This document shows, piece after piece, positions 1 to 47,112 of a stretch of DNA of 47,112 bases. The notes beneath the pieces are model-generated. The model was not told the DNA's origin and did not search any database. It saw only the letters and a program-made list of their open reading frames with translations. Origin of the DNA: Bacteroidales bacterium Bact_19 (lineage in GTDB: Bacteria; Bacteroidota; Bacteroidia; Bacteroidales; ML635J-15); the NCBI GenBank assembly GCA_001603595.1, contig LUZK01000052.1, positions 1 to 47,112 on the forward strand. Direction: 5' to 3'. Each line of letters begins with the position of its first letter. Position 1 is the stretch's first letter. Position numbers and translations under genes: made by a program.

Positions 1-50
1 TGATTTTTTTTTAATTTTGTAAATAAAAACTATTTTTGTTAAAAAAACTT

Positions 51-1163
51 ATGGAAGATAACAGTTTTAATCCTCAATTAACCGAAACAACTCAGAAAGA
101 TATTGTTTGTAAAAATTGTGCTGCAAAATTAGAATTTGAACCGGGAACAACATCTCTTAAATGTCCATATTGCGGTACCGTAAATGAAATAGAAATTAAG
201 GCAGAAACTATCGAGGAACTTGATTTTAATGCTGTTCTTAGTGAACTTGAAATAGATGGTGATACAATGGAGGAAGTACATACCATCGCTTGCGAGGCTT
301 GTGGAGCTGTTACAACATTGGAAGCAAATGTTGTTTCAGCTGAGTGTCCTTTTTGCGGTAATAAACTTATAGTTAAAAATGAAAAGACTATTAAACAAAT
401 AAAACCTAAATCTTTGTTGCCTTTTAAAGTTACTTCGAAGGAGGCATTAGATTCTTTTCATAAATGGTTAAAAAAATTGTGGTTTGCTCCTCCAGGGTTA
501 AGAAAGTTTGCTTCTCAGGCTGAAAAGCTAGCTGGGATTTACCTCCCATATTGGACTTATGATTCAAATACCTATACCCAGTATAAAGGTCAACGCGGTG
601 ATGATTATTATGTTACCGAAACTTATACCGGTAGTGATGGGAAAACACAAACCCGTCAGGTTAAAAAAACTAGATGGACAAATGTTTCCGGAAGCATAAG
701 CTTATTTTTTGACGATGTGCTGGTGCTTGCAAGTAAATCATTGCCACGTGAAAAAACCGAAAAACTTGAACCATGGGACCTTACTAATCTTGTCCCCTTT
801 GACGAAAAATTCCTTTCCGGATTTAAAGCCGAAAGTTATGCAGTTGGTCTTAAAGACGGATTTGAAATTGCTAAGCAAAGAATGGATACTCCTATTCGTG
901 AAGCCATAAAACGTCAAATCGGTGGAGATCATCAAAGAATTACCTGGATGCAGGTGCATTATTCCGATATAACTTTCAAGCATACTTTGTTGCCAATATG
1001 GATATCCGCATACAGATTTAAAAATAAGGTTTACAGATTTATCGTGAACGGTCAAACAGGGAAAGTACAAGGTGAACGACCATGGTGTTGGTGGAAGATT
1101 GCTCTTGTGGTACTCGCAGTTATCGGATTGATGGTTTTAATTGCTTATCTTGGTGGTGAATAA
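51..1163 (+). CDS. Double zinc-ribbon protein with C-terminal membrane anchor
   Basis: The protein has 370 residues. The N-terminus carries two zinc-ribbon knuckle sets: C20-x2-C23 with C38-x2-C41 (KCPYCG), and C81-x2-C84 with C99-x2-C102 (ECPFCG). They resemble TFIIB/PriA-type ribbons. A middle domain rich in aromatic residues follows (around 140-330), and one hydrophobic helix near 345-367 ends the chain, so the ribbons probably face the cytoplasm. The frame is also open from a TTG at 36, but the ATG at 51 is the better start. A possible -7 box, TATTTTTG, lies at 31-38 and would give a very short leader. I recognise the architecture as a common bacterial conserved hypothetical but not a specific function; protein quality control or membrane stress would be guesses. 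The next gene starts 31 bp downstream on the same strand. Confidence 0.8.
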   Translation: MEDNSFNPQLTETTQKDIVCKNCAAKLEFEPGTTSLKCPYCGTVNEIEIKAETIEELDFNAVLSELEIDGDTMEEVHTIACEACGAVTTLEANVVSAECPFCGNKLIVKNEKTIKQIKPKSLLPFKVTSKEALDSFHKWLKKLWFAPPGLRKFASQAEKLAGIYLPYWTYDSNTYTQYKGQRGDDYYVTETYTGSDGKTQTRQVKKTRWTNVSGSISLFFDDVLVLASKSLPREKTEKLEPWDLTNLVPFDEKFLSGFKAESYAVGLKDGFEIAKQRMDTPIREAIKRQIGGDHQRITWMQVHYSDITFKHTLLPIWISAYRFKNKVYRFIVNGQTGKVQGERPWCWWKIALVVLAVIGLMVLIAYLGGE

Positions 1164-1194
1164 TTATATGTTTAACTAATTAATTTTTTTTAAA

Positions 1195-2850
1195 ATGAAA
1201 AGATTTTTTTCTTTAATTTCTATCATTTTGATTTTGTTTCTAGCTGTGATTTCATGTGGGGAGAAAAAACAGAAAGTTAACGAACCTGATAATATTTCTG
1301 AAATGGAAAAACTCGTGAAAAACTATGCAGAAGTTGAACTAACTGCTGACATTAATAAATTAACGGCTAATGAACTTGAAATACTAAGAATATTGATAGA
1401 TGTTGCCGACATTATGGATGAACTATTCTGGAAAGATGCTTTTGGCGATAAAGAAACATTATTGTCCGGGATAAAAGATGAATGGGCAAAGAAATATGTT
1501 ATGATAAACTATGGACCATGGGATAGATTGAATGGAAATAAGCCATTTATTGAGGGATTTGGCGAAAAACCCAAAGGGGCTAATTATTATCCACAGGATA
1601 TTACAGACGAAGAATTTGATGCATTTAATGATCCTAATAAAATGAGTTGGTACACTTTGATTCGTCGTGATGAACAAGGTAATCTCAAATGTGTATGGTA
1701 CCATGAAGAATATGCAGAACAAATTAACAAAGCCGCCGAATTACTCGATCAAGCAGCCGCACTTGCCGAAGATGAAGGATTAAAAAAATATCTGAGCTTA
1801 AGAGCCGAAGCACTAAGAACAGACGATTATCTTGAAAGTGATCTTGCCTGGATGGATATGAAAACAAATGTTATTGATTTTGTTGTAGGTCCGATTGAAA
1901 GTTACGAAGACGGTTTCAGAGGTATTAAAGCAGCTCATTCAGGTCAGGTTTTAATAAAAGATCTTGAGTGGAGCAAAAAAATTGAACATTTTAACGATGT
2001 GCTGCCTGAATTGCAAAACGGCTTACCCGTTGATTCTAAATATAAAAAGGAAAAACCTGCTTCATCAGGTGATATGAATGTTTATTACGTGGTGTATTAC
2101 GGAGGTGATTGCAATGCAGGAAGCAAAAATATAGCAATAAATTTACCAAACGATCCGAGAGTTCATGAAGCTAAAGGCAGTAGAAAATTACAGTTAAAAA
2201 ATGCTATGCAAGCTAAGTTTGATAAAATTCTTGTTCCAATTGCAAATCTTCTAATTGACGAAGCTCAAATGAAACATATAAAATTTGAAGATGCTTTCTT
2301 TCAAAATGTTATGTTCCACGAAGTAGCTCATGGGCTAGGTGTAAAATATACTATTGATGGAAAAAAATCTGTACGCGAAGCTCTCGAAGAATATTACAGT
2401 CCAATTGAAGAAGCTAAAGCCGATATCGCAGGTTTGTATATGGTAACTCAGTTATACGAAAAAGGCGAGTTCCCGGGAAAGGATTTAATGGACAACTATG
2501 TTACTTTTCTCGCAGGAATTTTCCGCTCCGTACGTTTTGGAGTTGCAAGTTCACACGGAAAAGCTAATATGATGGAATTTTATTATTTACTCGATAAAGG
2601 TGCTTTTGCGAGAAATCCTGAGACCGGTAAATATAGTGTAAATTTCGATAAAATGAAAAAAGCAATTGCTGATATGGTTAGTGATATTATTGTAATTCAA
2701 GGAAATGGTGATAAAGCCGCAGCTAAACAATGGGTTGAATCAAAAGGAAAGGTTGGAGAAGAACTACAAAAAGACCTCGACAGAATTGCTGAAGCAAATA
2801 TCCCGAAAGATATTGTATTTAAACAAGGTAAAGGAATTTTAGGATTATAA
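1195..2850 (+). CDS. Lipoprotein zinc metallopeptidase, M49 (DPP III)-like
   Basis: The 551-residue protein starts with a lipoprotein signal (hydrophobic run 7-19, then ISC with C21 as lipidation site). The zinc site is visible as HEVAH at 375-379, followed about 25 residues later by EEAKAD at 405-410. Dipeptidyl-peptidase III (M49) proteins use the paired motifs HEXXGH and EECRAE, so the layout is M49-like. Here the first motif is the ordinary five-residue HEXXH. The region before the zinc site also reads like the M49 fold seen in Bacteroidota exported proteins. It probably removes short peptides from oligopeptides in the periplasm or at the outer membrane. A strong terminator follows the stop codon. 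The metallopeptidase assignment is firm; the exact family is less so. Confidence 0.75.
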   Translation: MKRFFSLISIILILFLAVISCGEKKQKVNEPDNISEMEKLVKNYAEVELTADINKLTANELEILRILIDVADIMDELFWKDAFGDKETLLSGIKDEWAKKYVMINYGPWDRLNGNKPFIEGFGEKPKGANYYPQDITDEEFDAFNDPNKMSWYTLIRRDEQGNLKCVWYHEEYAEQINKAAELLDQAAALAEDEGLKKYLSLRAEALRTDDYLESDLAWMDMKTNVIDFVVGPIESYEDGFRGIKAAHSGQVLIKDLEWSKKIEHFNDVLPELQNGLPVDSKYKKEKPASSGDMNVYYVVYYGGDCNAGSKNIAINLPNDPRVHEAKGSRKLQLKNAMQAKFDKILVPIANLLIDEAQMKHIKFEDAFFQNVMFHEVAHGLGVKYTIDGKKSVREALEEYYSPIEEAKADIAGLYMVTQLYEKGEFPGKDLMDNYVTFLAGIFRSVRFGVASSHGKANMMEFYYLLDKGAFARNPETGKYSVNFDKMKKAIADMVSDIIVIQGNGDKAAAKQWVESKGKVGEELQKDLDRIAEANIPKDIVFKQGKGILGL

Positions 2851-2876
2851 CTTTTGTAATTTTAAAATAATAATTT

Positions 2877-2907
2877 AAGATGCCCCATTTTTGGGCATCT
2901 TTTTTTA
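2877..2907 (+). terminator. Rho-independent terminator of the peptidase gene
   Basis: A perfect 9-bp stem, AAGATGCCC (2877-2885) pairing with GGGCATCTT (2893-2901), has a 7-base loop and runs into a series of Ts (2900-2906). It lies 27 bp after the stop codon at 2850. Confidence 0.9.
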
Positions 2908-2961
2908 TTAACCCAAATTACAAGAGATTTAAAAAATCTCTTGTAATTTGGGTTAATAAAA
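2903..2961. repeat. 28-bp perfect inverted repeat between convergent genes
   Basis: The left arm at 2903-2930 and the right arm at 2934-2961 are exact reverse complements over 28 bp, separated by AAA. It sits directly behind the terminator at 2877-2907 and 19 bp before the end of the convergent acr3 gene. It can act as a stem for transcripts from either side. On the minus strand, however, it is not followed by a T run, so it is not a textbook terminator for acr3. Confidence 0.9.
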
Positions 2962-2980
2962 GGTAGATAAAAAATTTTAT

Positions 2981-4006
2981 CTAATATTTATTACTATTGG
3001 CAAAAGCTACCAGCGACAACATAACAGGAACTTCAACCAGTACTCCTACAACCGTAACCATTGCTGCAGGGGATTGATATCCAAAAAGAACAATTGCGAC
3101 AGCTACTGCCAATTCAAAGAAATTACTTGCTCCAATCATTGCTGCCGGTGCACATGTGGCGTAGGGGAGCTTTATGAATTTTCCTATAACCCATGTGATA
3201 ATAAAAATAAAATAGGTTTGTAATATTAAAGGTACTGCAACAAGTAAGATAATAAACGGTTTTTGAGTAATAATCTCACCTTGAAAAGCAAATAATAATA
3301 TTAGTGTTACAAGTAATGCTCCTATTGAGAAAGGTCTAATTTTGTGTAACAAATTATTTTTCAGCCAATCTTCTCCCTTTGTTTTAATAACACTTCTATT
3401 TGTAATGTATCCGGCCACTAATGGAATCACCACAAAAACAATTACACTAGTAGCAAGAGTTTCATAGGGAATTTTAATATCTGTAATTCCGAGAAGCAAG
3501 CCTACTATTGGAACAAAAGCTACAAGAATGATTAAATCGTTAACAGATACTTGTACAAGTGTGTAGTTTGGATTTCCATCCGAAAGATATGACCAAACAA
3601 ATACCATTGCTGTACAAGGAGCTGCACCGAGCAAAATAGCTCCTGCTATATATTCACCTGCTTGTGCAGGGTCAATAAAAGCCGCATAAATCTTGGTGAA
3701 AAATATCCATGCAAAAAATGCCATCGTAAAAGGTTTTATCAACCAGTTTACTATGACTGTTAAGATAAGACCTTTAGGTTCTTTGCCTACTTTTTTTAAA
3801 CTTGTAAAATCTATCTGCAACATCATGGGATATATCATTAACCAAATAAGAATAGCAACAGGAATGTTTACATTGAAAATTTCCATTTCTGTTAAAAACT
3901 TGATTTTATCTCCGGCAAAATAGCCAATAGCAATACCTGCAGCTATACAAAGTGCTACCCAAATTGTTAGATATTTTTCGAAAAAAGCAATTTTCTTCTT
4001 TGCCAT
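2981..4006 (-). CDS. acr3: Acr3-family arsenite efflux permease
   Basis: This is a 341-residue integral membrane protein with about ten hydrophobic helices that exports arsenite (or antimonite) across the inner membrane, driven by the proton gradient. The Acr3 hallmarks are present: the helix-4 motif GAAPCTAMVFVWS with C131, and the glutamate in ASNFFELAVA (E298). These match the Cys and Glu that studies of Acr3 proteins found essential. Length is typical. It is the last gene of the ars operon and starts 6 bp after the arsC stop codon, so reduced arsenic made by ArsC can be exported directly. The reading frame is intact. It is often annotated arsB, but it belongs to the Acr3 (BASS/ACR3) family and not to the unrelated ArsB family. 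Confidence 0.95.
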   Translation of the reverse strand: MAKKKIAFFEKYLTIWVALCIAAGIAIGYFAGDKIKFLTEMEIFNVNIPVAILIWLMIYPMMLQIDFTSLKKVGKEPKGLILTVIVNWLIKPFTMAFFAWIFFTKIYAAFIDPAQAGEYIAGAILLGAAPCTAMVFVWSYLSDGNPNYTLVQVSVNDLIILVAFVPIVGLLLGITDIKIPYETLATSVIVFVVIPLVAGYITNRSVIKTKGEDWLKNNLLHKIRPFSIGALLVTLILLFAFQGEIITQKPFIILLVAVPLILQTYFIFIITWVIGKFIKLPYATCAPAAMIGASNFFELAVAVAIVLFGYQSPAAMVTVVGVLVEVPVMLSLVAFANSNKY

Positions 4007-4012
4007 AAAGAT

Positions 4013-4432
4013 TTATTTTTTGATGTTTTGTTCGTAAAATTCTTTAAAAGCCTGATAAATTTCTTCTCTTACTCTTCGGTACTCGCTCATAATAAATTCT
4101 TCTGAGCCGGTTGCATAAGTTGGGTCGTCAAAACCAATGTGCAATCTGTGTTTTACTTTACCTGGAAAAACCGGACAGTTTTCGTTTGCTCCACCACACA
4201 CGGTAATTACATAATCCCAGTCTTCGTTTAGATATTTTTCCACAGAGTCCGAAGTGTGGTGCGAAATATCGATCCCAACTTCTTTCATTACCTCTACAGC
4301 TTTGGGATTAAGTTTTCCGGTAGCTTCAGTACCAGCCGAACAGACAATTATATCTTTATCAAATGATTGCAAAAATCCGTGTGCCATTTGCGAACGACAA
4401 GAATTTCCCGTACATAAAATTAATATTTTCAT
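4013..4432 (-). CDS. arsC: Thioredoxin-coupled arsenate reductase ArsC
   Basis: The 139-residue protein belongs to the low-molecular-weight phosphatase-type arsenate reductases. The P-loop CTGNSCRS begins at C7 and ends in R13-S14. The two resolving cysteines are C79 and C86 in CGGANENC, spaced CX6C as in the staphylococcal plasmid enzyme. The catalytic aspartate is in the FDDP motif (D103). The enzyme reduces As(V) to As(III) through a C7/C79/C86 disulfide cascade and is recycled by thioredoxin, for which the small protein at 8555-8800 in the same operon is a candidate. It lies between an ArsF-like gene and acr3, with 6 bp to acr3. All catalytic residues are intact. Confidence 0.95.
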   Translation of the reverse strand: MKILILCTGNSCRSQMAHGFLQSFDKDIIVCSAGTEATGKLNPKAVEVMKEVGIDISHHTSDSVEKYLNEDWDYVITVCGGANENCPVFPGKVKHRLHIGFDDPTYATGSEEFIMSEYRRVREEIYQAFKEFYEQNIKK

Positions 4433-4443
4433 AAAAAATTGTT

Positions 4444-4851
4444 TTAGTCGCTTTTAATTAATTTTTCTATCTCTTGTGATAATATTTCTTTGAATTTTTC
4501 CGGTTTGTTAATTACATATTGAAATGCCATTTCCGTAAGATCAACATTTTTTATCTCATCTTTTGGATATACTAACAGCAGTGTTGATCCGTAGGCAAAA
4601 TATTTTTCAACAATTTTTTTATTTTCAGGATCTTCATAATCAAAATCTTTAAACTTTATTATTCCGTTTATAATTTCATCTTTAAAATCCTGAAATAACA
4701 CTAACTTAGTCTTATTTTCAATTTCCATGCATGTATTACATCTATGAGTGGCATGAAAATAGTAAACTATCACTTTTAGATTTTCATCTTTCTGCGAAAA
4801 TAAATTTATAAATATCAAAAGCAGAATTGGGATTAGCAGCAACTTTTTCAT
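4444..4851 (-). CDS. Exported thioredoxin-fold protein, ArsF-like (copy 1, CNTC)
   Basis: The 135-residue protein has an N-terminal signal peptide (residues 1-20, ending near FSQ). A thioredoxin-like core follows, with the strand VIVYYFHATHRC leading into a CxxC active site, C38-N-T-C41. It resembles the family that databases call ArsF-like, named after the arsEFG genes of Shewanella. That name implies a nitroreductase subunit, but the sequence itself shows only a small periplasmic thiol protein. A second β-strand segment (IIKFKDFDYED) and a YFAYGSTLLLVYP strand complete the fold. It is one of three relatives in the operon, with 5 bp to the lipoprotein copy and 11 bp to arsC. It probably handles thiol exchange in the periplasm, with electrons perhaps supplied by ArsG. 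Confidence 0.75.
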   Translation of the reverse strand: MKKLLLIPILLLIFINLFSQKDENLKVIVYYFHATHRCNTCMEIENKTKLVLFQDFKDEIINGIIKFKDFDYEDPENKKIVEKYFAYGSTLLLVYPKDEIKNVDLTEMAFQYVINKPEKFKEILSQEIEKLIKSD

Positions 4852-4856
4852 ATTGA

Positions 4857-5276
4857 CTAATTTTCAATATAATTATTAACTATACTTTCTATTTTTTCTT
4901 TTAGCAATTCTGGATTTCTTGTGGCATTTTGAAAAGCAAAACCTGTTATATCTTCAAACTCTGATTTCTTTATTATTAAAAGAACTGAACCGGCTACCTC
5001 ATATTTTTCAGCGAATTTTTTATAATAATTGTCTTCAATGTTGATGTCATAAAATGCGACATCATTATTTTTATTATACTTTGAATCATAAACTTCTTTA
5101 GCTACATCTCCAACTGCAATGCAAGTTGGGCAACGTCTTTCACCATGAAAATAAACAATACTAACTTTTTTTTCTAATTTGAATTCTTCATTTTCTGATT
5201 TTTTTTCTACCGAATTTTTACAAGAAACTAAAGCTATTAAGCAAACCAATGTGAAAATACCAATAAAATTTTTCAT
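4857..5276 (-). CDS. Lipoprotein thioredoxin-fold protein, ArsF-like (copy 2, CPTC)
   Basis: The 139-residue protein has a lipoprotein signal with lipobox ALVSC (C19) and a charged spacer. A thioredoxin-like domain follows, with strand VSIVYFHGERRC and active site C49-P-T-C52. It is clearly paralogous to the next gene: the shared pattern is VxYFHxxxRCxTC, then a second strand (VAFYDINIED) and a YEVAGSVLLII strand. This copy should be membrane-tethered, while copy 1 appears soluble in the periplasm. It starts 21 bp after the rhodanese-like gene and ends 5 bp before copy 1. The frame is intact. The role in the arsenic operon is inferred from position and from the CxxC pair. Confidence 0.75.
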   Translation of the reverse strand: MKNFIGIFTLVCLIALVSCKNSVEKKSENEEFKLEKKVSIVYFHGERRCPTCIAVGDVAKEVYDSKYNKNNDVAFYDINIEDNYYKKFAEKYEVAGSVLLIIKKSEFEDITGFAFQNATRNPELLKEKIESIVNNYIEN

Positions 5277-5297
5277 AATTTTTAAGTTTTATGAGTT

Positions 5298-5723
5298 TTA
5301 AATATCTTCATTTTTTAAATTTCTGTACTTTAATTGACAGGTACAAGAACCTGATAACATTTCTTTTATCTCTGTTAAAACCGGTAACCCTAATCTCTCC
5401 CAGTCGAGGATTCCTCCGGAAAGATTAAAAACATTTTTTAATCCTTTATTGTTCAAAAAAAATGTAACATCCTTACTGTTAAGTCCTGATGAGTCGGCGA
5501 TCAAATATACATGTTCAGCTTTCAATTCAGTAAATTTGTTTTCAATTTCTCCAATGGGAATGTAAATCACATTCGGCACATCGAACTTTTTATAGCTGAC
5601 CAGAGACGGATGTCTGATATCAACAATTATTAGTCCTTGCAAACAAAAATTGTAAGCATCGGTAGGTGATAGGCTGTTAACCAGTCCTGAATTAAAAACC
5701 TTTTTTAAAATTTCGTTTAACAT
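5298..5723 (-). CDS. Rhodanese-like protein lacking the catalytic cysteine
   Basis: The 141-residue protein has the single-domain rhodanese plan: VDIRHPS near 34-40 (the CH2A-like region), then the strand HVYLIADSSG near 71-80, and LSGGILDWERLGLPV at the end. In active sulfurtransferases the loop after that strand begins with cysteine (CxxGxR). Here the loop reads ADSSGLNS, so the usual persulfide-carrying Cys is absent. Two cysteines occur instead at the C-terminus as CTC (C127 and C129), with another at C27. The protein may bind rather than transfer sulfur or arsenic, or use the terminal CxC. It has no signal peptide. It lies 12 bp after the permease stop within the ars operon. Confidence 0.8.
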   Translation of the reverse strand: MLNEILKKVFNSGLVNSLSPTDAYNFCLQGLIIVDIRHPSLVSYKKFDVPNVIYIPIGEIENKFTELKAEHVYLIADSSGLNSKDVTFFLNNKGLKNVFNLSGGILDWERLGLPVLTEIKEMLSGSCTCQLKYRNLKNEDI

Positions 5724-5735
5724 TTATTTTTTTGT

Positions 5736-7084
5736 TTAAAATAACCAACCATATATTAATCCGGACAAAGTAGCCATTAAAGTAACCAGGGAGGCATATA
5801 CAATAGTTTTTTGTGTTCCGATAATACCTCTGATTACTAACATGTTAGGTAACGAAAGCGATGGTCAGGCCAGTAATAATGCCAAAGCAGGTCCTTTTCC
5901 CATCCCTGATGATAACAACCCTTGAACTATCGGAACTTCAGTTAGTGTTGCAAAATACATAAAAGCTCCTACAACAGATGCAAAAAGATTAGAAAAAACG
6001 CTATTACCACCAACAAGAGAACTAATCCATTCAGAAGGAATTATACCCGGTATGTTTGTGGTGTCGTGAGTAGACCCTAATAAGAAGCCTGCAATAACAA
6101 CTCCTATAGCAAGTAATGGAATTATTTGTTTTGCAAAATCCCAGGTTGATAATGTCCATGATTTATTATCAAGATCGTTTTTATCGAATATAGTGATTAT
6201 GCTTATTGCTGAAATGCCAACTATCATGGGAATTAAAGGTGCAAATTTTATATTATCTATGAAATTAAATGATAAAACTGCTGATAATCCTGTAACGAAA
6301 AACCCTGCAATGACCCATTGCCATTTAATTTTCAAAATAAATATTAACGAAAACATTAGAATAATTCCTAATCCGCCAGTAATAAGCCACTTATTTGACC
6401 ATATATTAAACCACAATCCTGAATTATTATCGTTTACGGGAGCTCCCCAGTTGGCAAAAACTAAAATCAATACTAATGTGAAAAAATGAATAGCTGTTTG
6501 CCATAATGGTCTTTTTCCCGGGGGGCAACGATGTTCATTTGTTCTTCTTTTTTCTGACTTTCTTCTTTTCGATAGATTAAAGACATGATTACTCCTATAA
6601 TAATGCTAAAAAATACAGCTCCGAAAACTCTTGCGATTCCCATTTCAAATCCTAATATACGTGCGGTTAAAATTATTGCAAGAATATTGATGGCAGGTCC
6701 GGAATATAAAAATGCAATAGCGGGACCTAATCCGGCACCTCTTTTATGAATGCTCGAAAATAAAGGTAAAATAGTGCAAGAACATACTGCCAGAATAGTT
6801 CCAGAAACAGCTGCAACAGTATAAGAAACCCATTTTTTTGCATTAGCTCCAAAGTATTTTATTACCGCTGCCTGACTAATAAAAACCGAAATTACCCCAG
6901 CAATAAAAAAAGCTGGTAGTAAGCATAAAATCACATGTTCACGAGCATACCATTTTACTAAATCTAAGCTTGCATATATTGCGGTGTTAAATCTTTCACT
7001 TTCTATCGGAAGAAAAAAGGCAAATAAAAATATTACAATAATCCATCCTAAAATCTTAAACTCCTTACTTTTTTCCATGTACAT
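5736..7084 (-). pseudogene. ArsP/DUF318-type permease, frameshifted and with in-frame TGA
   Basis: The gene would encode a permease of about 449 residues (COG0701/PF03773 type) with two homologous halves. The first half (7084 to about 6525) contains CSCTILPLF and FLYSGPAINILAI. The second (about 6520 to 5736) contains ALALLLA-stop-PSLSLPNMLVI. The frame breaks in a run of six C on the minus strand (6520-6525). With one extra C it reads APPGKRPLWQTAIHFF and joins the second half smoothly. A TGA at 5865-5867 then interrupts the second half, after which the frame stays open for 42 codons to TAA at 5736-5738. The internal repeat (SGPAI against A-stop-PSL) shows that the lost residue was glycine, so GGA became TGA. 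The family exports metalloids or metals. The gene starts 4 bp after the arsG stop. Confidence 0.85.
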
Positions 7085-7088
7085 GTAA

Positions 7089-7816
7089 TTATAAAATTAA
7101 ATTTTTTATAAAAAATATCCAGACATAATATAAACCAATTAATATGAAAGTAACCGAAACAAATCTTCTGAACCAAAGTTCAAACAATTTTATTTTATTG
7201 TAAGTTTTTCCAATACTTGATACACTGTAAGCCAATATCCAAGAAAATATAATTACGGGAATTTCTGTAGCAATTGCAAATACCGCAGGTAAAAAATATC
7301 CTCCCGATGATGCAACCGAAAGTGGGATTAATCCTCCAAATACAAAACTCCACTATATGGGCAAAATGCTAGAGCAAAAATAATACCCATCAAAAATGAG
7401 TTTAAATTATTAGCTTTGGTTAATTTTTCACTAATTTTCCCATTATTACTCCGTAACGAAAACTTTATTTTTATTACATCAAGCATAAACAATCCAATAA
7501 AAAGTAATAAGGGACCAATAAAATACTCTCCGTAAGAATTAAAAAATTTATTAATTTTATAAATTCCACTACCTTGACGCAGCAGATATATTAGAATAAC
7601 TCCCAAAACAGTATAAGAAACAAGTCTTCCTATTGTGTAGAACAATCCATAAATAAAAACCTTGTTTCTGTTTTCCAGTTCTTTGCTTATAAATCCTATT
7701 GCCGAAATATTTGTAGCAAGAGGACATGGACTTATTGCTGTTATAAGTCCCAAAAAGAAAGCAGCTAAAATTGGAATTTCAGAGTTATAAGCTATGTTTT
7801 GAAAAAGATCTATCAT
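7089..7816 (-). pseudogene. arsG: CcdA-like transporter ArsG, with a one-base frameshift
   Basis: The protein would have 242 residues and six hydrophobic helices, resembling CcdA/DsbD thiol-electron transporters. Both redox cysteines are visible, in SPCPLATN (C31) and AFCPYSG (C152). The first frame runs to GVLYLED and stops at 7328. Adding one T to the TTT run (7338-7340 on the plus strand, AAA) restores YFGGLIPLSVASSGGYF and continues for about 80 further residues to TAA at 7089-7091. The name ArsG is used for this CcdA-like group in arsenic operons, where it is described as an aromatic arsenical efflux permease. Electron transfer to the exported CxxC proteins is an equally good reading. 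Its ATG overlaps the TGA of the preceding gene (ATGA at 7813-7816), which indicates translational coupling. Confidence 0.85.
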
Positions 7817-8235
7817 GATTTGCTATTAATGGCTTTTTTCTTAACAATATTTTTTTTGATTTCTAAAACAAGTTCTTGTTCACGCAATTTTTTATCCTCA
7901 TTACTAGCAATTTGATAGTTTCTTACAAAATTTGTAAGGTTATAGTCAAGCACTTTCTTTTTTTGATTAACAATCAATATGCATGTTTGTGATTTTGCTT
8001 GATATTTTTCTACCAATTCCTTATTTTCCGGGGCATCAATTAAAATAGTTTTAAATACAACATCTTCGGGTTTAAAATTTGATTCAATTATTTTCTTAAT
8101 TTCTGCTTCCAAAGCATTGCAACTTCTAGCTTGACAACAACTCAGTTTTGCTTTGAAATACATAAATTCAGCTTTTTGAGAAAATAAACTAAAACTCAAC
8201 ATTAACATAATCACTATTAAATTCAATTTTTTCAT
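7813..8235 (-). CDS. Exported thioredoxin-fold protein, ArsF-like (copy 3, CC-x4-C)
   Basis: The 140-residue protein has a signal peptide (1-20, ending FSQ). Its first strand, FMYFKAKLSCCQARSC, matches the VYYFHxxxRCxxC strand of the two other ArsF-like proteins. The later segments also align: FKTILIDAPENKELVEKY with FYDINIEDNYYKKFAEKY, and QTCILIV with SVLLIIK. The cysteine pattern differs, with C33, C34 and C39 in place of a CxxC plus a further Cys in SQTCILIV. It is therefore a divergent third member, perhaps a metalloid-binding rather than a disulfide-exchange form. The gene follows arsR by 24 bp and overlaps arsG by 4 bp (ATGA), so ArsG is its likely membrane partner. Confidence 0.7.
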   Translation of the reverse strand: MKKLNLIVIMLMLSFSLFSQKAEFMYFKAKLSCCQARSCNALEAEIKKIIESNFKPEDVVFKTILIDAPENKELVEKYQAKSQTCILIVNQKKKVLDYNLTNFVRNYQIASNEDKKLREQELVLEIKKNIVKKKAINSKS

Positions 8236-8259
8236 AGTATAGTAATTTCTTTTATATTA

Positions 8260-8562
8260 TTAATCATTTAATAATTCACTGAAAATATTCTTTAATTTTT
8301 CCCATTCATAAGTGTTTAAACAATATTTTATGAATGGAGGTTCAATCTCACCTTGAATCAGACCTACATATTTTAATTCTTTTAAGTGTTGTGATAGTGT
8401 TGATCGTTTAATTGGCAACTCATCTACTAAATCACCACTGTAACAGCAAGAGTTCATTTTTGATAATTTTTTAAGAATATAAATCCTTACAGGATGAGCA
8501 AGTGCTTTGGCGTACTTAGCCATTAGCAAAACATCCTCAGAATAATTTGTTCTATTATTCAT
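8260..8562 (-). CDS. arsR: ArsR-family metalloid-responsive repressor
   Basis: The 100-residue protein is a winged-helix ArsR/SmtB repressor. The recognition helix is visible in IKRSTLSQHLKELK (51-64), preceded by the family signature KALAHPVRIYILKKL (19-33). A vicinal cysteine pair C39-C40 lies just before the DNA-binding helices, and C81 is nearby; these are candidate As(III) ligands. The protein should repress the operon until arsenite binds. The ATG at 8562 overlaps the stop codon of the upstream thioredoxin-like gene by 8 bp. The probable operator is the inverted repeat at 8822-8843, which covers the operon's -7 box. Length is typical. Confidence 0.92.
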   Translation of the reverse strand: MNNRTNYSEDVLLMAKYAKALAHPVRIYILKKLSKMNSCCYSGDLVDELPIKRSTLSQHLKELKYVGLIQGEIEPPFIKYCLNTYEWEKLKNIFSELLND

Positions 8563-8800
8563 TTAAATTCACTTCTATTATTTTTTTAAACTCATCTTTA
8601 CTCGGAACGTACCCTTTTAAAACAACCTTGTTGTTTATTACTAAACCGGGAGTAATCATTATACCGTAATTCATAATTTCAACAATATCTTCTACTTTTG
8701 CTATGCTTGCCTTAATGTTGTTTTCTTCTACAACTGTTTCAACTAATCGGTGTAATTGTTTGCATTTCGCACAACCTGGACCTAATACTTTTATTTCCAT
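8555..8800 (-). CDS. Small cytoplasmic thioredoxin-like protein (redox-active disulfide protein 2 type)
   Basis: The 81-residue protein has the short thioredoxin/glutaredoxin fold of the TM0996/MTH895 group. It shows the CxxC site C10-A-K-C13 in GPGCAKCKQL, the cis-proline motif MITPGLVINNKVV, and no signal peptide. It is the first gene of the arsenic operon. It most likely supplies electrons to ArsC, which needs a thioredoxin, and possibly to the membrane protein ArsG. It ends inside the arsR start (8-bp overlap), which points to coupled translation. The promoter lies 29-58 bp upstream of its ATG. Confidence 0.88.
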   Translation of the reverse strand: MEIKVLGPGCAKCKQLHRLVETVVEENNIKASIAKVEDIVEIMNYGIMITPGLVINNKVVLKGYVPSKDEFKKIIEVNLNE

Positions 8801-8821
8801 AATGATATAATTATAATTTTA

Positions 8822-8843
8822 TATTTCGCAAAATTACGAAATA
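8822..8843. promoter_or_regulatory. Candidate ArsR operator
   Basis: A perfect 7-bp inverted repeat, TATTTCG (8822-8828) and CGAAATA (8837-8843), is separated by 8 bp. The 8 bp are exactly the -7 box of the ars promoter (CAAAATTA on the plus strand). A repressor dimer bound here would block the promoter, which is the usual mode of ArsR proteins. Confidence 0.7.
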
Positions 8844-8858
8844 ATTTTAAAAGTCAAA
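8829..8858 (-). promoter_or_regulatory. Promoter of the arsenic operon
   Basis: On the minus strand, a -33 box TTTG (8855-8858) and a -7 box TAATTTTG (8829-8836) are 18 bp apart, fitting the Bacteroidota TTTG/TAnnTTTG consensus. Transcription would start near 8822, about 22 bases before the ATG at 8800. Confidence 0.75.
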
Positions 8859-9131
8859 ATATTTTTGATGGAATTTTTATTGTCAAGAGTTTATCGTCTT
8901 GGTTTTTGTTCAGATAGCTTTCAATAGTCAAATTAACATTTGAAAATAAAATGTGCTTTTTATTCATAATGAAAAACTGTAGTTTTTGATTTTATCCTGA
9001 ATTCCATTTATGGCTAATTTTATAAGTATTATTTTGTTATATATCGATTCATCAACCTGAATAAAACAATTTAAGTAATTGTAATTTTTTCTTAATACTG
9101 AATAAACTCAAATGTGGAAATCAGTTTTTAA

Positions 9132-9161
9132 TTTGATTTTTTACAAAATTTTTTATTTTTG
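9132..9161 (+). promoter_or_regulatory. Promoter of the gene at 9188
   Basis: TTTG (9132-9135) and TATTTTTG (9154-9161) are separated by 18 bp, the same spacing as the ars promoter. The start would fall near 9168, about 20 bases before the ATG at 9188. Confidence 0.7.
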
Positions 9162-9187
9162 TTTGTTATTTTTTATTTAAAAAAGTT

Positions 9188-9742
9188 ATGGTTATGAATG
9201 AAATAGACGAAAGATTATTATTGGGAGCTGGATCCAGAGTAAATCATAAAGAATATGGTTTCGGTGTTGTTGTTCAGGTTAAAACGGCCTCATACTTGAT
9301 TACTTTTAAGGATTTTGGTATACGCGAAATTTTAAAAACAAGCCAGGATATTGAAGTTATTGATTTGATTGAACAACCCGATGATTTGGTAAGTATGGAA
9401 GCCATTGAGCAAAGTTTAATAAATATTCTCAGAAATTTTTCAGATATACAGGAAACTGTTCCTATAGCAGAGAAATGGAGGGGAGGAACTATTATCCTAA
9501 AACCCGGCAGTGGAGATTTTAAGCCTTATGAAATGCCAATTTCTACTTTTTTCAATAAAATTATAATGATTCGTGATAGGCTTAGAGTCCTTGAACAAAA
9601 AGTTAATGCCAGCAATTTACCCGAAGACGAAAAAATTGCTTGCCAGCAATACATTACAAGATGTTATGGCAGCCTTACGTCTTTTAACATTTTGTTTAAA
9701 AATAAGTCCGATAATTTTGTAGGGGAGAAGGGTAAAAATTAA
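9188..9742 (+). CDS. Conserved hypothetical with N-terminal Tudor-like β domain
   Basis: The 184-residue soluble protein starts with GAGSRVNHKEYGFGVVVQV (14-32). This resembles the GxxVxHxxFGxGxVv strand pattern of small Tudor/SH3-like barrels, such as the one at the C-terminus of UvrD/PcrA. The remainder is mostly helical, with a leucine-rich segment near 120-165 (MIRDRLRVLEQKVNASNL). There is no signal peptide, membrane segment or catalytic motif. I have the impression of a Bacteroidota-conserved hypothetical family but know no function; a nucleic-acid or protein-binding role is only suggested by the β domain. ATGs at 9188 and 9194 are both possible starts. The next gene follows after 15 bp and may be cotranscribed. 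Confidence 0.7.
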   Translation: MVMNEIDERLLLGAGSRVNHKEYGFGVVVQVKTASYLITFKDFGIREILKTSQDIEVIDLIEQPDDLVSMEAIEQSLINILRNFSDIQETVPIAEKWRGGTIILKPGSGDFKPYEMPISTFFNKIIMIRDRLRVLEQKVNASNLPEDEKIACQQYITRCYGSLTSFNILFKNKSDNFVGEKGKN

Positions 9743-9757
9743 AACTAATTGTAATAT

Positions 9758-10822
9758 ATGTTTAGATATTCCAAAATTAAATCACCTACATTTGTTGTAA
9801 ATACTTCTCAGGTAATCAATAATATTGAAAATATGTTGCAAGGACTACCTGAGAATTGTGTTTTCAGACCTCATTTTAAAACACATAATAATTCAGTTAC
9901 AGCAAAAATTTTTAAAAATTTTGGGATAGATAAAATTACAGTCTCATCAGTTGAGATGGCTCTTTATTTCAGACAACTCGGATTTCGCGATATTACAATT
10001 GCTTTTCCGGTTAACGTTAGAGAACAGCGAAGTTTGAACAGGTTGGCTAAAAATACTATTTTAGGACTATGTTTTTCTAATTTAGAATCATTACATTTGG
10101 TTTCTAAATTTAAAAGTATAAATGCAAATGCATGGATTGAAATAAATACAGGTCAAAATCGAAGTGGAATTGATTGGGATGATTGTAACTCAATTGAAAA
10201 AATGATAGAAATTATTTCTAAATCAGAGAATCTTGTTTTCAAAGGCTTTTTATCCCACACAGGTGAAACCTATTCATGTAGAGATAAAAATGAAATTATT
10301 GATATCGCTTGGCAATCATTTGAAAAGTTAAGAAAATTGAAAGCCCGTTTTTCTGAATATTCTCCAATGTTATCAATCGGAGATACTCCATCTTGTTCTG
10401 TGTTAAGAAATTTTAATGAAATAGATGAAATAAGACCTGGAAATTTTGTGTATTATGATTTAATGATGCTGCAAAAGCAGGTTTGTAAATTAGGTGATAT
10501 AGCGGCCTCTGTTTTTTGTCCGGTTGTTGACATTAACGAAATTCGAAATGAAATTGTCATACACGGTGGTTCTGTGCACTTTGGAAAAGAATTTCTGGAT
10601 TTGGGTGGTCAAATTATTTTCGGGAAAGCAGTGTCTCATATCTCAAATAACTTAAAAACAGGAATTGACGAAAACTTGATTTCATTGTCACAAGAACATG
10701 GAATAATAAAAATCAGTTCATGTAATATTAAAGATTTTCATGTTGGAGACCTGGTTGAAATTATTCCTGTTCACGTTTGTTTGGTGGCAAATTACATGAA
10801 AAATTCTACTCTACATTTTTAG
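9758..10822 (+). CDS. PLP-dependent D-threonine aldolase / D-serine dehydratase-like enzyme
   Basis: The 354-residue protein has an alanine-racemase-type (fold III) N-terminal barrel followed by a C-terminal β domain. The PLP lysine is K41 in FRPHFKTHNN. The C-terminus contains LSQEHGIIKI and then PVHVCLVAN, with H339 and C341 as the likely metal ligands of the DSD1/D-threonine aldolase group. Such enzymes split D-threonine to glycine and acetaldehyde or deaminate D-serine; which reaction occurs here cannot be told from the sequence. The stop codon overlaps the end of the convergent transporter gene by 4 bp. Length is normal for the family. Confidence 0.85.
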   Translation: MFRYSKIKSPTFVVNTSQVINNIENMLQGLPENCVFRPHFKTHNNSVTAKIFKNFGIDKITVSSVEMALYFRQLGFRDITIAFPVNVREQRSLNRLAKNTILGLCFSNLESLHLVSKFKSINANAWIEINTGQNRSGIDWDDCNSIEKMIEIISKSENLVFKGFLSHTGETYSCRDKNEIIDIAWQSFEKLRKLKARFSEYSPMLSIGDTPSCSVLRNFNEIDEIRPGNFVYYDLMMLQKQVCKLGDIAASVFCPVVDINEIRNEIVIHGGSVHFGKEFLDLGGQIIFGKAVSHISNNLKTGIDENLISLSQEHGIIKISSCNIKDFHVGDLVEIIPVHVCLVANYMKNSTLHF

Positions 10823-11709
10823 TGTAAATTTATTTTCTGCGAACCGTAAAATCTTTGGATTAGTATTCCACTGATAATTAAGATTAAACCGATAACTGTT
10901 GAATGTGTTATGGTTTCTTTTAAAATTAAAGATATTATTATCAAAGAAATAAATGGAGATAGAAAAATAAGATTTGAAACTTTTGCCGTATTCGAAGAAA
11001 GTGATAGGGCTTTTAACCAGAGAAAAAATGTCAATCCCATTTCAAAAATACCTATGTAGGCAGCTCCTGCTAAGCCGTAAAATTCGGGGATTTTAATTTT
11101 TTGATTAATTATTCCGTAAATGATTAAGTAAATCATTCCAAAACTAAAATTATAGAAAAGTTTTGTGCTTTCGTGTCTTTTGTCAAAAAGATTTAACAAC
11201 CAGAAGGCGGACCAGATAAATGTACTTAGGATTGCCAAAAAAACACCGTTAGAGTTAGAAAAACTTAGAGAAAAAACATTGCCGCGAGTTGCAATGAAAA
11301 GACTTCCAAAAAATGAAATCAATAAAGCAAAAATTCCGATAAAATTTATCTTTTGTTTTAAAATAGGAATTGAAAGTAAAACCAGAACAACAGGCCATAG
11401 ATAATTAAGAGTTAGAGCTTCTTGAGCTGCCAGCACATTATAAGCCTTGAACAATATCAGATAATAAAAAAATGGATTTAAAAAACCTCCAACTGCCGAA
11501 AACAGGAATTCTTTAAAAGTTAATAATTTAAATTTTTGTTTTTCAAAAAACAGAAAAATACTAACGATAAAAATTGCAAAAGGAACCGCCCAAAACAACA
11601 TGTTGAAACTATTCAAGTATTGAAGCGTTAATTTGAAAGCACTACCAACCGTTGACCAGCAAAGTACAGCCGCCAGTGCAAAAAGATATGCTTTATTTTG
11701 TTTTTTCAT
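10819..11709 (-). CDS. EamA/DMT-family inner-membrane transporter
   Basis: The 296-residue protein has ten hydrophobic helices in two EamA repeats, the second beginning near NGVFLAILSTFIWSAFWLL. Signature pieces of the drug/metabolite transporter superfamily are present, such as LCWSTVGSAFKLTLQYL in helix 1 and AQEALTLNYLWPVVLVLLS at the end of the first repeat. Substrates of such proteins range from amino acids to purines and cannot be predicted. It is convergent with the PLP enzyme (4-bp overlap) and divergent from the SRAP gene, sharing a 56-bp upstream gap with the latter. Confidence 0.88.
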   Translation of the reverse strand: MKKQNKAYLFALAAVLCWSTVGSAFKLTLQYLNSFNMLFWAVPFAIFIVSIFLFFEKQKFKLLTFKEFLFSAVGGFLNPFFYYLILFKAYNVLAAQEALTLNYLWPVVLVLLSIPILKQKINFIGIFALLISFFGSLFIATRGNVFSLSFSNSNGVFLAILSTFIWSAFWLLNLFDKRHESTKLFYNFSFGMIYLIIYGIINQKIKIPEFYGLAGAAYIGIFEMGLTFFLWLKALSLSSNTAKVSNLIFLSPFISLIIISLILKETITHSTVIGLILIISGILIQRFYGSQKINLH

Positions 11710-11765
11710 ACTTGCAATATTAATGTAAATTTGTTTATTATTTTACCTGAGAAAAACAAACTTTT

Positions 11766-12557
11766 ATGTGTGGAAGGTATATTTTGGTGCAAAAACTTGA
11801 AGTTATCGAGCAAAGATTTAATGCTCGGACCATAGAAAATATTAATTATAGCCCTTCTTACAATATTTCTCCCGGTAAAAAAGGGTTAATTATTATAAAT
11901 GAAAGTGTTAAAAAAATTGAAAGTGCAATTTTTGGTCTTACACCTCATTGGTCGAAGAAACCAATGTATTTATTTAATGCACGGGCAGAAGGAGACCGAA
12001 ATCAAGAAAATGATAGCAATTATAGAGGAGCTAAAGAAATAATTTTAAAACCAGCCTTCCGAAAATCCATACGACACAAAAGATGTTTGGTGATAGCTGA
12101 TGCTTTTATTGAAGGAACAACTCAAGAGGGACTATCTAAACCCTATGTTGTTTTTTTAAGAAATAAACAACGACCATTTGCTTTTGCCGGCATATATGAT
12201 GATTGGGAGAATCCTCAAACCGGGCAAATTATAAGGGGATATTCAATTATTACTACGGTGGCCAATGAATTTATGAAAAAGATTCCGCATAATCGTTGTC
12301 CTGTAATTTTAAAACCTGCCGATGAGGACAAATGGCTAAATCCATCCTTAGCATTGACAGACGTAACCGATATGCTAGAAGCTCCCGATTCAAATACATT
12401 GAATGCATATCCTGTTTCACCGAATATTAAAAATCCGAATTTAGACGGACCTGATTTAATACAACCGATTGGAGATTTTTTGGTGTGCGAAACCGATATT
12501 AATGTGCATGAGACTTTAAAACGACAAGGTTTCGGCAGAAATCACAGGAATTTTTAA
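11766..12557 (+). CDS. SOS response-associated peptidase (YedK/HMCES, SRAP)
   Basis: The 263-residue protein begins MCGRY. After removal of Met1 the cysteine (C2) forms the thiazolidine link to abasic sites in single-stranded DNA. The other active-site residues are present: N71 in FNARAE, E116 in ADAFIEG and H175 in IPHNRCPVIL. In most family members the glutamate motif reads ADGFYEW, so this is a somewhat diverged version. The protein shields abasic sites during replication. A possible -7 box TAAATTTG lies at 11726-11733. No SOS box was looked for, because the Bacteroidota LexA sites are not well defined. Confidence 0.93.
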   Translation: MCGRYILVQKLEVIEQRFNARTIENINYSPSYNISPGKKGLIIINESVKKIESAIFGLTPHWSKKPMYLFNARAEGDRNQENDSNYRGAKEIILKPAFRKSIRHKRCLVIADAFIEGTTQEGLSKPYVVFLRNKQRPFAFAGIYDDWENPQTGQIIRGYSIITTVANEFMKKIPHNRCPVILKPADEDKWLNPSLALTDVTDMLEAPDSNTLNAYPVSPNIKNPNLDGPDLIQPIGDFLVCETDINVHETLKRQGFGRNHRNF

Positions 12558-12609
12558 ATTAATATTGTTTTTTATTAAAGATTTATTTTTTTTGCAAAAA
12601 AATTTTTTG

Positions 12610-13554
12610 ATGATAAAAGTATTTAAATTATTACCTTTTTTACTTTTGTTATGTTTTCTGTTTCAGCCTAATTTACAGGCTCAGAATGCTGCAAAGATTG
12701 TTGGAACGTCTGAAATAGATGGACATAAAATTCTTATTTTCAATGATTATACTTGGAAGTATGAAAATCATGATTCTGTATTAACAGTACTGAGAAAGAA
12801 AGATTCAATAGCTACTTACGAATATATTATTAAAGAAAAGCAATTAAAACTGGATTCAGCAATAGTTTTTTCGGAAAAGTGGGATACCGTAAATATTTTT
12901 GCATACGGGAATTACGATTATTCAAAAGTTCAAGATACAATAGTTATTGCCTTAATTACTGAAAATTCTGGTTTTGCGATGCCATATAAGGGTAAGCTAT
13001 ATTCAAATTTTGGATGGCGAAGAGGTTCGCACCACAATGGAATTGATATTGATTTGATAACCGGAGATACAGTTGTTTGTGCCTTTGATGGAGTAGTAAG
13101 ATATTCGGGTTGGAATAGAGGTGGTTATGGAAATTTAATAATTATTAGGCACTTCAACGGGTTGGAAACTTATTATGCTCACCTGAGTAAACGTTTTGTA
13201 GGAAATAATCAGATTATTAAGGCAGGAGAACCAATAGGATTAGGTGGGAGCACAGGGAGATCATATTCTCCTCATTTGCATTTCGAAGTTAGGTATAAGG
13301 ACAATACTTTTGATCCGCTTAGTTTTATAAATCCTGAAACTTTTGAACTTTATTCCGAAAAATTGATATTAATGCCCTCGATGTTTGAACATGTGCGACA
13401 ATTATCACAAGCACAGTACCATACAGTATCAAGTGGAGATACACTATGGGGTATTTCCAGACGTTACGGAGTCTCTGTTCAATATCTCTGCAATATCAAT
13501 GGAATAAGTGAAAATTCTACTTTGCAAATCGGGCAAAAACTTCGAGTTAAATGA
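12610..13554 (+). CDS. Secreted M23 peptidase with C-terminal LysM domain
   Basis: The protein has 314 residues from the ATG at 12610; the frame is open from a TTG at 12565, but the signal peptide starts cleanly at MIKVFKLLPFLLLLCF and ends near LQAQ. The M23 domain contains H142-x3-D146 (HNGIDID) and H222-L-H224 (HLHFE), the zinc ligands of lysostaphin-type endopeptidases. A LysM domain (about 270-313, from YHTVSSGDTLWGIS) binds peptidoglycan. All metal ligands are present, so it should be an active cell-wall hydrolase rather than a degenerate EnvC/NlpD type. It ends with TGA directly followed by TAA. SixA follows after 68 bp. Confidence 0.93.
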   Translation: MIKVFKLLPFLLLLCFLFQPNLQAQNAAKIVGTSEIDGHKILIFNDYTWKYENHDSVLTVLRKKDSIATYEYIIKEKQLKLDSAIVFSEKWDTVNIFAYGNYDYSKVQDTIVIALITENSGFAMPYKGKLYSNFGWRRGSHHNGIDIDLITGDTVVCAFDGVVRYSGWNRGGYGNLIIIRHFNGLETYYAHLSKRFVGNNQIIKAGEPIGLGGSTGRSYSPHLHFEVRYKDNTFDPLSFINPETFELYSEKLILMPSMFEHVRQLSQAQYHTVSSGDTLWGISRRYGVSVQYLCNINGISENSTLQIGQKLRVK

Positions 13555-13622
13555 TAATTTAACCATAAATTATGTGGTAGTAAATCAAGTAATAATTAAA
13601 AAAATCAAGAATTTTAAAGAAA

Positions 13623-14111
13623 ATGAAACTTTTGACATTAGTTCGTCATGCTAAATCAGATTGGGATAATGATTTATCTGATTTCGATCGTCCTTTGAAT
13701 GAGAGAGGAATGAACGATGCTCCGAAAATTGGAGATTTTATTGCAAAGAATCTTCCGAAAGTGGATTTGATAATTTCGAGTCCGGCTGTTAGGGCTGAAC
13801 AAACTGCTCTTACAATAGCTGAAAAAATCGGATATCCCGAAAATAAAATTGAATTTGTTGATGAATTATATCTTTGTTCTACATCAGAGTATTTCGAAGT
13901 TTTAATGGAACAAAATTTAAAACTTAAGCACATTATGATTGTTAGCCACAATCCTGGCACAACCGGTTTTTTAAATATGGTGGCTAATGAAAATATAGAT
14001 AATGTTCCCACATCAGGAGTGGCACATATTGAACTTGATATTTATAAATGGGAAGATATTGAACCCGGTTGCGGAGTTTTAAAGGAGTTTATTACACCAA
14101 AAACACTATAA
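13623..14111 (+). CDS. sixA: SixA-type phosphohistidine phosphatase
   Basis: The 162-residue protein is a short histidine-phosphatase fold. The catalytic R8-H9 lies in LVRHAKSDW, the second arginine in SSPAVRAEQTA (R57), and the second histidine in IVSHNPG (H109). The RHAKSDW form is typical of SixA, which removes phosphate from histidine phosphotransfer domains. In Bacteroidota this small family is widespread and its target is usually unknown. The gene ends at a bidirectional terminator shared with glyA. Confidence 0.9.
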   Translation: MKLLTLVRHAKSDWDNDLSDFDRPLNERGMNDAPKIGDFIAKNLPKVDLIISSPAVRAEQTALTIAEKIGYPENKIEFVDELYLCSTSEYFEVLMEQNLKLKHIMIVSHNPGTTGFLNMVANENIDNVPTSGVAHIELDIYKWEDIEPGCGVLKEFITPKTL

Positions 14112-14142
14112 AAAAATGGAGAAGTTTCCTTCTCCATTTTTT
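14111..14142. terminator. Bidirectional terminator between sixA and glyA
   Basis: A 14-bp perfect stem, A6-TGGAGAAG (14111-14124) with CTTCTCCA-T6 (14129-14142), has the loop TTTC. It reads as hairpin plus T tract on both strands and lies between convergent stop codons at 14111 and 14147. Confidence 0.93.
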
Positions 14143-14146
14143 TGTG

Positions 14147-15427
14147 TTAGTAAGCGAATAATGGAAATGGACTCATCATTTCGTTAACCTGTTTGCGAAC
14201 TTCGTTTATAACATTTTCGTCATTAATATTTGCGATAACTTTATCAATTAATTTTACAATTGGCTCCATGTGTTCTTCTTTTAATCCACGGGTAGTAATT
14301 GCAGGAGTTCCAACTCTCAATCCCGAAGTAGTAAATGGCGATCTGTGATCAAAAGGAACCATGTTTTTATTAACTGTAATATCAGCTAGAACGAGAGTAT
14401 TTTCAACAGTCTTTCCGGTAATGTCGGGATATTTTGTTCTAAGGTCAATTAACATTGAGTGATTATCGGTTCCGTTAGAAACAATTTTATAGCCCAAATC
14501 AATAAATGCTTTTGCCATTGCAGTTGCATTTTTCTTTACCTGCATCTGATATTCTTTAAATTCAGGACTTAAGGCTTCACCAAAAGCAACGGCTTTAGCA
14601 GCAATAACATGTTCGAGCGGACCTCCTTGGACTCCCGGGAAAACAGAAGAATTTATAATATCTGACATCATTTTGATTTCACCTTTTGGAGTTTTTAATC
14701 CCCATGGATTTTCAAAATCTTTTCCGATAAGTATTATTCCACCTCTTGGACCACGTAAAGTTTTATGAGTTGTGGAAGTAACAATGTGTGCATATTTTAC
14801 AGGATTTTTAAGTAATCCGGCAGCAATGAGACCAGCGGGATGAGCCATATCAACCATTAAGATAGCTCCGACCTTGTCGGCTATCGCACGCATTCTTTCG
14901 TAGTCCCAGTCTCTACTATAAGCTGATGCACCACCAACAATAATTTTTGGTTTATGCTCTAAGGCGAGAGCTTCCATTTCGTCGTAGTCAACCAGTCCGG
15001 TTTCTTCTTTCAAATGATATGATACGGCTTTATACCATAGTCCTGAGAAGTTTACAGGAGAACCGTGAGATAGGTGCCCGCCATGAGCTAAATCCAGTCC
15101 TAAAAAAGTATCACCGGGTTTCATGCAAGCAAGGAAAACAGCCATATTAGCCTGAGCTCCTGAATGTGGTTGAACATTGGCATAATCAGCATCAAAAAGT
15201 TGTTTTAAACGATCTATTGCCAATTGTTCGGTCATATCAACAAACTGACAGCCGCCGTAATATCTTTTCCCTGGATAACCTTCGGCATATTTATTTGTCA
15301 TTACAGAACCCATAGCTTCGAGAACCTGTGGGCTAACAAAATTTTCAGAAGCAATAAGCTCTATGCCATGCATCTGACGTTCTTTTTCTTTTTTAATAAT
15401 TTCAAAAACTTTTTCGTCGTATTTCAT
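14147..15427 (-). CDS. glyA: Serine hydroxymethyltransferase
   Basis: The 426-residue enzyme interconverts serine and glycine with tetrahydrofolate and is the main one-carbon source. It is a fold-type I PLP enzyme; the Schiff-base lysine is K222 in [14 protein letters not shown]. Other conserved stretches are [22 protein letters not shown] and [10 protein letters not shown]. The sequence is full length and undamaged. The promoter at 15472-15502 has both boxes and gives a leader of about 38 bases. It is likely monocistronic, ending at the shared terminator with sixA. Confidence 0.98.
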
Positions 15428-15471
15428 ATTGTTAAATTTTATAATTATTAAACCGATAGTTCAATTTTTTT

Positions 15472-15502
15472 CAAAAATATAAAAATGTTATATTAACTCA
15501 AA
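15472..15502 (-). promoter_or_regulatory. Promoter of glyA
   Basis: On the minus strand TTTG (15499-15502) and TATTTTTG (15472-15479) are 19 bp apart, a textbook Bacteroidota primary-sigma promoter. It lies about 45 bp upstream of the glyA ATG. Confidence 0.75.
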
Positions 15503-15589
15503 TAAAAAAAAATGATATTATTTATTTAGTAGATTAATTTTAATGTCAGTTACAAACTCTTTTTAAATTCGAAACTTTTCAAAATAAAA

Positions 15590-15621
15590 AAGAGGCTGGG
15601 TCAAATATTATTCAGCCTCTT
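15590..15621 (-). terminator. Terminator of the zinc-ribbon gene at 15645
   Basis: The arms AAGAGGCTG (15590-15598) and CAGCCTCTT (15613-15621) pair perfectly over 9 bp. On the minus strand the hairpin is followed by a T run. The same GAGGCTG stem is used after the OmpA gene at 37554-37591. Confidence 0.88.
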
Positions 15622-15644
15622 CAATTTTAGTGTGGCAAAAAAAA

Positions 15645-16025
15645 CTATAATTTGGAGATGTACTTATCCGCATCATCACCAAAGGCTTTTATGCCTTTTT
15701 CGTGAATTGAATATGTACATTTTTCTCCGACTATCTTTGAAAATAATACATTTACTTCTGTGCCGTCTTCTTCAACCATTATTACTTTAGCAAGATTCTG
15801 ATCAACATCTTCTGCATTTAGATTTTCGTAACAAAGCGGACAAATAAAATTTACATGGTCTCCCGGTTCAAAATTCACATTCGAATTTTTTCGGAATTCG
15901 TAATTTCCTAATTCTGCACTTAATAAAACCATTGCGGTATCATGGTTATTGGTCTTTGTGATGAAAATGATTTCATTGTCAACACTTAAATAACCCCTGC
16001 ATTTTGGACAAATGTAATGTTTCAT
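15645..16025 (-). CDS. Small zinc-ribbon protein, function unknown
   Basis: The 126-residue soluble protein has two CxxC knuckles, C6-P-K-C9 and C62-P-L-C65, separated by a β-rich insert of about 50 residues. They probably form one zinc ribbon. The C-terminal part (EEDGTEVNVLFSKIVGEKC) is β-rich and resembles no enzyme I recognise. It lacks a signal peptide. A possible -7 box (CAAAATTA on the plus strand, 16056-16063) lies upstream and a clear terminator follows, so the gene is a single transcription unit. It may be a regulatory or ribosome-associated protein, but that is not shown. Confidence 0.7.
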   Translation of the reverse strand: MKHYICPKCRGYLSVDNEIIFITKTNNHDTAMVLLSAELGNYEFRKNSNVNFEPGDHVNFICPLCYENLNAEDVDQNLAKVIMVEEDGTEVNVLFSKIVGEKCTYSIHEKGIKAFGDDADKYISKL

Positions 16026-16601
16026 AATAAAAATATCAAAAAGTTATTTCACTAACAAAATTAACAAAATTTTTAACACAAAAGAAAATTGGATAAAAAT
16101 TGCATACTTTTTTTCGAAAAATTTTTTCTGACATTTACTTATGTATAACTGGATTATCTAATATAAAATTATATAAAAAATTCATATTCAAATTTATGTT
16201 GTTAGATTTTTTAAGTTAAAATAAAGCAGTAAACACTTTAATATATTTTTTGATACATAATAATGTGGGAAAAATCTAATAAAGAATTCCAAAAAGCGGA
16301 TAGGTATTTATTAAAAATAATGTTGTTGAAGTTTTAAATGTGGAACTAACGTAGAAAAACACTTTAATAATTTCTCTGATTCAAAATAGTGTGGAAAAAT
16401 TGATTTTAATTTTTTAAAAGCACTAGAGTTTCTTATTAAACATCGTGTTGTATAATTTTTAATGAGAGAGATGAATCAGAGTAGTTTTTAAAACTCTGAT
16501 ATAAAATATATAAAAAAATATGATTTAAAAAATGTGTAAAACATTTCAAAAAAATAGTTTTTTAGTGATTCTCGATTTAACTTTGCGATTAAATATTATT
16601 T
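16026..16601. other. AT-rich intergenic region with direct repeats and DnaA-box-like motifs
   Basis: This 576-bp gap lies between divergent genes and has no plausible open frame. It holds an exact 13-bp direct repeat AAACACTTTAATA at 16231-16243 and 16357-16369. Each copy is followed about 20 bp later by a TGTGG(G)AAAAAT motif (16264 and 16390), so roughly 44 bp are loosely duplicated. An 8-bp inverted repeat ATCAGAGT/ACTCTGAT spans 16475-16500. DnaA-box-like words are TGTGGAAAA (16390-16398), TGTGTAAAA (16533-16541) and weaker TGTGGGAAA (16264-16272). A -7 box TAACTTTG (16578-16585) probably serves the U32 gene at 16602. Confidence 0.6.
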
Positions 16602-18581
16602 ATGTTCAAACCTGAATTACTATTACCGGCAGGGAGTGTCGAAAATTTTGTTGCCGCTCTTGAGGGAGGTGCCGATGCAGTATATTTTGGATTGCAAAAT
16701 TTTAATGCCCGAGCACGTGCAAAGAATTTTAGCTTTAATGAGGCCGCATCTGCAATAGCGTTTTCTCATTCAAGAAACAAAAAAGTTTATATTACTTTGA
16801 ATACGGTTGTGAAAAACACCGAGACATTAGAACTTTTAAAAACTGTAGATATTATTTCTCAATTAAAGCCGGATGCTGTAATTGTACAAGATTTTGGGAC
16901 TATAAATTTAATCAGAAATTTATATCCTCATCTTGTAATTCATGCAAGTACACAGATGGGGTTTAATAATGTTTCTGCAATCAAATTCCTAAAAAAAAAC
17001 GGTGTAAAACGCGTAATTCTTTCTCGAGAGTTGACAATGAAAGAAATTGAATTTTGCGCAAAACATTCGGATATTGAGTTGGAGATTTTTGTTCATGGTG
17101 CTCTTTGTTATTCTTTTTCGGGAAAATGTTTATTTAGTTCTTATTATGGCGGATTTAGTGCCAACAGAGGTAAATGTGCTCAGGTTTGCAGACGTCAATT
17201 CATAAGCGAGAACCAAAATATTACTCCTTTTAGTTTGAAAGATTATCAACTCATAGATTTTATACCTAGTTTTTCTGAATTAAAAATCAGTTCGCTAAAG
17301 GTTGAAGGACGACTTAAAAATTCCGATTACGTTTTTTCTGTTGCAAAGGCTTATAGAATGGCAATAGATAATCATTCAAAAATTGAGGAAGCAAAAGAAA
17401 TTCTTAAAACCGATTTTTCTCGACCTAAAATGCAATGGTTTGTTGGTAAAGATTTGAAAAATTCTGTCTCTGAATTGTCAGGCACAGGTGTTTTTGCAGG
17501 AGTAGTTTTAAATGTAAATTCTGATTTTTTTGATTTAAGTTCATCACAAAATCTTGAGGATGGATATCAACTTAGAATTAGAACTGCTGATGATAAAGAA
17601 GGTGTTTTGATTAAAATAAATAAGCTAAACAAAATTAATAATGATGTCTTCAGAATTTTTATTGATAAAGGTCTATTTTTAAAACCGGGTGATAAAGTTT
17701 ATGTTTCTGCCGGGAAGGTTTATAAACCTGTAAAACTTAAAATAATTAACAAAAAGTTTAATTTTATTTCTAACCAAAGATTAAAACTCATTAATGATAA
17801 ATTTAAACAAAAGACTCAAATAAAAACTAACGAAAAAAGAATGGAAATTTTCATACGTGTTTCAAAAGTAGAGCAACTTCAAAATGTTAACTTAAATAAG
17901 ATTAAAACTGTAATATTTAGTCCCCGAAAATTAGATGTTGATGAGGAACTTTTCAAGATTTGCCAAAATTTACCGGCAAATGTTGCTATTTATTTCGAAA
18001 TCCCAGCTTTTATAAGCTCCTTAAAAGAAACATATTGGCAAAAAAAGCTTTTGGAAATTCATAAAAAGACAGGTTGCGGGTTCTCTCTTTCGAATATTTC
18101 CCAACTTGAGATTATTCCACAAAAAAGTTTATTTCTGGCAAATGAGAATATTTATTTATTCAATGATATTGCAATTGATTTCATTCGAAAATCGGGATTT
18201 AAAGAATATATTTATCCCTTTGAGAATGATTATCCAAATCTTATAACAGGGAAAGACAGAAACGGAATTGTTCCGGTTTATTTTTATCCGGAATTGTTTT
18301 ATTCACGACAACCAATAAAATTAAAAGACTATTTCGCAGATTTTGATAAAAGAAATTTTCGAAAATATATCAGACACAATTTTACGGTTATTTGTCCCGA
18401 AAAACCGGTTTCAATAACTCAAAATATTCAAAAGTTAAAAGAAAAGGGCTTTAGTAAATTTTTGATAGACCTTAAATATGAAAGTTCACTTGAAAATTTA
18501 AAGAATATTTTTACTTCCGTATTAAAATCTCACAAGATTGAAGGAACAGATGTCTTTAATTTTAAAAGAGAAATGAAGTAA
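16602..18581 (+). CDS. rlhA: U32 family protein, RlhA/YdcP-like
   Basis: The 659-residue protein has the U32 barrel at the N-terminus (PELLLPAGSVENFVAALEGG). Its cysteine set is C169 and C176 (GALCYSFSGKC) plus C192 and C196 (RGKCAQVC), as expected for the iron-sulfur site. Length and layout match E. coli RlhA, which hydroxylates C2501 of 23S rRNA; other long U32 proteins have not been characterised, so the specific activity is an inference. The C-terminal half (about 350-659) is the family-specific extension. An A9 run at 16991-16999 lies inside the frame without breaking it. A -7 box at 16578-16585 precedes the ATG. Confidence 0.82.
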   Translation: MFKPELLLPAGSVENFVAALEGGADAVYFGLQNFNARARAKNFSFNEAASAIAFSHSRNKKVYITLNTVVKNTETLELLKTVDIISQLKPDAVIVQDFGTINLIRNLYPHLVIHASTQMGFNNVSAIKFLKKNGVKRVILSRELTMKEIEFCAKHSDIELEIFVHGALCYSFSGKCLFSSYYGGFSANRGKCAQVCRRQFISENQNITPFSLKDYQLIDFIPSFSELKISSLKVEGRLKNSDYVFSVAKAYRMAIDNHSKIEEAKEILKTDFSRPKMQWFVGKDLKNSVSELSGTGVFAGVVLNVNSDFFDLSSSQNLEDGYQLRIRTADDKEGVLIKINKLNKINNDVFRIFIDKGLFLKPGDKVYVSAGKVYKPVKLKIINKKFNFISNQRLKLINDKFKQKTQIKTNEKRMEIFIRVSKVEQLQNVNLNKIKTVIFSPRKLDVDEELFKICQNLPANVAIYFEIPAFISSLKETYWQKKLLEIHKKTGCGFSLSNISQLEIIPQKSLFLANENIYLFNDIAIDFIRKSGFKEYIYPFENDYPNLITGKDRNGIVPVYFYPELFYSRQPIKLKDYFADFDKRNFRKYIRHNFTVICPEKPVSITQNIQKLKEKGFSKFLIDLKYESSLENLKNIFTSVLKSHKIEGTDVFNFKREMK

Positions 18582-18587
18582 AAATAT

Positions 18588-19376
18588 TCAACTATCTGTT
18601 CTGGATAAATATCCAAATACAATTTTTTTCAAACGTTCCGGACTTGTGATTTTGTGAATTTTTCCGGAACGAGCTATTGAAATATTTCCGGTTTGTTCGC
18701 TTACGATAATTACCAGAGTATCGCTAATTTCACTCATGCCAATACCACTTCTGTGTCGTAATCCGTAGTCAACGGGCAGGTCTGTTTTAGCTGTTACGGG
18801 CAATATGCATTTTGCAGCAAGGATTTTATTGTTTTCAAGTATTACTGCTCCGTCATGCAGAGGGCTATCTTTATAAAAGATGCTTTTTATTAGTGGTACG
18901 GAAATATCTGCATTTAAAATTACTCCTTGCTCTGCGAAAACTTTGAGTGCATTTTCCCGAGAAATTACTAATAAAGCTCCAGTCCTTGAGAAGGCCATTT
19001 CCACGGCTGCAGTACAAATTTTATCTATACTAACTGTGCTGAATCCGGAATGAAATCTCGATGATTTTAAAATGTTGATTTTGTTATTCTCTGTGTATTT
19101 GTTTCCTACAATTAACAAAAATTGTCTTATTTCTTGATGAAACACTACAATAAGAGCAATTACTCCAACACCCATAAATTGACCTATAATCTCGCTTATC
19201 AGTTCCATCTTTAAAGTACGCACGAAAAGCCAGAATAAATAAATTAAAAAAATGCCGATAAAAATCTTAATGGCAACCGTTCCGCGAATCAGTAGATATA
19301 TCTGATATAGGAGAAATGCTACAAGCAAAATATCTAAAACATCAAGAAATCTTATGGTGATAAATCCATTAATCAT
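18588..19376 (-). CDS. cdaA: Diadenylate cyclase CdaA
   Basis: The 262-residue membrane enzyme makes cyclic di-AMP from two ATP. Three N-terminal helices (about 10-80) precede the DAC domain. The catalytic motifs are D175-G176-A177 in SPLHDGAVI and R207-H208-R209 in GLRHRSGIG. In Bacteroidota cdaA usually follows folP, as here (57 bp after folP on the same strand). A second -7 box (CAAAATTA on the plus strand, 19393-19400) lies just upstream of the ATG, so the gene may also have its own promoter. It converges with the U32 gene with only 6 bp between stops. Confidence 0.96.
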   Translation of the reverse strand: MINGFITIRFLDVLDILLVAFLLYQIYLLIRGTVAIKIFIGIFLIYLFWLFVRTLKMELISEIIGQFMGVGVIALIVVFHQEIRQFLLIVGNKYTENNKINILKSSRFHSGFSTVSIDKICTAAVEMAFSRTGALLVISRENALKVFAEQGVILNADISVPLIKSIFYKDSPLHDGAVILENNKILAAKCILPVTAKTDLPVDYGLRHRSGIGMSEISDTLVIIVSEQTGNISIARSGKIHKITSPERLKKIVFGYLSRTDS

Positions 19377-19433
19377 TTATTAGGTTTTTTGGCAAAATTA
19401 AACAAAAATAAGATTTTATATAAATTATTTAAT

Positions 19434-20288
19434 TTATGACTTTAGTAAAAAGATGTTATTGTCTTTTAATTTCAAAAACAATTCTACAACTTGTTGGGCT
19501 TCCTTAACATCATGAACTCTTAAAATGTTTGCACCTTTTTCGAGACAATAAGCATGTAGGGCGGTTGTAGCATTCAATGATTCTTCGGGGGTTATATTTA
19601 AAAATCTGTAAATCATTGATTTCCTGCTTATACCTACAAGTATTGGTCGCTCAAAAATTTTAAAACTGTCAAGATTTTTGAGTAAAATATAGTTTTGGTC
19701 GAGAGTTTTCGAGAATCCAAATCCGGGGTCAATAATTATATCGTGAATTCCGAGTGAGTGAAAAAAATTAATTTTTTCGGAAAAATATTTTATTATATCT
19801 CCGGGAAAATTTTCGTATTGTGTGAGATTGTTCATTGTTGCAGGAACACCTCTCATGTGCATAATAATGTATGGCACCGAATATTCTGCCACAATCTCGG
19901 GTATTTTAGTGTCAATTTCTCCGCTGCTGATATCGTTAATAATATCAATTCCGTAATCTGATATTGCTCTGTGGGCAGTTTCAGAATTAATCGTATCGAG
20001 TGAAAATATTTTATCAGAAAATTTTTTTTGAATTATTTTTAAAACCGGTTCAAGTCTTTTCCACTCTTCTTTCACACTTATCAAGTCTGCTCCCGGCCTG
20101 GATGACATAGCTCCGATGTCGATTATATCAGCACCTTCTTCAAACATCAAGGATATCTTTTTATAAGCATCCTCTACACTCGAAACTCTGCTATATTTAT
20201 AAAACGAATCTTCATTAACGTTAACAATTCCCATTATTAGAGGCTGACGAAATTCAAATATTTCGGATTTTAACTTTAAACTAAACAT
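19434..20288 (-). CDS. folP: Dihydropteroate synthase
   Basis: The 284-residue enzyme condenses p-aminobenzoate with 6-hydroxymethyl-dihydropterin pyrophosphate in folate synthesis and is the sulfonamide target. Family motifs are MGIVNVNEDSFY, GADIIDIGAMSSRPG, IMHMRGVPATM and IIDPGFGFSKT. The first motif reads NVNEDSFY in place of the common NVTPDSFSDGG, a variation in the substrate loop. A -7 box (CAAAATTA on the plus strand, 20315-20322) lies about 27 bp before the ATG. cdaA follows on the same strand. Confidence 0.96.
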   Translation of the reverse strand: MFSLKLKSEIFEFRQPLIMGIVNVNEDSFYKYSRVSSVEDAYKKISLMFEEGADIIDIGAMSSRPGADLISVKEEWKRLEPVLKIIQKKFSDKIFSLDTINSETAHRAISDYGIDIINDISSGEIDTKIPEIVAEYSVPYIIMHMRGVPATMNNLTQYENFPGDIIKYFSEKINFFHSLGIHDIIIDPGFGFSKTLDQNYILLKNLDSFKIFERPILVGISRKSMIYRFLNITPEESLNATTALHAYCLEKGANILRVHDVKEAQQVVELFLKLKDNNIFLLKS

Positions 20289-20363
20289 TTTTTAATTATC
20301 AATTAAATTTAGTGCAAAATTAAGATTTTATTAACATATCATAATATGAATAGATTTTAGAAA

Positions 20364-20396
20364 TTCTGTTTTCTTAATTAAAATTTTTTAAATTTG
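20364..20396 (+). promoter_or_regulatory. Promoter of tmk and the following genes
   Basis: A TAAATTTG -7 box (20389-20396) is preceded by TTCTG (20364-20368, an imperfect -33 box) at 20 bp. The ATG of tmk is 20 bp downstream of the -7 box. Confidence 0.5.
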
Positions 20397-20415
20397 AAGC
20401 CAAATATTTTATACA

Positions 20416-21102
20416 ATGGCGTTTATTGTAATTGAAGGATTAGACGGTTCGGGAAAATCTACACAGGTAAAATTATTATCTGATTATTTAAATTCTAAAA
20501 ACATTAAAACGCAATTTATACATTTTCCTACAACTGATTCCGAAATATTTGGAGAACTTATTTCAAAATTTTTACGAGGTGAATTGGGCAAATTAACGGA
20601 AGTTAATCCTTATCTTGTAGCACTGATTTTTGCTGGAGACCGATATAATCTTGCTGGAAGGATTAATGCTTGGCTTAAACAAGGAATTCATGTTATTAAC
20701 GACAGATATGTTTATTCAAATATTGCATATCAATGTGCGAAATGTTCAGGTGAGAAAGAAGCCGATGAACTGATGGATTGGATTTTGAAACTGGAATACG
20801 AGTATTTTAAAATTCCTAAACCGGATTTAAATATTTTTCTCGAAGTTCCTTTTTCTTTTACAAAAGAAAGATTAACCTCTCTACGTGATGGCGATGATAG
20901 AAACTATCTTAAAGGGAAAACAGATATTCACGAAGAGAGTTTGATTTTTCAGGAAAAAGTGCGAAATATTTATCTAAAAGCCATTAAACGCGACAGTAAT
21001 TTTATTGGAATAAAATGTTATAATGAAGCTGGTCAAATGTTTAAACCCGAGCAAATATCAAAATTAATTTTAAGTGAGTTGAGTAATAAAGGTATAATAT
21101 AA
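20416..21102 (+). CDS. tmk: Thymidylate kinase
   Basis: The 228-residue kinase phosphorylates dTMP to dTDP. The P-loop is G8-L-D-G-S-G-K-S-T16, and the DRY motif of this family is D96-R97-Y98 in VINDRYVYSN. The lid region (SLRDGDDRNYLKGKTDIHEES) lacks a clear arginine-rich LID, which suggests the type with arginine in the P-loop region is not strictly followed. It is somewhat longer than E. coli Tmk (213 residues). It heads a plus-strand run with short gaps (11 bp to the next gene) that continues to rlmB. Confidence 0.93.
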   Translation: MAFIVIEGLDGSGKSTQVKLLSDYLNSKNIKTQFIHFPTTDSEIFGELISKFLRGELGKLTEVNPYLVALIFAGDRYNLAGRINAWLKQGIHVINDRYVYSNIAYQCAKCSGEKEADELMDWILKLEYEYFKIPKPDLNIFLEVPFSFTKERLTSLRDGDDRNYLKGKTDIHEESLIFQEKVRNIYLKAIKRDSNFIGIKCYNEAGQMFKPEQISKLILSELSNKGII

Positions 21103-21113
21103 AATATTGGACT

Positions 21114-22667
21114 ATGAAAAAGATTTTGGCAAATTTCAGCAGAGTTTTAGTAGGTTTAATTTTTATTTTTTCCGGTTATGTCAAGGTAATTGACCCATTA
21201 GGTTCGGCCTACAAATTTACTGACTATTTTAATGCTATGCATCTGAGCTTTATGACAGATGCGTCACTTTTTTTTGCAATAGTGATGTCTGTTGCGGAAC
21301 TGGTTATCGGATTATGTTTGGTATTTAATATCTTGCCGAAATTGGCTTCATGGGGAGTTTTGTTATTTATGTTGTTTTTTACTCCTCTTACTCTATGGCT
21401 GGCAGTTGCTAATCCGGTTCACGACTGCGGATGCTTTGGCGATGCTTTAATTTTAACAAATTGGCAAACTTTCTATAAAAACATCCTAATCTTGATTTTT
21501 GTAATATTCATTTTTATTTACAGAAACAAATTCAAATCTATTTATAATACATTTTTTCAGTGGATTATTGCCGGATTATTCACAATAATGTCTGTATGGT
21601 TAAGTTTTTATTGTTTAAAAAATCTGCCAATAATAGATTTCAGACCATACCATATAGGTGCCAATATTATTGAAGGGATGACCGTTCCCGAAGATCAAAT
21701 CAATAATGTAGATGTTTACGAAAGTGTTTTTATTTATGAAAAAGATGGCGTTCAGAAAGAGTTTAAAGTTGATAATTTGCCTGATAGCACATGGAAGTTT
21801 GTTGATGCTAAGCATAAATTAGTAAAGGAAGGATATAAACCACCAATTCATGACTTTACTATTACACCAGTGTATATCCCTGGACATAGTCCGGAACATG
21901 TTGAAGCTGAAGAAGTAAATCTTTACGATGCAGAATTCATGTACACTAAAAACGGTGAAACCGAATACTTTACAATTGACCACTTGCCTGATTCTTCCTG
22001 GAAATTTGAGCATGTTGTTTATAAATCAAAAATAGATCCTTCTTTAATACGACTGGTTTATTTGAATCCCGAAGGTATCGAGGAAGTTTTTAATTTCCAT
22101 AGTTTGCCTGGACAAAACTATACCTTTATTGATGCTTTCTATTTTAATAATTATTCCGGTGATTATCACTACGGTGATGATATAACAGACAGAGTACTAG
22201 CAGATAAAAACTATTACTTTATTGCTGTGATGTATGACTTGAAAAAAGCCGACAAAAAATATCTGGATCGCCTGAATAATGTTGCAAAATATTGTCAGGA
22301 AAATTCATATAATTTTTATTGCCTCACAGCCTCTAATGAAAACGATATTTCTGAGTTTGTTGCAGAACATAAGCCTGTCTATCAATTTTACAATACCGAT
22401 CCAATAACTTTAAAAACAATTGTTCGTTCAAATCCCGGCTTGTTGTTACTTAAAGATGCTACCATCATAGATAAATGGGCTGCACGAAATATCCCTGATT
22501 TCCAAAATTTTAAGGGAGATTTACAAAGATATTCATTGAGTAAACAGAGAAAATATTTCGAAGATATGCGTTCTGGATTTATTTTATTTTCGTTGTTGCT
22601 CTTTATGAGTCTATTTACAAATTTTTACAACTGGATGAAGAAAAATAAATATATAAATAATAACTAA
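21114..22667 (+). CDS. BT_3928-like DoxX/MauE membrane protein with repeated periplasmic insert
   Basis: The 517-residue protein has an N-terminal four-helix DoxX/MauE domain with the motif C105-G-C107-F-G, then a fifth helix (about 150-167). A periplasmic part follows, ending in a thioredoxin-like segment (about 365-480, without CxxC), and a last helix lies near 497-512. The family is known in Bacteroides next to tpiA, as here (10 bp gap). The periplasmic insert holds three copies of a unit of about 33 residues at 201-233, 270-303 and 312-343, with a pattern of FxYxKxGxxxEF followed by LPDSxWKF. It probably takes part in envelope thiol or quinone redox chemistry; the precise role is unknown. 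Confidence 0.8.
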   Translation: MKKILANFSRVLVGLIFIFSGYVKVIDPLGSAYKFTDYFNAMHLSFMTDASLFFAIVMSVAELVIGLCLVFNILPKLASWGVLLFMLFFTPLTLWLAVANPVHDCGCFGDALILTNWQTFYKNILILIFVIFIFIYRNKFKSIYNTFFQWIIAGLFTIMSVWLSFYCLKNLPIIDFRPYHIGANIIEGMTVPEDQINNVDVYESVFIYEKDGVQKEFKVDNLPDSTWKFVDAKHKLVKEGYKPPIHDFTITPVYIPGHSPEHVEAEEVNLYDAEFMYTKNGETEYFTIDHLPDSSWKFEHVVYKSKIDPSLIRLVYLNPEGIEEVFNFHSLPGQNYTFIDAFYFNNYSGDYHYGDDITDRVLADKNYYFIAVMYDLKKADKKYLDRLNNVAKYCQENSYNFYCLTASNENDISEFVAEHKPVYQFYNTDPITLKTIVRSNPGLLLLKDATIIDKWAARNIPDFQNFKGDLQRYSLSKQRKYFEDMRSGFILFSLLLFMSLFTNFYNWMKKNKYINNN

Positions 22668-22677
22668 AAATCAAATT

Positions 22678-23439
22678 ATGCGTAAAAATGTCATTGCTGC
22701 TAATTGGAAAATGAACACTCTTCCAAAAGAAGGTGTTGAGATTGCAAATAAAATAAATCATTATCTTGCCGACAAAGAATTACCTGTAAACAAAAAAATT
22801 GTGTTAGGAGTTCCTTATACTCATCTTATTAAAGTAGTTGATACTGTTGATTATACAAAAATTGCCGTAGCCGCCCAAAACTGTTCTCAGTTTGAATCAG
22901 GAGCTTATACCGGCGAAGTCTCCGCTGCAATGATTAAAAGTTGCGGAGCTCAATATGTTATTATTGGTCATAGCGAAAGACGACAATATTTTGGCGATAC
23001 GGATGAAGTGATTTCTCAAAAACTTTCTCAGGCTTATAAAAATGCTCTGTTTCCAATATTTTGTTGTGGCGAAACTTTAAGGCAACGTGAAGAAAATGTA
23101 CATTTTAAAGTTGTTGAAAATCAGTTGGTTAGTGCTTTTATTCGTGTTGACAGATTTAACTTTGAACGAACAATCATAGCTTACGAACCTGTTTGGGCAA
23201 TTGGAACAGGAGTTACTGCAACTCCGGAGCAAGCTCAAGAAATGCATATTTTTATCCGTAATGTAATTGCAAAAATTTACGGACATGATGTAGCAGACCA
23301 AACCTCTATATTATATGGTGGATCAGTAAATGGTGCCAATGCAAAATCTTTATTCGAGTGCGATGATATTGACGGGGGACTGGTTGGAGGTGCTTCTTTA
23401 AAACCCGATGAGTTTATTAAGATTATTGAATCAATTTAA
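22678..23439 (+). CDS. tpiA: Triosephosphate isomerase
   Basis: The 253-residue glycolytic enzyme interconverts dihydroxyacetone phosphate and glyceraldehyde 3-phosphate. Catalytic residues are K11 (AANWKMN), H98 (IIGHSERR) and E170 (AYEPVWAIGTG). The phosphate-binding GGSV motif (LYGGSVNG) is intact. The gene lies between the BT_3928-like gene and prmA, one base before the prmA ATG, a conserved Bacteroidota arrangement. Confidence 0.98.
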   Translation: MRKNVIAANWKMNTLPKEGVEIANKINHYLADKELPVNKKIVLGVPYTHLIKVVDTVDYTKIAVAAQNCSQFESGAYTGEVSAAMIKSCGAQYVIIGHSERRQYFGDTDEVISQKLSQAYKNALFPIFCCGETLRQREENVHFKVVENQLVSAFIRVDRFNFERTIIAYEPVWAIGTGVTATPEQAQEMHIFIRNVIAKIYGHDVADQTSILYGGSVNGANAKSLFECDDIDGGLVGGASLKPDEFIKIIESI

Positions 23440-23440
23440 A

Positions 23441-24262
23441 ATGGATTACATAGAAATTAAAATTAAGCTTAATGCCGAAAAAAATTATCTCGGTGAAATT
23501 TTGATTGCATTTCTTGGTGAGATAGACTTCGATGGATTTTATGAAGATAATAATACTTTATTTGCTTATATCCCTGAAAATAAGTTTGAAAAACAACTTC
23601 TTGAAGATATTCTTAAAGTTTATGAATTAAATTATGAGCTTGCGGTAATTGAACAAAAAAACTGGAATGAAGAGTGGGAAAAAAACTTTGAACCGATTGT
23701 AATTGATGATATTTTGGCGATAATAGCTCCTTTTCATAAGCAAAATTTTGAGACTAAATATAAAATTTTAATCGAACCGAAAATGTCGTTCGGGACCGGT
23801 CATCATGCTACTACTTATATGCTGTGTAAGCTAATGCCTGACTATGATTTCGTCGGAAAATCTGTTCTAGATTTTGGTTGTGGCACCGGAATTCTCGGAA
23901 TTTTTGCTTCGATTTTAGGAGCTAAAGAGATTGTCGCAGTGGATATAGACCAATGGGCATATGAAAATACTCTGGAAAATGCCGAGAGAAATAATATTAG
24001 CAATATGTCCGTTATTAAAGGCGATATAAGTAATGTTCCAAAAAGAATTTATGATGTGATTCTGGCAAATATAAATCTTAATGTTTTGAAAAAAGATATC
24101 CCTGCATTAAGTAAACTAATGAAATACGGTTCACTGATATTTTTCAGCGGATATTTATCAATCGAATTGGAGCAAATAAAAAATGTATGTAAAGAAAATG
24201 GTCTTGATTTTGTAACTTCCTGCGACAGAGATTTTTGGAATGCCAGTGTTTTTAAAAAATAA
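23441..24262 (+). CDS. prmA: Ribosomal protein L11 methyltransferase
   Basis: The 273-residue enzyme adds methyl groups to ribosomal protein L11. The SAM-binding motif is V142-L-D-F-G-C-G-T-G150, and LANINLNVL is the post-motif substrate loop. The sequence EWEKNFEPI and SFGTGHHATTYM are typical of PrmA. The frame extends upstream to 23408, but the ATG at 23441, one base after the tpiA stop, is the natural start. Eleven bases separate it from the next gene. Confidence 0.95.
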   Translation: MDYIEIKIKLNAEKNYLGEILIAFLGEIDFDGFYEDNNTLFAYIPENKFEKQLLEDILKVYELNYELAVIEQKNWNEEWEKNFEPIVIDDILAIIAPFHKQNFETKYKILIEPKMSFGTGHHATTYMLCKLMPDYDFVGKSVLDFGCGTGILGIFASILGAKEIVAVDIDQWAYENTLENAERNNISNMSVIKGDISNVPKRIYDVILANINLNVLKKDIPALSKLMKYGSLIFFSGYLSIELEQIKNVCKENGLDFVTSCDRDFWNASVFKK

Positions 24263-24273
24263 AAATTATTAAT

Positions 24274-27200
24274 ATGAAAAGAGTTAGCTTCTCAAAAATA
24301 AAATTCTCTGAAATTCTTTTTTTGTTTTTGGTAATAACATTATCAGCACAAGCTCAGAATTTTCCTACCGAGCATGATAAATTTGTTAAGACTTTTTCAG
24401 GTGAATTGGGATTTACCGGCGAAATTAGGCAAGAAGGTAAGAGTATGTCTCGTGAGTTTACAAGATTCTGGGATTCAGATACATTAGCGATAGCCGAAAA
24501 AAATAATTTCATAGAACTTGCCAATTTGTTAAGTTCAAAAGGAGCTAAATCATATCCTGATTTAGTGTTGATTGCCGATAATTTGATGCAATACAAAAGA
24601 CGTCGTCTTAGCACAAGTCATTATGAGGAATATGAGTCTGCTTTGAAAAACTTTTTTAATCGAAGTCGCCGACCAAATCTTAAAGACGTTTCAGAATTTT
24701 TATTTTCTGTAAATAGTTTATTGAGTAATGATATTGTTCAAAAAAATCCCAGAACCTACTGGAAAACAGAAAATACTTACTATTCATTCAGATTTGATAA
24801 AGAATTTATTATTACTTTCGAGAATGTAAATCTTATCGGTTATCAGGATAAAGACAGCTTGAAAATTTATAATACCGATGGTGTTTATTATCCGATGCAA
24901 AAGCTATGGGTAGGGAAAAGTGGAGTTGTCGGTTGGGAAAGAGTAGGGTATGGGTTGGATAGCATTCAAGCTACATTACAGAACTACAAAATTGATATGA
25001 GAAATATTACTTATACTGCTGATTCTGTAACTTTTACTAATTCCTTGTTTTTTAAGCAGCCAATGTTAGGCAGGTTAATTGATAAAGCCGGGAATCTTGA
25101 TAATCCCAGTAAATCAGATTACCCAAAATTTACATCTTACAAACAACATTTTATTCTAAAGAATATCGTTCCTGGCGTAGATTACGAAGGTGGATTCAGT
25201 ATTCATGGACGTTCTTTTATTGGCAGCGGAACAAAAGAAGAGCCGGCCAAAATGTTTATTCGAAAAAATGACACTGTGTATCTGAATGCGTATTCGCGTG
25301 CATTTTATATTGATCCGGAAATGATAGTTTCAAATCCCTGTGCTATAATGCTTCGTCTTGGACAAGACTCAATATATCATCCATATCTTACATTCAGATT
25401 TCATAATAAAAGAAATTTTCTAGAATTAATCCGTTCAAAAGATGATATGTCGCAAGTTCATTATACAAATTCGTATCATAAGGTAAAAATGGATTTCAGC
25501 TGGCTTAAGTGGAACATTGATAAATTTAAAATTGAATTCACAACCATAAAAACTCCAGGCGTTTCAAATGAAGCCTTATTTGAATCTAATGATTATTATC
25601 GTCTCGAGCGTTACAGAAATATTCAGAAACGTGATCAACAGCATCCGCTAAAAGTTATAACAGGTTTTGTAAGCTCATGGGCAGGTAATCCTGAGTTTTA
25701 CCTCGATGATTTGTCGAGATATATGGGATATAGTCCTAATCAAGTTGTACAAATGGTTTTGAATCTCGCATATATAGGATTTTTAAGCTACGACTCCGAA
25801 ACAAAATTTATAAGAGTTTATCCCGAAGCATGGACTTTTCTCGAAGCCCATCGTGGAGTTCGAGATTCTGATGTTATTCAGTTTTATAGCAAAACCGAAA
25901 GTGAAACTCCTAATGCGGAGCTAAGTCTTTTGAATTTCGACCTTAAAATTAATGGAATTCGTGAGGTACATCTATCTGATTCGCAGAGTGTTAAAGTTTA
26001 TCCTATTGATCAAAAAATAACACTTAAAAAAGATCGAACTTTTATTTTTAACGGAACTGTTCAAGCCGGTCAATTTTATTATTACGGAAACAATTTCAAG
26101 TTTGATTACAATCGTTTCATGCTCGACCTTAGCCAATGCGATTCAATGAAAATGGTGGCAGAAACTGAAATTCTAGATGCTAATGGTCAAAAAACTCTGG
26201 CAATTGTAAGAAATAAACTCGAACAAATAAATGGGGAATTTTATATTGATGAACCAAACAAAAAGTCGGGGAAAGACAGAAATCCGGAGTATCCGAAATT
26301 CATTTCCAAAGAAAAGACTTATGTATACTACGACCGCTCAGATGTCTATAACAAAGCATATAGAAGGGATAGATTTTATTTTGAGGTAGATCCTTTTGTT
26401 ATGGATAGTATAAAAGGTTTCGCCAGAGAAAATCTTAAATTTAAAGGTACTCTTTACAGCGGAGGAATATTTCCGCCAATAAAAGAAACATTGGTACTTA
26501 GATACAGTGATTTTTCTCTTGGATTTAATATGCGTACCAGTCCTTTAGGTTTGCCTTTATATGATGGAAGAGCTACATATTACAACGAAATCGATCTGAG
26601 TAATAAAGGACTTAGAGGGGTTGGAATTATTGATTATCTTACATCAAAAATTTATGCAGATTACTTGATATTTTTCCTAGATCATATGGAAGGACACAGC
26701 GAAAAAATGCAAATTGCCAAACAAAAAGCTCCTGTTGAGTTTCCTTCAGTAGAAGGTAAAAGCAATACACTACGATGGGATGTGAAAGAAGATCAATTTT
26801 TAATAAAAAAAGATACTGTTGATTTTAAAATGTTTGACAACAAAGCTACTCTTGATGGAGACATTGTTATTTCAAGTAATGGTTTAAAAGGCAAAGGACT
26901 TATTGTAATAGAAAAGGCAACCTTAAGGTCTAAAGATTTTAATTTTAAACAAGAGGAAATATTGAGCGATACGGCTGATTTTCAATTATATACATTGAAT
27001 ATTTTAAATACTGAATTTGAATCTGATAATGTGCAAGCTCATGTAAGTTTTACTGAACGTAAAGGAGAATTTAAAACAAATGGTAAAAGCACAATCTGGA
27101 GATTCCCAAAAAATAAATACATTACCGAAATGAACCAGCTTACATGGTTTATGGACAATGAAGAGCTTGAAATAAGTGCAGATATGGATGTTTTAGAAAA

Positions 27201-28803
27201 AGCAAATAAAGTAGATGCCTCAGTGAGTCCGAATCAGTGGGAAGAACTTTTTATGGAAGGACCTAAATTTACATCAATACATCCGCGTCAGGATTCTCTA
27301 AGTTTTGTTGCTCCCAGAGCAAAATACAATTATAAGGATCATATTATCACAGCAGAAGGTGTTAAGTTTATAAGAGTTGCCGATGCTACCATTTACACCG
27401 AGGACGGGATTGTTGTTATTGAACCTGATGCTGTAATGCAACCCATTTATAATGCTAAAATCATTGCTAACAATACTACAAGATATCACACAATTTATAA
27501 CTCTGTTGTTAATATTTACGGTAAAAGAAATTATACAGCCTACGGTGATATAGATTATATTGATATTACTAAGCGACCACAAACCATACATCTGACAAAA
27601 ATTGCCGTTGACAATTCAGGACAAACTTATGGGGTAGGATCTGTTACCGAACCTGATAATTTTATGTTAAGTCCATATTTTAAATATCAAGGCGAGATAA
27701 AAGTTTATGCAAACAATAAAAATTTCGAATTTAATGGAGCTGCCAAAACTATGGATGATTGTGATACCACAGGAGCAAACTGGCTAAAGTTTAAGAGTTT
27801 TATTGATTCTGAAGATATTTATATTCCGGTTGACCAAATCCCTTATAACATAAACAATACCAGATTGATTGCCGGACTTGTTTTATCTGCTTCAAATCAG
27901 ATTTATCCTTCTTTCCTTGGACGTAAACGTACTCCGAACGATCAAGAAATATTTTCTGTGAGTGGCTTTCTACATTACGACAAAGATGAAGGAAAATTTA
28001 TGATTGCTTCAAAAGATAAACTAGCAGAACCAAGTTTACCCGGAAATTATATTCATATTCATAAAAATATCTGTAATGTTTATGGACAGGGAAAATTTAA
28101 TTTTAGTAATGACTTCGGATTATTCGTACCTAACATAATTGGTGAATTTTTATACTATCCCGATACTGATACTACAGAATTTAATGTTAGCATGATACTT
28201 GATGCTTACTTTAATCCATCGGCTCAAAAACTTATGGCTGAGAAAATAAATTCTATTAAAGGACTTACCGGTATTAATATGCGTGACGAAATTTATCATT
28301 ATGCCCTAACTGAATTTTTGGGAACAAAACGAGCTGATGAATGGTTTTCGAATTTAAGTCTTGGAAATTTTAACAAATTTCCTAAGGAACTTTCCGAAAA
28401 AATGATATTCACAGATCTCAATTTTAAATGGTATCCTAGGCTAAAATCTTATGTACATTATGGCCCTATTGGTATAGTTAATCTCGGGAAAGAACAGGTG
28501 AATAAATATGTTTTTGGTTTTATCAGAATTGAAAAATCTCGCAGAGGAGATACCTTTGAAATGCTTCTCGAACCAAATTCAACAAGCTGGTATTATTTTA
28601 AATATTCTGCCGGAACGTTTAGTGCTGTTTCTTCTGACGAAAATTTCAATAAAATAATTTATGATGCAAAACCTTCTCAAAGGGAAATCAAAAAGGATGG
28701 CAAATTTTACCAGTATGGTTTGGGAGGATCGAATTATATGAAACGATTCAAGAAAGAAATGTATGAATTCTTTAAAATTGAAAGTCAGGTAGAAGATGAA
28801 TAA
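24274..28803 (+). CDS. Very large exported protein of unknown function
   Basis: The 1509-residue protein has a signal peptide (ending near LSAQAQ, about residue 28) and no further membrane helix. It is β-rich throughout. Several stretches, such as FKMFDNKATLDGDIVISSNG (about 855-875) and LSFVAPRAKYNYKDHIITAEG (about 1010-1030), have the short strand-turn rhythm of OstA/LptA-like repeats, though I cannot confirm homology. A helical segment with winged-helix-like character (LSRYMGYSPNQVVQMVLNL) sits near 485. I recognise no enzyme motif. It shares an 8-bp overlap with the GWxTD lipoprotein gene downstream, so the two products probably act together in the envelope. Confidence 0.75.
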   Translation: MKRVSFSKIKFSEILFLFLVITLSAQAQNFPTEHDKFVKTFSGELGFTGEIRQEGKSMSREFTRFWDSDTLAIAEKNNFIELANLLSSKGAKSYPDLVLIADNLMQYKRRRLSTSHYEEYESALKNFFNRSRRPNLKDVSEFLFSVNSLLSNDIVQKNPRTYWKTENTYYSFRFDKEFIITFENVNLIGYQDKDSLKIYNTDGVYYPMQKLWVGKSGVVGWERVGYGLDSIQATLQNYKIDMRNITYTADSVTFTNSLFFKQPMLGRLIDKAGNLDNPSKSDYPKFTSYKQHFILKNIVPGVDYEGGFSIHGRSFIGSGTKEEPAKMFIRKNDTVYLNAYSRAFYIDPEMIVSNPCAIMLRLGQDSIYHPYLTFRFHNKRNFLELIRSKDDMSQVHYTNSYHKVKMDFSWLKWNIDKFKIEFTTIKTPGVSNEALFESNDYYRLERYRNIQKRDQQHPLKVITGFVSSWAGNPEFYLDDLSRYMGYSPNQVVQMVLNLAYIGFLSYDSETKFIRVYPEAWTFLEAHRGVRDSDVIQFYSKTESETPNAELSLLNFDLKINGIREVHLSDSQSVKVYPIDQKITLKKDRTFIFNGTVQAGQFYYYGNNFKFDYNRFMLDLSQCDSMKMVAETEILDANGQKTLAIVRNKLEQINGEFYIDEPNKKSGKDRNPEYPKFISKEKTYVYYDRSDVYNKAYRRDRFYFEVDPFVMDSIKGFARENLKFKGTLYSGGIFPPIKETLVLRYSDFSLGFNMRTSPLGLPLYDGRATYYNEIDLSNKGLRGVGIIDYLTSKIYADYLIFFLDHMEGHSEKMQIAKQKAPVEFPSVEGKSNTLRWDVKEDQFLIKKDTVDFKMFDNKATLDGDIVISSNGLKGKGLIVIEKATLRSKDFNFKQEEILSDTADFQLYTLNILNTEFESDNVQAHVSFTERKGEFKTNGKSTIWRFPKNKYITEMNQLTWFMDNEELEISADMDVLEKANKVDASVSPNQWEELFMEGPKFTSIHPRQDSLSFVAPRAKYNYKDHIITAEGVKFIRVADATIYTEDGIVVIEPDAVMQPIYNAKIIANNTTRYHTIYNSVVNIYGKRNYTAYGDIDYIDITKRPQTIHLTKIAVDNSGQTYGVGSVTEPDNFMLSPYFKYQGEIKVYANNKNFEFNGAAKTMDDCDTTGANWLKFKSFIDSEDIYIPVDQIPYNINNTRLIAGLVLSASNQIYPSFLGRKRTPNDQEIFSVSGFLHYDKDEGKFMIASKDKLAEPSLPGNYIHIHKNICNVYGQGKFNFSNDFGLFVPNIIGEFLYYPDTDTTEFNVSMILDAYFNPSAQKLMAEKINSIKGLTGINMRDEIYHYALTEFLGTKRADEWFSNLSLGNFNKFPKELSEKMIFTDLNFKWYPRLKSYVHYGPIGIVNLGKEQVNKYVFGFIRIEKSRRGDTFEMLLEPNSTSWYYFKYSAGTFSAVSSDENFNKIIYDAKPSQREIKKDGKFYQYGLGGSNYMKRFKKEMYEFFKIESQVEDE

Positions 28804-30091
28804 AATATTTAAAAATATTATTTTTTTTACTACTATTGCATTACTGTTATATGCATGTAGTGCTCCTCAATCTACTATAGATCTTGCCCCAAAAAAATCT
28901 TATCCTTTTAACTTTTCTTCATTATATATTCCTTTACAAACAGATATAAATCCTAAAATAAAAATATACAACATAAGTTCAGAGGAAAGTCTGTTGTTTT
29001 ATAGCTTAACTAAATCTGATTTGCTTAAACTTAAGCAGGGCAATAGTGATACAGTCGAGTTAGTGATTAAATATGTTCTTAGGAAATCAGAAGATTTTCA
29101 AATTGTTGATAGTGCTCTTATTCAAGTATTATTTACTTTGAATGACAGTATTCAGAATTATGTCGGAAATTTGAAAATAAATTCGTTATCTAAACAAGAC
29201 AGCAGATTGATTCTGAATATTATTGATAAGAGTTCTAAAATTTCGAAACGACTATTTATTTACGTTGATTCAAATAATGAATTTAACTCAAATGATTTCA
29301 TCGTTTATCGTCGAACCGAAGATGATAAAGATGAATTTTGGTTTGATAAATATGTTTTTTCAAATAATATATATCGAATAAAATCAAACCGATATAAATC
29401 TAATAATCTCTTAGTAGAGTATTATAAATTTGCAAAATATATAAACCTTCCTCCATATTATACCGGAGCTGAAGGAGTATTGTATAAAAATCCGGATTCT
29501 GTATTTTTTTATAAACTTAATGATACAATTAGTTTTAATAATGAAGGGATTTATGTTTTTAAGACTAGGGCAGGAGAGTCGGGGATATTTTGTTTAGTGA
29601 ATTTTGGGATAAACTATCCTGAAATTGTCATGCTTAAACAGATGCTTGAACCAATAAAATTGTTAGTAACAAATAAAGAATTCAGCGAAATTGAGAAATC
29701 GGAAAATTTGAAAGAAGGGATTGATAAATTTTGGCTTTCGTTATCAAAAAGTCAAAAAATGGCAAGAGAACAGATACGAGTTTTTTACAGTAGGATAAAT
29801 CTTGCAAATGTTTATTTTACAGATTTTACGGAAGGTTGGAAAACCGATAGAGGGATGTTGTATGTTATACTTGGACCTCCAAATAATGTTCGAATTTCAA
29901 AAAATTCCGAAGAGTGGTTTTATGGCGAAAATCCTGATATTGCAGGTGTTTTATTTGTTTTCGACAGGTTAAAAAACAATTTTGGTGAAAAAGTTTTTGT
30001 TTTGAGGCGGGATGTTAATTATCAACCTTTATGGGGACAAGCCCTTGCAACATGGCGAAATGGTCGTATTTTTTCTTTTAAGATAAATTGA
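28796..30091 (+). CDS. GWxTD-domain lipoprotein
   Basis: The 431-residue protein begins with a lipoprotein signal (lipobox LLYAC, C21). The C-terminal half contains the signature G347-W-K-T-D351 in FTEGWKTDRGMLYVILGPP, which names the GWxTD family found in Bacteroidota and relatives. The function of the family is not established; members are envelope proteins of some hundreds of residues. The ATG lies inside the end of the preceding 1509-codon gene (8-bp overlap), and the stop TGA lies one base before rlmB, so this gene is translationally embedded in the operon. Confidence 0.88.
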   Translation: MNKIFKNIIFFTTIALLLYACSAPQSTIDLAPKKSYPFNFSSLYIPLQTDINPKIKIYNISSEESLLFYSLTKSDLLKLKQGNSDTVELVIKYVLRKSEDFQIVDSALIQVLFTLNDSIQNYVGNLKINSLSKQDSRLILNIIDKSSKISKRLFIYVDSNNEFNSNDFIVYRRTEDDKDEFWFDKYVFSNNIYRIKSNRYKSNNLLVEYYKFAKYINLPPYYTGAEGVLYKNPDSVFFYKLNDTISFNNEGIYVFKTRAGESGIFCLVNFGINYPEIVMLKQMLEPIKLLVTNKEFSEIEKSENLKEGIDKFWLSLSKSQKMAREQIRVFYSRINLANVYFTDFTEGWKTDRGMLYVILGPPNNVRISKNSEEWFYGENPDIAGVLFVFDRLKNNFGEKVFVLRRDVNYQPLWGQALATWRNGRIFSFKIN

Positions 30092-30092
30092 T

Positions 30093-30821
30093 ATGGAAAA
30101 TTTTATTTTCGGATTGCGTCCGATTTACGAGGCTTTAAAAGCAAACAAAAATATTGATAAAGTATTGGTAAAAAGCAATCTAACAGGGGAATTTGCTTCG
30201 GAGATTTTTAAAGAAATTAAGAAGAAAGGAATCCAAATTCAACATGTTCCAGTAGAAAAATTAAATAAATTGTGCAAATCAAATCATCAGGGAGCAATTG
30301 CATATCTTAGTCCAATAAATTATTTTTTACTTGCTGAAATAATCGAAGAAATTGTTCAAAACAAGGAAAAACCTCTTTTTGTTATTTTAGATGGAATTAC
30401 AGATGTTCGGAATTTTGGAGCTATTGCCAGAACTGCCGAATGTGCAGGTGTTGATGCAATTATTATACCCAAAGAAAACAGTGTTCGCATTAGTGAAGAT
30501 GCTATTAAAACATCTGCGGGAGCTTTATTTAACATTAAAGTTTGCAGAGAATCGAATCTAGTTGATGCAATTATGATTTTACAACAGTTTGGAGTTAATG
30601 TTTATGCTGTCACTGAAAAGGCTAATCTCGACATTTATTCTTTTGATTTTAATAAACCAGCAGCTTTTGTTTTAGGATCGGAGGAAAATGGTATTTCAAA
30701 TTCTGTTTTGAAAAGATGTGATGATAAAATCAAAATTCCTATGTTCGGCAAAACTGAATCTCTAAATGTTTCAGTTTCTACGTCAATAGTTTTATATGAG
30801 ACAATTCGTCAACGATTATAA
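30093..30821 (+). CDS. rlmB: 23S rRNA 2'-O-methyltransferase, RlmB/TrmH type
   Basis: The 242-residue SpoU/TrmH protein methylates a ribose in rRNA; RlmB acts on G2251 of 23S rRNA. The N-terminal substrate-binding domain (GLRPIYEALKAN) is followed by the knotted SPOUT domain. It has motif 1 in DVRNFGAIARTAECAG, motif 2 in FVLGSEENGIS and motif 3 in IPMFGKTESLNVSVSTSI. The specific target could also be a tRNA, since family members are hard to separate by sequence. It is the last gene of the tmk run and converges with dnaX, 4 bp apart. Confidence 0.9.
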   Translation: MENFIFGLRPIYEALKANKNIDKVLVKSNLTGEFASEIFKEIKKKGIQIQHVPVEKLNKLCKSNHQGAIAYLSPINYFLLAEIIEEIVQNKEKPLFVILDGITDVRNFGAIARTAECAGVDAIIIPKENSVRISEDAIKTSAGALFNIKVCRESNLVDAIMILQQFGVNVYAVTEKANLDIYSFDFNKPAAFVLGSEENGISNSVLKRCDDKIKIPMFGKTESLNVSVSTSIVLYETIRQRL

Positions 30822-30825
30822 TAAT

Positions 30826-32538
30826 CTACTCTAGATCAAGATCCAGATTTTCTTTTAATTTTACAATTTCAGGCTTTTCTTTTAATAATTCATGAAACTT
30901 TTCAGTGGGAGTTTTATAGTCCACTTTTGGACTCGCCTTTCCAACATTATATTCGATGTCAAAATCTTCATTATTAAGTTCTGTCCGCATAAAATCAAGT
31001 GTTCTTTGTCGGAAACTTTCCAATTTTTCTTTTATGGCATTATTTTCAACAACGACAAAGTAAGTATTACCTTCTTTCTGTTTTGGGACATGATTATTCA
31101 GGAAGGCTTTAAGACGGGGGTTTTCGGATTCATATTCAGCATATTTTACCCATGCAGATTCAACTTTATCCGGCGTAATTAAATCTTTTCCATAAGTTTT
31201 TTTTTCTTCTTCTTTAACAATTTGTTCTTCAGAGGCTTTTTGTTGAAGTTTGTTTTTTAAAGAAATTCCTATTTTCCCTTGACTTAAACTTTCTTTGCCT
31301 GCTTTTGTATTTGTTGAAGTTTGTGCTTGTGTTGTATTTTCTTTAGTCGTAGTCGATCCAGTTAAATATTGTGTAGGTTTTTCTTCTACTTTTGTAATAG
31401 GATGTTTTTCAGGTTGATTTTGTGTTTCAGTTATTGTTCCAAGATTTTTATTGATATTGCTTATTTTTAATAATGCCAATTCAATAAGAAGCCGTTTGTT
31501 TTGAGCTGCTTTATAGGATAGGTCGGTAGTATTTGCAATATCAATAGCTTTAAATAAGAATTGAACAGAGCAGAGAGAACTGTTTGTTAAGTATTTTTGT
31601 TTAATGTTTTCTCCAACCTCAATAAGGTTTATTGTTCCGGGGTCTTTAACCATTAACAAATCTCTGAAATGTGATGCAAGACCATTAATAAAATAAGAAG
31701 CTTCAAAACCTCTTTTTATAACATTATCAAAAATTTGTAAAGATTTCACATAATCTCCGTTTACAAGAGCTTCTGTTATATAAAAATAAGTATCGTAATC
31801 GAGGACATTTAAGTTTTTTATTGTTTCATCATAAGTTATTTTTCCTCCGGTAAAGCTCACTATCTGGTCGAATATTGAAAGAGCATCTCGCATAGCACCG
31901 TCTGCTTTTTGGGCTATTATGTGAAGAGCATCCGATTCAGCAATGATGTTTTCATTTTTTGCGACAAATTCAAGTCTTTTTTTTATATCTTCTACAGATA
32001 TTCTGTTAAAATCAAAAATCTGACATCTTGACAATATGGTTGGAATAATTTTGTGTTTTTCGGTTGTTGCCAGAATAAAAACAACATGTTTTGGAGGTTC
32101 TTCTAAAGTTTTTAGAAATGCATTAAATGCATTTGAGGATAACATGTGAAACTCGTCAATGATATATACGGAATATTTTCCAATTTGGGGGGGAATTCTC
32201 ACCTGATCAATGAGATTTCTTATATCATCAACAGAGTTGTTGGATGCGGCATCGAGTTCGTGAATATTCAAAGACCTTTGGCTGTTAAACGAAACGCAAG
32301 ATTCACACTGATTACAGGCTTCGCCATCTTCCGATAAATTAGTACAGTTGATTGTTTTCGCAAAAATTCTCGCACAAGTTGTTTTTCCAACACCACGCGG
32401 GCCACAAAATAAATAAGCCTGTCCTATTTGATTTAATTTGATGATGTTTTTAAGAGTTTTTGTTATTGCATCTTGTCCCACAACCATTTGAAAGCTGTCT
32501 GGTCTGTATTTTCTGGCTGATACTATATAGTTTTCCAT
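30826..32538 (-). CDS. dnaX: DNA polymerase III subunit gamma/tau
   Basis: The 570-residue clamp-loader ATPase has Walker A GPRGVGKTT (46-54), a zinc-binding set C65, C75, C78 and C81, Walker B IIDEF (126-130) and the sensor SRC (170-172). A Q/T/K-rich linker (about 370-440) leads to the C-terminal tau domain. In the linker a run of nine A (31197-31205) lies at codons 445-448. Either shifted frame stops within a few codons, which would give a gamma-like product of about 450 residues. The gene converges with rlmB and follows the iorBA terminator. A -7 box (CAAAAATA on the plus strand, 32554-32561) overlaps that terminator. Confidence 0.97.
   Translation of the reverse strand: MENYIVSARKYRPDSFQMVVGQDAITKTLKNIIKLNQIGQAYLFCGPRGVGKTTCARIFAKTINCTNLSEDGEACNQCESCVSFNSQRSLNIHELDAASNNSVDDIRNLIDQVRIPPQIGKYSVYIIDEFHMLSSNAFNAFLKTLEEPPKHVVFILATTEKHKIIPTILSRCQIFDFNRISVEDIKKRLEFVAKNENIIAESDALHIIAQKADGAMRDALSIFDQIVSFTGGKITYDETIKNLNVLDYDTYFYITEALVNGDYVKSLQIFDNVIKRGFEASYFINGLASHFRDLLMVKDPGTINLIEVGENIKQKYLTNSSLCSVQFLFKAIDIANTTDLSYKAAQNKRLLIELALLKISNINKNLGTITETQNQPEKHPITKVEEKPTQYLTGSTTTKENTTQAQTSTNTKAGKESLSQGKIGISLKNKLQQKASEEQIVKEEEKKTYGKDLITPDKVESAWVKYAEYESENPRLKAFLNNHVPKQKEGNTYFVVVENNAIKEKLESFRQRTLDFMRTELNNEDFDIEYNVGKASPKVDYKTPTEKFHELLKEKPEIVKLKENLDLDLE
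31197..31205 (-). other. A9 run in dnaX, possible slippage site
   Basis: On the minus strand, codons GAA-AAA-AAA-ACT contain nine consecutive As. One extra A gives K-N-L-W and a stop after about ten codons. One missing A gives K-L-M-E-K-I and a stop. Thermus dnaX makes its short gamma form by transcriptional slippage at a run of nine As. Confidence 0.4.
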
Positions 32539-32560
32539 AAAAATTTCTTTCTACAAAAAT

Positions 32561-32593
32561 AAAAAAAGCTGCGAAATTTTCGCAGCTTTTTTT
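32561..32593 (-). terminator. Terminator of the iorAB operon
   Basis: A7-GCTGCGAA (32561-32575), loop ATT, TTCGCAGC-T7 (32579-32593): an uninterrupted stem with T tract, 12 bp after the iorB stop codon on the minus strand. Confidence 0.93.
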
Positions 32594-32605
32594 ATCAGAC
32601 TTATT

Positions 32606-33187
32606 CTACATTTTTGATTTTGTGAATTCGTAGCCTGCTCTAAGTGCTTTAATATTTAATTCAACGATTTCTTCGCCTTTACGTCCGAAAAGGGATTTAA
32701 TTCCACCTTCGAGATCTTCTAAACTCATTCCTAAAAAAGGAACAGCTGCTCCCAACATTACAATGTTGGAGGCTCTTGCATTACCTGTATCTTTTGCAAT
32801 GCTGTCGGCATCGAGAATAATTTTACGCGGAATACCTTCCAATACTTTCATCAACTCCTTCATTTCGGGATAATCCGGAATATTATTAAAAGGAACACTA
32901 TTAGTGATAAGATATCCGTTTTGTTTAAGGTAAGATAAATATCTCAATCCTTCCATAGGTTCTACAGAAAGGATAATGTCGGCACAACCTTTGGGGATTA
33001 AATCAGAATAAATTGGAGTATCTGAAATTCTGAGGTGAGATTGAACATCTCCTCCTCTTTGACTCATGCCATGAACTTCGGATTGTTTGAGGTATAAATT
33101 TTTGTTAACGGCAGCCATTCCTATTGTAGCTGCTATTGTTAAAATGCCTTGACCTCCAACACCTGCTAAAATTATATCTGTTTTCAT
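32606..33187 (-). CDS. iorB: Indolepyruvate:ferredoxin oxidoreductase, beta subunit
   Basis: The 193-residue protein is the gamma-domain subunit of the aryl-2-oxoacid oxidoreductase. It starts with ILAGVGGQGILTIAATIG, the family fingerprint, and contains SQRGGDVQSHLRI and ILSVEPMEGLRYL. With IorA it oxidises aromatic 2-oxoacids from transamination of Phe, Tyr and Trp to arylacetyl-CoA, passing electrons to ferredoxin. It starts 16 bp after the iorA stop and ends at a strong terminator. Confidence 0.95.
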   Translation of the reverse strand: MKTDIILAGVGGQGILTIAATIGMAAVNKNLYLKQSEVHGMSQRGGDVQSHLRISDTPIYSDLIPKGCADIILSVEPMEGLRYLSYLKQNGYLITNSVPFNNIPDYPEMKELMKVLEGIPRKIILDADSIAKDTGNARASNIVMLGAAVPFLGMSLEDLEGGIKSLFGRKGEEIVELNIKALRAGYEFTKSKM

Positions 33188-33203
33188 GTGTTTTGTTTTT
33201 ATA

Positions 33204-34799
33204 TTATTTTTTTGCTTCTTTTTTATTTTTCACTGCGGTTTGGATACATTCTCTTTGAGGAATAATTACTGATAATCCGTTGTATGCCAATTCTTCTTTA
33301 ATTATCGCCACATTTTCGTCGTGGTTTTTCTTCAAAGGAGTAATAACTCTTATGTGGTCGGGATGAACTCCAATGCCTCTACAAATATTAACAATACGAC
33401 CTTTTGCAGAAGATTCCTGACCTCCGGTCATGCCGGTAGTTGAGTTGTCGGATATTATTACAACAATCGGAGAATTTTTAACAACTGCATCAAGTAATCC
33501 TGTCATTCCAGAATGTGTAAAAGTTGAATCCCCAATAACAGCGATCGAAGGAACGAGTCCTGCATCAGCAGCTCCGATAGCCATTGTTATTGAAGCTCCC
33601 ATATCCACACAAGAATTTATTGCATTAAAAGGAGGTAATGCGCCTAAAGTATAACAACCAATATCAGAAAAAACTCTACCTTCACCATATTCGGCAATAG
33701 CTTCGTTTAAGGCATTGTAAACATCTCTATGTCCGCAACCCATACATAATGATGGTGGCCGCATTTTAACAATTTCCGGAGTTTGTTGTCCTTCGCATAA
33801 TTCTCTTCCTAAGGCTTTTGCAACAAGATTTGGATTTAATTCGCCATCGCGTGGTAAATCTCCGGTGAGACGACCTTTAATTTCAAATCCTTCGTTGAAA
33901 AATCCGCGTAATTGTCTTTCAACAAAAGGATATCCATCTTCGAGAACCAAAATGCTTGAACATTTGCTGCGTAGCTTTCTCAAGTGTTTTTCGGGAATAG
34001 GATATTGAGATATTTTTACAACCGGATAAGGACAATTACCGTTGAAAATTTCCATTAAATAATTGTAAGCTATTCCACAGGCAACAATTCCAAGAGATTT
34101 ATCAGATGCGTCGATGTATTTATTGTATTTTGATTCTTCTGAATCTTTTAAAATAGCAGGTTGCATTTCAAGCAATCTCTTATAGTTTCTTCTTGCTATG
34201 GATGGCAGCAATACAAACTGGCGAGGATCTTTGGGCAATGCACCTTTTAACTGCTCTTTTTTTTCGTAAGTACTTACTCCGGCTCTGCTATGAGCAAGAC
34301 GGGTGGTAATTCTTAACAATACGGGGACATTAAATTTTTCGCTTAATTCAAAACCATTATAGGCCATATCATAAGCCTCTTGTTGGTCGCAAGGCTCAAG
34401 TATCGGAATTAAAGCAAAATCACCGTAAAAACGTGAATCCTGTTCATTTTGAGATGAGTGCATAGAAGGATCGTCTGCTGCAACAATAATTAAACCGCCA
34501 TTAACACCGGTTATTGAGGCATTAATAAATGCATCAGCAGCTACATTTAAACCAACATGTTTCATTTGAGCCATGGCACGTTTACCGGCATAAGACATAC
34601 CAATTGCTGATTCTGTAGCAGTTTTTTCATTTGCCGACCAAATTGCATGTATGCCTTTTTCTTTAACTTCTTTTGAATGTTGAGCATACTCCATTATTTC
34701 AGTTGAAGGTGTTCCGGGATAAGCATAAAAGCCTGATATTCCTCCGTCTATAGCACCTTGTGCAATTGCTTCGTCTCCTAATAAAAGTAGTTTTTGCAT
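33204..34799 (-). CDS. iorA: Indolepyruvate:ferredoxin oxidoreductase, alpha subunit without Fe-S domain
   Basis: The 531-residue protein has the pyrimidine-binding domain (GISGFYAYPGTPSTEIMEYA) at the N-terminus. The TPP-binding domain near 350-470 has CMGCGHRDVYNAL and GDSTFTHSGMTGLL with ISDNSTTGMTGG. Most archaeal IorA proteins continue with two [4Fe-4S] ferredoxin motifs, but here the chain ends at IIPQRECIQTAVKNKKEAKK without them. Short forms like this are, to my knowledge, usual in Bacteroidota. A separate ferredoxin must then carry the electrons. It heads the operon; a poor -7 box (CGAATATA on the plus strand, 34827-34834) lies upstream. Confidence 0.93.
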   Translation of the reverse strand: MQKLLLLGDEAIAQGAIDGGISGFYAYPGTPSTEIMEYAQHSKEVKEKGIHAIWSANEKTATESAIGMSYAGKRAMAQMKHVGLNVAADAFINASITGVNGGLIIVAADDPSMHSSQNEQDSRFYGDFALIPILEPCDQQEAYDMAYNGFELSEKFNVPVLLRITTRLAHSRAGVSTYEKKEQLKGALPKDPRQFVLLPSIARRNYKRLLEMQPAILKDSEESKYNKYIDASDKSLGIVACGIAYNYLMEIFNGNCPYPVVKISQYPIPEKHLRKLRSKCSSILVLEDGYPFVERQLRGFFNEGFEIKGRLTGDLPRDGELNPNLVAKALGRELCEGQQTPEIVKMRPPSLCMGCGHRDVYNALNEAIAEYGEGRVFSDIGCYTLGALPPFNAINSCVDMGASITMAIGAADAGLVPSIAVIGDSTFTHSGMTGLLDAVVKNSPIVVIISDNSTTGMTGGQESSAKGRIVNICRGIGVHPDHIRVITPLKKNHDENVAIIKEELAYNGLSVIIPQRECIQTAVKNKKEAKK

Positions 34800-34996
34800 A
34801 ATAATATAATTTTATTTTTGGCAGCACGAATATAATTACAATTTTTATTTTAATAAAAAATATTTGTTCTTATTAGTAAAATATGCTCCAAAAACATATT
34901 TCGTAAATTTAAAATAAAGTTTATAAATATGTTGATAAGATTTTTTATTTTTATTTATTAATATTATATATTTGCATAAAATTAAACAATTTAGAT

Positions 34997-37555
34997 ATGA
35001 AGAATTTTAAGTTATTATTTAATATAATTTTGTTATTATTATTAACAATTGATGTCAAGTCTCAAGATGAAAGTAATGGCCAAAAATGGAGGCAAGCGGA
35101 AAATTTATTGATTCAAGAAAAGTATGATGATGCATTAAATATTTATAATCAACTTTACGCCACAGATAAACAGAATTATAATCTTTCGTATAAAATTGGT
35201 TATTGTTATGTTAGCAGCGAAAGTGGCCAAAATACTGATTTAGCGATTGAATATTTAAAATTTGCAACTGAAAAAACAACAACAAAATATAAAAGTAATT
35301 TCAGACAAAAGAAAGCTCCCGTAAATTCATGGTATTACCTTGGAGTAGCATATAGATTAAATAAAGATTACACCAGAGCAATAGATGCTTTTCGTACTTA
35401 TGAAAGCATGATGCCTAAAAAGGAAAAGAAATCAATCAGAGGTTCTTTTTTACAACGCGAAATTCAATCCTGTCAGGATGCAATGCAGATTTTTGACGAA
35501 AGATACATGAAAATTGAAAAAATAACTGTTGAAGGCTTAAAAGATCCACACGTTCGCTGCCCGATATTATGCTATGATGCAAAAAGATTAATTTTTACTA
35601 ATGGAAAGTATAATATTTTTCCTCCTGATATTAATTGGGATAAAGACTACAGTGAAGGTCCTTTTGATAAAGTTTTTATGGCTGATATGAGAGAAGATGG
35701 CACCTTTTATAATCCAGTAAATATTCATAATGATTTGAAAATTCCTTATCCTTATATCCCTGTTACTGCAACATCTGATGGCTCCGAATTATATTTAGTA
35801 GTTGATAAATACGATAATGGCGATTTATGGGTAAGTAAATTCGAGGATGGAAAATATCAGCCTGCAAAACCTGTAAAAAAATTAAATACAAAACGTTGGG
35901 AATCGCATGCTACTATTACTCATGACGGAAGGAGAATTTATTTTACCAGCATGAGAAGAGGGGGAGAAGGTGGTTTAGATATCTGGTACAGCGATAGAGA
36001 CGAAAAAGGTAATTGGACAAAACCAGTAAATCTCGGTAAGGAAATCAATACCAAATATCATGAAGAAATGCCTTATATAATGCGAAATGGACAGGCGTTA
36101 TATTTTTCTTCCGAAGGACATACAAATATTGGTGGTTTTGATATGTTTTATTCAAGTTTTAATCCTGAAACAAAAAAATGTAGTACCCCCATTAATTTAA
36201 AATTTCCGTTTAGTACTTCAGGAAATGATATGGGATATATACTCGAAAATACACCAATATTTGCATTTTGTCCGGTAAATGATAACAAACGTCGTCCGGA
36301 TATGGGAGAATGCGATTGTATTAATTTAGTTGACGAAAAAGCCCCAATGTTGGCATCTCTTTCTGGGGTTATAACTTTGGATCCGGATCTTGAAGAACTC
36401 AAAATGAAGATGAGAGTTAAACTTATTAATAATAAAACAGGTGAAGAACTAGCTAACGTAGAAATTGATAAAAATGGTAATTATGCTTTTAATAACATTA
36501 AAGCCGGAGATTATAAAATTGTTGCTTTTGCTGATGATAATGATTTAATGAGTATTAATGTTGTTGTTCCACAAGATGGAAACTGGAATATTTCTAATGC
36601 AAATATGACAATTGATACCAGACCATTTTTGGCTCAAAATGATACTCAAACACAGGCTCAAATTCAAACACAGGCTCAAACTCAAACACAGGCTCAAACT
36701 CAAACAACAACTAATCTTATAAAAAATGTTGTTTTTGCTAAAAACAGTGCTGATGTAAAGGAGGAGTTTAAGTTTGATTTAAAAGTATTGGCTGACTACT
36801 TAAAATCAAATAATAATCAGAAAATACAAATTACTGGCTTTGCTTCAAAATCCGGTAATCATGAATACAATATTAACCTGTCGAGACAAAGAGCAGAAAA
36901 TGTTAAAAATATTTTATTATCATATGGTGTAAATGCTTCTCAAATTGATATTGCCGCTTTAGGTTGGGATGAAGCCTTAGCTGTAAATATTTATCCCGAT
37001 TCCCGAATGTATAATCAACGTGCTGAAATTAAATTTGTGAGCGGACAAGCTGCTTTAATTCCGGTAAATGTTTATGTGCCAACTTATTATCGTGAAAACA
37101 AAAATTTGAATTACGATAATGGTACATTCTTTTATTCTGAAAAACAGGTATTTACCGAGTCAGTAATTGAAAATATTTTCTTTGATTTCGATAAGTATGA
37201 TATAAAACCGGAATATAAACAAAATTTAGATTTTATTGCTTCATATCTTAAAGCAAATCCAACAGCAAAAATTAAATTAACCGGGCATACAGACCATTAT
37301 GGTGCAGATGAATACAATATCGAACTTAGTCGCAATCGTGTTAATGCTGTTGCTGATTATTTGTTTGCTAAAGGTGTTACTAAAAATCAAGTCGAAACTG
37401 ATTACAGAGGTAAACGTGAAAATATCACCATTAAAACAACTGATGATTTAATTAGAAGATTAAACAGAAGAGTTGTTGTAAGTGTTATCGTACAAGGTGT
37501 GCCTCCTGTGAAAGTAGCTCCAATAGAAGTTCCTGAGGAATTCAAACTTAAATAA
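34997..37555 (+). CDS. OmpA-family outer-membrane protein with TPR, PD40 and two OmpA domains
   Basis: The 852-residue protein has a signal peptide (1-22), TPR-like helices (about 30-150), and a PD40/WD40-like β-propeller (about 180-440) with GGLDIWYSDRD and GGFDMFYSSF blades. A carboxypeptidase-regulatory-like β sandwich (about 455-540) and a Q/T-rich linker (about 550-570) follow. It ends with two successive OmpA peptidoglycan-binding domains, one at about 575-690 (SRQRAENVKNILLSYGV) and one at about 715-835 (LTGHTDHYGADEYNIELSRN). Such proteins tie the outer membrane to peptidoglycan, and some act with type IX secretion. A -7 box TATATTTG lies at 34967-34974. The gene ends at a bidirectional terminator. 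Confidence 0.9.
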   Translation: MKNFKLLFNIILLLLLTIDVKSQDESNGQKWRQAENLLIQEKYDDALNIYNQLYATDKQNYNLSYKIGYCYVSSESGQNTDLAIEYLKFATEKTTTKYKSNFRQKKAPVNSWYYLGVAYRLNKDYTRAIDAFRTYESMMPKKEKKSIRGSFLQREIQSCQDAMQIFDERYMKIEKITVEGLKDPHVRCPILCYDAKRLIFTNGKYNIFPPDINWDKDYSEGPFDKVFMADMREDGTFYNPVNIHNDLKIPYPYIPVTATSDGSELYLVVDKYDNGDLWVSKFEDGKYQPAKPVKKLNTKRWESHATITHDGRRIYFTSMRRGGEGGLDIWYSDRDEKGNWTKPVNLGKEINTKYHEEMPYIMRNGQALYFSSEGHTNIGGFDMFYSSFNPETKKCSTPINLKFPFSTSGNDMGYILENTPIFAFCPVNDNKRRPDMGECDCINLVDEKAPMLASLSGVITLDPDLEELKMKMRVKLINNKTGEELANVEIDKNGNYAFNNIKAGDYKIVAFADDNDLMSINVVVPQDGNWNISNANMTIDTRPFLAQNDTQTQAQIQTQAQTQTQAQTQTTTNLIKNVVFAKNSADVKEEFKFDLKVLADYLKSNNNQKIQITGFASKSGNHEYNINLSRQRAENVKNILLSYGVNASQIDIAALGWDEALAVNIYPDSRMYNQRAEIKFVSGQAALIPVNVYVPTYYRENKNLNYDNGTFFYSEKQVFTESVIENIFFDFDKYDIKPEYKQNLDFIASYLKANPTAKIKLTGHTDHYGADEYNIELSRNRVNAVADYLFAKGVTKNQVETDYRGKRENITIKTTDDLIRRLNRRVVVSVIVQGVPPVKVAPIEVPEEFKLK
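36644..36707 (+). repeat. 18-bp tandem repeat encoding a Q/T linker
   Basis: The unit ACTCAAACACAGGCTCAA occurs about three and a half times with one base change (ATTCAA). It encodes TQTQAQ repeats between the β-sandwich and first OmpA domain. Six-codon units keep the frame if the copy number changes. Confidence 0.9.
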
Positions 37556-37591
37556 AAAAAAGAGGCTGCCTCAAAAACAGCCTCTTTTTTT
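37554..37591. terminator. Bidirectional terminator between the OmpA gene and tdh
   Basis: A8-GAGGCTG (37554-37568) pairs with CAGCCTC-T7 (37578-37591) around a 9-base loop. Runs of A and T flank the stem, so it works on both strands, between convergent stops at 37555 and 37607. Confidence 0.93.
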
Positions 37592-37606
37592 GTATTATAA
37601 TTTATT

Positions 37607-38635
37607 TTATTGCCAATCTAATATTACTTTTCCACAATTTCCGGATTCCATAGCTTCAAATCCTTTAATGTAGTCATCAATTTTAAATCTGTGAGTAATT
37701 ATCTTGCTGATATCAAGTCCTGCAAGTAACATAGCTTCCATTTTATACCATGTTTCGTACATTTCGCGTCCATAAATACCTTTTAGTTTTAAGCCTTTAA
37801 AGATAATCTCATTCCAGTTTACGGGCGAAGTTGAAGGTAATATACCTAAAAGAGCAATACTCCCGCCGTTGTACATTGCCGAAACCATCTGATTGAATGC
37901 AACTCCATTACCACTGCATTCGAGCCCAACATCAAAACCTTGGATATTATAATTATTTAGAACGCTACGAAGATCCTCTGTCAGAGGATTAACGCAAACA
38001 TCAGCTCCCATTGTTTTTGCTAATTGTCGGCGATATTCGTTGGGTTCTACAGCGAAAACATTACGAGCCCCTGCAAATTTTGCAATTGCAACGCACATAG
38101 CTCCGATTGGTCCGCCTGCACCTGTAATAATAACATCTTCACCAAGCAAATTAAATGACAAAGCAGTGTGAGTGGCATTTCCGAACGGATCCATTATAGA
38201 GCATATCTCATCACTAATCTTTTCGTTTATTTTAACTACATTTGAAGCAGGTATTACAAGATATTCAGCAAAACAGCCCTGTCTGTGAACACCGACTCCA
38301 TAAGTGTTTTCACAAATATGAGCCCATCCTCTGCGGCAATTTCTGCAAACTCCACAAGCTATATGACCTTCACCGGTAACTCTTTCTCCTATGGCAAACA
38401 TGTGCTTAACATTAGCTCCGACATCAGCAATTTCTCCAACGTATTCATGCCCAATTACCATTGGCACTTTTATTGTTTTTTGCGACCACTCGTCCCATTT
38501 GTAAATGTGTAAATCCGTTCCACAAATTGCGGTTTTGCGAATTTTAATCATAACATCGTTTGCTCCCATTTCAGGCATTGGAACATCTTCCATCCAAATA
38601 CCTTTTTCTGCTTTTGCTTTTACAAGTGCCTTCAT
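37607..38635 (-). CDS. tdh: L-threonine 3-dehydrogenase
   Basis: The 342-residue zinc alcohol dehydrogenase oxidises threonine to 2-amino-3-ketobutyrate with NAD. Catalytic zinc and proton-relay residues are C38, T40 and H43 (ICGTDLHIY), with H63-E64. The structural zinc is held by C94, C97, C100 and C108. The Rossmann motif GAGGPIGAM is present, and length and the KWDEW signature match E. coli Tdh. The usual partner kbl is not adjacent. A -7 box (CAAATGTA on the plus strand, 38658-38665) precedes the ATG. The gene fits a fermentative amino-acid lifestyle, together with iorAB and AOR. Confidence 0.95.
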
Positions 38636-38715
38636 AACAATTTTATTTAATTGAGTTCAAATGTATAATTAATCTAATTTAATAATTATGATTTTTGTTA
38701 ATATTTTAATAAAAA

Positions 38716-38919
38716 TCAACCTCCTGCTAAAAGATGGAGTATTATAAGATTATCTCCTTCTTTTAGAAAAGTAGATTCAAAATCTTCCTTTTCAATTATA
38801 ACATCATTGAGTTTTACGATTAATTTTGGATATGTAAATTTTTTTAATTCCAAAATTTCTTTAATTGTTAAAGTTTCGTTCGGAAAGACTTCAATTTTGT
38901 TGTTTAATGTTATTTGCAT
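38716..38919 (-). CDS. thiS: ThiS/MoaD-like sulfur carrier protein
   Basis: The 67-residue β-grasp protein ends in Gly-Gly (HLLAGG), the site that is adenylated and converted to a thiocarboxylate. Sequence and length agree with ThiS, which delivers sulfur for the thiazole of thiamine, although small MoaD-like carriers for pterin cofactors look similar. The stop codon is TGA directly after the terminal Gly codon. The gene follows thiF by 2 bp, so the activating enzyme and its substrate are made together. No other thiamine genes are present in the window. Confidence 0.88.
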   Translation of the reverse strand: MQITLNNKIEVFPNETLTIKEILELKKFTYPKLIVKLNDVIIEKEDFESTFLKEGDNLIILHLLAGG

Positions 38920-38921
38920 AG

Positions 38922-39506
38922 TTAGTTATTTTTTAATAATAATTCTAAGACAATATTTGCCTGCATATTTGATACAATTCCAACACGGGGAGCAAGAGGA
39001 GGATTACTATCACTGATTTCGTTTATTCCGTCGCCACAAATTATTAATTTTCCAAATCTTTGTTCTCTAATCAGTGCATTTTGTCCCCAACCTGCCATTC
39101 CAATGCCGCAAACAAGATATTTATCCGGGAAAACTTTATTAACAGTTTTAATTATCATTTCTTTAGCTTCGACTTTATCAAAAGCTTCAACAATAATGTC
39201 GCAATCTTTAAAAATGACAGGAATATTTTTCTCATCAACGAAAACCTGATGATTTATTACATTAACTTTTGGGTTAATTCTTTTTATATTTTCCTTTAAA
39301 GTTTCGGATTTTGGTAAACCAATTTGATCGTAAAAGTAGTATTGCCTGTTTAAATTAGATTCTTCAATTTTATCGAAATCGGCAATTATCAATGTTCCAA
39401 CTCCAACACGTGCCAATGCAACAGCACAATTTGATCCTAAACCGCCACATCCCGCAATGCCAACAGTTTTGTTTTTAAGTATTTTTTGGATCTCCATAAA
39501 AGTCAT
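38922..39506 (-). CDS. thiF: ThiF-family adenylyltransferase (ThiS activation)
   Basis: The protein has 194 residues from the ATG at 39506; the frame begins at a TTG at 39512 and another ATG lies at 39497. It has the ATP-binding E1-like Rossmann motif GIAGCGGLGSN, the arginine-bearing NLNRQYYF and a DKVEAKEM segment. It matches the short, family-2 type ThiF of anaerobes that lacks the zinc ribbon CxxC pairs. It adenylates the C-terminal glycine of the sulfur carrier encoded next to it. Position downstream of AOR raises the question whether its product serves thiamine or the tungsten-pterin cofactor. Confidence 0.88.
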   Translation of the reverse strand: MTFMEIQKILKNKTVGIAGCGGLGSNCAVALARVGVGTLIIADFDKIEESNLNRQYYFYDQIGLPKSETLKENIKRINPKVNVINHQVFVDEKNIPVIFKDCDIIVEAFDKVEAKEMIIKTVNKVFPDKYLVCGIGMAGWGQNALIREQRFGKLIICGDGINEISDSNPPLAPRVGIVSNMQANIVLELLLKNN

Positions 39507-39522
39507 AATCAAAAAATTTAAA

Positions 39523-39544
39523 AAAGCCCTTTTAAAAGGGCTTT
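39523..39544 (-). terminator. Terminator behind the aldehyde oxidoreductase gene
   Basis: A 22-bp perfect palindrome, AAAGCCCTTTT followed by its complement, is followed on the minus strand by Ts. It lies between the AOR stop at 39551 and the thiF start, so thiF and thiS may depend on read-through or on a separate promoter. Confidence 0.8.
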
Positions 39545-39550
39545 AAATCA

Positions 39551-41710
39551 TTATTGTAGTGGAGCAACAACTTCAATTAGTTCAGGTAAATCCATTCCGA
39601 TTTTTTTGAGATGTTCGATAGTTGGTACCCCGTTTTTATTCCATCCTCTACGTTCGTAAACAGCATCCAGAAGTTTTTCGTATTGTTCTTCGCGATATTT
39701 TCTGAGAATTTTTATTTTTTCTTCAGTACTTTTCCCTACAGGATCAACACCTATTAACTCTTTCAATTGTCCATCGTATCTTTCTGCTCTGGATTCGTAT
39801 TCTTCTACGGTAACTGGACCTGCAGCTCTGTATGGTTGAGCATCGTGTTTTCTGAGACCATAACCTCTTCTGATATTAAAAATTCTCTGGAAATTATAAA
39901 CGCGTTCGGATTGACGTATAAGCTCTTCCTCGGTCATTGGAATACCTGTAACACCTTCCCATACAGAGAGGTAATTTTTAACATGTTTAGGAATTTTATG
40001 TGGTTCTTTTTCGAATTTATTATCAGGAGGAATAATATCGTTCCAAACAATTTTACAAAGTCCTTGTAATCCGAACCATGTTCTGAACATTGGGAACCAA
40101 TGGAGAGCATCAGCTTTATTTTCGAAAGTTGGAATTTGGTTATTAACCATATCCATAAAAATCAACCATGCCTCGTCATGTTGTGGACCTTTGTTGGTCA
40201 TTGCATAACCGCCTTGTTGAGCTAGAGATTCTTTCGAAACATACTGTGAATATTCCAGTCCTTTATTTTCCATTGCAATATCATTGAGGAAGTTAGGATC
40301 GGCATTATAATTTTCAATAAGATATTGCTTTATTTTACGAACACCCATTCCTGCAATTTTTCCGAAACCTTCGCCACGTGCACATTGATGTAGAAGTTCG
40401 AGAGCAGCAGGGATGTTACCGAAATTTAATTCTAATCCGCCGGTAATTTCTTTATTGATAATACCATTTTCGTAACAATCCATTAAAAAGGCAACTATTG
40501 TACCCCAGGTGATAGTGCAAATTCCATAAGTGTCGCAATAAAAATTCTGTTCTATTATTGCATCGTAATCGAATATTCCGAGATTTGATCCTAAGCCTGC
40601 AGCTGTTTCGTATTCAGGACCGTCAACAATAACTTTTTGTCCTTTGTAAGGTCCGGTTTTAGGAATAAAATCATCTACTCCCTTTGCACATTGCATAGCA
40701 CAACCAATCCAGCATCCGTCATTAATTCCTTGAGTAAAATATTTGTCTCTCAATATGTCGCTATGAATTTTATATGCATCTTTATGAGAACCGAATTTAA
40801 AGTTGTGAGTAGGTAATAAATCATAATCACTCATTACATTGACGATATTGGCAGTCCCTTTTTTCCTCATTTGATTTTGAATGTCGTCGTATTCTGCCAT
40901 TTCTTTAGCGTAATCACGGCCGGGAACGGTGATTTTTTCCATGTCGGCAACGTTGTTCAAGTTTGGCTTAACACCATCAATTTTTGCAACGATTGCTTTA
41001 ATCTTTTTATCACGGAAAACTGTGCCAATACCACCACGTCCTGCTTGTTTTAAACGTATTTTTTTTCTTTTAACATCCCAAAAAGTAAAGTTTAACATAC
41101 CTATTAGAGAATGATCTGCAGCAGCTCCTGAAGATACTATCCCAATATTTTTTGCTTCTTTTGGGTCGTTAGCAAAATATTCCGTTAGTTCTTCACCTAA
41201 AATATGAGAATCTGTCGAAAACCCGGGATCTTCAAAAATTTCAACTTTATGATTTATGGCATCAATATAAATAATTATGTCTTTATCTGATTTACCTTGA
41301 ATTTCGAGAGCATCGAATCCTGCAAATTTCATGAACGGGCCAAAAAATCCTCCTACGTTGGAATCCATTACGGAGTCAGTTTGAGGAGAAAGAGAAACAA
41401 CTAAAGATTTTCCGGCTCCAGAATATTGGGTAATACCTCCGATGGGACCAGGAGAAATAATAATTTCATTCTCAGGGTCATTCCATTTTGTTGTAGGAGT
41501 TGTCGCATCCCACAATAAACGTAATCCGAAACCTTTTCCGCCAACAAATTTTTCTTTCATTTGCTGACTTACAGGTTTTTCTTTAATTTCGAGAGTGCCA
41601 ACATTAACATATAAAGTACGATTGTTGTAGCCTCTTTCTATTGGATGCCAAACGTATGACCATTCAGTCAATTTCTTTACTTTAGCTTTTAATTCATGTA
41701 CGTTTTTCAT
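39551..41710 (-). CDS. aor: Tungsten-type aldehyde:ferredoxin oxidoreductase family enzyme
   Basis: The 719-residue protein belongs to the AOR family, which oxidises aldehydes to acids with a tungsten-bis-pyranopterin and one [4Fe-4S] cluster. The N-terminal domain (FVGGKGFGLRLLWD, ISPGPIGGITQYSGAG) is typical. Cluster cysteines are C333, C337 and C341 (GCWIGCAMQC) and C552 (GLCKIVW). The first pair has CX3C spacing where characterised archaeal AORs have CX2C. The protein is over 100 residues longer than archaeal AOR, mainly at the C-terminus. A -7 box (CAAATCTA on the plus strand, 41746-41753) gives a leader near 29 bases. The substrate is unknown. Confidence 0.92.
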   Translation of the reverse strand: MKNVHELKAKVKKLTEWSYVWHPIERGYNNRTLYVNVGTLEIKEKPVSQQMKEKFVGGKGFGLRLLWDATTPTTKWNDPENEIIISPGPIGGITQYSGAGKSLVVSLSPQTDSVMDSNVGGFFGPFMKFAGFDALEIQGKSDKDIIIYIDAINHKVEIFEDPGFSTDSHILGEELTEYFANDPKEAKNIGIVSSGAAADHSLIGMLNFTFWDVKRKKIRLKQAGRGGIGTVFRDKKIKAIVAKIDGVKPNLNNVADMEKITVPGRDYAKEMAEYDDIQNQMRKKGTANIVNVMSDYDLLPTHNFKFGSHKDAYKIHSDILRDKYFTQGINDGCWIGCAMQCAKGVDDFIPKTGPYKGQKVIVDGPEYETAAGLGSNLGIFDYDAIIEQNFYCDTYGICTITWGTIVAFLMDCYENGIINKEITGGLELNFGNIPAALELLHQCARGEGFGKIAGMGVRKIKQYLIENYNADPNFLNDIAMENKGLEYSQYVSKESLAQQGGYAMTNKGPQHDEAWLIFMDMVNNQIPTFENKADALHWFPMFRTWFGLQGLCKIVWNDIIPPDNKFEKEPHKIPKHVKNYLSVWEGVTGIPMTEEELIRQSERVYNFQRIFNIRRGYGLRKHDAQPYRAAGPVTVEEYESRAERYDGQLKELIGVDPVGKSTEEKIKILRKYREEQYEKLLDAVYERRGWNKNGVPTIEHLKKIGMDLPELIEVVAPLQ

Positions 41711-41745
41711 ATTTATTTTGGTTTAATTTTTTTGTTCTAAGCCTA

Positions 41746-41753
41746 CAAATCTA
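41746..41753 (-). promoter_or_regulatory. Candidate -7 box of the AOR promoter
   Basis: TAGATTTG on the minus strand fits TAnnTTTG; no clear TTTG is found at the right distance upstream. It is 36 bp before the AOR ATG. Confidence 0.4.
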
Positions 41754-41830
41754 AAAGAATTTTTGAATTATAAAAAAGATTTTTATCAGATTTTGAAAAA
41801 TTTAGGTAATGATACTAATTATTCAATTTT

Positions 41831-41885
41831 AATGTCAATTTATCTATAATTTGTGGTAGTATCACAAATTGTGTATTTTGACATT
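41831..41885. repeat. Nested inverted repeats upstream of AOR
   Basis: Outer arms AATGTCAA (41831-41838) and TTGACATT (41878-41885) enclose inner arms AATTTGTG (41848-41855) and CACAAATT (41863-41870) with a 7-bp centre. All four arms match exactly. The element lies about 120-175 bp upstream of the AOR start and may be a regulator-binding site. Confidence 0.6.
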
Positions 41886-41999
41886 ATTTATTCATATTCA
41901 ATCATAATTAATTAAAATCACACAATAATATAGAATAATAAACTTTAAATTAGAGAGAACCCCTAGAGGCTATAAAAGAAAAACTGGAAATACTTTTTA

Positions 42000-44900
42000 C
42001 TAATAAATTACAGTAACAATTCCTACGTAAGGTTTTGTCCCATTATATAGATTTATTACGTAGAGATATGGTCCGGTAGGTACAAGTTTATCTTTGTATG
42101 TTCCATTCCAATTTTCACCGGGACGCCCAACCCATAGTTCTTGTCCCCAGCGGTTGTAAACATAAATGTAAGCACTTGGAAACAATTCAATATTTTCTAT
42201 TATCCATGTGTCATTTATACCATCTTCATTGGGGGTGAAGGCATTTGGTATTACAATACAATCAACTTGGTAGTCGGTAAGTGAGATTGCTTTTATTTCA
42301 TACTTACAGTCGTTAGCATCTGTAATTGTAACATTGTAAACTCCTTCGGGAAGTCCGGTTAAAACATGAAAATCAACAACATTCTGATTGTACGTGAAAT
42401 AGTAAGGGGCTGTTCCACCAATAACAGTAACTTCAATTTCTCCATTACTGATTCCTATACATGTGGGATTTGAGACTGTTACCGAAGCACTTAACGGATA
42501 AGGTTCAGAAATAGAAATAGTTTTTTGGTCTGAACAACCATTTATATCTGTTACAATAGCTGTATATGTTCCTGTAGAAAGATTGTTATGATTTTGTCCG
42601 GATAATGTATAATTGTCATAAATAATTCCGAAATTAAATGGCGCTGTACCGCCTATTGCATTTAAGTAAATAGCACCATCTTTATAGCCTGCACAGGAAA
42701 CATTGTGAGCTACGTATTCCAGTGAAATTAAATCAGGTTGTTGTAAAATAAATGTTTTTGAAGCAATACAATTATTAGCATCAGAAACAGTAACCTGATA
42801 TGAACCCGAACTTAAATTATTAATAGAACTAGATGTACTTCCGGTATTCCACATAAATGAATAGGGGAGTGTTCCTCCTGAAATGGAAAGGCTAATGCTT
42901 CCATCAGGATTTCCGTTGCATGAAGGGTGATTAAGTGTTTCTGAAATAATAATAGGTTGAGGATCTTGCAAATCAAAGCTTGAGGTACCCTGACATCCCC
43001 AACCATCTGTTACGGTTACATTGTAAATTCCTGAAGCTAAATTATTATTAAACGGACTGTTGATTCCATTATTCCAATAGTACGAAACAGGATTAACAGT
43101 ATTGGCAACGTTTACCTGTAAAGCTCCATTTGAATATCCATAACATGTTATTGGTGAAATTTGAGTTATGGTTGGGGATAAGAAACCTGAAATTCCAACA
43201 TTAGTAGAAACAGAAAGACTACAAGAATTTTCATCTGAAACAGTTAATGTATAAGCTCCGGGATTAATATTGGAAATAAACTCTGATGTATTACCGTTGG
43301 ACCAAATATAGTAATAATTTCCAGTGCCCCCCGATACACTTGAAAATATTGACCCACCTGTATTTCCGCATTGTGCAGGGGCAGTTGTTAATGTAACCTG
43401 CAATTGAGCAGGCTGAGTAATATTTACATTCACCGACTCAGCACATCCATTATTATCTGTTACTACATAATTATAATTCCCTGCTGAAACCTGAAATGCT
43501 CCGGCCCCTGTGTAAGGTGGTTCACCTCCTGAGGCTGTTACAAGAACAGTTGTATTATCTCCATAACATAAAATAGGATTGAAAGAATAACTTACATTTA
43601 ATTGAGAAGGTGATGTAATTGTAACAACAGTGTTGTCAGTGCAACCTAACGCATCAGTAACTTGAACGGTATATGTTCCTGCAGGAGCACTATATGGAGA
43701 TGTTGCTGGATTTCCGTTAACAGTAAATGTAAATGGTGCTTGCCCGTTTACTGCCGAAAACGTTATTGTCCCGTTATTTCCATAACATTGAGGATTAGTT
43801 GCATTGGCGGTTATCGATACATTGCAACAGTCAATTACTTCAATGTCAATAGAGTATGGGGTAGCACAAACCAGAGGTGGGTTAGGAGTAAAGGTGTAGG
43901 TTTGTGTTCCCAAAACAGATGTGTTTACAAAAGCCGGCGTCCAGGTTCCCGGGATTCCTTCATTTGATGTTGTTGGTAAAGTGAAATTTGGAGTACCAAG
44001 ACAAAATGGACCAAAATCGTTAAAAGTAATTATTACGGATGATTTGTATAATGCATAAGGTATATCAGAAAAATCATTCCAATTGTTTACAACTGCTCTG
44101 TACATTGGAACATCAGCAACTGTAAAGCTGGTTGAAATTTCTTGCCATTCATTAAAAGGAGCAGCTTCCCAATTTGCAATTCCATCCCAATTACCATCAG
44201 CAGCTTGGTCATAAAATATGGTTATATCTGCGGCTGTCCCTCCCGAAGTTCTGTTTATTTGATGGTAAAAGTTTGGATTTATTTGACAAACTTCGCTTGT
44301 GTGAGAGTTAATGTCATAGGATTCAATACTTGCATCAACATTAGCAAGCCGAACAGTATAAGTATTTGCAGCATTATTCGCAGGTTCTATTTCTACTGGT
44401 CTATATCTAAAAACACCAATTGTTGAGCCAACAGGAAATAAATAATTTGAGTTAGAGTTTGTGTTACGGCTTAAAAATCCTCCGTTTAAACTTGATACAA
44501 AACCTGTAATACGTTGCACAGCATTAGGGTCAGTGTTTAAAACATAGAATCCATGAGTTTGAGTAGCCAATTCTCTATCAGTAAGATTTAAAATGCCATT
44601 ACATTGTTTATCAATGGTTTGAGTTTTAACGCCGGTACCTTGAAGTGTAAGATTATGAAACTGTGTCACGGAAGTTCCGCTAAGCAACTGATTACCACCT
44701 TCCATAAAAACTGTTCCGATTCCTGCATTAAAAGTGTTATTGTTAATCCAATCTCCCAATAATCGTATATGTCCATCTGCAGAAATAAAAGCATTATTTA
44801 CCAAATTTCCTGTAATGAAAATTTCTGCAGGAGTTCCGGCAAATGCTTCTATATTTGCATTCCCGTTATTTTGGTTTTGGAATGTTCCGCCTATGTAAAC

Positions 44901-45017
44901 GTGAACACCGTAGCGTGCATTTATGTTACTCCCGTTATTAACGAAAAGTTGACCATATGCAACACCGTAAAATAAAGCAAGTATCAGAATAAGTTTTATT
45001 TTTATCATTGACTTCAT
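42000..45017 (-). CDS. SprB-repeat surface adhesin with CHU_C (T9SS type B) C-terminus
   Basis: The 1005-residue protein has a signal peptide (1-22) and an N-terminal β-rich region with several short hydrophobic strands (FITGNLVNNAFISADGHIR). It continues with seven SprB-type repeats, each around 80 residues, starting with C-x-G (NPQCYGNNG, ILCYGDNTT, AQCGNTGG, ITCYGYSNG, PSCNGNPDG, VSCAGYKDG, PTCIGISNG). The last part, IPNAFTPNEDGINDTW to about 1005, is the gliding-motility-associated C-terminal domain that directs secretion through type IX secretion and surface anchoring. ATGs at 45017 and 45008 are both possible. It starts 13 bp after the collagen-like gene, likely cotranscribed. Confidence 0.93.
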   Translation of the reverse strand: MKSMIKIKLILILALFYGVAYGQLFVNNGSNINARYGVHVYIGGTFQNQNNGNANIEAFAGTPAEIFITGNLVNNAFISADGHIRLLGDWINNNTFNAGIGTVFMEGGNQLLSGTSVTQFHNLTLQGTGVKTQTIDKQCNGILNLTDRELATQTHGFYVLNTDPNAVQRITGFVSSLNGGFLSRNTNSNSNYLFPVGSTIGVFRYRPVEIEPANNAANTYTVRLANVDASIESYDINSHTSEVCQINPNFYHQINRTSGGTAADITIFYDQAADGNWDGIANWEAAPFNEWQEISTSFTVADVPMYRAVVNNWNDFSDIPYALYKSSVIITFNDFGPFCLGTPNFTLPTTSNEGIPGTWTPAFVNTSVLGTQTYTFTPNPPLVCATPYSIDIEVIDCCNVSITANATNPQCYGNNGTITFSAVNGQAPFTFTVNGNPATSPYSAPAGTYTVQVTDALGCTDNTVVTITSPSQLNVSYSFNPILCYGDNTTVLVTASGGEPPYTGAGAFQVSAGNYNYVVTDNNGCAESVNVNITQPAQLQVTLTTAPAQCGNTGGSIFSSVSGGTGNYYYIWSNGNTSEFISNINPGAYTLTVSDENSCSLSVSTNVGISGFLSPTITQISPITCYGYSNGALQVNVANTVNPVSYYWNNGINSPFNNNLASGIYNVTVTDGWGCQGTSSFDLQDPQPIIISETLNHPSCNGNPDGSISLSISGGTLPYSFMWNTGSTSSSINNLSSGSYQVTVSDANNCIASKTFILQQPDLISLEYVAHNVSCAGYKDGAIYLNAIGGTAPFNFGIIYDNYTLSGQNHNNLSTGTYTAIVTDINGCSDQKTISISEPYPLSASVTVSNPTCIGISNGEIEVTVIGGTAPYYFTYNQNVVDFHVLTGLPEGVYNVTITDANDCKYEIKAISLTDYQVDCIVIPNAFTPNEDGINDTWIIENIELFPSAYIYVYNRWGQELWVGRPGENWNGTYKDKLVPTGPYLYVINLYNGTKPYVGIVTVIY

Positions 45018-45030
45018 GACATTTATGTCT

Positions 45031-47112
45031 TTATTGATTTTCTAATTTTTCTAATCTTTTGACAACGTCATCTAGAGTTTTTTGTAATTCTTCAATTGTT
45101 TTTTGTTGATTTTCAATTATTTGCTGTTGTTCTTGTATTGCTTTTGTTAGAATAGGAATTAGGGAGATGTAATCAATCATTTTAAATTTTTGAATATTTG
45201 CTTCGTTTTTTGATTTTTTGTCAAGTGGTTTTGTAGCATTTAGGTCTAAAATTTTTTCTTTTACTAATTCAGGTATTATTGTTTCTAATTCTTGAGCAAT
45301 AAAACCAAAACTTTTTTCAGACCTGAAACCTGCATATGGATAATTATCTGTATCATAATTATATTCTACAGGGTTTAAATTCAAAATGATATTAATAGCA
45401 CTATTAATTTTAGTAATATTCTTTTTGAGCTTTATGTCAGAAGCAAAACCAAACCACCCTGTATATCCAAGATCACCTTCGAATAAACCAGCCCAACCAC
45501 TACCTGTGTTAGGCCATGAACCTAAAACTCCAATACCGTCTCCAGAATTAGTTGCTCCTCTAACTCCTCTGCCATATCCACTATTAGAAATATGTAATCC
45601 GAAGACACCTGATGGAGTATATGATGTACTATTATATCTAACTATTCCTTCCATTGCATTATATCCATTTGCAGTATTTGTATTTTCAGCATATAACCCA
45701 CCTCCATCTGTTCCAGTGTGATAGCCATTTAATGCCCAAGCTAAAGTTGCATTAGAACCAACTGCAGATAATAAATCTCCAGCATATGGAGCTGTAGTAT
45801 TTACAGCAAATTGTCCATTGGCTAAAATTCGCATTCTTTCTAAGGAACTTGTAGAAAATGCCATGATATTTGCACCTGCTCTCCATATTCCCATTCCGGT
45901 ATTATTAGTAAAAGAATATACCGGAGATGCTGCAGTGCCATCCTGAACCGTTTGAATTCTTCCATCGGTAGTTATTCTTAATCTTTCTAAACCATTCGTT
46001 GAAAAGCTTAATTGATTATCTGCACTTCTATACATCCCCATGTTAGTATTATTATTGAAAGAGTATGTAGGTGAGTTTGCAGCACCATCATAATATCCTA
46101 AAATTTGACCTGTAGTTGTAATTCTGAAGCGAATTAAATTATTTGTTCTAAAGTCCAATGCTTGATTATCCGTAGTTCCAAGAAAATTTGTTCCTGCAAC
46201 CGTCCCCGTATTTCCAGTGGTTCTCCATGCTATATTGTCAATAGGTCCAAAAGTCCCGTTTCCTAATAGAACATCTGATGAATTACCTGTAAAATTGGTA
46301 ATCGAAAGGTCCCCGTTTGTATCTGATCTAACAATCGCTCCATTTGCTCCGCTGGCAAGAGTGCTTATTCGGGTTGTTCCTACAACATGCAATCTTTGAG
46401 CAGGAGTATTTGTTCCTATACCTACGTTACCACCCGTAAATAATCCGGCATAATTTGTTGTACCTCCACTGACATCAACTCTAAGTCCGATATTTGTAGA
46501 TCCTGCTACAAGTGCTCCGGAAGATAAAATATCAACTCCTACTTTAGTTATTGCAGCTCCAGGATTAATTCTTGTATCTGCATAATAATATCCTGTTATA
46601 GAAGCTGAAGTTACATTCCCTTCTGCTGTTGAGTAAATTGCTGAACCATTTTCACGTGATGTTAATAAAATACCTTCTCCATTACCGTTTTCTTCGATTA
46701 TTAAAGCTTGACCATTATTGTATTCTTCAATAAATAGACCACTATTTATTCCATTCTCGTAAATATGAACTTTGTTTGTAGGAGATGTTGTCCCTATTCC
46801 TACTAAACCTGCATTGTCATAAATTGGGGCAGTTGTACAAGTTGCACTAGTTCCGTCTGATTTAATTACATAATTAGGAGTCGCACAACCAACTGGTCCT
46901 GTCGGTCCCTGAATGCCTTGCGGTCCTTGCGGTCCAACTGGTCCTGTCGGTCCCTGAATGCCTTGCGGACCTTGCGGTCCAACTGGTCCTGTCGGTCCCT
47001 GAATACCTTGCGGACCTTGCGGTCCAACTGGTCCTGTAGGACCTTGAATTCCTTGCGGACCTTGCGGTCCAACTGGTCCTGTTGGTCCCTGAATGCCCTG
47101 CGGACCTTGCGG
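45031..47112 (-). CDS. Collagen-like protein with S74 autoprocessing C-terminus (5' end outside window)
   Basis: The open frame continues to the right edge, so the start is missing; at least 693 codons are seen. It begins with Gly-X-Y repeats (47112 to about 46890), followed by [19 protein letters not shown]. Then come trimeric-fibre-like β repeats with the recurring phrases VGIGTxxPxxxxHV and FSTxxLERxRI. The C-terminal part (about 45410 to 45160) has [12 protein letters not shown], the start of the S74 intramolecular chaperone domain known from phage tail fibres, whose Ser-Asp pair cuts itself. A coiled coil ([20 protein letters not shown]) ends the chain. It is probably a secreted or surface fibre. 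Confidence 0.9.
46916..47112 (-). repeat. 45-bp tandem repeat encoding collagen-like Gly-X-Y triplets
   Basis: Units of 45 bp begin at 46916, 46961, 47006, 47051 and 47096 and run off the edge. Each encodes five triplets ([15 protein letters not shown]). Copies differ at only a few bases, mainly in wobble positions. Confidence 0.95.

Follow-up and report, generated by a model that had tools for sequence, protein, structure and literature searches.

The arsEFG genes were reportedly the subject of work by Chen, Zhang and Rosen in 2019. In NCBIfam, ArsE is named a thioredoxin, ArsF a 'nitroreductase subunit' and ArsG an 'efflux permease'; in an ars operon of Bacteroides vulgatus, arsR is followed by three genes without a known function, which may be arsEFG. 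According to the introduction of PMC9144182, ArsG has been shown to be an efflux transporter, and ArsE and ArsF confer resistance to organoarsenicals. Passages of Castillo and Saier 2010 (PMC2963123) describe CcdA together with a thioredoxin and a redox-active disulfide protein 2 in ars operons, genes of these kinds being reported in eight instances from seven organisms. In the same passages electron transfer by CcdA to the periplasm is mentioned, the gene set is tied to the cytosolic ArsC, and electron flow across the membrane is raised and then judged less likely; the name ArsG does not occur in them. The ScsB-ScsC copper system, as presented in passages of PMC8900818, resembles the arrangement proposed below in that a DsbD-like membrane protein maintains the reduced state of an exported metal-binding protein with a thioredoxin fold, and differs from it in the metal, in the periplasmic domains that ScsB has of its own, and in the cis-Pro and CxxC that ScsC retains. 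In ArsD of E. coli R773, Cys12, Cys13 and Cys18 are essential for the chaperone function (passages of PMC4562236). Within the literature searched, which included few subscription papers and was in part available as passages, the relay idea was raised only by PMC2963123 and the ArsF classes distinguished here were not described; the word 'arsEFG' occurred in reference lists only, and no paper joining ArsG, arsenic and thioredoxin was found.

The locus analyzed here lies in a window of 47,112 nucleotides (the whole stretch of DNA that was analyzed) from Bacteroidales bacterium Bact_19 and is a known type of arsenic-resistance operon, holding the arsEFG module as named in NCBIfam. As in arsEFG, the same three families are recognized by the NCBIfam models, and they are co-located and co-occurring, but here three ArsF paralogues are present, one of them from a class that scores under the ArsF cut-off, together with a permease, a rhodanese-like protein, ArsC and Acr3. 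The kinds of genes are also those in the passages of PMC2963123, beyond which ArsF export, the ArsF classes and co-occurrence counts are added here. The sequence evidence favours a relay over the permease and the other NCBIfam names for arsEFG, and the module of this operon probably serves as a dedicated thiol relay resembling DsbD/CcdA. Rather doubtful is the more specific proposal that ArsG is misnamed as a permease and that arsEFG forms a transmembrane electron relay with an ArsD-like three-thiol As(III) trap, the class B ArsF, at its exported end; this would be a chaperone system for arsenic outside the cytoplasm, held active by a CcdA-type reductase of its own, as the arsenic counterpart of ScsB-ScsC.

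Operon layout and broken frames

The operon consists of ten minus-strand genes (8800-2981) with a single operator in front (Table 1). It had been predicted to hold a standard ArsR, ArsC and Acr3 within 4444-8800; all three are present, with ArsC and Acr3 outside that interval, at 4432-2981. The gene set first described is real, but the ArsP_1 permease, the rhodanese-like gene and the broken frames had been missed. The predicted ATGA overlap was found, the third ArsF copy (ending at 7813) and arsG (starting at 7816) sharing four bases. ArsR scores 50.9 bits against NF033788, under the cut-off of 55, and ArsC scores 139.2 bits against its best NCBIfam model, TIGR02691, under the cut-off of 174.3. 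The rhodanese-like protein has the loop ADSSG, without Cys, and the C-terminal tail SGSCTCQL; similar tails occur in 13 of 26 rhodanese-like rows (window copy counted).

Table 1. Features of the arsenic operon, with positions in the window and model scores
Feature	Position	Strand	Model score (cut-off) or location
Acr3 arsenite efflux transporter	2981..4006	-	TIGR00832 387.7 bits (282.8)
ArsC arsenate reductase, thioredoxin type	4013..4432	-	PF01451 (LMWPc) 74 bits (23.2)
ArsF class A, soluble exported, CNTC	4444..4851	-	NF040494 106 bits (60)
ArsF class A, lipoprotein-like, CPTC	4857..5276	-	NF040494 84.9 bits (60)
Rhodanese-like protein	5298..5723	-	PF00581 34 bits (22.2)
ArsP_1-type permease	5739..7084	-	PF03773 148.6 bits (32.3), N-terminal part
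ArsG, CcdA/DsbD-type membrane protein	7107..7816	-	PF13386 52.8 (24.9), PF02683 32.9 (27.1)
ArsF class B, exported thioredoxin fold, CC-x4-C	7813..8235	-	NF040494 43.5 bits, under cut-off (60)
ArsR/SmtB repressor	8260..8562	-	PF01022 39.4 bits (22)
ArsE, small cytosolic thioredoxin-like protein	8555..8800	-	TIGR00412 (ArsE/MTH895) 109.1 bits (62)
Operator TTTCG-N8-CGAAA	8824..8841	.	24 bases upstream of arsE

The Bacteroidota -7 element is TAnnTTTG, and the inner eight bases of the operator, read on the gene strand (TAATTTTG), match it. Sites of this type numbered 59 in 101 sequences, about 1.5 being expected from composition; 45 of the 59, in 35 of the 101 sequences, have an operon gene no more than 150 bases downstream.

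The frame of arsG is lost near 7340, directly after C152, and the remainder continues in another frame to about 7107. In the permease gene, which lies between arsG and the rhodanese-like gene, the frame is lost near 6512-6563 and an in-frame stop is found at 5865-5867. Both genes are intact in locus L146, from the same genus and with the same gene order. No split gene was noticed outside the operon in an unsystematic look at the ORF listing of the window, so the damage looks local, whether through genuine decay or through an error of assembly at this locus. Since ArsG looks broken here, the relay may be dead in this genome or served by a separate DsbD-type gene; a second gene, of DsbD type, was found in all 31 family genomes searched. 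The chances are about even that the module is decaying in this genome, with ArsG and the permease dead and only the soluble genes still useful: three disruptions fall in two adjacent genes and an intact second permease is present elsewhere in the genome, whereas local errors are possible in a draft assembly of 186 contigs and the remaining eight operon frames are open.

Sequence features of ArsG

The window fragment of ArsG clears the curated cut-offs of the Pfam families DsbD_2 and DsbD_TM and reaches 187.7 bits against NF040495, under the cut-off of 200, the frame being broken there; this cut-off is exceeded in 13 of 31 family genomes, with 292.5 bits in L146. At E 0.001, PF13386 was matched by 33 of 33 ArsG relatives and PF02683 by 17 of 33, and no other family by any of the 33 except SfLAP by one. 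The sole PDB match of the ArsG profile at E ≤1 was CcdA (5vkv, E 0.0012). The fold model of ArsG was weak (pLDDT 66.3), and a structure search with it found nothing.

CcdA/DsbD proteins have six helices, an N-out orientation and an inverted repeat. The loop charges of ArsG mostly fit a six-helix protein with both termini outside: loops 1, 3 and 5 are positive, and the termini and loop 4 are not; loop 2, which is expected outside, is also slightly positive. A CcdA-like protein with the cysteines C31 and C152 had been predicted; both are seen in ArsG, at the CcdA positions, one in each repeat half. Exactly two cysteines at these positions were found in 89 of 98 ArsG-like rows (the set counts one operon twice and includes a row of DsbD size and a row that falls outside the ArsG clade), a count that is biased because 80 of the loci were retrieved by patterns containing these cysteines. 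Each of 15 relatives found by profile contains just two cysteines, together with the second motif, the first motif lying within the first 50 residues in 14 and after a longer N-terminus in the fifteenth.

Proposed electron route and its alternatives

In the proposed relay, a cytosolic thioredoxin, perhaps ArsE, would reduce the cysteine pair of ArsG, and exported ArsF proteins of class A would receive electrons from ArsG across the membrane. These proteins would keep exported thiols reduced, among them the three-cysteine class B ArsF. Outside the cytoplasm, class B would hold the trivalent arsenic delivered there by Acr3 and the ArsP-type permease. The relay topology of the original prediction (a cytosolic CxxC protein, a CcdA-type membrane protein with its two cysteines, and exported thioredoxin folds) draws support from family scores, cysteine conservation and co-occurrence, but arsG is broken here.

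The cytoplasmic CxxC thioredoxin-like protein that had been expected is ArsE, which carries CAKC and, at the cis-Pro place, a TP motif (ITPG), and scores 97.9 bits against PF13192 (cut-off 24.8). The predicted step from ArsE to ArsG is weaker, as ArsE also stands beside a permease without ArsF and ArsG: it adjoins an ArsP-type permease, with no annotated ArsF or ArsG, in 4 of 4 plasmids examined outside Bacteroidota, and a second ArsE-permease pair of this kind is found in this genome under the same operator type. Both observations would suit two systems in one operon, with ArsE serving the ArsP_1 permease and an ArsG-ArsF relay fed by a general thioredoxin. ArsE and ArsF are close in 55 of 58 ArsG loci (2.5 kb on both sides); against this rather unlikely division, 7 of the 55 have no permease found in that range.

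On the outer side of the proposed thiol relay, the three exported proteins of the original prediction were recovered with export signals and with the motifs CNTC, CPTC and CC-x4-C as described; the CPTC copy carries a lipobox-like LVSC. A structure model and structure search gave a thioredoxin fold for ArsF (class B model pLDDT 90.8), and in a crude test 109 of 110 class A rows and all 15 class B rows showed a hydrophobic N-terminus. Class B is a clade of 15 rows (support 100/98) in which C33, C34 and C39 are invariant (15/15) and the CxxC spacing is lost; class A rows are mostly RCxTC, and one ArsF-like row (G584) has no CxxC at all. Both classes occur together in 14 of 18 class B sequences examined, and class B with no class A in its neighbourhood also occurs. 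Pro was found at the cis-Pro column in 0 of 121 ArsF rows (106 class A, four of the 110 being left out as ordinary thioredoxins, and 15 class B). The missing cis-proline may suit thiolate chemistry with arsenic, which is only suggestive because the copper-binding ScsC retains its cis-Pro.

The CC-x4-C of class B has the spacing of the As(III) site of ArsD, rows of which read CCPTGLC in L172 and L173; unlike ArsD, ArsF is exported. That class B is true ArsD was rejected at the family level, as the 15 members gave no ArsD profile match (PF06953 being absent from the 25 families listed for them at E 0.1). An hhalign comparison of class B with a two-sequence ArsD alignment gave a probability of 0.3%, which is not significant; the absence of ArsD among the 50 matches listed in each of two structure searches proves nothing.

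The CxTC of most class A rows, a supply of electrons from a CcdA-type protein, and arsM (arsenite methyltransferase; 342 bits, cut-off 263) or a relative in 20 of 101 sequences, which points to organoarsenicals in some clusters, would also be expected if the ArsF proteins served not to bind trivalent arsenic but to reduce pentavalent or thiolated arsenicals outside the cytoplasm. This is improbable in view of the missing cis-Pro, the lost CxxC spacing in class B, and the reduction of arsenate already inside the cell by ArsC. A nitroreductase for aromatic arsenicals made of ArsE and ArsF, with ArsG as efflux permease for the amino products, agrees with the NCBIfam names and with the statement cited from the introduction of PMC9144182, but is quite improbable, since ArsF has a thioredoxin fold with no flavin-enzyme family among the Pfam and NCBIfam tables of the three window copies, the ArsG relatives match DsbD families, and an export signal is present in ArsF and absent from ArsE, which should place the two on either side of the membrane.

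Distribution of the module

Among 393 genomes sampled in the order of the window, ArsF (E ≤1e-6) and ArsG (E ≤1e-30) occurred together in 209, ArsF only in 9, ArsG only in 7, and neither in 168. Chance association of the module genes was rejected, the same module being found in many genomes (Fisher p ~2e-89, related genomes not being independent). As to ArsF without a CcdA-like partner, a case raised originally, ArsG was present in 209 of the 218 ArsF genomes and missing from nine: in three of these the contig stops directly after ArsF or ArsF-ArsE, in one ArsG is shortened, and in five no ArsG adjoins ArsF. ArsF clusters without ArsG were also seen in G226, from the phylum sample (ArsR-Perm-ArsE-ArsF-Acr3-ArsC, no CcdA nearby), and in G464, so the requirement for ArsG is close to strict but has exceptions. 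ArsF and ArsG stand under names implying nitroreduction and efflux; if the thiol relay is real, a common arsenic module has been given the wrong function, and defence against arsenic would include a powered thiol system beyond the cytoplasm.

A search with the window fragment of ArsG turned up no viral relatives. A plasmid search with ArsG yielded 22 records, one with an annotated ArsG (Prevotella nigrescens); among the other 21, all weaker, the one examined (Paenibacillus) has a non-arsenic setting, and a plasmid search with ArsF yielded the Prevotella record only. ArsG loci were seen in Bacteroides, Porphyromonas and further named lineages, and on a Prevotella plasmid.

Layout and damage of the ars operon

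Open reading frame and family searches of the window identified ten minus-strand genes, with gaps between neighbours of about 25 bases or less when broken genes are counted at full extent. The module is of a known kind (arsEFG), in an extended form. Window translations bore out the cysteine motifs that the original prediction had given for the exported proteins and ArsE, as well as C31 and C152 of ArsG, and the 4-base overlap of the third ArsF copy with arsG was also correct. Overlooked at that stage were the loss of frame in arsG near 7340 and, in the permease gene, a loss of frame near 6512-6563 together with an in-frame stop at 5865-5867. In an informal look at the ORF listing no split genes were noticed in the remainder of the window, and a congeneric genome (G025, locus L146) has the identical gene order with both arsG and permease intact. 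The membrane part of the proposed relay, in which electrons would pass from thioredoxin via ArsG to the exported ArsF proteins, is broken in this genome as sequenced. The rhodanese-like protein (window 5298-5723) has a loop without Cys and an SGSCxCQL-like C-terminal tail, which recurs in 13 of the 26 rhodanese-like rows from these loci and is possibly metalloid-binding.

Coordinates of the operon and of the operator sites in the window and in L167, another contig of the same genome
Feature	Position	Strand	Description
Gene order	8800-2981	-	arsE, arsR, arsF (class B), arsG, ArsP_1-type permease, rhodanese-like, arsF (class A) x2, arsC, acr3
Operator TTTCG-N8-CGAAA	window 8824-8841		pattern search
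Operator TTTCG-N8-CGAAA	L167:6060-6077		precedes second arsE-permease pair

ArsG as a CcdA-type protein and its occurrence with ArsF

In NCBIfam the small protein is named MTH895/ArsE family, the exported proteins 'nitrophenyl compound nitroreductase subunit ArsF' and the membrane protein 'aromatic aminobenezylarsenical efflux permease ArsG'; the names reportedly go back to Chen, Zhang and Rosen 2019. The introduction of a later paper states that ArsG has been shown to be an efflux transporter (PMC9144182). The relay idea is itself not wholly new, since Castillo and Saier 2010 (PMC2963123) raise transmembrane electron flow in such operons and then discount it.

The ArsG fragment of the window scored above both Pfam DsbD cut-offs. 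Among its 33 relatives in alignment A5 (E 0.001), PF13386 matched all, PF02683 17 and SfLAP one, with no further families listed, and the single match of the ArsG profile in the PDB was CcdA (5vkv, E 0.0012). In 89 of 98 ArsG-like rows there are just two cysteines, which fall in the first and the fourth helix region respectively. The 98 rows include one operon twice, the DsbD-sized row of locus L072 and a divergent CcdA-like row of locus L137; 80 ArsG loci had been found via patterns containing both cysteines, which biases such counts, and 15 rows from profile-found genomes were therefore checked separately. Each of the 15 had the second motif and no cysteines beyond the two; the first motif lay within 50 residues in 14 and after a longer N-terminus in the 15th. 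Loops 1, 3 and 5 are net positive, the termini and loop 4 are not, and the charges would mostly fit an N-out, C-out protein, the slightly positive loop 2 being the poorer fit. The predicted structure was too weak to add support. On the sequence evidence, a transmembrane thiol relay is better supported than an efflux permease.

Searches of the 31 genomes of the family (E up to 1e-6) gave ArsF and ArsE in 15 genomes each and ArsG in 14. The three sets coincide apart from G027, where ArsG is missing and ArsF lies on a contig of 3.6 kb. Each of the 31 also has a DsbD_TM gene separate from the ArsG locus (open frames of 341 to 758 residues). For the order, 393 genomes were scored, with matches accepted up to E 1e-6 for ArsF and up to E 1e-30 for ArsG. 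ArsF occurred in 218 (213 above the cut-off) and ArsG in 216 (207 above the cut-off); 209 had both, nine ArsF only, seven ArsG only and 168 neither. In three of the nine ArsF-only genomes (G687, G706, G557) the sequence breaks off at a contig end directly after ArsF or ArsF-ArsE, and G544 has an ArsG shortened inside. No ArsG was found beside ArsF in the other five (G363, G423, G464, G477, G584), of which G363 and G477 have the upstream side cut by a contig end and ArsF matches below the cut-off. In the phylum sample (296 genomes) ArsF exceeded the cut-off in eight, five of them with ArsG above its own; the remaining three were the window's genome (ArsG broken), G190 and G226. The expectation that ArsF comes with a CcdA-like partner held for the 209 of 218 order genomes with ArsG; exceptions include the five genomes in which none was found beside ArsF and, in the phylum sample, G226, whose cluster (ArsR-Perm-ArsE-ArsF-Acr3-ArsC) contains no CcdA-like gene.

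The ArsF cluster of G190 (L137) has two arsE, a CcdA-like protein that does not group with the ArsG clade, encoded about 1.1 kb beyond the second arsE, and a further exported thioredoxin (CIPC) between; a partner swap is possible. G190 also has a lone second ArsF.

Exported ArsF proteins

The 129 ArsF rows (one operon twice) comprised 110 of class A (mostly RCxTC), 15 of class B (CC-x4-C) and four unclassified; four class A rows were ordinary exported thioredoxins with cis-Pro and were dropped, leaving 106. Class B forms a single clade (support 100/98), and its model has a thioredoxin fold (pLDDT 90.8). In the tree the window's three ArsF copies each cluster with the corresponding copy from the same genus, and the three are therefore old paralogues. 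Class A accompanied class B in 14 of 18 sequences overall. The first set accounts for 13 of these, out of 14 loci (the remaining one being a 3.6 kb contig), and the exceptions set for one, L160; class B stood alone in L162 and L165 (short contigs) and in L166 (9 kb).

Pro was absent from the cis-Pro column in all 106 class A and 15 class B rows, the residue being mostly Gln or Ser (Gln in 15 of 15 class B rows). This absence is suggestive only, because copper-binding ScsC, unlike ArsF, keeps its cis-Pro, as described in PMC8900818. The class B site has the same spacing as Cys12, Cys13 and Cys18 of ArsD, stated to be essential for its chaperone role (PMC4562236); class B proteins as ArsD were ruled out by profile. 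For the putative arsenic role of the exported proteins, trivalent arsenic binding is the first choice and reduction, the other function originally proposed, the second. Besides classes A and B, loci L096, L086, L104 and L150 encode exported thioredoxins of a third type, which have the ordinary cis-Pro and form a separate clade.

Gene neighbourhoods, operator and mobility

Using profiles built in this analysis, 58 ArsG loci flanked on each side by 2.5 kb or more were compared. ArsE and ArsF were close by in 55 (48 with and seven without a permease); two of the other three had ArsF only and one a permease only. Outside Bacteroidota, ArsE adjoined a permease, with ArsF and ArsG not annotated, in all four plasmids inspected, drawn from 145 records with an ArsE match; ArsE therefore has a second, perhaps older, partner. 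ArsD and an ATPase gene, presumably ArsA-like, stand beside ArsG in loci L172 and L173, from both ArsD-bearing genomes among 60 of the order.

The window and 100 loci (1.26 Mb) contain 59 matches to the pattern TTTCG-N8-CGAAA, against about 1.5 expected from composition, 0-9 for the same arm letters reordered and 1-8 for other spacings. Of these sites, 45 precede an operon gene by at most 150 bases, and 35 of the 101 sequences have at least one site so placed; the loci are kin to one another and the sites not independent. In the nearest relative (L146) the site matches in part only. The pattern is a predicted conserved operator marking this regulon. The arsE-permease pair on L167 is intact (ArsE 111 bits, cut-off 62), and since the same operator precedes it, its permease is likely a stand-in for the window's broken one under the same regulator.

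A Prevotella nigrescens plasmid (L170, NZ_CP072340.1) carries an ArsR-like regulator, ArsF, ArsG, thioredoxin, permease, ArsC and Acr3. The stretch also holds a relaxase and an integrase, and the module may therefore be mobile.
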